From positions 1 to 36,396 of the forward strand of contig JAMXCW010000019.1 of the NCBI GenBank assembly GCA_024451685.1: DNA of 36,396 bases, in the 5' to 3' direction. The translations under genes were made by a program, and so were the position numbers. This document shows positions 1 to 36,396 of the stretch, piece after piece; positions within the stretch are counted from its first letter, which is position 1, and the number at the start of each line of letters is the position of its first letter. The notes under the pieces are model-generated. The model was not told the origin of the DNA and did no database searches. It saw only the letters and a list, made by a program, of their open reading frames with translations. Source of the DNA: Candidatus Bathyanammoxibius amoris (GTDB lineage Bacteria; Planctomycetota; Brocadiia; Brocadiales; Bathyanammoxibiaceae).

Positions 1-750
1 ACCGGTCTTACCCATGCCGGTGCGGTCGGCTACAATTTCATTCAGGAAAGTCAGGTCATAGTGGTTGATGATGACGCCTATTGTCTCAACACCCCTCCTG
101 GAGGTAATAGGCGCGGAAATATCTATTTCATTTTTATCAAGGAAAGGAGAGATGTAGGACTTGCTAATATAGGGTCTATTGTAGATACTATCCGTAGCTT
201 GCGTAAATATGTCCTCGTTGGATATATCCCGCCCAATCATCGCTTCACTGGTGGATGCCACGACTATGCCCTCCCTGTCCACCACCTCTATTGCAACGAT
301 GTAAGGGTCCAGTGGCATCTTGTTTAACAGGAGGTGTTTGTTCAGCACCCTGACGGCCCTTTGTTCGCGAATCCCTCCCCACTCGATTTCCTCGAGACTG
401 TCTCTAATGAACCCGTCGGAGCTGAAGTCTACGGTCCGTGCCCTCTTGGCATCCACAACCGAAACGGCGGATATCTTTCTGGACGCCGCGACCGACGTCA
501 TCCACTCAAGCGTCTCTTTCCTAATCGTACTTCTTGCGTGGAAGTAGCCCAGTGACGTGATTATGGTGATGGGTATGAGCGAGATGCAGAGGGTAAATAT
601 CAGCAATTTGCCTTTTATTGACCGGAAGGGGTTTATTTTACGAGTGCCCGTGTGTTGTGTGTAAGTGCCTTTGCCTACGCCACTTACGGGGGGGGGGGGG
701 GGTGAAGACCTGTTTAAAAATCCGCCTTTAGATGAAGTTCCTTTTTGCAT
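1..750 (-). CDS. Membrane sensor protein with dCACHE-like domain, N-terminal part (runs off window)
   Basis: Reading the minus strand from an ATG at 750-748 gives 250 uninterrupted codons to the window edge. Residues 1-45 are a low-complexity cytoplasmic leader containing five consecutive prolines. Residues about 50-75 form one hydrophobic membrane segment (KLLIFTLCISLIPITIITSL). An extracytoplasmic domain follows with the usual marks of double-CACHE sensors: a long helix after the membrane segment, then the strand pattern VAIEVVDREGIVVAST and an SAPI..GVIINHYDLT pattern. Such domains precede histidine kinase, cyclase or chemoreceptor outputs; the output here lies outside the window. The frame is open only if the poly-G run at 688-702 is 15 nt long. 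A weak GGTGAG lies just before the ATG. The sensor-domain call is fairly sure; the output class is unknown. Confidence 0.7.
   Translation of the reverse strand, partial: MQKGTSSKGGFLNRSSPPPPPVSGVGKGTYTQHTGTRKINPFRSIKGKLLIFTLCISLIPITIITSLGYFHARSTIRKETLEWMTSVAASRKISAVSVVDAKRARTVDFSSDGFIRDSLEEIEWGGIREQRAVRVLNKHLLLNKMPLDPYIVAIEVVDREGIVVASTSEAMIGRDISNEDIFTQATDSIYNRPYISKSYISPFLDKNEIDISAPITSRRGVETIGVIINHYDLTFLNEIVADRTGMGKTG
661..702. repeat. 15-nt poly-G run next to a 7-bp inverted repeat, inside a coding region
   Basis: Positions 688-702 are 15 consecutive G. On the minus strand they are five CCC proline codons near the N-terminus of the sensor gene at 1-750. Immediately beside the run, GTAAGTG (661-667) and CACTTAC (681-687) form an inverted repeat with a 13-nt loop. 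Long homopolymers near the start of surface or sensor genes are classic slipped-strand (phase-variation) sites, since loss or gain of one base shifts the frame before the membrane segment. The run length could also be a sequencing or assembly uncertainty. Confidence 0.75.
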
Positions 751-1018
751 AGCTCACCAGATAACTTACAAAACAGGAATGGGAAGAGACCTGTTTACAA
801 ACATGTCTCTCAGATACCATTAGAGCGGCCCTCCGTCCGAACGGTACCTGCGGAATTCGGTGAATTTTACAGCGTAACGCAGATAGCCACAAGTAAAATA
901 GCTGCGGCTAAAGGTGCGCTCCTGCTATTTGCGCAACGTGGCCTAATCTGATAGAATGCGAATCTTGATATCGGCCTTAATTCCCTGACATATCTGTCAC
1001 TTATGAAATAACAAATAA

Positions 1019-3145
1019 ATGAAACCCGCCAAAGATTTTCCCGCATCTGAGTCAGTTAATGCCTTCCGGGAGATTATCGGCTTTCTCGTGGGCGACGGCC
1101 GGGAAGGAGCCTGCGGAATAGATATCTCCAAACAGTTCCGTCCGGAACTGGAGGCTGACCTCCACGTGCACCAGAACATTAATGCCGCCTTCTTGATAGC
1201 CCTATGCGGCAAAAACCATTCCGGCTACGAAACGGCGACGGAATATCTGAAGGAGATGGAGGAAAACCCTCTCTGCAGTCACATGGCCGCGTTCTACAGG
1301 GAAGGCCTCTCTCTCTTAACAGATGAGTTTAAAGACCTTTGTTCAACCAGCGGCGGTAGCGTGGATGTGGCAGACATAACACGCATTATAAAAAACAGCA
1401 GCGTCTCATCAAGCGAGCTGCGGGAGGGCATATGGGGACTATTTCATCCTGAGGCCGTCGGCATCCTGGAAAATAAAGAAGCATACACGAAGTCGCTGAG
1501 AGAGAGACGTAAAATCCATATCCGACAGCTAAATCCAACACCCATCCAGGACGTGCCGGGTGAGGTCCTGTTCACCGCAAACGCGCTCCTTACGGTCCCC
1601 CCGCCGGGAAAAGGCTTCGAGGACCTGGACATAGGGCCAGACCTCATAAGCACCCTGAAAGAGGCTATGGTAGAAGGGCAGCACTTCTGGTACGACCACC
1701 CGGTATCGATAGGGACAAGACCCGAAAACAACGAAATCCTTTACGGACTCAGAAACCTCTCAGACTCCCTTCTCTACGAAAAGAAACTGGGAAACGTAGA
1801 GAGGGACAAAGAGCTGACCTGTGTGCTCTCCGCCTCTGTCACCCATGAGGGACTCCACCCGATAGTAAAGGAATACATAGAAGGGGAATTGCAGAAGTCT
1901 CATAACCTGCCGGGACTTAAGGTCTACCTGTTTACGGAGGCGGATACGGGGAAGCTAATCCACCAGGTACTGGTTCCCGCGGCCGGGAAATATCTCCCCG
2001 GGACAAAAGACCCGGCCGTCTTGTTGAGGGAGGTGGTGGGCGTTGACGGCAGATATGGGCGGCACTACAGTTTCCTCAAGGCGGTGGCCGCCTTCTGGCA
2101 GGTCTTTATCGACCACGGGTTCAGGGCCACGTTTAAGATAGACCTCGACCAGGTCTTCCCGCAGGAAAATCTCCTGAAGGAGACGGGGAAGACCGCGTTC
2201 CAACACCTTATGACCCCCCTGTGGGGCGCGGAGGGCACGGATACAGAAGACAACCCGGTCTACCTCGGGATGATAGCCGGCGCGCTCGTCAACGACCGGG
2301 ACATACACAACTCCGTCTTTACCCCTGACGTGGAATACCCGTCACCACCCTTTAAGGGTGAAGACACCGTCTTTTGCAGCAAGCTTCCTCAGGCGCTCTC
2401 CACAGCGGCCGAGATGATGACAAGGTATCCCGATGGAGACGCGGGGATTGACGGCACAAGCTCATGCATACACAGGATACACGTTACCGGAGGAACCAAC
2501 GGAATCCTCATAGACGCCTTGAGGAAATACCGCCCCTTTACCCCCGTCTTCGTAGGAAGGGCGGAAGACCAGGCCTATTTGCTTTCTGTCCTGTTTTCGC
2601 GGGGACAGGAGCCCGCCCTTCGTTACGCGCACAAGGACGGGCTCATCATGAGGCACGATAAAGAGTCGTTCGCCGGAGACGCCATACGCGCCGCCGCCAC
2701 GGGTAAACTGGTGGGCGATTACCAGAGGCTCCTGCTGTTCTCCCACTACGCGAGACCGCTGCCCTGGGGTATGAACCGTATTAAAGAGGTCACAGGCCCC
2801 TTTACCGGCAGTTTTGTAAGCCGCCTGCCTTTAACCATAGTGTACCTCCGCCTTGCGCTCAAGGCCGCCGCTTTCTTCGCGTCAGGCAGTGAAGAAGACG
2901 CACACAGGGGATCTGAAATCATGGAACTCGGCGTAAGGAGACTGAGCGCCACCATACACGACCTCTCCGGCAAAGACGGAAGGACTTTGGACGAAAAATA
3001 CGGGAGTGAAAAGGCGGCGTGGGACCTGTATTATGACATCCTTGACCACGTGGAAGCGGGTATTAAATCCAACGACCCCTTCGCCCTGGACCTCAAAGAA
3101 AAGGCAAAACGGCTCATCGAGGACACAAGGATTGCCACTTGTTAA
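1019..3145 (+). CDS. Large uncharacterised protein (708 aa), possibly glycosyltransferase-like
   Basis: This is a long frame with consistent codon use starting at ATG 1019; no strong Shine-Dalgarno is visible. No signal peptide or clear membrane segment is seen, so it is probably cytoplasmic. I do not recognise a named family with certainty. Suggestive parts are an acidic strand motif FKIDLDQVFPQ around residues 370-380 (DxD-like, as in GT-A sugar-nucleotide enzymes), a glycine-rich VTGGTNGILIDAL around 490, and PVFVGRAEDQAYLLSVLFSR around 510-530. Together these hint at a nucleotide-sugar or metal-dependent transferase, but I would not assign a reaction. The gene stands alone, divergent from the sensor at 1-750. 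Confidence 0.6.
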   Translation: MKPAKDFPASESVNAFREIIGFLVGDGREGACGIDISKQFRPELEADLHVHQNINAAFLIALCGKNHSGYETATEYLKEMEENPLCSHMAAFYREGLSLLTDEFKDLCSTSGGSVDVADITRIIKNSSVSSSELREGIWGLFHPEAVGILENKEAYTKSLRERRKIHIRQLNPTPIQDVPGEVLFTANALLTVPPPGKGFEDLDIGPDLISTLKEAMVEGQHFWYDHPVSIGTRPENNEILYGLRNLSDSLLYEKKLGNVERDKELTCVLSASVTHEGLHPIVKEYIEGELQKSHNLPGLKVYLFTEADTGKLIHQVLVPAAGKYLPGTKDPAVLLREVVGVDGRYGRHYSFLKAVAAFWQVFIDHGFRATFKIDLDQVFPQENLLKETGKTAFQHLMTPLWGAEGTDTEDNPVYLGMIAGALVNDRDIHNSVFTPDVEYPSPPFKGEDTVFCSKLPQALSTAAEMMTRYPDGDAGIDGTSSCIHRIHVTGGTNGILIDALRKYRPFTPVFVGRAEDQAYLLSVLFSRGQEPALRYAHKDGLIMRHDKESFAGDAIRAAATGKLVGDYQRLLLFSHYARPLPWGMNRIKEVTGPFTGSFVSRLPLTIVYLRLALKAAAFFASGSEEDAHRGSEIMELGVRRLSATIHDLSGKDGRTLDEKYGSEKAAWDLYYDILDHVEAGIKSNDPFALDLKEKAKRLIEDTRIATC

Positions 3146-3447
3146 CCAAGCGAACACTACCGTGTAATATGGTAAAGGCAAGGAGATTTAAAGCGGCGGC
3201 AATGGGAGGGTCTTCCCGAAAGGGGTGTTACAGATGGCGGCTTAGGGCGTCATGTGTCTTTCGTTCTGTTCCAGTTCAGATTCTGTAATCTTCACAGGTG
3301 TGTGGCGCGGCCAGTGGGTGTCTGTCCCATCGCTCCGTGCGCCCTTATCATTATCATCATCATCATGCGTTCTTTTCCCACCACAAACTTCTTCCCATCC
3401 ATCAGACGGTATAAATAGTCCGCTATACCCTCTGCCGAGTCCTTTAT
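3146..3447. other. Intergenic region with an (ATC)n run
   Basis: About 300 bases between two convergent genes. There is a short ATC/ATT triplet run near 3350-3366. The minus-strand frame of the DUF4168 gene stays open for about 60 codons past its TAA, but with no start codon or ribosome site of its own, so I do not call a gene. I see no clear terminator. Confidence 0.4.
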
Positions 3448-3448
3448 A

Positions 3449-3850
3449 TTATTTGTCCCCCTCTTTCTCATCTTCCTCTTCTTTTATTGTCTGTATCATC
3501 TCCTCTACAGACTTCTTGAAATCAGGGTCTTCATTCATGCGCTGGCTCAATTGGGTATATCGTTTGACGGTTAAGCCCTCGTGTTTGACAATAGAAGTTG
3601 TCTTTTTATAGGTTTGCACTCCGCTCCCTTCCGTAGTTTCGTGAATGGCTGCCTGGACTTTAATAAAAGCGGCGGCAAATGCCTTCAATTCCCCGGCTTT
3701 TACCTCATTAGCCGTTATTTTATTCGGGCGGTCTTTTTCCTTCTCTTCTCCTCCATAGCTGACGGTGGAGGAGATTATCAAGAGAATCCCATACACTATG
3801 AGAACGTGTCCGGTCAAACGCAACGAACGCCCCGTATGATAATTTGCCAC
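3449..3850 (-). CDS. Exported DUF4168-family protein
   Basis: A small protein of about 133 aa. The start at GTG 3850-3848 has GGGGAGGT seven bases upstream; a GTG at 3859 is an alternative but leaves the ribosome site misplaced. Residues about 10-32 are a signal peptide or anchor (GHVLIVYGILLIISSTVSYG). The mature part is helical and charged, with the pattern LKAFAAAFIKVQAAI ... RYTQLSQRMNEDPDFKKSVEEMI that is typical of DUF4168, and ends in an acidic EEEDEKEGDK tail. Family members are exported proteins of unknown role. It begins 2 nt after the stop of the upstream reductase, so the two are co-transcribed and probably translationally coupled. Confidence 0.6.
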   Translation of the reverse strand: MANYHTGRSLRLTGHVLIVYGILLIISSTVSYGGEEKEKDRPNKITANEVKAGELKAFAAAFIKVQAAIHETTEGSGVQTYKKTTSIVKHEGLTVKRYTQLSQRMNEDPDFKKSVEEMIQTIKEEEDEKEGDK

Positions 3851-3852
3851 CT

Positions 3853-5004
3853 TCAACACCTCCCCGCGTTCTGGTACTCCCTTTGCTGGCTAAATACCCC
3901 GACAGCGTAAGAAAGTGCCTGACGGAGTTGGTCCTCGCTTATCACCTGCGGTTCATATTGTTCCCCCAACACAGTCCGCATGTTTATCGTATCAAACCAT
4001 CTTTCCTCAGACAAATAAGGGAAAAAGTCCTGGATCCTGTTGTGGAAATTACTTTCCAATTTTGAAAGAAGCTTATTATTCGTCTCTTCAAATGCCTTAC
4101 CATTCTCTCCTTCAACCATCTCTATCTCTTTGATGTCTAGTTCGTCCAGCACTATCTCCAACAGCTTCCGGCAAGAAACAGGCTGGCTTGTCAGATGAAG
4201 GGTCAGGCTCATACTATCGTCACTTTCGCGAATCCTGAGAAACGTTTCCACTAATCTGTCCAGTGAAACCACGCTCAGATTGGCCTTCTCGCTGCAAGAA
4301 CGATTTGAAGGCAAGATTAAACCACTCCCCTCCCTTGCAAAGAACAGATGCTTTAAGCGGAAGAGGATATTAGCAAATCCATAATATCCGCTAAACCTGC
4401 TTATTATGCCGCCTCTTTGAAAATCACCCAGGACAACGCCCAACCTGTGGATTGTCGTGTTACACCAAAGGGGGTTCTTGCTTTTATCTCCAAGCAGGAT
4501 CTCGGCCTCACACTTGGTCTCCTCATAAACATTGTGGAAGCCGTAATCTTTACTAATGTCGTCTTCGTAGATTATCCCTTCCTTCTTCCCGCAGACGTAG
4601 GCGGAGCTAAAGTGGTGGAACCTCCCGGCACCCAGTAACCCGGCAAGTTCAAGAAGGTTTTGGGTACCGCCAACGTTGGTTAACCGGGACTGTGAAGGGG
4701 TCTGCCCGAAGCCCAAATCGGCAGCACAGTTCACCACCTCTTCTACCTCTTCTCTTAAGTGGTTCAGGCTGTTTCCAGACAAACCACAGCAGGGTGATGA
4801 CTCAATGTCTCCTTCAAAGACATTTAATGCCTCAAGGTTGATATCGTTCCCGTAAAAGGAAAGGGCATCTCTAACCCTTTGCTCGGGCGTTTCGTCTTTT
4901 CTTCCCCTAACAAGAAAATAGACTTGATGGCCCTCTTGCAGGAGCGCCAAAGCAACTGCGCTCCCAATAGTGCCGGTCCCACCTGTTAGTAGAATTCCTG
5001 CCAT
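3853..5004 (-). CDS. NAD(P)-dependent reductase, extended SDR / thioester-reductase-like
   Basis: The N-terminus has a Rossmann NAD(P) motif immediately after the chosen ATG (MAGILLTGGTGTIGSAVALAL: TGGTGxxG). Other landmarks are a conserved VNCAADLGFG strand, TNVGGTQNLLELA (the NVxGT signature), an SSAYVCG active-site serine region, and YEETKCEAE, the YxxxK catalytic pair. This is the architecture of extended SDRs related to the reductase domain of carboxylic acid reductases and fatty acyl-CoA reductases, so reduction of an acyl thioester or a sugar/lipid-type substrate is plausible; the substrate cannot be told. A TTG at 5043 is an alternative start but adds 13 residues before the Rossmann strand. 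The DUF4168 gene follows directly. Confidence 0.75.
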   Translation of the reverse strand: MAGILLTGGTGTIGSAVALALLQEGHQVYFLVRGRKDETPEQRVRDALSFYGNDINLEALNVFEGDIESSPCCGLSGNSLNHLREEVEEVVNCAADLGFGQTPSQSRLTNVGGTQNLLELAGLLGAGRFHHFSSAYVCGKKEGIIYEDDISKDYGFHNVYEETKCEAEILLGDKSKNPLWCNTTIHRLGVVLGDFQRGGIISRFSGYYGFANILFRLKHLFFAREGSGLILPSNRSCSEKANLSVVSLDRLVETFLRIRESDDSMSLTLHLTSQPVSCRKLLEIVLDELDIKEIEMVEGENGKAFEETNNKLLSKLESNFHNRIQDFFPYLSEERWFDTINMRTVLGEQYEPQVISEDQLRQALSYAVGVFSQQREYQNAGRC

Positions 5005-5526
5005 GTTAGAATCTTCCCATACAGTGCCCCCATAGTCCGCCAACTGTCATAATCGGCCCCCCATTCCAGTTAGCGGCCACAACTCTATACCCGCCAGTAT
5101 AAATAAGCCGTAATAATAGTAGATTATCGGTCTATTGTAAAGTGTATGCTTTTGCCAGGGGCTGTGGAGAGCAGATCCCTCCATGACCCCTGTTTATCTG
5201 AGGGTGTCTGGGCGTGTTTACTTGACAGTTACTTGACGGTCTGTAGTTGACTGACTGTGGGATTAGTGGATGGCTCTACACCTCTGACATGGGGTAAAGG
5301 GGGTTCTTGGCCCACGTGGTATATGTAAAAGGCCCTTCCAAAACTGTGGGTAATACATAACAACATTAAAACCGGACCGGTTTAAGAAGGTAGATATCAC
5401 TCCTTTTGCTCCCCGCATCCGCGTAACTCAGGTCGGGCCACACGCTCTCTTCTTTACGTTGAGCATCTTATTGGTAATATGACTGCTGTCAAGTTTTGTT
5501 CCGACCAGCACAGAGTGTCCCACTGT
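5005..5526. other. Non-coding stretch with palindrome and TTGAC repeats
   Basis: About 520 bases with no convincing gene. It contains three TTGAC copies at 5222, 5233 and 5247, and the palindromic 25-nt repeat at 5362-5386 (separate entry). No terminator for the beta-propeller gene was clearly identified. Confidence 0.4.
5362..5386 (-). repeat. 25-nt repeat, left copy (inverted relative to 7579-7603)
   Basis: The reverse complement of 5362-5386 matches 7579-7603 at 23 of 25 positions; the mismatches are GG versus AA at positions 14-15. This copy also contains a near-perfect palindrome, AAACCGG-A-CCGGTTT. The two copies flank the beta-propeller gene, tRNA-Ala and the AT-rich phosphodiesterase gene in inverted orientation. 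Confidence 0.65.
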
Positions 5527-6294
5527 CTACATTCTGGGCGAGAATACATAAAGCCTCTGCGGTTCATCACTTACGACATACAGAAAACCGTCGTTATCCA
5601 TTGTGAAACCTTGCGGATTTGGAACATCTAACTCAAAACTATCTACAAGCGTACCGTCCTTTGTAATCTCTATTATCATATTTGGGTCGTGAGTCAAAAT
5701 GATCAGATTACCCGTCTTCTTGTCCATACTCACGTCTGCCAACTCCTCAGCGTCTATATCAAAGTAACTCTCAATCTCGCCATCTAGCGTAATCTCCAAG
5801 ATTGCTGTGGGGTTTTTCTCGTTGGCTATAAAGAGGTGCTTGGTCAACGAGTCATAGGTAACACCCTCAAACCCGTAGTTAATGTCCTCTTCACCGGTCT
5901 CCATGGTAACTCTAATGGTTTTGAGCAGCTTGCCATTCTTGTCTATCTCAAGTACAGACCTCTTTCGTTCTTCGGTAACAAACAGGGTCCCTTTGTCCGT
6001 ATTTTGTGCTATGCCTTCCAGGTCTTCAGACTTGAAGCGGATTTCTCCAAGGATGTCCTCCCCCCGTTTTTGGACCTCGTATATCCCGCCGCCGCTATCC
6101 TCGACTACCCATAGACTGTCATTGTCGGGGTTATAGTCTATGCCGGAGGGCCGGACCCCTATAGTATAGGTCTCTATGAGGTCATATTCTGTGGCAGATA
6201 CGAGGCTTGTAAGCGATTGTGTGACAAGTATGACGGCAGAGATAACAAGAAAAGTGTTCTGTTTTAGCTGTCTTGCAGATATGTAGGACATCAT
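5527..6294 (-). CDS. Exported SdiA-regulated / YjiK-like beta-propeller protein
   Basis: About 255 aa from the ATG at 6294, which has AAGGAGGG eight to nine bases upstream; a GTG at 6330 would put the start before this ribosome site. An adjacent second ATG (6291) is equally possible. A signal peptide covers the first 35 or so residues (NTFLVISAVILVTQSLTSLVSA). The mature part is made of repeated strand units such as GVRPSGIDYNPDNDSLWVVED, LEGIAQNTDKGTLFVTEE and GFEGVTYDSLTKHLFIANE. This is the pattern of SdiA-regulated-domain (YjiK) proteins, calcium-binding six-bladed propellers exported to the periplasm. The substrate is unknown. It lies downstream of tRNA-Ala on the same strand. Confidence 0.75.
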   Translation of the reverse strand: MMSYISARQLKQNTFLVISAVILVTQSLTSLVSATEYDLIETYTIGVRPSGIDYNPDNDSLWVVEDSGGGIYEVQKRGEDILGEIRFKSEDLEGIAQNTDKGTLFVTEERKRSVLEIDKNGKLLKTIRVTMETGEEDINYGFEGVTYDSLTKHLFIANEKNPTAILEITLDGEIESYFDIDAEELADVSMDKKTGNLIILTHDPNMIIEITKDGTLVDSFELDVPNPQGFTMDNDGFLYVVSDEPQRLYVFSPRM

Positions 6295-6395
6295 CCTTGA
6301 AACCCTCCTTAAAAACAGGATTTTAGACACAACGCCTAAAAAAGTCTAGTCCATAATTCCAGCCCAATAGATGTCGTCGGTCCTTATGAGGAAAG

Positions 6396-6468
6396 TGGAG
6401 ACGAAGGGATTCGAACCCTCGACCTCGGCAATGCGAGTGCCGCGCTCTCCCGACTGAGCTACGTCCCC
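6396..6468 (-). tRNA. tRNA-Ala (anticodon CGC)
   Basis: The reverse complement folds as a full cloverleaf of 73 nt: acceptor stem GGGGACG/CGTCTCC, D stem GCTC/GAGC, anticodon stem CGGCA/TGCCG with loop CTCGCAT (anticodon CGC, reading GCG), T stem with GGTTCGAATCC, and discriminator A. The third acceptor pair is G-U (G3:U70), the identity element for alanyl-tRNA synthetase, which independently supports alanine. The 3' CCA is not encoded. Confidence 0.95.
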
Positions 6469-6497
6469 ATCTTCAGTTTCCGCAAGCACTTAAATCC

Positions 6498-6525
6498 CTT
6501 ATACTATATTTTAGTACATTATCAA
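6498..6525 (-). promoter_or_regulatory. Sigma-70-type promoter for tRNA-Ala
   Basis: On the minus strand TTGATA (6525-6520) and TATAAG (6503-6498) are separated by 16 bases, with the -10 box about 30 bases upstream of the tRNA 5' end. Position and spacing fit a housekeeping promoter. Confidence 0.5.
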
Positions 6526-6749
6526 GTCACATTTTGTGTATCTAGTTATCCTCCATACAATTAAGGAGTTATGGCTGCCTTTCCTGTTGGCACTAGACCG
6601 TATAGATATTTGACACCTTATTCGAGGAAAAGTGCTTGTAGAGAGACGGCGCAGGGGGTATAAGATGCTCGATCCATGGGGCAAAAATTACAGGGCTAAC
6701 TTATAATACTGGTACTATGAGTGGGGGCAGGTCAAGTGGATAAACCAAT

Positions 6750-7469
6750 ATGAAAGAGAAGCTTATAATTGCTCACCGTGGGGCTTCTGCTCACGCAAAG
6801 GGAAATACTATTGAAGCCTATCAAAAAGCTATTATGTTCGGGGCCGATATGATAGAGACTGATATTAGAAAAACGAAAGATAATATTTTTATTACCTATC
6901 ATGATGCACACATTCAAGGGACTCCAATAAAAGAATTAACATATGAAGAGGCAAGAAAGGTTGCTGGGAGTCAAGGTTTTGATATTCCTACACTTGAGGA
7001 CGTTTTGAAGTATACCATTGGGAAAATACAACTTGATGTAGAGTTAAAAGAAAAAGGATATGAAAAAGAGCTTGTAGGGTTACTACTAACATATTTAAAA
7101 AAAGACGAATTTGTTATCTCATCATTTAACAATTCTTCTCTGCAAATAATCAAAGACAATTATCCCAGTATAAAAGTTGGTCTAATTTTAGAGAAAGATA
7201 GTCATGTAAATTCCACGTTGTCACGACGTTTAGAGGCATTTGACACTTCAAAAAATACGAAGCCGAAGGTAGATTTCTTAGTACCTCATTGGAAGCTGTT
7301 AACGCATGGATTATTTGAAAGAGCCATGACAAATAATATACCTATATTTATTTGGACAATTAATGATAGAAGTTTGATCTGGACTTTTCTTAATGACGAG
7401 AGGGTGCATGGCATAATAACAGATAAACCAGATTTAGCTGTTTCCTTAAGAAGTCAACATACTTTCTGA
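6750..7469 (+). CDS. Glycerophosphodiester phosphodiesterase (GDPD) family protein
   Basis: A 239-aa TIM-barrel GDPD without signal peptide, so cytoplasmic. Motifs: IIAHRGASAHAKGNTIEAYQ (HRG with the metal-binding NTIEA), GADMIETDIRKTKDN (ExD), ITYHDAHI (catalytic His), LDVELKE, and the C-terminal FIWTINDRS...GIITDKPDL. The family hydrolyses glycerophosphodiesters to glycerol-3-phosphate and an alcohol. At 239 aa the length is normal. Base composition is clearly more AT-rich than the neighbours (codons such as ATA, AAA, TTA dominate), it lies on the opposite strand to the surrounding genes, and its ribosome site is weak. This suggests acquisition by transfer. Confidence 0.85.
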   Translation: MKEKLIIAHRGASAHAKGNTIEAYQKAIMFGADMIETDIRKTKDNIFITYHDAHIQGTPIKELTYEEARKVAGSQGFDIPTLEDVLKYTIGKIQLDVELKEKGYEKELVGLLLTYLKKDEFVISSFNNSSLQIIKDNYPSIKVGLILEKDSHVNSTLSRRLEAFDTSKNTKPKVDFLVPHWKLLTHGLFERAMTNNIPIFIWTINDRSLIWTFLNDERVHGIITDKPDLAVSLRSQHTF

Positions 7470-7578
7470 CTCTGAAAAATCCTCAGGTCTGAAGTCCTTG
7501 GTATCTTAATCCTATATGATGGTTTCCCAGGCTTAAAACATTTGACCAACACTGATGCAAAGCATCGACCTGCCGCCG

Positions 7579-7603
7579 CTTAAACCGGTCCAATTTTAAT
7601 GTT
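7579..7603 (+). repeat. 25-nt repeat, right copy (inverted relative to 5362-5386)
   Basis: Matches the reverse complement of 5362-5386 at 23 of 25 positions, centred on AAACCGGTCC. It lies downstream of the AT-rich phosphodiesterase gene. The copies could be ends of a transferred segment or binding sites for one regulator. Confidence 0.65.
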
Positions 7604-7734
7604 AGTATTTTGAGCAAATAGGACCATCTTAAGTCTCACCGTTACAAAAACCCCGATTTCGGAGCACTGCAATATGCCCATAATATACAAACAAAGTGGG
7701 GGTGCTACCGGTCTACCTACTACCAGACAAAAGT

Positions 7735-7756
7735 GCTTGTAGATACGACTACAAGC
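7735..7756 (-). terminator. Hairpin terminator of the DUF362 gene
   Basis: GCTTGTAG (7735-7742) and CTACAAGC (7749-7756) form an 8-bp stem with a 6-nt loop. The stem overlaps the stop codon of the DUF362 gene. On the minus strand it is followed by ACTTTTG, a short T run. Confidence 0.5.
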
Positions 7757-8796
7757 TATCTCCACTGAACCTGGACGTCATAGGTGGGGTGCATCTTCAA
7801 GCGCGTTGTAAGTTCTTCCGGCCTTTCACCTACCAGGCCTTCAAGCGACATGTCGCCCATGCCCTCCTCATGCAAATAATGCAGATAGCCGATGTCTTCA
7901 GGGTCTATCCCCATGAGCCTGGCGCCGAGTGCGTCTGCCTTTACCGGATCGGTTGAGGCGATGGCCATGTTCATCCTTACCAGGTCGCCCTCTCCGGGCC
8001 CGCTGCCCTCCATTCCATAGAGGCCGTCCAGCACCACCAGGTCAGGCCAGACCATCCTGGCCATAGATGCTATGTTCTTGTGTATCAGCTTTACCCCGCC
8101 GCGGTAAGAGGGTACGTATCGTATCACCCGATTCACCAGTCCCATCGCGTACCGTCTAAGCAGTGAGATGGCCCAGGTAGGGACGTAATCGAATATCGTC
8201 TTGCTGCCGTTACCATTGGTGCCTGCCCCCTTTACGCCATGTATCATAGACTTGTCGCACTGCTTGATAGCCCCTACCATGTTCTTTATACCGAGGGTTG
8301 CGATGGCATAGTTGTGGGTCTTGGGCAGGTTGACTGATATTTTATAATCGAAGTCCTCGACCACGTGTTTTACCACACCTATGGCCGTGGGGCCTCCCAA
8401 CGTGCTTATTTGAAGAGGAACACACTCTGAGAAATCTTCTATGCACTCCAGCCTTACGTTCTTGAACTCCGTTTCTAATTCCGTGTAACCGAACCGCTCA
8501 AATACATCCCTTGTGGTCGAACCGCCGTAGAACGCCCCGGCACTGCCTTCGAATATGACGACCTCCTTCCCGGCGAAGTTGTCAAAATGTTTCGCGAGGA
8601 ACTGGATGACACACCTGACCGCCTCAACGTCGGTGTTTCCCCTGGGGTCGTCGGCAGAGAGCAGGTTGGGCTTTATCAGTATCCTTCTTTTATCCTTTAT
8701 TACGTCCAGGTCCTTTTTGATAAGCTCAAGGGCCCTGGTTATATTCTCCGTCCTGTCTTCACCCTTTACCAGTGATGCTAATCTGTTATCTTTCAT
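7756..8796 (-). CDS. DUF362-domain protein
   Basis: 346 aa with the DUF362 pattern: ILIKPNLLSADDPRGNTDVEAVRCVIQ near the N-terminus, VVIFEGSAGAFYGGSTTRDVFERFGY in the middle, KISVNLPKTHNYAIATLGIKNMVGAI (the most conserved block), then VVLDGLYGMEGSGPGEG and ASTDPVKADALGARLMGIDPEDIGYL. No ferredoxin-type cysteine clusters and no signal peptide are present, unlike DUF362 proteins fused to 4Fe-4S domains. The family is widespread in anaerobes but its biochemical role is not settled. It is a single-gene unit between the terminator at 7735-7756 and the hairpin at 8854-8882. Confidence 0.8.
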   Translation of the reverse strand: MKDNRLASLVKGEDRTENITRALELIKKDLDVIKDKRRILIKPNLLSADDPRGNTDVEAVRCVIQFLAKHFDNFAGKEVVIFEGSAGAFYGGSTTRDVFERFGYTELETEFKNVRLECIEDFSECVPLQISTLGGPTAIGVVKHVVEDFDYKISVNLPKTHNYAIATLGIKNMVGAIKQCDKSMIHGVKGAGTNGNGSKTIFDYVPTWAISLLRRYAMGLVNRVIRYVPSYRGGVKLIHKNIASMARMVWPDLVVLDGLYGMEGSGPGEGDLVRMNMAIASTDPVKADALGARLMGIDPEDIGYLHYLHEEGMGDMSLEGLVGERPEELTTRLKMHPTYDVQVQWR

Positions 8797-8853
8797 AGGC
8801 TTACAATTATATTTTGCCTGTGTGTGAAGTGCAAGGCAAAAGCGTTTAAACGA

Positions 8854-8882
8854 GAAGGGGCACTCTTGAAGAGTGCCCCTTC
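8854..8882 (-). terminator. Perfect 12-bp hairpin, terminator of the HMA gene
   Basis: GAAGGGGCACTC and GAGTGCCCCTTC are perfectly complementary around a 5-nt loop (TTGAA). The hairpin lies 22 bases after the stop of the HMA gene. The T run after it is weak (TCGTTTAAACGCTTTT). Confidence 0.65.
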
Positions 8883-8904
8883 AGCCTTAAACTACCGCCT
8901 TAAT

Positions 8905-9273
8905 TTAATACCCGGTGGGCTTCGACTCTATGTCTAGCCCTTGTGTTATGACTTCAACCTCAGTAACGGTGAAACCTGCTTCCTGCACCGCCTTCTTGAG
9001 GTTCTTGTGGTCGGAACCCTTTGTGACCTTGACGTCGGCTCCACCGCTCTCCCAGCTCACTTCAACCTCCTGTACCTCAGTAAGTTCACTGAGCGCGGTC
9101 TTTACCTTCGCCTGGCAGGCTCCGCAGACCATCCCCTCTATGTCCATGTGAACGACCTCTAACTCCTCGGCTGCCATTACCATTGAGCTGGAAGACACCA
9201 GTGCCCCAACGGGTAAAGCCGTAACCAAACTCAATACGGCGGCAGCGATTAACAACCTTCCAATTACCTTCAT
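8905..9273 (-). CDS. Exported heavy-metal-associated (HMA) domain protein, canonical CxxC
   Basis: About 122 aa. The ATG at 9273 has GGAGGG eight bases upstream and is preferred over a GTG at 9282. A signal peptide (LLIAAAVLSLVTALPVGALV ... VMAA) is followed by one HMA domain: VVHMDIEGMVCGACQAKVKTAL carries the metal-binding GMxCxxC motif, and VQEVEVSWESGGADVKVTKG is the following beta hairpin. HMA proteins of this size bind and pass on Cu(I) or similar soft metals in the periplasm. It follows the ECF sigma/anti-sigma pair by about 75 bases on the same strand, so it may belong to the same operon. Confidence 0.85.
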   Translation of the reverse strand: MKVIGRLLIAAAVLSLVTALPVGALVSSSSMVMAAEELEVVHMDIEGMVCGACQAKVKTALSELTEVQEVEVSWESGGADVKVTKGSDHKNLKKAVQEAGFTVTEVEVITQGLDIESKPTGY

Positions 9274-9347
9274 TTTTGTCACCCTCCAATTCTTCCATTT
9301 TAGATTAACAAAAACATAAAAAGGGAAGCGCGTAAGCGCAACCCCGC

Positions 9348-10124
9348 CTAAACCCTCTCAAAAGCCTTCAAGAAGGTATTAAGTTCGTGAGACGAGGCGC
9401 CGCATACAACCGCGTCTCCCACGTCGACCATCATCAGGTTCGTGTTTTCAGACGCCACGCTTACGGAGCCCTTGTTGCTGTCTAACAGGTCTCTCGCCCG
9501 CGGGAAGTTTTCCAGGTCTTCCTTGCGCAGGACGAACACCGAAATCGGTTCACCGCAGCACCGGTACTCGAGCAGGGCCAGCTCCACGTCTCCCACGTAA
9601 TACGGCCTGCCTCCGAGCAGTTCTATATCGTGTCCGCCTATGTTTCCTGACCGTGGCAACCGGCCTGGAAGGGCTGTCTGCTCAAAACCCTTCGGCCAGA
9701 CCACGTCTCCTTTGACAGTTATTTCGTCGCTCAAATACCTTTCGTGGACCTCCTGGAGGGCCAGGGCAAGGGTCTTGACCTCTGGCGTTTTAACCCAGAA
9801 AAAGAATATAGACAGGCCAATGACCAGGGCCACTGCGGCAACCGCCGGGACAAACCATCTCAGGTTAAACCATCTCCCGCTAACGCTCTCCGGTGTATCG
9901 TCCGCGGTATGGACACTTCTCTGGACTGTATTCCACATATGCTTAGGCATTTGTTCTTCCCTCAGTTTTTCCGCCAACAGTCTCTCTATCTCCTGCTCCT
10001 GAGAGAAACGCGTACGGCAGTCCTGACAGCTCTCAAGATGGCTTGCTATCTCCACGCAGGTCTTGGTATCAAGTTCTGAGTCCATGTACGGGCCCAGGTA
10101 TTTTATGTATTCCTTACACCTCAC
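9348..10124 (-). CDS. Membrane anti-sigma factor with N-terminal zinc-binding (ZAS) domain
   Basis: 258 aa. Residues 1-40 contain H29-x3-C33-x2-C36 (SHLESCQDC), the zinc-binding anti-sigma motif. One membrane segment lies at about 89-110 (FVPAVAAVALVIGLSIFFFW), and a C-terminal extracytoplasmic sensor-like part of about 145 aa contains a CC pair (YRCCGEP). Such proteins hold an ECF sigma factor at the membrane until a signal releases it. The GTG start overlaps the TGA of the sigma gene (GTGA at 10124-10121), so the two are translationally coupled and made in ratio. The sensed signal is unknown; the neighbouring HMA gene suggests metal or redox stress as a guess. Confidence 0.85.
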   Translation of the reverse strand: MRCKEYIKYLGPYMDSELDTKTCVEIASHLESCQDCRTRFSQEQEIERLLAEKLREEQMPKHMWNTVQRSVHTADDTPESVSGRWFNLRWFVPAVAAVALVIGLSIFFFWVKTPEVKTLALALQEVHERYLSDEITVKGDVVWPKGFEQTALPGRLPRSGNIGGHDIELLGGRPYYVGDVELALLEYRCCGEPISVFVLRKEDLENFPRARDLLDSNKGSVSVASENTNLMMVDVGDAVVCGASSHELNTFLKAFERV

Positions 10125-10684
10125 CGGTATCCTCTTTGCCTCGCATACTCGCTCAGTGACTCCCGCAACTTCGCCCTGGCACGAAAGATATGGCTCATAA
10201 CCGTCCCAACGGGTATGTCCAGGAACCCGGCAACCTCTTTATACGTAAAACCCTCTACCGTCTTTAAGAGAAATGCCATACGCTCTTTCGGACCAAGTGA
10301 AAGCAGTGCCGATTTCACGCGGTCTTCCAGCTTCTCAAACAGCGCCTGGGGGTCCTGTAGCACCGAACTGTAAGCCGACTCCCTTTCCAACGCCTCCAGG
10401 AGATTCACATCCTGCCATGAGGCCCTGAACTGGACGTCCCTCTTAAACTTCTTGTTATAATTAAATATCTTGTTTATCAGGTGGCGGAACATCCAGCCCC
10501 TGAAGTTCGTTCCAGTCTTAAACCTGTCGAACCCGTTGTAGGCAGAAAGGATGGCCTCCTGGAGCACGTCTTCAGCGCTGTTCTTGTCCCACACAACGTG
10601 CAGGCAAAAACGGTAAAGGCTGTCCCTGTACTCACTTAGGAGACACAAGAACTCTTCTGTCTTTTTGCGGTCGGCTCTTGGCAC
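10121..10684 (-). CDS. ECF-type RNA polymerase sigma factor
   Basis: 187 aa, the normal ECF length. Region 2 is seen in YRDSLYRFCLHVVWDKNSAEDVLQEAILSAYNGFDRF and TNFRGWMFRHLINKIFNYNKK. Region 4 is LLSLGPKERMAFLLKTVEGFTYKEVAGFLDIPVGTVMSHIFRARAKLRE, a helix-turn-helix with the GTVxSxxxRAR ending. The GTG start at 10684 has AAGGGG five bases upstream. It is paired with the overlapping anti-sigma gene. Its target promoters are not known; autoregulation is usual for this class. Confidence 0.9.
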   Translation of the reverse strand: MPRADRKKTEEFLCLLSEYRDSLYRFCLHVVWDKNSAEDVLQEAILSAYNGFDRFKTGTNFRGWMFRHLINKIFNYNKKFKRDVQFRASWQDVNLLEALERESAYSSVLQDPQALFEKLEDRVKSALLSLGPKERMAFLLKTVEGFTYKEVAGFLDIPVGTVMSHIFRARAKLRESLSEYARQRGYR

Positions 10685-10744
10685 GTTGCCCCTTACCTAC
10701 TTGTAGAATTCCCAGTATCACGGCTTTTATTTCATAAATAATTA

Positions 10745-10963
10745 GAGACCTCTGAAAAACCTTACACAACTGTCATTCTGAGGGAGTGTAGCGACTGAAG
10801 AATCTAGACTCTTCGCTGGCTCCTTCGCTTCGCTCAGGACTTCGGCTCAGAGTGACACTTTGTGCCAGATTCTCGCCTATGCGAATCCGCGCCTCTGACG
10901 TGACTTCGCTGCCCCTACGGCTCAGAAGGACATATGGTATTTGGGAACCTTTTCAGAGCTCTC
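10745..10963. mobile_element. MITE-like / REP-like palindromic repeat element, about 219 bp
   Basis: A non-coding stretch bounded by GAGACCTCTGAAAA (10745-10758) and its inverted copy TTTTCAGAGCTCTC (10950-10963), 13 of 14 matching. Inside, TGTCATTCTGAG (10771-10782) faces CTCAGAGTGACA as an imperfect inverted repeat. The motif of the type GTCATTCTGAGGGAG...GAAGAATCT is a dispersed repeat known to me from many bacterial genomes. No transposase is encoded. A related terminal sequence occurs once more at 31195-31208. Confidence 0.55.
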
Positions 10964-10970
10964 AAAACAT

Positions 10971-10995
10971 AAAAAAACCCTCCTTTGACGGAGGG
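10971..10995 (-). terminator. Rho-independent terminator of the HMA-like gene
   Basis: On the minus strand CCCTCC - GTCAAA - GGAGGG is followed directly by seven T. It lies about 50 bases after the stop of the gene at 11048-11458. This is the most textbook terminator in the window. Confidence 0.85.
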
Positions 10996-11047
10996 GCAAT
11001 TGTATGTTTATCTCTCGCGCCTGCTCGGGCGTTCCACTACTTCGTTA

Positions 11048-11458
11048 TCATTCATCATCAAATATTGATGTTGATCCTACAACATCATCCTTTTTCCAAT
11101 CCTTGTAAGGGTCCTCATCAGATTTCTTCTTTTCACGCTTCTCCACCTTACTGGCAAGGTACGCCCTGAAACCCGCCTTTTTTACCGCACTGATTAAGCT
11201 GTCGGTGTCTGTGCCCTTTTTCACGGTCACAATGGCCCTCTCGTTCTTGAAATCTACGAACACCTTTCTTACGCCCTTTACCCCGTTCAGTGCCTCCTTT
11301 ACCTTCATGGTGCTTGCGTAATTCTCCATCCCCTTTATGTTCAACTTAATCTTTTTTGCCGCATACGCGGAAGAAGGGCCGGAAACAGGGCCAAGGTCAA
11401 CCGCCGTCACCAAAACAAAGACACATGCGAACACCGCCGCCCTAGCTGCCGTTCTCAT
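11048..11458 (-). CDS. Exported HMA-fold protein lacking the metal-binding cysteines
   Basis: 136 aa with a signal peptide (AARAAVFACVFVLVTAVDLG ... AYA) and one domain that aligns with HMA proteins: IKLNIKGMENYASTMKVKEALNGVKGVRKVFVDFKNERAIVTVKKG. The GM of GMxCxxC is kept, but the two cysteines are replaced (ENYAST); no cysteine remains in the mature part. A charged C-terminal tail (EKREKKKSDEDPYKDWKKDD) follows. It cannot bind metal as a classical HMA protein does; a structural or protein-protein role is possible. AGGAGG precedes the ATG at 11458 by 6 bases, and a strong terminator follows. The fold assignment is good, the role unknown. Confidence 0.7.
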   Translation of the reverse strand: MRTAARAAVFACVFVLVTAVDLGPVSGPSSAYAAKKIKLNIKGMENYASTMKVKEALNGVKGVRKVFVDFKNERAIVTVKKGTDTDSLISAVKKAGFRAYLASKVEKREKKKSDEDPYKDWKKDDVVGSTSIFDDE

Positions 11459-11562
11459 CCAGTTCCTCCTATATATTTACCTCTTATCCCAAACGGGTTA
11501 ACTTAGATAATCTTCCACAACGCGCCAAAAATTGCAAGGCCCTTCTGGGAGTTCATAAATGC

Positions 11563-11591
11563 GGAAGGCCCCCTGTTCCAGGGGGCCTTCC
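11563..11591 (-). terminator. Perfect 13-bp hairpin after the cupredoxin-like gene
   Basis: GGAAGGCCCCCTG (11563-11575) and CAGGGGGCCTTCC (11579-11591) pair perfectly around a 3-nt loop. No strong T run follows on either strand, as at 8854-8882. Its position about 105 bases downstream of the stop at 11696 fits a terminator. Confidence 0.55.
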
Positions 11592-11695
11592 ACCTAAGGC
11601 CAGCCGCCTGCATGTCTTAAGTGCCACATCCATGCGTGCTTATCTCTTTTAAGACTGCAAGCGGACTGGTAAAAAAGAGGAAATTGAAAACACCT

Positions 11696-12490
11696 TTACA
11701 ACGAAAGTTCGAAGTCTATTTTTGCCTCCTTATTCGGCTCTATCTTTACCTTCCTCTTCTGGGCCTTGAGGTCTTTCTTCTTGAAGGCCTCATGCCAGAT
11801 TCTTAACTTGTATTCTCCGGGAGGTATATTCGTCATCTTGTAGCTGCCGTCGGCCCCGGTCAGGAAAAAGTACGGATTATCCCGCACCACTATCCACGTA
11901 CTCATCCATTTGTGCACGTCGCAACCTATCTTTACCACCTCCCTATACTTGAACTCCTTTTCAACAGGCTGACCGTCTCCGGGTATACTCTCATTGAACG
12001 AGCTGTTCTTCATGGAATATGAATGGAGGTTGTGCATCAAGGGATCGCTGTTTTTCAGCTCAACCATGCTCCCCTCACGAATAATCTGAACGTGAGGTAT
12101 AAACGTGCACTCCTTCTGGCCCAAAGTAAAATGTTTTTCAACCATCCGCTTCTTATTTTCGGGAGACACGTCCGCAAACTCCCACTTCTTTCCCTTCTTG
12201 ACTTTTTGCAGGTATACCACCGCGTTCTTTATCCCTTTACCGCCATTATCCACAATCAGCTTCTCAAAGTATTTGGGAATGTGTACAGCACAAACCTCCA
12301 GGTCTTTGTCAACGTTAATCTCTTCGGGGGCGGGAATGTCACCGGCAAATTTTACGACACCGCTTATAGTACCCCCATCGGCCACGTCTATTTCCTCATA
12401 GGCGCCATAAGCGCAGGGCAGATAAGCCGGACAAAGTGTCAAGACCCCCAATACCATCAGCACAAAGGTCAAAGAGATTCTTGTAAACAT
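11696..12490 (-). CDS. Exported cupredoxin-like protein with C-terminal carboxypeptidase-regulatory-like domain
   Basis: 264 aa with a signal peptide (LTFVLMVLGVLTLCPAYL). The middle part has a cupredoxin pattern: H153 in DPLMHNLHSYS and C190-x2-H193-x2-M196 in GCDVHKWMSTWIV, the four ligands expected for a type 1 copper site. Residues about 205-264 form a small beta domain (GADGSYKMTNIPPGEYKLRIWHE) of the carboxypeptidase-regulatory / methylamine-utilisation type. A periplasmic electron-transfer role is plausible given its place 127 bases after the NXR and Rieske/cytochrome b run on the same strand. Whether it shares that transcript is not shown; GAGGAG lies before its own ATG. Copper binding is inferred from motif spacing only. 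Confidence 0.75.
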   Translation of the reverse strand: MFTRISLTFVLMVLGVLTLCPAYLPCAYGAYEEIDVADGGTISGVVKFAGDIPAPEEINVDKDLEVCAVHIPKYFEKLIVDNGGKGIKNAVVYLQKVKKGKKWEFADVSPENKKRMVEKHFTLGQKECTFIPHVQIIREGSMVELKNSDPLMHNLHSYSMKNSSFNESIPGDGQPVEKEFKYREVVKIGCDVHKWMSTWIVVRDNPYFFLTGADGSYKMTNIPPGEYKLRIWHEAFKKKDLKAQKRKVKIEPNKEAKIDFELSL

Positions 12491-12617
12491 GTCTTACTCT
12501 CCTCTAGATAATCTAAACCAAAGCGGGTTCTGCTGTATACTTTCAGCCCCGGTTTTCTTTCATAAACTCCTGTTGAAGCAGCGGGGGTATTTCATAGCGA
12601 CAGACCTTGCAGGAACG

Positions 12618-15518
12618 TTATATGCCACCTTCCTTACTCCTACCCATTTCGGTTGTCGCGGGCATGGCCGTAAGCAGGTCACCGGGGGCCATTATGAGGT
12701 CTTTTATGGCTTCTACCTGCTCCTCAGGCTTTCCCGGGAAGATATCCTGAAATTCACCCCACGGAAACTTGGGCATCTTTGTCCCCACCTGAACCCTCTG
12801 GGGGTTTGTAAGCCAGTTGCGAATCCAGCCCGGTCTCAGGCGGATACGGGCCAGCGAGAGGTCCGGCGCCCAGCCGGCGGGGTCTCCCTCCGGCTTTATC
12901 TCCCCACGAACGTGGCAGGAGCCGCAGTTTACGTCCTTTGAATCCATCAGGGCCCTGGCCTTGACGTAATGCTTCGGATCCTTGGCACATTCTGCGTCCA
13001 TGTAAGTCTGTTCCCTCTCCACCAGCCTCTCATAAGGATATTCCTGGTCATCGTTCAGGGCAAAGAACTTGGCCAGTACGCCCGCCTCTTCCTTGGACAG
13101 GCCAAAGGTAGGCATCCTGACAGTCAGCCACGGCCTGAGGTAATAGGGTGACTGTACAAACCTGAACAGCCAGGCAGGTTGGACCCTTTTCCCCTCTCCG
13201 TAGAGGAATGGGGGAGTGAAGACGCGGGCCTCTTCTTGCACCAGGTCCTCTTCCTCCTCAAGCCATTCAATTATAAAGGGAACTATCTCCCCGCCTATTG
13301 TCGGTATACGCTCTTTTATCTCATCAAGTTCTACCGCAATGTTCTCTCCCAGTTTTTTATCCAGCTCAGGGTAGTCGTGCCATAGTTGGAAGAACAGGGT
13401 TTCGTCCTCTTCCACTTTTGCCATCCCCTCAACCTTTGTGCCGTCTTCAAGTGTCAGTTTCTCCAGGGTGAAGGGATGGCAGCCAACACAATTATACCTC
13501 CTGATAAGGAAGGTGCCGTCTACCACGGCCCTCTCCTTCTCGGAGAGATGACGCTTAAGCCTTGCCGGCACATTCTCGCCTGTCAGGCCCATCATAAAGG
13601 TTACAAGGGCCTTTAACTCTTTGTCCGTAAGACTCATGTCGGGCATCCGCAGCATATCGGCCGGATTTTTATACTTGCCCTTATCAAAGACCCGTGGGTC
13701 CTTTAGCTTCACGGTAAGCCATTTCTTACGCGACTGAGAGACGTTCTCCCTCACGTACTCCTGACCAATATCATGTAAAAGCTCGTGTTCCAGCAGGGCA
13801 AAATCGAAACGCTCCACGGTCTTGAATCCCTCTTCGGACAGATCCGCACCAACCTTGCCCCTCTCCTCCAGGCCCTTAACCGGGTGACAACCGAAGCAAC
13901 CATAACGGGTGATGAGCTTAAAACCCTTCTCGGCCCTTTGCGGGTCGCCCAAGTCAACCGCATCGGTATTGGGTTCCTCTTGCCTAAGAGTAGAGAGATA
14001 GGCGGCTATCTTATCCGCCTCCTCCTTATCCAGACGCAGGCTGGGCATACGGCCTTCAGGAAAATATCTCTTGGGGTCTACAGTCCAGTTAGAAATATAC
14101 TCCGGCCTCACCTTCTCACCCACCCTGCTAAGGTCAGGGGCGAAATGGCTGCCCTTATCACCGATCCTGTGGCACCCCAGACAGCCTTTGGTCTCAAAAC
14201 TGGCCTGGCCCTCCTCTACCATGTTCCCATAATCCTCGTCGTCCTCATCTATCTCCAGAGGCCCCCCTGAAGGGCTCTCCTCGGTTATTTGCCACAGATA
14301 CGACGCAATGTTTAACCTCTCTTCCTCGTTCAGGAAGAAGCGTGGCATCCTCGTGTCTCCCCTGAATTCCCTCGGGTTGTCGAGCCAGCCATCAACCCAG
14401 CCCGCAAAAACCTTCACGTTAAGTTGGTCCAGCCTGGGCCCTATGAACCGTGTCGCATTTTCCCTCTTTAAAGCGCTCACCGAGTGACAGCCTATGCAGC
14501 CAACCTCGTGAAACAGCTTACGGCCTAGTGAAAGCATCTCCGCACCGGGGACATCGACCTCGTAGTCGTGACACTTGAAGCAGGCGGCCTGGGTATATTT
14601 CCCACGCAGCATCGGGTAGTTCCAGTACTCCAGCTCGCCGTGTGCCTTATAGGCGACGGCAGTGGCATAACCCTGTCCCCTGTGGCATGAAGTGCAGCCA
14701 AAGGTCTCTACCGGATGTACGTTCATAATGCCCCTCTCACTCAGCCCTGGACCAAGGGGTGGGAGCGTAACGACCATGGGATGTGACCTAAAGGGTTGCG
14801 GAACGTCGTCAAACCCCTTTCTGTTCACACCCGCGTGGCAACTGTGGCATCTGTCTACCATCCCCAACTCGTCGTTCACTACCTGCTTTATATTCACCCT
14901 CTCCTTTTTCAGCGCCTCGCGGAAGCGTTGTATGCTCGCAATGCGGGACTGATACTTTTGTAATTTCTCTTGAAGCGCATCCTTCTCTCTGGCCATCCCG
15001 GCGAGTTCCTTCCTCAACTCCTTCTTCCTCACCTGATTGGCAGCCATCTTTGCATTGATTCTCTCTATGTAAGGTTCCTGGACCTGGGCCTCAAGCAGCA
15101 GTTTGCTCTTCTTGTCACCTGCGGGCAGTTTCTCCATCACGTACACAATAGACTGATATTCACCGCGGTGTAATTGCAACTCATGGAGTAGCTCGTTAAT
15201 CTCTGTGTCCTTATCTTGCAGTTCTTTGACCTTTGCCTGTCTCTCAGGATCGTCTTCAAATGCCTTGAGAACCTTCCGATATTCCTGGTTCAACTGATTA
15301 TATTCGTCGCTTGTCAGGACGGCCTGTGCTTCTTCCAGGTCTTTCGTAGATTTCTTATCTGCAAGCGTCAGGAACTGCTTTTGATAGGTCTTCCAGGGCC
15401 GCCTGCCTACTACCTCATCGTAAACGGCCCACAGGGTGCTGACCACCAGAAAGAGTACGGAAAAGACATAGAGCTTTGCGTATGATTTTTGTTTAAGTGG
15501 GTCTTTTTTAGCGGGCAT
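12618..15518 (-). CDS. Membrane-anchored octahaem cytochrome c of the Rieske/cytochrome b complex
   Basis: 966 aa. One N-terminal membrane segment (about 16-37), a charged, coiled-coil-like region (about 60-215), then eight CxxCH haem c sites at about residues 224, 275, 313, 341, 446, 541, 677 and 865. Several are followed by a downstream Met motif (MPRFF, MPSL, MPDM, MPTF, MPKF), as in class I cytochromes, so the C-terminal two thirds read as chained monohaem units. The gene starts 9 bases after the stop of the subunit-IV-like gene, which makes it the cytochrome c subunit of a bc1/b6f-type complex, much larger than cytochrome c1 or f. Multihaem c partners of Rieske/b complexes are known in anammox bacteria and Nitrospirota. 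It would pass electrons between the complex and periplasmic carriers or NXR. Confidence 0.85.
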   Translation of the reverse strand: MPAKKDPLKQKSYAKLYVFSVLFLVVSTLWAVYDEVVGRRPWKTYQKQFLTLADKKSTKDLEEAQAVLTSDEYNQLNQEYRKVLKAFEDDPERQAKVKELQDKDTEINELLHELQLHRGEYQSIVYVMEKLPAGDKKSKLLLEAQVQEPYIERINAKMAANQVRKKELRKELAGMAREKDALQEKLQKYQSRIASIQRFREALKKERVNIKQVVNDELGMVDRCHSCHAGVNRKGFDDVPQPFRSHPMVVTLPPLGPGLSERGIMNVHPVETFGCTSCHRGQGYATAVAYKAHGELEYWNYPMLRGKYTQAACFKCHDYEVDVPGAEMLSLGRKLFHEVGCIGCHSVSALKRENATRFIGPRLDQLNVKVFAGWVDGWLDNPREFRGDTRMPRFFLNEEERLNIASYLWQITEESPSGGPLEIDEDDEDYGNMVEEGQASFETKGCLGCHRIGDKGSHFAPDLSRVGEKVRPEYISNWTVDPKRYFPEGRMPSLRLDKEEADKIAAYLSTLRQEEPNTDAVDLGDPQRAEKGFKLITRYGCFGCHPVKGLEERGKVGADLSEEGFKTVERFDFALLEHELLHDIGQEYVRENVSQSRKKWLTVKLKDPRVFDKGKYKNPADMLRMPDMSLTDKELKALVTFMMGLTGENVPARLKRHLSEKERAVVDGTFLIRRYNCVGCHPFTLEKLTLEDGTKVEGMAKVEEDETLFFQLWHDYPELDKKLGENIAVELDEIKERIPTIGGEIVPFIIEWLEEEEDLVQEEARVFTPPFLYGEGKRVQPAWLFRFVQSPYYLRPWLTVRMPTFGLSKEEAGVLAKFFALNDDQEYPYERLVEREQTYMDAECAKDPKHYVKARALMDSKDVNCGSCHVRGEIKPEGDPAGWAPDLSLARIRLRPGWIRNWLTNPQRVQVGTKMPKFPWGEFQDIFPGKPEEQVEAIKDLIMAPGDLLTAMPATTEMGRSKEGGI

Positions 15519-15527
15519 TTATCTTTT

Positions 15528-16523
15528 TCAAATGTTTAACCAGGGTGTTACCAGGATGTATTTGATGGAAAATACCAGACGCATGACCATCTTTATAGGG
15601 AGGGCCATCATAGTCCAGAAGAAGAAACAGACTATGCCAAACCGGATGAGGCCAAGTTGCTCCAGCGTCTCGCTCTTGCGGCCCTTGAGCCATATGTATG
15701 GAAGCAGCATGCCAAGTGCGTAATAGCCCAGAATTGTCGCCAGCCCTATAACAAGGGCCGCCGAATAAGACTTCAGAGTCACCATGCCTGTAATCCCGGC
15801 GAGCCATTCGTTCAGGTTGATGTTAACCTCCGCCACCACCCTGTGCGGGTCCCATTCCTGACCAGGCCAAAAGAACATCCACCCCGGCCCACGGCAGAAT
15901 ACCCCGATAACTATCTCCAGCACCCAGAGGAAAAAGAAACCAAACCAATATGTCAGTATGGCAAACCTCCTCTCTCTGAAGGTATAGTAACCGTTGCCCT
16001 TTGGGTTAACATCCACATAAGGAATGGTTAAAAGACCGACTATGATAAAACTGGGCAGAATCACACCGGCAATGTAGGGGTCAAAATACACCAGCATGTC
16101 CTGCAGCCCGAGGAAGTACCAGGGTGCCTTCGAAGGGTTCGGCGTGAGTGCGGGGTTCGCCAGCTCTTCCAGGGGTGCATCAATAGGTACCGACCATATC
16201 AGCAGAAATGCCATGACGATAATGGCACATATAAACTCCAGCTTGACCAGATGAGGCCAGGTGGGCACCATTTTCGGCAGGCCCTGTTCCTCTTCCGGAT
16301 ACATAACGTCAATCATGTCCACCAGGTTCTCTTCCTCGGCCTTTTTCTTCTCCTTTATATCGTCGTTGCCCTCTTTTCTTCGACGGGCAGCCTCCGCCCT
16401 TATGCGGTCGTTCTTTATACCGAGGGAAAAGGAAAGCCATCCGAAGAACAGCACAAGGACGAGCATTATCACAATCGGTATATTGTCGGGTTTACTTGCT
16501 ATATGCCAGATGTTATGCCACAT
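15528..16523 (-). CDS. Cytochrome b C-terminal part / subunit IV-like, with extra N-terminal membrane segment
   Basis: 331 aa. A first membrane segment (about 15-36) and a charged cytoplasmic stretch (AARRRKEGNDDIKEKKKAEEEN) precede the subunit-IV-like core. The quinol-site region reads NPSKAPWYFLGLQDMLVYFDPYIAGVILP, where classical complexes have PEWY or PDWY. Several further membrane segments follow (FAILTYWFGFFFLWVLEIVIGVF, AALVIGLATILGYYALGMLLPY, IRFGIVCFFFWTMMALPI). With about seven segments it is longer than the three-helix subunit IV of plant-type complexes. It lies between the cytochrome b and octahaem genes in the same operon. Confidence 0.85.
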   Translation of the reverse strand: MWHNIWHIASKPDNIPIVIMLVLVLFFGWLSFSLGIKNDRIRAEAARRRKEGNDDIKEKKKAEEENLVDMIDVMYPEEEQGLPKMVPTWPHLVKLEFICAIIVMAFLLIWSVPIDAPLEELANPALTPNPSKAPWYFLGLQDMLVYFDPYIAGVILPSFIIVGLLTIPYVDVNPKGNGYYTFRERRFAILTYWFGFFFLWVLEIVIGVFCRGPGWMFFWPGQEWDPHRVVAEVNINLNEWLAGITGMVTLKSYSAALVIGLATILGYYALGMLLPYIWLKGRKSETLEQLGLIRFGIVCFFFWTMMALPIKMVMRLVFSIKYILVTPWLNI

Positions 16524-16548
16524 AAAGATTTTGTCCTTTTACTATTAT

Positions 16549-17325
16549 TTATAACGGTCCCGCGGAGACGCTGTCTTTTCTTGTCCGCCAGAAGTGAACA
16601 GCCAGAAGGATTATTACTATCATCGGCATGGCCACACAGTGCCACACATATGCCCTCAACAGTGCGTTGCCCCCCACCACGGAACCGCCCAGAAGCGCAA
16701 ACCTGACATCGTTAAAGGCCGTCATACCAAGCTGCTCCCCGAAGGGCCCCTCGTGCCCCATCAGGGGCGTGGCCCTGGCCATGTTTGTTCCGACCGTTAC
16801 GGCCCAGAAACCAAGCTGGTCGTCAGGAAGCAGGTAGCCGGTAAAGCTGAGCATCAGCGTTAATACAAGCAGTATCACTCCCACTACCCAGTTAAACTCC
16901 CTTGGCGGCTTGTAAGAACCCGTCATGAAGACACGCGTCATGTGCAGCCACACGGTTATTACCATAAGATGCCCCGCCCACCGGTGCATATTCCTGAGAA
17001 CTATCCCGAACGGCACGTCGTACTCAAAATATTTCATGTCCTTGTAGGCATTTATCTTGTCCGGGTGATAGTAAAAACAGAGGAACACGCCCGTAAAACA
17101 AAGGACCAGGAACAGCAAAAAGGTGATGCCGCCCATGCACCAGCTATGGGAAAGCTTCAGCGAGTGCCTCGTCACATAGGACGGGTGAAGGTGCAGGAAT
17201 ACGTTACCCAGGATGGCCAGGACACGGTTTCGCGGCGTATCCGTGAATTCCCTGCGGAACATCGACCTGTATATCTGGGACTTTAGGATTTGTTCCTTAA
17301 TCTTTTCTATCTGTTCCGAAATCAT
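16549..17325 (-). CDS. Cytochrome b (b6-like N-terminal part), dihaem
   Basis: Four membrane segments with the b-haem histidines: [20 protein letters not shown] in helix B and [23 protein letters not shown] in helix D. Other conserved parts are [23 protein letters not shown] and [23 protein letters not shown], the Qo/cd-helix region. The ATG at 17325 is chosen, with GGGAGAAAG upstream; a TTG at 17352 would add nine residues. Together with the next gene it forms a split cytochrome b as in b6f-type complexes. It oxidises or reduces quinol in the membrane together with the Rieske protein. Confidence 0.88.
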
Positions 17326-17382
17326 CGCAGAGACTTTCTCCCAGGAAATCAATCAAAATCCAGGCGAGAGCACCGGGTGTCT

Positions 17383-17955
17383 TCAGGCCCTCAAGAAGGC
17401 GCCCGGCTTTTCCCACTCACCACGCTCTCGCCTGAACACAATACTTTTATAAACAACGATCTGTCCGTCCTCGGCAAGGCCCAGCTTGAGCCTCTCCAGG
17501 GGTCTGGGAGCGGGGCCTTCATAGTTTACGCCTTCCTTGGTGAAGCCGCTGCCGTGACACGGACACTTAAATTTGTTCTCACCCTCCCACCAGACCGGCG
17601 TACAGCCCAGGTGGGTACACTTTGCCAGAAGGGCATAAAACCCCTCCGTCTCCCTGACAATCCACACGCGATATTTCTGCTGAAACCTGATGTCCACCGT
17701 CCCTACGGTAAACTCCCACGGATAACCAACTTTGAACGTCATTGGCGGTTCAAAGAGGGTTCTGGGAAAGAAGAATCTCATAAAAGACACTATCCATATC
17801 AACTGAAAGAGCGCAAAACCGGCCCAACCCAGCTTAACGAGAAAACTCCTGCGACCTTTAGAAGTGTCTTCCTCTGGTTTAGAAGCAAGAGCTGATTTAT
17901 CCACCAAGGCATGCGCCGTCTGGTTTTTATGTTCCGTCAGCTTTTTTTCCTCCAT
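17383..17955 (-). CDS. Rieske iron-sulfur protein
   Basis: 190 aa with one N-terminal membrane anchor (about 41-63, LGWAGFALFQLIWIVSFMRFF) after a short RRSF stretch, which may be a Tat-type signal. The [2Fe-2S] site is complete: C113-T-H115-L-G-C118 and C131-P-C133-H134-G-S-G. The cysteines C118 and C133 would form the usual disulfide. It is the high-potential electron acceptor from quinol in the bc-type complex encoded by this operon. It lies between the torD-like gene and cytochrome b. Confidence 0.92.
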   Translation of the reverse strand: MEEKKLTEHKNQTAHALVDKSALASKPEEDTSKGRRSFLVKLGWAGFALFQLIWIVSFMRFFFPRTLFEPPMTFKVGYPWEFTVGTVDIRFQQKYRVWIVRETEGFYALLAKCTHLGCTPVWWEGENKFKCPCHGSGFTKEGVNYEGPAPRPLERLKLGLAEDGQIVVYKSIVFRRERGEWEKPGAFLRA

Positions 17956-18030
17956 CAGAAAACACCTCTCTTGCCCCTCAAAGTTGTGTTAGTGAAGTAT
18001 GAACTGCAGGCCCTGACGGGAGCCTTTTTC

Positions 18031-18843
18031 TTATTCTTTAGGCCCACCCTTAAACGTGAAGTCTTCCTTAGACGGCTCTCCACACTTAAAGGACTCAGGT
18101 TCGGGATGTTTCGGGTTAAAAGCGGGCACAGTCACCACAGGGAAAGGCGCCACTCCAAGATGCCTTCCTTCAAAGCTCACAAACTCGTCCAACAGTTTTC
18201 CCAGCGTCCGAAAATATTCCAGATGAGTGGTGGCAGAAAGTATTTTAGAAAAGGCACCGACCCAGGCACCTAAATGACCTTTGAGGAACTTCCCCTGGGC
18301 CTCTCTGCAGGTCCCTGCGTTTCCCTCTTCTCCACTTCTCAGGGCATGATGCTCTTTAAACGTAACCACATGCATAAATTCCAGCTCTGTCCCTATGAAA
18401 TCTACCAATGCCTTTTCTTCCACTGAGATCTTAAAACCAAAGGCATTGTAGAACCCTGCGATATCCGCCAGCTCCTGGCCCTTCATGAACACGTGGCTGG
18501 AGCAAAACTCCGTCTCGTTGTGGGGACACATCAGGCCCATAGAAAATATCCTGTTGTACTCACCTTCCATGTCTATAACGTCGAGCGAACGCACTTCTTT
18601 CTCTATCGCCCCGCAAAACTCATTAACCGCGGCAACCAGCTCTTTCTCCTCCGGGAAGAAAGATGCTGCCATTTTGAGGCTTGCCGCAGTCTCGCCGCTT
18701 TTCAGCTCTACCAGGTAATCTTCCGTGGGGTAGGCAAAGGCCGCCGCTAAATGGCTGTAGATTGTACTCCTGGCCTGAACAACCTCCTGCGTCCTGTCTA
18801 TAAGCTGCTGTTGTTCCACTTTAAACCTCATCCCTTTTATCAT
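18031..18843 (-). CDS. TorD/NarJ-family molybdoenzyme chaperone
   Basis: About 270 aa, all helical. The TorD-like core reads ARSTIYSHLAAAFAYPTEDYL, DMEGEYNRIFSMG...CPHNETEF and DIAGFYNAFGFKISVEEKALVDFIGTELEFMHVVTFKE. These proteins bind the apo molybdoenzyme and its twin-arginine leader and hold back export until the cofactor and Fe-S clusters are inserted. It follows nxrB by about 30 bases, so it is most likely the private chaperone of this NxrA. The start is uncertain: ATG 18843 is used, GTG 18864 and ATG 18831 are possible, and none has a good ribosome site. A C-terminal extension rich in Pro and Lys follows the core. Confidence 0.8.
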   Translation of the reverse strand: MIKGMRFKVEQQQLIDRTQEVVQARSTIYSHLAAAFAYPTEDYLVELKSGETAASLKMAASFFPEEKELVAAVNEFCGAIEKEVRSLDVIDMEGEYNRIFSMGLMCPHNETEFCSSHVFMKGQELADIAGFYNAFGFKISVEEKALVDFIGTELEFMHVVTFKEHHALRSGEEGNAGTCREAQGKFLKGHLGAWVGAFSKILSATTHLEYFRTLGKLLDEFVSFEGRHLGVAPFPVVTVPAFNPKHPEPESFKCGEPSKEDFTFKGGPKE

Positions 18844-18876
18844 GGCAGGGTGTACGAAACACACCCCGCAATTTTA

Positions 18877-20052
18877 TTACGTTATGTTCAGATGCTTCTC
18901 CGGCCTTACGATTACAGGCTCCTCTATAGGCACGGTCATTATCTCCTTGCCGCCTTTGTCATAGGCGGTGATGGCGTCGGTATTGACCTTGTACGAGAAG
19001 ATAAGCTTCTGCGTCACACCGAAGAGCTGTAATATAGAAAGCAGCTCGTGAGAAGGCTTTTTGTACCTCGCAATCGCATCTTCCACACCCGGGCCGAACA
19101 TCTGATACAGATACTTCCTCGGCGCCCATCTGGGTGGGATATAATAGATGTTAGGCTCCGTCCCAAACTGCGGATATAAAGGCAATGCTACCTTCAACTT
19201 TCTCACCAGGGTATGAACCGGGCTGTCAGGGTCATCAATCCAGCCCTGAAGACGAATCTTACCCACGCAGGCGGAGATACACCGCGTTACCATAGCACTA
19301 CCCTCTGTCAACGGGTCTTTACCCTCAAGCCTCGGATAACAGGCGATGCACTTCTCCGAGACCCTCGTATTGCCGTTGTACATGGGCTTCTTGTACGGAC
19401 ACTGCTCCACACACTTCCTGTAGCCCCTGCACCTCTTCTGGTCTATAAGGACGATACCGTCTTCCTGCCTCTTATAGATGGCCTTCCTGGGACAGGCCGC
19501 CAGACATGCGGGATAGGTGCAGTGATTGCATATCCTCTGAAGATAGAAGAAGAATATCTCGTGCTCAGGCAGTGAGGCACCCTCTAGAAGGCCGTCTTCC
19601 CTGTGCTTGGGCTGACGGTTGGCCGTATCCTCATAAAAGTTGGGGACTCGCCATTCCTTGTCCTCCGGTATATAACCGACGGCCTGCTGTCCGCTGGCCT
19701 CTATGCTGTTAGTGGCCTTTTCAAAGAGCGTGTCACCTTTGTAGACACCATAAGGCCCCTTCTCGTCGTCCTTTTTACCTGTGTCCCAGCCCTTCTGCGG
19801 CCCCAGGGTCTCTAGTGTCTTAACGTCCCAGGACTGGGGATATCCGCCGAAAGGCTTGGTCTCAACATTGTTCCACCACATAAACTCCTGGCCTTTATTA
19901 AACGTCCAGGCGCTCTTGCAGGCCATGGTGCAGGTCTGACAGGCTATACAGCGGTTTATGTTAAAGACTGCGGCAAACTGTCTCTTGGACCTTTTCTCCT
20001 CAAAGGGATACTCCATCTCACGGCCTAGCTGCCAATTATAGACTTTCGTCAT
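18877..20052 (-). CDS. nxrB: Nitrite oxidoreductase beta subunit (Fe-S electron transfer)
   Basis: 391 aa, NarH/NxrB family. Four cysteine groups are seen: C35-x2-C38-x2-C41-x3-C45 (CIACQTCTMAC), C175-x2-C178-x4-C183-x3-C187, C208/C214/C218 in RCRGYRKCVEQCPYKK (the [3Fe-4S]-type group with a non-Cys position, as in NarH CRGWRMC), and C235-x2-C238 with C258-x3-C262. They carry three [4Fe-4S] and one [3Fe-4S] cluster that link the molybdenum site of NxrA to the haem subunit. No signal peptide is present; export would be by piggyback on the twin-arginine leader of NxrA. A purine-rich GGAGGAGG ribosome site precedes the ATG. It lies 57 bases after nxrA. Confidence 0.92.
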   Translation of the reverse strand: MTKVYNWQLGREMEYPFEEKRSKRQFAAVFNINRCIACQTCTMACKSAWTFNKGQEFMWWNNVETKPFGGYPQSWDVKTLETLGPQKGWDTGKKDDEKGPYGVYKGDTLFEKATNSIEASGQQAVGYIPEDKEWRVPNFYEDTANRQPKHREDGLLEGASLPEHEIFFFYLQRICNHCTYPACLAACPRKAIYKRQEDGIVLIDQKRCRGYRKCVEQCPYKKPMYNGNTRVSEKCIACYPRLEGKDPLTEGSAMVTRCISACVGKIRLQGWIDDPDSPVHTLVRKLKVALPLYPQFGTEPNIYYIPPRWAPRKYLYQMFGPGVEDAIARYKKPSHELLSILQLFGVTQKLIFSYKVNTDAITAYDKGGKEIMTVPIEEPVIVRPEKHLNIT

Positions 20053-20109
20053 TATTGCTCCTCCTCCTACTCCTAATGATTCTCTTTGTCGCCCAAGTGT
20101 GTATGCCTG

Positions 20110-23100
20110 TTAGACATAGAACTCACCTTTGAGATATCTCTTCATATCCTCACTCTCCCTTCCGGGAGTGTGTCCCGTCCTGGCAGGGTCCCACAGGCCC
20201 CTGCCCTCTATGCCTCCGTCCTCAGCCTTCGTTATCCTGACCAGGGTCTCCTTCGGCGGCGTATTGGGGGCATGTACGTCTATCTCATAACCCTTTTCGA
20301 TATGCTGGCCCGCATCGTTCTTCCTGACCAGACTATCGGTCATCATGGTTGGCTGGAGCCAGCCCCTTGTTATGGACTGGTGAGAGCCATATCTAAAGTT
20401 CGACTGGTAGCCGGTATCCGCAGAGACCGCCCTGCCGTCCGCCCTTGTCTCATGGGCAAACACGGTCTTCCATGAGGCCATCCACGGGGCGTGCTTCATC
20501 ATGGTCACACCCCTCGGGTACGACGGGTTGTACTTTACTCTCAACATAAGGCGGGAAATCTTGTAGAAATCGTCTGTTGGTTTCCAACCCATGTATGGCC
20601 TGTCTTCTTCGTTAGCGTCACACCAGACGTAGTCACCGTCATTTATGCCCAGTTCTTTTGCGTCATCCGGGTTCATGTGAATCTGGTGCTCACCGACGCC
20701 CGGAGTCCTTTTATCCATACGGTACGGGTCGCCGTAGTTTGAATCCCAGATAAGGTTCCAATCGGCGACAGCCCATGAAGAGTGCACCTTGTGCCTGGTC
20801 TTCGGCGTCAGACAGTAGAACCTGTAGCCCTTCTCCCAGAGCGGGTTCTTAATGTTCTTCACCTTGGACCACGGCAACTTTACGTTCCTGACTGAACGTT
20901 CATCCGCGCCGGTGGCGTCAAGCGGTATGCCGTAGTCATTGGGTCTTATGGCGTCATGGGTCGCCACTATCGCGTTGGGCAGGTAAGGCGTCGCCTCGAC
21001 CGGTTCACGGTATACGACAAGGTTTTCACCGTATTCGATGAACTCGTCTTCGTCGCGGTAGAACTCAAGCCTGCCTGTCTTATTGTACATGGGCTTGGAC
21101 TCGTTAATCTGTTCCCATGCGGGTATCCTCGGATAAGTACGGAAGAGCATCATCGATGCCTTTTCCTGTTTGATCAGTTCGTCCAGCTTGTAGCCCGCGG
21201 TCGTGCTGCCGGCATCGAGTATACGCTGCAGGTAGATCTCCGACTTTCCTTCCAGAGTAAACTTGTAGTGCTTTCTCCAGTGCTCGACACCCGTAAGCTC
21301 GGTGAGCTTGGCGGCTACGTTCGCCAGGACCTCATGGTCCTGTCTGGTATCGTAGATGGGGTCTATACCCCCCGTCCATGCCTGCAGGAACGGGTTGGAG
21401 CAGGAGGCTGCCACCTCCGGACTGGTAAATTCCATCCAGCTGTGCACGGGGAACACCAGGTCCGCATACTCACAACTCCCCGTCCACTCCCAGTCCTGGA
21501 CCACGATCATCTCTTCCCTCGGGTAGACGTTCTTAATCATGTTGAAGGCCCACTTGGCGTTATTCAGGTGGTTGTCGTTAATGTGCCATTCCACCTTGGT
21601 AGGCGTGGGCATATGCGTCTTGCCGGTGAAGACCTTGCCCTTGACCTTGAGGATGTTCTCCCCGTAACCCCAGTAAGCGGGCTCTTCACACGACATGAAT
21701 TTCTTCCTCTTAATATCGCCCGGCTTGGCGTCCGGGTTGAGGTTCTGGTTAAAGGGGTCTTCATATATTACGACTCCAGCGCCGGGAAATACGCAGCCCT
21801 TGTAGTTGCCTGCCCAGTGTCCCGGGTTTCCGCCCGACTTGCCGATATTCCCTGTGAGTGAGAGAACGAGGAAGTTTGCCCTGTCCTTCATGTCACAGTG
21901 GAAGTAGTGGTTGGTGCCCTCGCCGGTATGTATCTGGGCCGGCCTTATAGTGGCAAAATCCTTCGCCAGCTGCCGGACCATCTTCTCGGGGCAGCCTGTA
22001 ATGTCCTGCACCGTTTTCGGGTCGTACTCCTTTGTAAGCTCCGAATAGAGCTGGAATACGGGCCTGACTTCAACCTCTTTGCCGTCCGTGGTCTTGACCT
22101 TGAAGCTGCCATTGAGCGCGGGGTCTATCCCCATTTTCTTAAAGTGCTGACCAACGTCTTCTCTGGTGATGACCTTGGGGCCGTTTGACTTCGTGTCCCA
22201 GACAACGAAATCTCCCCACTCTTCCCTCATCTCAGGGTCTATTATCTGGACGGTTTTACTGTAACCGTTAAGCTCCTTGTTCTTGTAGCCGCTTATTATG
22301 TCGCTGGCCTTCAGGAGCTTGAGCGTATCCCACCTCATCAGCAGGGGCAGGTCGGTAAACTCTTTTACAAACTTCTCATCATACTGCTTTTCTTTTATCA
22401 GTATGCCGGCCACGCCCAGCATAAGCGCGACGTCGGTACCCGGACGAACCGGCATCCAGTAATCGGCCTTCTGGGAGGCCGGACTGTACTCCGGCGCGAT
22501 GTTGACTATCTTCCCGCCCCTCTCCATAATCTCCACCCACCAGTGTGCGTCGGCCATCTTGTTCTCTATCATGTTCTTCCCGCAGAAAACGATCAGCTTT
22601 GCGTGGCGGAAGTCATTTATCTCCGGGTCGAAGGTCTGAACACCCGTCACCATCGGGTGTCCCGGTCCCAGGTCGCCGTGCCAGGTATAGGTAGACCATA
22701 CCCTTCCGCCGGCCTTCCCGTCATAAATACCCATCATGTTTGAAAAGCGGCGAAGGGCGGACGCGATACGCCCTATCCCGTTAAGACCGATGGTGGGACG
22801 GAACTTCATCGTCCTGGCGCCACTTCCCTCCACGGCCTCTATCATCTCCTCGGGATAACCCTGCTCCCTCAATCTCTCCGCGCCCTTGGCACCGCCGTAA
22901 CGCTCCATCACCCTCAGCAGACCCTTGGCGGCAAGCGTAGAGGCGTAGTCCCATGAAACCCGCTGCCAGGAATCCCTGCCCCTGCGGAAGTATTTCTGCT
23001 GGTTCTCGGGTGTCATCGGGTCGGGGAAGCCGGCCTCTACCCACTCAACCCAGCCCTTGCGGGCCATCGGGTATTTAATCCTGTAAGGACCGTAAACCCT

Positions 23101-23463
23101 CCTGACCAGCGTGTAACCCTTCAGACACCCTCTGGGGTTCCACATGGGGGAACATTTGTTGCCGTAGAGGTCGGTGACCTCGTGGCTGTCGTAGTTCTGC
23201 TCTGTCCTTGTGACAATGCCATTTCTCACAAACGCCCTCAGGCGGCATATATGTGTATCGTTCGGGACGCAGGCAAAGGTAAAGCTGCGGTCGTATTTAT
23301 ACTGGTCCCTGTAAACGTCTTCCCACTTTCTGTCCGGATAGTGTTCAAGGGGATTCATTATGTCCTCCTGCGCCGCCAGATGACGCAGGCGCAGGGACGT
23401 TACCATAGCACCACCGGCTGCCGCACCGGTATATCTCAAGAAGTCGCGTCTGGAAATATCCAT
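20110..23463 (-). CDS. nxrA: Nitrite oxidoreductase / nitrate reductase-type molybdopterin catalytic subunit
   Basis: 1117 aa, type II DMSO reductase family, with best fit to exported NxrA-type enzymes. A twin-arginine leader (SRRDFLRYTGAAAGGA, R5-R6) sends it to the periplasmic side. The FS0 cluster ligands appear in CVPNDTHIC (C65, H71, C73) and PRGCLKG (C113). The molybdenum-ligand Asp lies in NKMADAHWW, the position of Asp222 in NarG. The pattern EQNYD...DLYGN...WNPRGCLKGY is typical of NXR. These enzymes oxidise nitrite to nitrate; the sequence cannot exclude work in the nitrate-reducing direction. AGGAGGG precedes the ATG. The order nxrC-nxrA-nxrB-chaperone is compact. I prefer NXR over a NarG/perchlorate reductase because of the Tat leader plus the haem subunit and context. 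Confidence 0.88.
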   Translation of the reverse strand: MDISRRDFLRYTGAAAGGAMVTSLRLRHLAAQEDIMNPLEHYPDRKWEDVYRDQYKYDRSFTFACVPNDTHICRLRAFVRNGIVTRTEQNYDSHEVTDLYGNKCSPMWNPRGCLKGYTLVRRVYGPYRIKYPMARKGWVEWVEAGFPDPMTPENQQKYFRRGRDSWQRVSWDYASTLAAKGLLRVMERYGGAKGAERLREQGYPEEMIEAVEGSGARTMKFRPTIGLNGIGRIASALRRFSNMMGIYDGKAGGRVWSTYTWHGDLGPGHPMVTGVQTFDPEINDFRHAKLIVFCGKNMIENKMADAHWWVEIMERGGKIVNIAPEYSPASQKADYWMPVRPGTDVALMLGVAGILIKEKQYDEKFVKEFTDLPLLMRWDTLKLLKASDIISGYKNKELNGYSKTVQIIDPEMREEWGDFVVWDTKSNGPKVITREDVGQHFKKMGIDPALNGSFKVKTTDGKEVEVRPVFQLYSELTKEYDPKTVQDITGCPEKMVRQLAKDFATIRPAQIHTGEGTNHYFHCDMKDRANFLVLSLTGNIGKSGGNPGHWAGNYKGCVFPGAGVVIYEDPFNQNLNPDAKPGDIKRKKFMSCEEPAYWGYGENILKVKGKVFTGKTHMPTPTKVEWHINDNHLNNAKWAFNMIKNVYPREEMIVVQDWEWTGSCEYADLVFPVHSWMEFTSPEVAASCSNPFLQAWTGGIDPIYDTRQDHEVLANVAAKLTELTGVEHWRKHYKFTLEGKSEIYLQRILDAGSTTAGYKLDELIKQEKASMMLFRTYPRIPAWEQINESKPMYNKTGRLEFYRDEDEFIEYGENLVVYREPVEATPYLPNAIVATHDAIRPNDYGIPLDATGADERSVRNVKLPWSKVKNIKNPLWEKGYRFYCLTPKTRHKVHSSWAVADWNLIWDSNYGDPYRMDKRTPGVGEHQIHMNPDDAKELGINDGDYVWCDANEEDRPYMGWKPTDDFYKISRLMLRVKYNPSYPRGVTMMKHAPWMASWKTVFAHETRADGRAVSADTGYQSNFRYGSHQSITRGWLQPTMMTDSLVRKNDAGQHIEKGYEIDVHAPNTPPKETLVRITKAEDGGIEGRGLWDPARTGHTPGRESEDMKRYLKGEFYV

Positions 23464-23542
23464 TGTCTACTACCCTCCTAGTATAACTTTATCCACATAG
23501 GCCGTTCGCCCATGAGAGACGAACTACCTGAATGTTCTTTCG

Positions 23543-25117
23543 TTAAAATTTTAGACTGTACCACGTGGAAACCGCCTTTTGTCCGTTCCTGTCCCCTCTC
23601 TCGCCATGCCACACCGCAAAGGACATCGGTATTGAAGAGCCTTTCGAGAACTTTATGTCATTCGACCCCGCACAGGCCAGCGTACGCTTGAAGACGACAC
23701 GCCAGGTACCCTCAAAGTAGATACCCTTGCCCTGTACGTTCTGACCGGCCTCACCCTGTGAGGCAAGGCTTCCGAAGCCGATGGCGTTTATGTCTTCTAC
23801 CTGAGACGGGCGATGCTCCTGCGAAAAAAGATTGCCCACCGCGCGCCCCGACATAAAGACCTTGTCCTGCAGTTCCTTCGTGTGAAAATAAGTGTCAACA
23901 TGCATGCCGGGATAGACGTGTCTTATTTCCACATAGTGTCCCTGGTCCTGCTGCCAGTCGGCCTTCCAGTGCCAGATATTAACTGGAATGTCTTCACCGG
24001 TCCTCTTCTTTGAATTACCCATACCGATGAAGGGGAACTCACCCGTGGGTGAGAACATCACGGCACAGGCGTCCCTGAAGGTCTCGCTCTTCTGGTTAAT
24101 CAGGTCCTCCCTGTCGTCGTCCCATTCAAGCAGTATGGCAAGCTCCTTGTCCGTTTTAAGCGCCCTGACCCGCACGTGCATTGGAGATATCTCCGGCTGG
24201 AACAGTTCTTTTAAAGGTATCTCGTGCACCGTGGCGTCATTCCAAACCTCGTCGTATGGATTATCGTCCGGGATTTTTTTGCTGGTATGGTCAACCGCCA
24301 CGCTCAGGTCTGAGGGAAGCTTCACCACCTTCACATCGGGGTCCCTGAGGGAAAGCACGTACTGCACCACCAGCCACCGCTCCTCGTCACTCAACTGGTC
24401 ACCGGAGAAGGCCGGCATCGGCGTGCCCATCAGGCCGGTGGCGAACCTGGTGTATATGTCTTCCGGGGTGTCGCCACCCTTGAAAACACCCTTGGTAAAA
24501 TCTCTGACCTTGATCGGACGGTCCCAGTCATCCACCTGCTCATCGGCCGAGGGTCCGTCTCCCACACCGAGCCTGCCGTGACACTTTACACATCCCAGCT
24601 TCTCGTTCTCATACATCGCCTTGGCCTTCTTAGCGGTCTCAGGACCAAACGACGGTGGAGAAGGCACATTTATAGGCGTAGGCGTTCCGCGAAGCTCAAA
24701 GAGGTTGAAGGTCTCGTCATCTTCCTCATCATAAAAAACGGCAAGCGTCTTCACGTACGCGATTGCGTTTCGACGCTCATCCTCCGGGATATAACTAAAT
24801 GCGGGCATTGAGGAACCGGGTATGCCGTTTGTCACGGTCTTAAGAAGGTCGTCATCCGTGGGCATCTGCCCGGTGGGAGTAGAACGGAGCGCAAATTTCC
24901 CGACGGTAAGATCTCTGGGCTTGGGGTAAAGAAATACGGCGGCCCTGCCCTTCCCGTCACCCTTCTCGCCATGACAGCCCAGACACCTCTTCTTGTACAC
25001 CGCCTCTCCCGCTTCCTTATCGCCACCTGCGTAGCTGTTAGAGGGGATGCCGAGGCCTGACAACATAAGCAACCCCGGTACAACACAGACACTCAGCACC
25101 TTGCGTAGATACATCAT
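23543..25117 (-). CDS. nxrC: NXR gamma-type subunit: two cytochrome c domains fused to an EbdC-like haem b domain
   Basis: About 524 aa. The ATG at 25117 has AGGAGG six to eight bases upstream; GTG 25138 would place the start before it. A signal peptide (KVLSVCVVPGLLMLSGLGIP) is followed by two class I cytochrome c domains: C45-LG-C-H49 with Met in SSMPAF, and C176-VK-C-H180 with Met in TPMPAF. The C-terminal half (from about 280) resembles the ethylbenzene-dehydrogenase gamma / NxrC haem b fold: VRVRALKTDKELAILLEWDD, FRDACAVMFSP and the final EGTWRVVFKRTL. It probably takes electrons from the Fe-S chain of NxrB and hands them to soluble carriers or the octahaem protein. Fusion with two c-haems makes it much larger than a plain haem b gamma subunit. 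Confidence 0.85.
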   Translation of the reverse strand: MMYLRKVLSVCVVPGLLMLSGLGIPSNSYAGGDKEAGEAVYKKRCLGCHGEKGDGKGRAAVFLYPKPRDLTVGKFALRSTPTGQMPTDDDLLKTVTNGIPGSSMPAFSYIPEDERRNAIAYVKTLAVFYDEEDDETFNLFELRGTPTPINVPSPPSFGPETAKKAKAMYENEKLGCVKCHGRLGVGDGPSADEQVDDWDRPIKVRDFTKGVFKGGDTPEDIYTRFATGLMGTPMPAFSGDQLSDEERWLVVQYVLSLRDPDVKVVKLPSDLSVAVDHTSKKIPDDNPYDEVWNDATVHEIPLKELFQPEISPMHVRVRALKTDKELAILLEWDDDREDLINQKSETFRDACAVMFSPTGEFPFIGMGNSKKRTGEDIPVNIWHWKADWQQDQGHYVEIRHVYPGMHVDTYFHTKELQDKVFMSGRAVGNLFSQEHRPSQVEDINAIGFGSLASQGEAGQNVQGKGIYFEGTWRVVFKRTLACAGSNDIKFSKGSSIPMSFAVWHGERGDRNGQKAVSTWYSLKF

Positions 25118-25296
25118 CCGGCTCCTCCTATTTCCCACATTTATTAATAAGTCTCAGACCCGACCTTCCCGGCTATCAAGGCCCGTTGACTTGCATACGG
25201 CTTGTCTTGCCATTACAGGTATATTACAACAATCACTTCAAGCAGCACTATAAGTTACACTGGATGCTGCAATTACGGCATCCTGACATGTATATA

Positions 25297-25312
25297 AGCA
25301 ATTGCCATACCA
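25297..25312 (-). promoter_or_regulatory. Sigma-54 (-24/-12) promoter upstream of nxrC
   Basis: The minus strand reads TGGTATGGCAATTGCT, against consensus TGGCACG-N4-TTGCW. GG and GC are exactly 10 bases apart. It would start transcription near 25287, about 170 bases before the nxrC ATG. The leader contains a 6-bp hairpin (GGATGC/GCATCC, 25262-25283). Confidence 0.7.
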
Positions 25313-25359
25313 TTTACAGTGCGCGCGCCAATACACCACTAAAAACGAAAGGAGGTTGT

Positions 25360-25373
25360 ATATCACCTTGCGG
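25360..25373 (-). promoter_or_regulatory. Conserved element of the sigma-54 promoters, copy 1
   Basis: ATATCACCTTGCGG on the plus strand is repeated with one change at 27510-27523. Both copies lie 63-65 bases upstream of the matching -24/-12 site. It could bind a second regulator or a bending protein; it does not clearly match IHF. Confidence 0.5.
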
Positions 25374-25483
25374 ATGCTGTAATTAAGGGAGAGGAAAATT
25401 TGGGATAAACATGAAGGTCGACAGGGGCTGTGTTGCATACAATTCATAAAAGCGCTTATACAACACATAAATCTTGTTAGTTA

Positions 25484-25500
25484 CACAGGTTGAACCTGTG
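25484..25500. promoter_or_regulatory. Perfect 17-nt palindrome next to the UAS
   Basis: CACAGGTT-G-AACCTGTG is a perfect inverted repeat with a one-base centre, 8 bases from the palindrome at 25508. Its place between enhancer and promoter suggests an operator. It is not repeated at the ferredoxin promoter. Confidence 0.45.
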
Positions 25501-25507
25501 GCCATAA

Positions 25508-25538
25508 GTACACACCCTTGTGTACCCAGGTGTGCGTG
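25508..25538. promoter_or_regulatory. Putative enhancer (UAS) for the NtrC-type regulator, nxrC copy
   Basis: GTACACA-CCCT-TGTGTAC (25508-25525) is a perfect palindrome. The 21 nt at 25518-25538 are identical to 27683-27703 and run from the right half of the palindrome through CCCAGGTGTGCGTG. It lies about 210 bases upstream of the -24/-12 site at 25297-25312, as expected for a sigma-54 enhancer. Confidence 0.65.
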
Positions 25539-25871
25539 TTAGTGTTAAGCGTGCGGCTGTGTGGTGGCAAATCGAGAGGCGTTTACTGGCACTAAAACCA
25601 GAATGTGCACGAAAGGCTTGGGTAGAGAATTTACAAGCATTACAGGCAGTGCGACCCCGCGCCTTCTTTTAGTGCAACGCCAGTCAGGTCTGGCTCAACA
25701 AAAGAAAGCAACAAACATTAACCCAGACACTAAACCTCACTCAAACTACTTATACAGCCACTTCAAGGGGGAAAGGTAACTTTGCCGTTTCCTGCGTAGC
25801 AAAACAATATACTTATTCACTTCAATCGTTTACTAAATAAGAATTCTTATGTCCTGTTTAAACTAAATACA
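25539..25871. other. Non-coding stretch upstream of the nxrC enhancer
   Basis: A plus-strand frame of 72 codons starts at GTG 25561 but has no recognisable domain and no convincing ribosome site, so I do not call it. The region is GT-rich near 25530-25570. Nothing else is supported. Confidence 0.35.
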
Positions 25872-25931
25872 GGAGCCCGGCAGTCTTCAATACCGTTGAT
25901 ATTGCAGAGGTCGAAACAACTGCCGGGCTCC
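25872..25931 (-). terminator. 13-bp stem hairpin downstream of the ferredoxin gene
   Basis: GGAGCCCGGCAGT (25872-25884) and ACTGCCGGGCTCC (25919-25931) pair perfectly around a 34-nt loop. On the minus strand the stem is followed by TGTATTTAGTTT. It lies about 140 bases after the ferredoxin stop and would insulate it from the nxr enhancer region. The long loop is unusual for a simple terminator. Confidence 0.5.
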
Positions 25932-26068
25932 GGGCAAAAGTTTCTCCTGGTTTGGTGCGGATTAGCACTCTGCCCTATTTCTTCCTCGCGAATTGGCCCT
26001 CAACTATCTACTCTATTATGTTATTAAAGGTCTTGTGCATTTATGGATTGCCGGTTCTACGTAAGACG

Positions 26069-26563
26069 TTATACACCAACCCCGGCCTTGATACCTTGCG
26101 GCCCTATGGAGAGGCTTTCGCACGCCTCACCGTTCGGCCAGCGCACCTTAATGGCATATTTACTGGCGCATACCGTTTCGCACATCTTACAGGACACACA
26201 GTCCTTCGGACGCGCATTGTACGCCAGCCTATTGTGCGCCTTCATATCGTTAGAAACCGCAGACATGTCTTCTGTCATCTCCAAACACCCAACCGGACAC
26301 ACCGTGACACACCTCTTACAGCCGGTGCAGAACTCGGCCTCTACAACTGCAACAGGCCTGTCACCTTTTATCTTGAAGGTCTGACGGCCGATCTCGTCAT
26401 ATATGCAATCTACGGGACAATAACTGCCACAGACACCACAGTTAGTGCACAACGTGCAGTCTATGACGTGCAGCTCTTTTGAAGACCCGCTGATAGCACC
26501 CACCGGGCACTTCTTGGCACAAACCGTACAGCCCGTGCATTTATCCGCAATTGTATATGCCAT
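26069..26563 (-). CDS. Ferredoxin with four [4Fe-4S] motifs, paralogue 1
   Basis: 164 aa, no signal peptide, so cytoplasmic. Four cysteine groups: CTGCTVCAKKCP, CTNCGVCGSYCP (preceded by a further CTL), CTGCKRCVTVCP and CVSCKMCETVCAS. The first three have the classic CxxCxxCxxxCP form. It is closely similar over its whole length to the product at 26831-27319 (shared CTVCAKKCPV, CGVCGSYCPVDCIYDE, NARPKDCVSC, KVRWP/QVRWP). It probably carries low-potential electrons; the partner is unknown. It has its own sigma-54 promoter match at 26636-26651 and is followed by the hairpin at 25872-25931. The tie to NXR rests on position and shared promoter type. Confidence 0.88.
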   Translation of the reverse strand: MAYTIADKCTGCTVCAKKCPVGAISGSSKELHVIDCTLCTNCGVCGSYCPVDCIYDEIGRQTFKIKGDRPVAVVEAEFCTGCKRCVTVCPVGCLEMTEDMSAVSNDMKAHNRLAYNARPKDCVSCKMCETVCASKYAIKVRWPNGEACESLSIGPQGIKAGVGV

Positions 26564-26635
26564 TTTTTTGTACCCCGATTAGTAAAACTCGCCCATGCGT
26601 TCTAAGTCTTACCCGGTCATACATATGTAGAAGAA

Positions 26636-26651
26636 AGCAGCTTTCGTACCA
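26636..26651 (-). promoter_or_regulatory. Sigma-54 (-24/-12) promoter upstream of ferredoxin 1
   Basis: The minus strand reads TGGTACGAAAGCTGCT, with GG-N10-GC exact and 2 mismatches to TGGCACG-N4-TTGCW. It lies about 75 bases before the ATG at 26563. A weak relative of the ATATC..TTG element lies at 26690-26700 (ATATCGTATTG); no copy of the 21-nt enhancer is seen here. Confidence 0.6.
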
Positions 26652-26830
26652 TTTTAAAGGGGGGCCGGGCTAAAACGCTGAAAGCCTACATATCGTATTG
26701 ATATTATAAGACTTAAGGGGAATGAGACGGGGATTCATGTGTCGGATGCGGGGCAAAAAACACGCAGGAAAGTGTTACTTTTATGTGGCAGAAGAAAGCA
26801 AAAAACAGGCAGTCCCACACGGAAGTTTAA

Positions 26831-27319
26831 TTATACTAAATCGGCCTCTTGCGGCTGCTGTGAGCCAGCCCCGGTCTCCGAGAGGCTGGTGCAGTGTGTA
26901 CCGTCCGGCCAGCGGACCTGGATGGCCCTCTTGTCGCCGCAGACCATCTCGCACATCCTGCAGGACACACAGTCCTTCGGACGGGCGTTATTCGATATCC
27001 TGTAATGGCTGCCGGCCAGCGTGTCCTCAACCATCTCGAGGCAGTTAAAGGGACAGACATACACACAGTTCTCGCATCCGCTACATCTTTCAGGTTCCAC
27101 CACCGCAACCGGTCTGCCGTTCTTTAACTTGAAGGTCTGCTGGTTGCTCTCATCATAGATGCAATCCACGGGACAATAACTGCCGCACACGCCACAGTCA
27201 ATGCAGACAATCGGGTCTACGACGTGCAACCCCTTCTTCTCTCCGGTGATCGCATCAACAGGACATTTCTTGGCACATACCGTACAGCCTATGCAACTCT
27301 CGTTAATGTTATATGCCAC
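26831..27319 (-). CDS. Ferredoxin with four [4Fe-4S] motifs, paralogue 2
   Basis: 162 aa, GTG start at 27319 with GGGAG upstream. Four cysteine groups: CIGCTVCAKKCP, CIDCGVCGSYCP, CSGCENCVYVCP and CVSCRMCEMVCGD. No signal peptide. Tandem paralogue of the downstream ferredoxin. The fourth group lacks the proline after the last cysteine in both copies, and the inserts between clusters 3 and 4 differ most. Upstream lie a -24/-12 site (27445-27459), the conserved 14-nt element and the enhancer at 27674-27703. The regulator gene is immediately upstream on the same strand. Confidence 0.88.
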   Translation of the reverse strand: MAYNINESCIGCTVCAKKCPVDAITGEKKGLHVVDPIVCIDCGVCGSYCPVDCIYDESNQQTFKLKNGRPVAVVEPERCSGCENCVYVCPFNCLEMVEDTLAGSHYRISNNARPKDCVSCRMCEMVCGDKRAIQVRWPDGTHCTSLSETGAGSQQPQEADLV

Positions 27320-27444
27320 TTTCTTCGCTCCCTTCTATCTCTTCAACAACTACTTATGCCACCGGAAACAAATCACAGGGGCTTCTGCCAGGCCCCTCAT
27401 CGCTTCGGCTTTATTTTGTAAGACCCTCTGTCTATAGGTAAAGC

Positions 27445-27459
27445 GCAATTTGCATACCA
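27445..27459 (-). promoter_or_regulatory. Sigma-54 (-24/-12) promoter upstream of ferredoxin 2
   Basis: The minus strand reads TGGTATGCAAATTGC, with GG-N10-GC exact and the same TGGTATG as the nxrC promoter. It would start transcription near 27434, about 115 bases before the GTG. A short hairpin (AGGGGC/GCCCCT) lies in the leader near 27377-27397. Confidence 0.7.
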
Positions 27460-27509
27460 CAATTATGAAATCCCCGTTAAACATCGACATAGACGTATAC
27501 AGAGATTAC

Positions 27510-27523
27510 ATATCACCTTGTGG
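27510..27523 (-). promoter_or_regulatory. Conserved element of the sigma-54 promoters, copy 2
   Basis: ATATCACCTTGTGG on the plus strand; 13 of 14 positions equal to 25360-25373, with partial similarity extending to the left (GAG-TT spacing). Distance to the -24/-12 site is 65 bases versus 63 in the nxrC copy. Confidence 0.5.
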
Positions 27524-27662
27524 CTAAAAGGATTAGAAAAAAGGGATATCTGCGCCTCAAACGCGGGGCAGAATGATAATCGGGGGAAAAGGTGTTACAT
27601 CAAATTCTCAAAAGGAAAGGCCCCGACAGGCAAGTTGTGTCGTTTAAGCAAGTTAGACATCT

Positions 27663-27703
27663 GTATCTGCAGATACACATAATTGTGTACCCAGGTGTGC
27701 GTG
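27663..27703. promoter_or_regulatory. Putative enhancer (UAS) for the NtrC-type regulator, ferredoxin copy
   Basis: TACACA-TAAT-TGTGTA (27674-27689) is palindromic and matches the core of the nxrC enhancer. 27683-27703 is identical over 21 nt to 25518-25538. A second perfect palindrome, GTATCTGCAGATAC (27663-27676), overlaps its left edge. It lies about 230 bases upstream of the -24/-12 site at 27445-27459 and begins just after the stop of the regulator gene. Confidence 0.65.
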
Positions 27704-27706
27704 GTT

Positions 27707-29143
27707 TTATTTGGAGGTGGCCTGCGGGACCGAGTCTCTCATGCTGAGTATATCTTCGGAAAGACCCAGTTTCTTTATTATGCGGTGAAGGGCGGTTCTC
27801 GTGATACCGCTTTGTTCGGCCGCCAGTGTTATGTTTCCGTTACATTTACTGAGCAGGCTGGTGAAGTACTCCTTCTGGAAGCGTCTGAAGACCTCTTCCT
27901 TTGCCTTGTCATAGGTGGTGCCGCTGAAACCTTCCGCCTCTGCAAGCCATGGAAGCTGCTCATGACCCAAAACGATGTCCGTCACCTGGATGTTTTCGCC
28001 CTCCGCCACAAGGATAGCGCGCTGGATTACATTTTCCAGCTCTCTTACATTACCGGGCCATTCATATTCCATAAGCCTCCTGATAGCTCCGGGGGTCAAC
28101 TTCCTCTGCCCGCCGTCTTCCATCCACTTCCCTACAAAGTGGCTTGCTAGGAGGGGTATGTCCTCCTTCCGCTCCCTGAGCGGCGGCACGCCTATCCGCA
28201 CCACGTTAAGCCTGTAATAAAGGTCTTCTCTGAAGCTGCCGTCCTTTACGGCCTTCTCAAGGTCTATATTTGTAGCGGATATAAACCGCACGTCTATATC
28301 TACGTGGTCGGTCGCGCCCACAGGAGTAACTTCCATCTCCTGAACGACTCTCAAGAGCTTACTCTGAAAAGACGGCGACATACTGCCTATTTCGTCCAGG
28401 AACACGGTCCCCTGCGAGGCCTCAACAAGAAGACCTTTTTTATCGGTATCGGCGCCCGTAAACGCCCCCTTCTTATATCCAAACAGCTCGGCCTCCAGGA
28501 GGTTTTCAGGAAGCGCAGCGGTATTTATGCCCATGAAACGATTCTTGTCACGCGGGCTGTTCTGGTGTATGGCCCTGGCAATCAGTTCCTTGCCGGTGCC
28601 GCTCTCGCCACGGATAAGTATGGAGGCCTTTGAAGGTGCCACTTTCCTTATGGTCTCAAAAACCTCCTGCATCCTCCAGTTGCGACCTATGATATTCTCA
28701 AACGCGTAGCTCTTGCTGACCGTCTCACGGAGATATTCAAGCTCCTCGTGGAACCTTTTCTCCTGTATGGCCCGCCGCACCACAATAAGCAGCTCGTCGT
28801 TGTTAAACGGCTTGGTAATATAATGGTAGGCCCCCTTTTTCATGGCCTCTATGGCAGACTCGATAGAGCCGTAGGCCGTCAGGAGTATCACCTCTATCTT
28901 TGGCCGGTATTCCTTAATCTTCTCCAGCAGCGATATGCCCCCTATGCCGGGCATGCGGATGTCAGTTATCACCACGTCCACAGGGTTCTTTTTGACGTGT
29001 TCAAGTGCCTGCTCCCCCGAAGAGGCGGTCGTCACCTCAACCCCAACCTCAGTCAATAGAAGGGCGAGCCCCCGGGCTATGTCCTGCTGGTCGTCTACTA
29101 TCAAAATATACGGTTTAGGAATAAATTGTTTATCTTCCATCAT
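27707..29143 (-). CDS. NtrC-type sigma-54-dependent response regulator
   Basis: 478 aa with three domains. Receiver domain: DDQQD acidic pair near 18-21, phospho-acceptor D61 in VVITDIRMPG, K111 in TKPFNN. AAA+ domain: Walker A GESGTGKE (179-186), the sigma-54 contact loop GAFTGA (226-231), Walker B VFLDEIG (247-253), and GNVRELENVIQRA. C-terminal Fis-type helix-turn-helix: NGNITLAAEQSGITRTALHRIIKK. With intact GAFTGA it should activate sigma-54 polymerase from enhancers, and candidate enhancers with -24/-12 sites lie directly downstream. It abuts the kinase stop codon (start ATG 29143, or ATG 29140), so the two are one operon. Confidence 0.92.
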   Translation of the reverse strand: MMEDKQFIPKPYILIVDDQQDIARGLALLLTEVGVEVTTASSGEQALEHVKKNPVDVVITDIRMPGIGGISLLEKIKEYRPKIEVILLTAYGSIESAIEAMKKGAYHYITKPFNNDELLIVVRRAIQEKRFHEELEYLRETVSKSYAFENIIGRNWRMQEVFETIRKVAPSKASILIRGESGTGKELIARAIHQNSPRDKNRFMGINTAALPENLLEAELFGYKKGAFTGADTDKKGLLVEASQGTVFLDEIGSMSPSFQSKLLRVVQEMEVTPVGATDHVDIDVRFISATNIDLEKAVKDGSFREDLYYRLNVVRIGVPPLRERKEDIPLLASHFVGKWMEDGGQRKLTPGAIRRLMEYEWPGNVRELENVIQRAILVAEGENIQVTDIVLGHEQLPWLAEAEGFSGTTYDKAKEEVFRRFQKEYFTSLLSKCNGNITLAAEQSGITRTALHRIIKKLGLSEDILSMRDSVPQATSK

Positions 29144-30871
29144 CTATACAAGTCCTGCGGATTTCTCTGCGGGCGCTCCCTCCAGCTGACGAACAGTCTT
29201 CTCCAGGGGTAATATGATAATAAATTGACTGCCTTTACCCTCTTCACTGTCCACGAAAATAGTACCGCCGTGGCCCTCTAAAAAGTTTTTACATATAGAA
29301 AGCCCAAGACCGGTCCCAACGCCTTCAGGCTTGGTCGTAAAGAACGGTTCGAATATCCTGGACAAATCTTTTTGCGGAATTCCCTTGCCCATGTCCTTGA
29401 ACACAACACGAATACTCCTGGCGGAATTAATTCCGCTGCTTACCTCTGTAAGCACCCTAAGTTGCCCGCCATCCTCCATTGCATGAATCCCGTTTATTGC
29501 AAGGTTCATAAACACCTGTCGCAACTGGTCCGGGTCGCCTTCATATTTAGGCAAATTCTTATCCAGCCCGGTAACAAGCGTAACGTTCTGTTTATCCATA
29601 AGCGGTTTACACATGAAGAGCACGTCCATGATACATTCATTAAGGTCAATACTCTCTCTGAGCGTCGGTCCCGTCCTGGCGTAGGTCAAGAGGCCCTGTA
29701 TTACCTTTTTACATACGTCCGTATTCCTCCCGATGGTATCAAGATATTCATGCACAGGCTCATCCGGCAAGACCTTTTTCATCGCTATTTGGGTAAACAT
29801 GGAAATCACCCCCAGGGGGTTGTTTAACTCATGGGCTATACCCGCAGCCATCCTGCCGACAACAGTCATCTTTTCCTGGTGCACCAGCTTACGCTCCATT
29901 TCCTTCCTCTCGGTGATGTCACGGCTTACTATAACCTTTCCCAGGTGCCTGCCCTCAGAATCATTTATGGAAGAACACGTGCTCTCATAAATCCTGCCGT
30001 CGACTTCCACCGTGCGGGAAAAGTCGCTGGAGTCGCCCTTTCCATATAATTCAGGGCCGTTCTCCAGGCACTTGAGCTCGCCGTCAGGACGACATGCCTT
30101 CAGTGCTGTATCCTTGATGCCGGATGCCGATGCGTTGAAGAAGGCAATCTTGCCCTCGTTATCCACAAACACAATACCCTCTCTCATACATTCCAGAACG
30201 GCACGCCATTTATCCTTTTCCACCCGGAGGAGTTCCTCCTGCAACGCCCTCAGCTTGCGGCTGCGTTCCCTGAGCTTGGCCGCCACAGAACCCGTAAGGT
30301 AGGTGCAAATGAGTAACGCCGTTGAAAATACGAAAAACGTTATAACTAGATAAACAGGGTTCTTCCACAAATCAGGTACGTTTATCCCCATGACCGGATT
30401 GTGGAGGAGCATGCAATGATGCTGTAATATACCGGAGTACTCAAGTAAAACCATGGTCCCAACGAGAAATATGGCCGTAAAGGCAAATATATAACTCTCC
30501 CGCCTCTCCAAGAGAATGCTCGCCAGAATGGTATGGAACACGAAGAAGAACAAAAAGGGATTCTCCACGCCACCCGAATAATGTATCAGCAGGGTAAGGA
30601 TTGCGAGGTCACAGAGAATCTGTACCCTGACATTGTTGGTTACCCATACGGGGTCTTTCCTGACCCTGGTGGCATGGAGGTAGAATAAGACGTTAAGGCC
30701 GAGAAGGAGCAGGGTAAAGAAGGCAAGGGGCGTCAGGGATTCAATCAGACCCCCCATATTCGCCAGCAATATCGCCGTGAGCGCTCCGCCCGCGGCCAAC
30801 CACCTGAGGCGAATAAACCAGAAAAGACGTTCTACCAATTCTTCGTGAAAAAGGTCCTTTGTCAAGTTCAC
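29144..30871 (-). CDS. Sensor histidine kinase (NtrB-like) with six-helix membrane domain and PAS
   Basis: 575 aa. Residues about 15-195 hold about six hydrophobic segments with short loops and no large periplasmic domain, so it may sense the membrane or quinone state. A PAS domain follows (about 220-320, LECMREGIVFVDNEGKIAFFNASAS ... VIVSRDITERKEME). HisKA has H347 in MAAGIAHELNNPLGVI. The ATPase part has N, DMGKGIPQKDLSRIFEPF and GTGLGLSICK motifs. It probably phosphorylates the regulator encoded directly downstream. The GTG start at 30871 has GGGGGAG five bases upstream. A sigma-70-like promoter is at 30969-30996. Confidence 0.9.
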   Translation of the reverse strand: MNLTKDLFHEELVERLFWFIRLRWLAAGGALTAILLANMGGLIESLTPLAFFTLLLLGLNVLFYLHATRVRKDPVWVTNNVRVQILCDLAILTLLIHYSGGVENPFLFFFVFHTILASILLERRESYIFAFTAIFLVGTMVLLEYSGILQHHCMLLHNPVMGINVPDLWKNPVYLVITFFVFSTALLICTYLTGSVAAKLRERSRKLRALQEELLRVEKDKWRAVLECMREGIVFVDNEGKIAFFNASASGIKDTALKACRPDGELKCLENGPELYGKGDSSDFSRTVEVDGRIYESTCSSINDSEGRHLGKVIVSRDITERKEMERKLVHQEKMTVVGRMAAGIAHELNNPLGVISMFTQIAMKKVLPDEPVHEYLDTIGRNTDVCKKVIQGLLTYARTGPTLRESIDLNECIMDVLFMCKPLMDKQNVTLVTGLDKNLPKYEGDPDQLRQVFMNLAINGIHAMEDGGQLRVLTEVSSGINSARSIRVVFKDMGKGIPQKDLSRIFEPFFTTKPEGVGTGLGLSICKNFLEGHGGTIFVDSEEGKGSQFIIILPLEKTVRQLEGAPAEKSAGLV

Positions 30872-30968
30872 GGGGACTCCCCCCTGTTCTTATTCTGTAT
30901 TGTTACCAATCCTTACCCTATTACAAGGCGCTGCTACCGCCCATCATCAAATTCCGCCTCTCATTTTG

Positions 30969-30996
30969 ATAATATGCCAATAAGTTACGCTGTCAA
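30969..30996 (-). promoter_or_regulatory. Sigma-70-type promoter for the kinase-regulator operon
   Basis: On the minus strand TTGACA (30996-30991) and TATTAT (30974-30969) are 16 bases apart, about 95 bases upstream of the kinase GTG. It implies housekeeping expression of the two-component pair, with sigma-54 used only for its targets. Confidence 0.55.
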
Positions 30997-31194
30997 GCCA
31001 AAATTGCGGACTCAACCGGGGCAGAAAGCTGGTAAGATTGCAACCTTAAACCTGTTGTACATACATTCTATAAGATTCTAACACGGCAAAAAGTTCTTCC
31101 AATACCAAGAAAGGTACATGCAAATATTACGCCAACAGCAGCTAATATTATATCAAAAAATAAACTGAGACCGCAACCTGGTAGATACAAGGTC

Positions 31195-31208
31195 TTTTCT
31201 GAGGTCTC
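31195..31208 (-). repeat. Solitary copy of the MITE-like terminal repeat
   Basis: The minus strand reads GAGACCTCAGAAAA, 13 of 14 equal to the terminal repeat at 10745-10758, and the following bases are also similar (GACCTT versus ACCTT). No partner end is visible nearby, so it may be a remnant. Confidence 0.4.
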
Positions 31209-31241
31209 CTGGTTACTTCAAACTAAAAACCCCAAAAACCC

Positions 31242-31273
31242 TTGACCTTCCAGTCCACTGGAAGGTGTATAAT
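31242..31273 (+). promoter_or_regulatory. MerR-type promoter with 20-bp spacer and perfect dyad operator
   Basis: -35 TTGACC (31242-31247) and -10 TATAAT (31268-31273) are 20 bp apart, too long for normal sigma-70 use but diagnostic of MerR-family control. The spacer is filled by a perfect dyad, CCTTCCAGT - CC - ACTGGAAGG (31246-31265), very like CueR-type operators. MerR regulators bind here and twist the DNA to align the two boxes when the metal is bound. The MerR gene itself is the first gene behind it, so the operon is autoregulated. Confidence 0.85.
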
Positions 31274-31298
31274 GTATATAGCAGGAGGAGGGGTCACT

Positions 31299-31751
31299 AT
31301 GAAAAGGCAACTGTTAATTGGTAGTGTAGCCGGAGAACTGGGGCTTAACCCTAAGACCATCCGCTATTATGAAGACGTCGGTCTTTTACCAGAGGCTGAT
31401 CGCACTAGCTCTGGTTACAGGGTTTACTCCCCAGAGGTAATCAACAGGCTCAAGTTCATAAAGCAGGCCCAAAGGCTGGGGTTCAGGCTCAATGAAATCA
31501 AAGACATACTGCTTTTAAAGGAAAGCGGCACCCGGCCGTGCACCCACGTCAGAAGGCTTACCATAGACAAGATAAAAGAACTTGAGGAGCTTATTAGAGA
31601 ATCAAGTGCGTTACGAGATAATCTGAAAACGCTCTTAAGAAGGTGGCCTCATAAATCAGGTAAAGAGGCCACAATATGTCCACATATTGAGGCTGCAGTG
31701 CCAACCAATATTGGGACTAAAAAGAAAGCAAGACGCAAAAGAGAGAGGTAA
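31299..31751 (+). CDS. MerR-family metal-responsive transcription regulator
   Basis: 150 aa from the ATG at 31299, which follows AGGAGGAGGGG. The N-terminal winged helix reads IGSVAGELGLNPKTIRYYEDVGLLPEADRTSSGYRVYSPEVINRLKFI, the typical MerR pattern. A coiled-coil dimerisation helix follows (IDKIKELEELIRESSALRDNLKTLL). Candidate metal ligands are the Cys in GTRPCTHV (equivalent to MerR Cys82) and the Cys/His in ATICPHIE (near MerR Cys126). The middle MerR cysteine (Cys117 region) is RRWPHK here, so it is not a canonical mercury sensor. The metal cannot be told. It is the first gene of a plus-strand operon. Confidence 0.9.
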   Translation: MKRQLLIGSVAGELGLNPKTIRYYEDVGLLPEADRTSSGYRVYSPEVINRLKFIKQAQRLGFRLNEIKDILLLKESGTRPCTHVRRLTIDKIKELEELIRESSALRDNLKTLLRRWPHKSGKEATICPHIEAAVPTNIGTKKKARRKRER

Positions 31752-31756
31752 ATACG

Positions 31757-32035
31757 ATGATTACAAAAAGAAGGGTAGAGATTTTTACTGCCGGCTGTCT
31801 CCTCTGTCAGGAGGCGGTGAAGATGGTGAAGGAGCTTGCCTGCCCAAGCTGTGAGGTAGTTGTTTATGACCTTAATGAGCAGTGCGAGAGTAAGGAATGT
31901 CTGGACAAGGTGAGTCACTACGGGATCAGCCGTGTACCGACCATCGTCGTAGACGGCAAGATAGCCGAGTGCTGCACGGGTTCCAGACCAAACGTCGAGG
32001 CACTAAAGGCGGCAGGGATTGGCCACGCCTTATAG
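31757..32035 (+). CDS. Small thioredoxin/glutaredoxin-like protein, cysteine-rich
   Basis: 92 aa, five bases after the MerR stop. The N-terminal strand and redox motif read VEIFTAGCLLCQEAVKMV (C14-x2-C17), and the cis-proline region is ISRVPTIVVDGKIAECC. This is a thioredoxin-fold protein of the short type found in metal and arsenic loci. It has eight cysteines, including a second C29-x2-C32 pair (ACPSC) and a vicinal CC. No signal peptide, so it acts in the cytoplasm. A thiol-disulfide or metal-handling role inside the MerR operon is inferred. Confidence 0.8.
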   Translation: MITKRRVEIFTAGCLLCQEAVKMVKELACPSCEVVVYDLNEQCESKECLDKVSHYGISRVPTIVVDGKIAECCTGSRPNVEALKAAGIGHAL

Positions 32036-32054
32036 AAAAGGCGGTAAACTACCT

Positions 32055-32993
32055 ATGGCAAGACACAAAGCCCTTTCGGCCATGTGCCTAATCGCCACGC
32101 TCTACCTCACTAACCAGCACTCCAAAGAGGCATTGGCTCAAGCGCCCATAAACTTTGACACTGCCGTAACACCGTTCTTCTCTGGCAGTGTATTGAAGTC
32201 CCGGGGTGTGTTTATCCACAAAACAGACGATGATAACAAGGAGCTGGATAGAAGGCTAACTATAAGGAAAGTACCTACTGTCTTTGGCTACGCACCCACG
32301 CGCGATGTTGCGGCTACTATTTCAGTCCCCTTGATAGAAAAATCTCTGAGGAGAAATCTATCTGGCAGACGAGTAACGTTGGATGCGGCCGGACTGGGTG
32401 ATATATCCATTATGGGCAGGTGGACCTTCAAGAAGTGGCTAGGCCCCTGGAGGAGGACCGACCTGGCCATTATCGGCGGTGTGGAACTGCCCACAGGAGA
32501 TACAAGCAGGAGGGATGAGGGCATCAGGCTGCCGCCAAAACTCCAGTTGGGTTCAGGCTCTTTTGACCCTTTCCTTCGCATGGCCTTCAGCCGTATTGTG
32601 AGACGCAACAGCACCTTTGCCGAACTTCAATATAAGGTAAATACACCCGGGGCGCTGGACTATAAGTTCGGTGATATTCTGAAATACGACCTGGCCTTTG
32701 CATATAGATTCTTCCCTGCCAAGAAGTACCCCAACCCTGAGTTCTACGGAATCCTGGAGCTAAATGGTGTCTGGGAGCAACAGGCCAGACAGAGGGGGAG
32801 GGATGTTGAAAACACAGGGAGCAATACCATCTTTCTCTCCCCGGGTATCCAGGCCATTCCCCTGAAGAATCTACTAATAGAGGCCTCTGTGCAGATACCC
32901 ATCTATCAAGACCTGAGGGGAAGGCAATTGGGATATGATGTAGGGAACCTGGGGAACTCTAATATTGTCTTTGGATTTCGGTTCCTGTATTAA
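32055..32993 (+). CDS. Outer-membrane beta-barrel protein (PF13557-like 'transporter')
   Basis: 312 aa from the ATG at 32055, which has AAGGCGG upstream; an earlier TTG at 32019 would overlap the preceding gene. A signal peptide is present (ALSAMCLIATLYLTNQ ... ALA). The mature protein alternates strands and turns: ATISVPLIEKSL, AAGLGDISIMGRWTFKKW, LAIIGGVELPTGD, FDPFLRMAFSRIV, FLSPGIQAIPLKNLLIEASVQIPIYQ. It ends in NSNIVFGFRFLY with a C-terminal aromatic, the usual barrel-insertion signal. The PF13557 (MetA-pathway phenol-degradation-like) family fits. It may serve export or uptake of the metal sensed by MerR. Confidence 0.8.
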   Translation: MARHKALSAMCLIATLYLTNQHSKEALAQAPINFDTAVTPFFSGSVLKSRGVFIHKTDDDNKELDRRLTIRKVPTVFGYAPTRDVAATISVPLIEKSLRRNLSGRRVTLDAAGLGDISIMGRWTFKKWLGPWRRTDLAIIGGVELPTGDTSRRDEGIRLPPKLQLGSGSFDPFLRMAFSRIVRRNSTFAELQYKVNTPGALDYKFGDILKYDLAFAYRFFPAKKYPNPEFYGILELNGVWEQQARQRGRDVENTGSNTIFLSPGIQAIPLKNLLIEASVQIPIYQDLRGRQLGYDVGNLGNSNIVFGFRFLY

Positions 32994-33038
32994 GATGTAG
33001 TGGAACCTCGGAATATAAGAATAAGGAGGTATTTAAAA

Positions 33039-33548
33039 ATGAAGTCTATAGGAAACCCTATCCGTGTACTCTTTATCATTTCTTTAGTCCTATTCTCGCA
33101 GCCCTTCATCTTTGCTCAAGTAGAAAAGGCAGAGTTAGAAATTGTTGGCATGGTCTGTAACCTTTGAACCTACGGGGTCGAAAGACTCTTAAAGCGCCAG
33201 GATGGCGTTCAGGATGTAGTAGTTAGTTTGGAAAAACAGTCAGCAGTAGTAACAGCTAAGCAAGGAGATTCTCTAGACCTACATAAACTGGTACAGGCCG
33301 TAGCGGATAGCGAACTTGGGGTCGAGAACATTAAAATTATTATAAAAGGTACACTCGTAGAACGAGATGGCCGTTTAGCCATAAGAGAGGACATAAAGGG
33401 AAATCTATTTCTTATAGCAGAGGGGTTAAAGGCCGATAAAGCAATGATGGGTAAAGAGCTGAGGCTGGTAGGTAAGGTTCATGCCCTAAAAAAGAAAACT
33501 CCACCTCATTTAACAATAGAAAGCTTTGAGCTTGTAGACACTGAGTAA
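33039..33548 (+). CDS. Putative selenoprotein: exported HMA-domain protein with CxxU motif (in-frame TGA at 33165)
   Basis: The ATG at 33039 has AAGGAGGT eight bases upstream. The frame encodes a signal peptide (residues 1-26, ending FIFA), then an HMA domain. Codon 43 is TGA (33165-33167), and the frame then stays open to the TAA at 33546, giving 169 residues. The TGA falls exactly on the second cysteine of the HMA metal motif: E-I-V-G-M-V-C40-N-L-U43, followed by TYGVERLLKRQDGVQDVVVSLEKQ, a normal HMA continuation. A SECIS-like hairpin follows. The C-terminal part (about 105-169) is a small beta domain that I do not recognise. No start with a ribosome site exists after the TGA. The alternative is a pseudogene or sequencing error. 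It is the last gene of the MerR operon. Confidence 0.75.
33168..33209 (+). promoter_or_regulatory. SECIS-like hairpins after the in-frame TGA
   Basis: The candidate is AGCGCC (33193-33198), loop AGGAT (33199-33203), GGCGTT (33204-33209): 6 bp, loop 31 nt after the TGA, with G in the first two loop bases. It matches the known limits for bacterial SECIS elements and resembles the AGGTCT loop of E. coli fdhF. A second hairpin, GGGTC-GAAA-GACTC (33175-33188), lies between it and the TGA. Confidence 0.6.
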
Positions 33549-33684
33549 ATTTTCCGAAAAATATCTTTTGTTACCCGACACAAATTTGGGCGGCGTGTTC
33601 ACATGCATAAGATTCAACTTTAAGATTGTTTGGTTACTGGCTTACATGCTTACCTTCTACCCGGCGGATACTGATGTCTTTTAA

Positions 33685-34020
33685 TTACCTGCTCCTTGCC
33701 CCTATGCGCTGCCTTATTGCAGCCAGAATCATATCCTTGGGTGGGTAGTCGTAAAATTTGTCCTTCCAGAAATAGGGCCGGCAACTGCACAGGCTGAATT
33801 TCTCAACACCTGCAGCCTCTGGCTCAATATCGACATCATTAATCCTTATGGTTGGCGAGCCAATAAATCTACATTCTTCCGCCTCCACCTGGCTATTTAC
33901 AAGAATGACCTCATATCTTACAGGTAATCCCGCTTCTTCCAAGGCTCCTTCCAGTTCACTCATAGCCTTTTGATAACTGTGACAGTCCAGTGCATGTAAA
34001 AGTTGAATATTCAGTGTCAT
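33685..34020 (-). CDS. Small thioredoxin-fold protein of the 'DF family (seleno)protein' type
   Basis: 111 aa, ATG at 34020 with AGGTG upstream. It has the pattern of short thioredoxin-like proteins found with mercury and other metal loci: LLHALDCHSYQKAMSELEGALEEAGL, VRYEVILVNSQVEAEECRFIGSPTIRINDVDIEPEA, then LCSCRPYFWKDKFYDYPPKDMI. The conserved GSPTIRINxxDIEP block is clear. The usual GCPxx motif is DCHSY here, with a single cysteine at the N-terminal site. Relatives of this family occur as Cys and Sec forms, which fits the selenoprotein gene next to it. It is convergent to that gene, so it has a separate promoter. Confidence 0.7.
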   Translation of the reverse strand: MTLNIQLLHALDCHSYQKAMSELEGALEEAGLPVRYEVILVNSQVEAEECRFIGSPTIRINDVDIEPEAAGVEKFSLCSCRPYFWKDKFYDYPPKDMILAAIRQRIGARSR

Positions 34021-34213
34021 AAACGCGCACCTATTCCTTATCTTTTGCCCGAAGAATTTACTGCTGTAGTCCCTTTATAGCCCTTCTTCTCCAAAACTGC
34101 CAGGAGTTCTGAGGAAGGCACCATACCGAATAAGGGCGTGCTTGACCATGAAGGATGTTGTGTTAAGCCGGCGTAAAAACCTTGGACTATTTTAAGGGTA
34201 ACCCTACTGTTCT

Positions 34214-36121
34214 CTAATCCATAACAAAAGGGTTGGTTCCCCTGTCGGCCTCTTCCCTATCAGAGACGCCGTCTCCGTCGGCGTCTCCCGTCAAAAAACG
34301 GGCGGGCTTATACTGCCAGGACTCGAACAGGTCTCCTTGATCAATAAAATGCAAATCAGGCGCCCCTCTCCTGTCTATAAAACCACTCTCACCCGGCGGC
34401 AGGATGCTGACGACAGCGGGCCCGTCTTCGGAGAGCTCTACCACCTGTTCGTAGGTCCCGTGACTCTCGATGCCGCTGGGTACCGACTCAAGCTCTTCAA
34501 ACGTAATCTTGTCTTTGTCCGCCACCAGCGACAATATGCGCAAAACCCTGTGCTCACCCACCCAGGGCATGTTGTCGCCGTTATCCCAGTCCTTAGACGG
34601 TTTATTATTCCAGTTTACTATCAGCCCTTCGGGCGGATTAATAACACACGGCAGGTCGTCCTCCGGCACAAACCCCTGCCACTCCTCCTGTCCCGTGCCG
34701 GACGCGGGCAGTCTTGGGTCGACACCCGCCGCGGGAATCCTGTACTTACCCGCGTGCCAGAACCCTATCCGGCCGTCAGCGGCGGCACAGAAGAGGTTAA
34801 AACTGAGGGCTATTGTCCTCACGGCATCGGCAAAATCCTCTATCGTACGAGCCCTGTCAATCTTTAGAAAACTTTCAAACGATTTCAGTTCCTCGCCCCA
34901 GAACGTACTTTTTTTACTGAACGCAAGATTCCCCGACTCACCGACAGCAAACACCGGCCCGTGCACGCTGCGATAGATTTTCTCTCTAACACCGTCTCCG
35001 GCCATACCTCTGACCCTGAACAGCTCTTCCCTCGACTCGAACTCCCGCCACTCTCCCTTAAACTTATATTCCTTATTGTTTTCCGGGTTCAACTCCTCGA
35101 TAAATATGTCCGTATTATCCGTGCATCCACTGGTAACCGTCCACGCGACGTGATTGTTATAACCAATCAGCACCGCAGGCAGACCCGGAAACGTCATACC
35201 GGCCACGTCAAAACCTCCCCCGTGGAGGTCTATCTCGTATCCGGGCTGCGGGCCCTCAAAACCCATCTGCGGACACCCGAGAAGCATGGCCCGCCCACTG
35301 GCCGACCTCCCCGAAGACACCACCACCGCGTAGCTGCCCAGCCTCGCGGGCAGACCGGGGAGCGTGGTTAACCAGGCTTCTTCCCGTAAACGATTATCTG
35401 CAAGGAGGTACTCGTGGGAACCGGCAGCGTCATCGTAGTGATAATTAAAGTCATTAAAAGAAATCGTGGTTGGTGCGGAAGGGTCGTTTAAGGGGTATTT
35501 TTCGTCAAACTTTTCCCTGCCCAGCTTCTCAAGTTCCTTAAGATTTTTCAGTTCATAACCGCCGCGCTGGCCAAACCGCCTGCCCCCGGCTATACCGATG
35601 GCGAGCGAGTCGTAAATGCTCCAGGGTTCCGGGTCTACTATCCCCAACTCCCAGAGCTCTTTAGGCAGTTTTGTGTCCCTATCGGCCCTCACCTTGGCCA
35701 TCCAGCGGTTTATGCCCCTTGTGTACGCCTCGACCAGCGCCAGGGTCTCCGCCCTCAGTTCATTATACTGTACCGCAAGCTCCTCATCGGTGTAGCCCCC
35801 CCTCCGTGCCTCAATATCGGACGCCAGGGCCTTCGGCCCCAGGATCTCCGCCAGTCTGCCTCGTGCCTGTCTGCGGCTTATCTCAAGCTGTGTAAGTCTA
35901 TCCTGCGCAACCACGTACCCGAACGCCTCAAACAGTGCCTCTCCACTGTCTGCCAGGACGTGCGGAATTCCAAACCCATCCCTGAAGATAGAGACACTTT
36001 CATTACCCACCTGCAGCCTTGACCACCCGTCCTGAGAAAATGCAGGGGATGCAATCGACAAAATCACAAGTGGTAGTAACAATAAGACAACCTTAACAAA
36101 GTTACCATTTCGAAGCTTCAT
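34214..36121 (-). CDS. Exported penicillin-acylase-family amidohydrolase with C-terminal calcium-binding motif
   Basis: 635 aa with a clear signal peptide (VKVVLLLLPLVILSIASPAFS). The Ntn-hydrolase pattern is present: alpha-chain region SIFRDGFGIPHVLADSGEALFEAFGYVVAQDRLTQLEISRR, spacer, and a beta-chain start at LPARLGSYAVVVSSGRSASGRAMLLGCPQMGF, where the Ser of GSY would become the N-terminal nucleophile after autocleavage. LIGYNNHVAWTVTSGCTDNTDIF is the next conserved block. The protein is shorter than typical members and ends in DADGDGVSDREEADRGTNP, a thrombospondin type 3-like calcium motif. Relatives cleave penicillins, acyl-homoserine lactones or other amides; the substrate is unknown. 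It stands alone. Confidence 0.85.
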   Translation of the reverse strand: MKLRNGNFVKVVLLLLPLVILSIASPAFSQDGWSRLQVGNESVSIFRDGFGIPHVLADSGEALFEAFGYVVAQDRLTQLEISRRQARGRLAEILGPKALASDIEARRGGYTDEELAVQYNELRAETLALVEAYTRGINRWMAKVRADRDTKLPKELWELGIVDPEPWSIYDSLAIGIAGGRRFGQRGGYELKNLKELEKLGREKFDEKYPLNDPSAPTTISFNDFNYHYDDAAGSHEYLLADNRLREEAWLTTLPGLPARLGSYAVVVSSGRSASGRAMLLGCPQMGFEGPQPGYEIDLHGGGFDVAGMTFPGLPAVLIGYNNHVAWTVTSGCTDNTDIFIEELNPENNKEYKFKGEWREFESREELFRVRGMAGDGVREKIYRSVHGPVFAVGESGNLAFSKKSTFWGEELKSFESFLKIDRARTIEDFADAVRTIALSFNLFCAAADGRIGFWHAGKYRIPAAGVDPRLPASGTGQEEWQGFVPEDDLPCVINPPEGLIVNWNNKPSKDWDNGDNMPWVGEHRVLRILSLVADKDKITFEELESVPSGIESHGTYEQVVELSEDGPAVVSILPPGESGFIDRRGAPDLHFIDQGDLFESWQYKPARFLTGDADGDGVSDREEADRGTNPFVMD

Positions 36122-36188
36122 GTGCGTACCATGTATACTATGGAAATTGTTTGTTGTGTAGCATCAACGTACATTTAATAGAAACAAA

Positions 36189-36395
36189 TTATTCTGGTTG
36201 AAGTTCTAGACATTCCATTACAAGCTTTAAGATATGGCCTCTTTTCTCTTTAATTTTTCTTTTTAATTCTTCTTCCTGTTCTTTCCTGTGCTGCTCAAAA
36301 ATGTAATGTGGTGTGCCAGTAGTCCAAACAAAAGCGTGTCGTGGTACATGTAAATATTCTTTTAACATGCCCTCATAGTACTCACCGTGGTTTAA
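36189..36395 (-). CDS. C-terminal part of an unknown protein (runs off window)
   Basis: The minus strand has an open frame of 68 residues from the window edge to the TAA at 36191-36189. It reads as a helical, charged tail with a coiled-coil-like EQHRKEQEEELKRKIKEKRG. Base composition is AT-rich compared with the acylase gene. I do not recognise a family. The start lies outside the window. Confidence 0.5.
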   Translation of the reverse strand, partial: LNHGEYYEGMLKEYLHVPRHAFVWTTGTPHYIFEQHRKEQEEELKRKIKEKRGHILKLVMECLELQPE

Positions 36396-36396
36396 C

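Follow-up and report, generated by a model that had tools for sequence, protein, structure and literature searches.

Metal-binding selenoproteins related to the locus

Selenocysteine (Sec) has already been catalogued in proteins of the HMA and mercury-handling type, namely the UxxU metal-binding family NF041115 and the MerT/CopZ fusion family NF045683 (PMC13188914, PMC9312934, PMC2398784), the former also being listed as a putative mercuric reductase, UxxU (PMC13188914, PMC9312934). It is likewise catalogued in MerP and in a ZntA-type ATPase (PMC2398784, PMC13188914, PMC9312934), and Sec-containing MerP and mercuric transport proteins come from a 2008 ocean survey (PMC2398784). We found little on selenoproteins in Brocadiales in the literature searched.

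Here we describe a gene in a stretch of 36,396 nucleotides of Candidatus Bathyanammoxibius amoris (the window), whose product is probably a genuine selenoprotein, namely an HMA protein of the MerP/CopZ type that is predicted to be exported and to have the metal site Cys40-x-x-Sec43; the claim rests on one TGA-bearing sequence from a draft assembly. Like NF041115, this protein has Sec within the metal motif of an HMA-type domain, and it scores 2.2e-8 against that family. However, its 34.1 bits compare with a cut-off of 95, the family has two Sec residues (UxxU) where the window protein has CxxU, and the window protein carries an extra C-terminal beta domain. With NF045683, the MerT/CopZ fusion-like heavy metal transport selenoproteins, it shares a MerP/CopZ-like module found among selenoproteins of mercury-type context, but it scores 27.7 bits vs 375 and the gene is devoid of a MerT part. 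Finally, MerP (TIGR02052; PDB 1osd, 1afi) and CopZ (6ff2, 2qif) have the same HMA fold and a GMxCxxC metal site, and MerP is exported; in contrast to both, the window protein has Sec for the second Cys and extends about 75 C-terminal residues beyond their length, and its match to TIGR02052 (32.3 bits) lies below the cut-off of 92.55. Given the scores far below the family cut-offs, the CxxU motif and the C-terminal domain, we regard it as being of the same kind as NF041115 and NF045683 but not a member of either.

An in-frame TGA at the second metal-binding cysteine

The gene and its associated signals are as follows:

33039..33548, + strand: HMA-domain protein gene of 169 codons, with a predicted signal peptide, HMA domain at residues 33-90, C-terminal beta domain and the motif GMVCNLU
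33023..33029, + strand: ribosome-binding site AAGGAGG, 9 nt upstream of the ATG, from the sequence
33165..33167, + strand: in-frame TGA, predicted selenocysteine codon U43, Cys in 7/7 aligned homologues
33193..33209, + strand: SECIS-like hairpin AGCGCC-AGGAU-GGCGUU, 26-42 nt after the UGA, its loop beginning 31 nt after it

The frame opens with the ATG at 33039 and closes with a TAA ending at 33548, and its sole internal stop is the TGA at codon 43, which takes the place of the second Cys in the metal loop GMVCxxC. Read through this TGA, the protein matches the Pfam HMA profile PF00403 with 39 bits (cut-off 24.8; 1.1e-9), and since the match spans the TGA, both of its sides contribute to one domain. 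The initial annotation had portrayed a signal-peptide protein with a strong ribosome site and a single TGA replacing this Cys, in a frame that is coding-like on both sides and completes an HMA domain. These elements are all borne out: the N-terminus is hydrophobic and, judging by its sequence, of the signal-peptide type, and downstream of the TGA the frame shares 51-52% identity over 124 codons with two homologues that have Cys. In the structure model (mean pLDDT 81, above 90 for the HMA part) the best matches are MerP and CopZ (TMt 0.72-0.90), which, together with the profile score above the gathering cut-off, points to a ferredoxin-like fold for the HMA domain. The C-terminal beta domain is without a family match. 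An automatic gene caller would truncate the protein at residue 42 or miss the gene altogether.

The canonical motif had also been pointed out elsewhere in the window, at 8905-9273; GMVCGAC is present there, but its bearer is only a distant paralogue (33% identity over 93 residues). Another exported HMA-fold protein, at 11048-11458 (- strand), has lost the CxxC motif (GMENYAST) and thus probably lacks the usual metal binding.

An open frame around a TGA is by itself common, with 16 TGA codons in the window being flanked by at least 40 and at least 80 open codons, mostly antisense. Hence, it is homology that makes the TGA significant, the length of the open frame after it not being significant alone. 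The homologues comprise seven non-identical sequences from Brocadiales genomes, all of which have Cys at the column of codon 43, answering a question that the initial annotation had raised about this residue. Two come from the same family, namely L042 (the same sequence as L016 of another collection; 55% identical to the window protein) and L043 (likewise the same as L017; 52%), while the Scalindua-type sequences (L044-L048) are 24-29% identical. The architecture and operon neighbors of these homologues are the same as those of the window gene, whereas they carry CxxC instead of CxxU.

A second TGA-bearing homologue was not found in 9 genomes of the family, 75 of the class and 392 of the phylum, in a scan of a genome collection, in two scans of viral contigs or in plasmids; the pattern of the genome-collection scan requires Cys at codon 43, and that scan is therefore biased against TGA versions. 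Such a homologue in another organism supports the assignment of a bacterial selenoprotein but is not strictly required for it. No stop codon interrupts any of the roughly 150 HMA matches listed across 73 genomes of the class. In G006, the only same-genus relative with the gene, just the last 28 codons are present, the contig ending before codon 43. L018, considered as a second TGA candidate, was rejected as it holds just the last 28 codons.

That the TGA stands alone in this respect would also be expected if a Cys gene had recently suffered a chance TGC-to-TGA change, leaving a nascent pseudogene or a fragment of only 42 residues. Moreover, the Cys codon at this position is TGC, one base from TGA, in both of the closest Cys homologues. 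However, the 169 codons show no other damage, which also speaks to the further disruptions that the initial annotation had named as a sign against its reading, and both the operon and the ribosome site are intact. Single-base changes could create a nonsense codon in the gene or its Cys homologues in 63-67 ways, two of which affect a Cys codon and one of which is codon 43; accordingly, the chance of a random nonsense change landing there is about 1.5%, in keeping with the earlier contention that this residue would rarely be hit. Taken with the hairpin and the Sec system described below, these observations make a nonsense mutation improbable.

A SECIS-like hairpin specific to the TGA version

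The bSECIS model specifies a loop of 3-9 nt with a G within the first two positions, a stem of 4-16 bp, a distance of 16-37 nt from the UGA and an energy of at most -7.5 kcal/mol (PMC13188914). The hairpin of the window gene conforms to these rules, with the loop AGGAU, a stem of 6 bp, a distance of 31 nt and -7.5 kcal/mol. If drawn with the A-U pair of the loop closed, it has a GGA loop, 7 bp, a distance of 32 nt and -7.9 kcal/mol (-9.3 when extended), and its loop follows the pattern N1-G-G-N-N2. No SECIS-like hairpin was found in the two closest Cys homologues (L016/L042 and L017/L043); relative to L017/L043, this part of the gene shows one Lys-to-Asp replacement besides three synonymous changes.

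Such a hairpin follows 2.0% of the codons of the window genes and arises in 0.7% of synonymous recodings of the HMA gene. The simple contiguous-stem detector behind these frequencies misses the selD hairpin of the same genome, and hence gauges chance rather than sensitivity. The folding energy of the whole segment was discarded as evidence for a SECIS, being uninformative (z -0.5), and the hairpin-specific test was used in its place. Combined with the approximately 1.5% odds of a nonsense change at codon 43, the rarity of the hairpin renders chance alone a poor explanation.

The same structure bears on a one-base sequencing or assembly error, whereby the true codon would be TGC or TGT and the product an ordinary CxxC HMA protein. 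While the assembly is a draft in 26 contigs, such an error must have struck codon 43 and, by coincidence, have done so ahead of a SECIS-like hairpin that is missing in the Cys homologues; we accordingly consider it very unlikely.

Selenocysteine machinery of the host genome

The initial annotation had called for selA, selB, selD and a tRNA-Sec (UCA), and all four were recovered from the host genome (2.07 Mb, 95% complete), which thus has the complete machinery expected for a bacterial selenoprotein. The tRNA-Sec (70 bits) has the UCA anticodon, selA (576 bits) and selB (376 bits) are adjacent on contig 2, and SelB retains its hairpin-binding winged-helix domains. Further, selD (352 bits) and the formate dehydrogenase gene fdhA (858 bits) each have a TGA where Sec is expected (CGGU and CARTUHAP, respectively), followed by a SECIS-like hairpin with the loop GAAUG in selD and GGUCU in fdhA. 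These two TGA-containing selenoprotein genes lie on contig 3 (selD, L037) and contig 8 (fdhA, L081) of the same genome. The presence of the Sec system and of two further selenoprotein genes also argues against a nonsense mutation in the HMA gene. Among the relatives, tRNA-Sec is found in both same-family genomes with the Cys homologue; none was found in the two Scalindua-type genomes of family f4 for which the class search gave a Cys homologue (G052, G059).

Genome-wide reading of TGA as another amino acid, such as Trp, can be rejected as having practically no likelihood: TGA terminates 6/27 genes of the window, implying a genetic code without general recoding, and the homologues show Cys, not Trp, at the codon 43 column.

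The TGA at the second metal-binding Cys of the relatives and the Sec machinery of the genome together indicate that the gene probably specifies a real selenium-containing metal-binding protein. Under this proposal, SelB with Sec-tRNA(Sec) would be recruited by the hairpin and insert Sec at the UGA, whereas in the absence of selenium the product would end at 42 residues.

Selection on the frame

After the TGA, comparison of the window gene with the two close homologues gives pN of 0.29-0.31 and pS of 0.69-0.80, the former being well under the latter, so that the frame appears mostly under constraint. Nevertheless, the corresponding pN/pS is 0.39-0.41 for the window gene vs 0.29 for the Cys pair, and of the columns invariant in the seven Cys homologues the window gene keeps 4/5 before the TGA and 10/19 after it, the other nine of the latter being altered mostly conservatively. 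In the last 28 codons, pN/pS relative to G006 is 0.78, a value based on few changes. Synonymous divergence from L042 is 0.74 over the whole HMA gene and 0.43 in a neighboring gene. This somewhat faster evolution of the window branch than of its Cys relatives, which would also suit a nonsense mutation, might be due to partly relaxed constraint, to a functional shift or to a long branch, and the conservation is also compatible with a very recent nonsense change.

A putatively metal-responsive operon

The HMA gene is the last of a four-gene + strand operon, in which it follows genes for a MerR regulator, a thioredoxin-like protein and an outer-membrane protein. The elements of the neighborhood are:

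31242..31273, + strand: MerR-type promoter, TTGACC, 20-bp spacer and TATAAT, from the sequence
31245-31266, within the MerR-type promoter: perfect 10+10 palindrome ACCTTCCAGT-CC-ACTGGAAGGT, found at the corresponding position in both L042 and L043
31299..31751, + strand: MerR-family metal regulator (Pfam MerR_1/MerR-DNA-bind)
31757..32035, + strand: thioredoxin-like small protein (MTH895/ArsE type) without a signal peptide (Pfam Thioredoxin_3, 1.9e-6; NCBIfam TIGR00412 below cut-off)
32055..32993, + strand: outer-membrane-type protein (Phenol_MetA_deg; Pfam PF13557, 2.3e-6), likely start ATG 32055, 80-81% identical in L042/L043
33685..34020, - strand: DUF2703 / 'DF family (seleno)protein', Cys form (NF049942, 96.8 bits vs cut-off 70; PF10865)

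Both the gene order and the operator palindrome are kept in L042 and L043. The TTG at 31242, which the listing of open reading frames gives as the start of the MerR gene, belongs to the promoter of that gene as its -35 box, and the likely start is the ATG at 31299. The regulator scores 101 bits against the NCBIfam CueR model and 100 bits against MerR, both below cut-off, and relative to the solved regulator 4ua1 it keeps two of three aligned C-terminal Cys residues, the middle one being Trp. The operator may be of a CueR-like type. A MerR/CueR-type regulator would control the HMA gene together with the thioredoxin-like and outer-membrane proteins, and the HMA protein, once exported to the cell envelope, would bind a soft metal ion through its Cys/Sec pair.

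The DUF2703 gene is convergent to the HMA gene in the window, whereas in L042 it belongs to the cluster and has the same orientation; its family name implies Sec-containing members elsewhere. The L042 cluster continues with DUF2703, a MerT-HMA protein, another HMA protein and MerA. MerT lies beside the HMA gene in relatives, and MerA in L042. In the window's own genome, no MerT match was found and neither was MerA, the best MerA match being a lipoamide dehydrogenase. Mercury reduction is hence not supported, and we rejected a mercury-resistance (mer) operon for this genome. Elsewhere in the window, a - strand cluster (18031-25138) codes for an alpha subunit of the Type II DMSO-reductase family (1117 aa) and an iron-sulfur beta subunit, along with a likely chaperone and a cytochrome c-like protein, and adjoins genes of the bc-complex type; it presumably resembles nitrite oxidoreductase (NxrAB-like).

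The context also helps in weighing whether the protein, as a real selenoprotein, might act in thiol-disulfide redox reactions and not as a metal carrier. A redox function is presumed for many CxxU selenoproteins (PMC13188914), and a thioredoxin-like gene is part of the operon. Yet, the fold is that of an HMA domain with MerP and CopZ as its nearest structures, both regulator and operator belong to the MerR type, which senses metals, and the genes of relatives adjoin MerT and, in L042, MerA. On balance, a redox role seems rather unlikely.

Implications of a Cys-Sec metal site

With the metal-binding selenoprotein as the preferred reading, we tentatively raise the possibility that a switch from Cys to Sec endowed a periplasmic CopZ/MerP-like protein with a Cys-Sec soft-metal site, in a lineage where MerT and MerA were not detected. 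Hg or Cu might then be held in the envelope by formation of a selenolate complex, without import and reduction, and metal tolerance would be selenium-dependent. The stronger soft-metal or redox site proposed in the initial annotation would be in keeping with such a Cys-Sec pair. If real, a Cys-x-x-Sec HMA protein of a new architecture joins the small set of metal-handling selenoproteins, and its close Cys relatives, some of which are Sec-competent, offer natural pairs for testing what selenium contributes to a soft-metal site.
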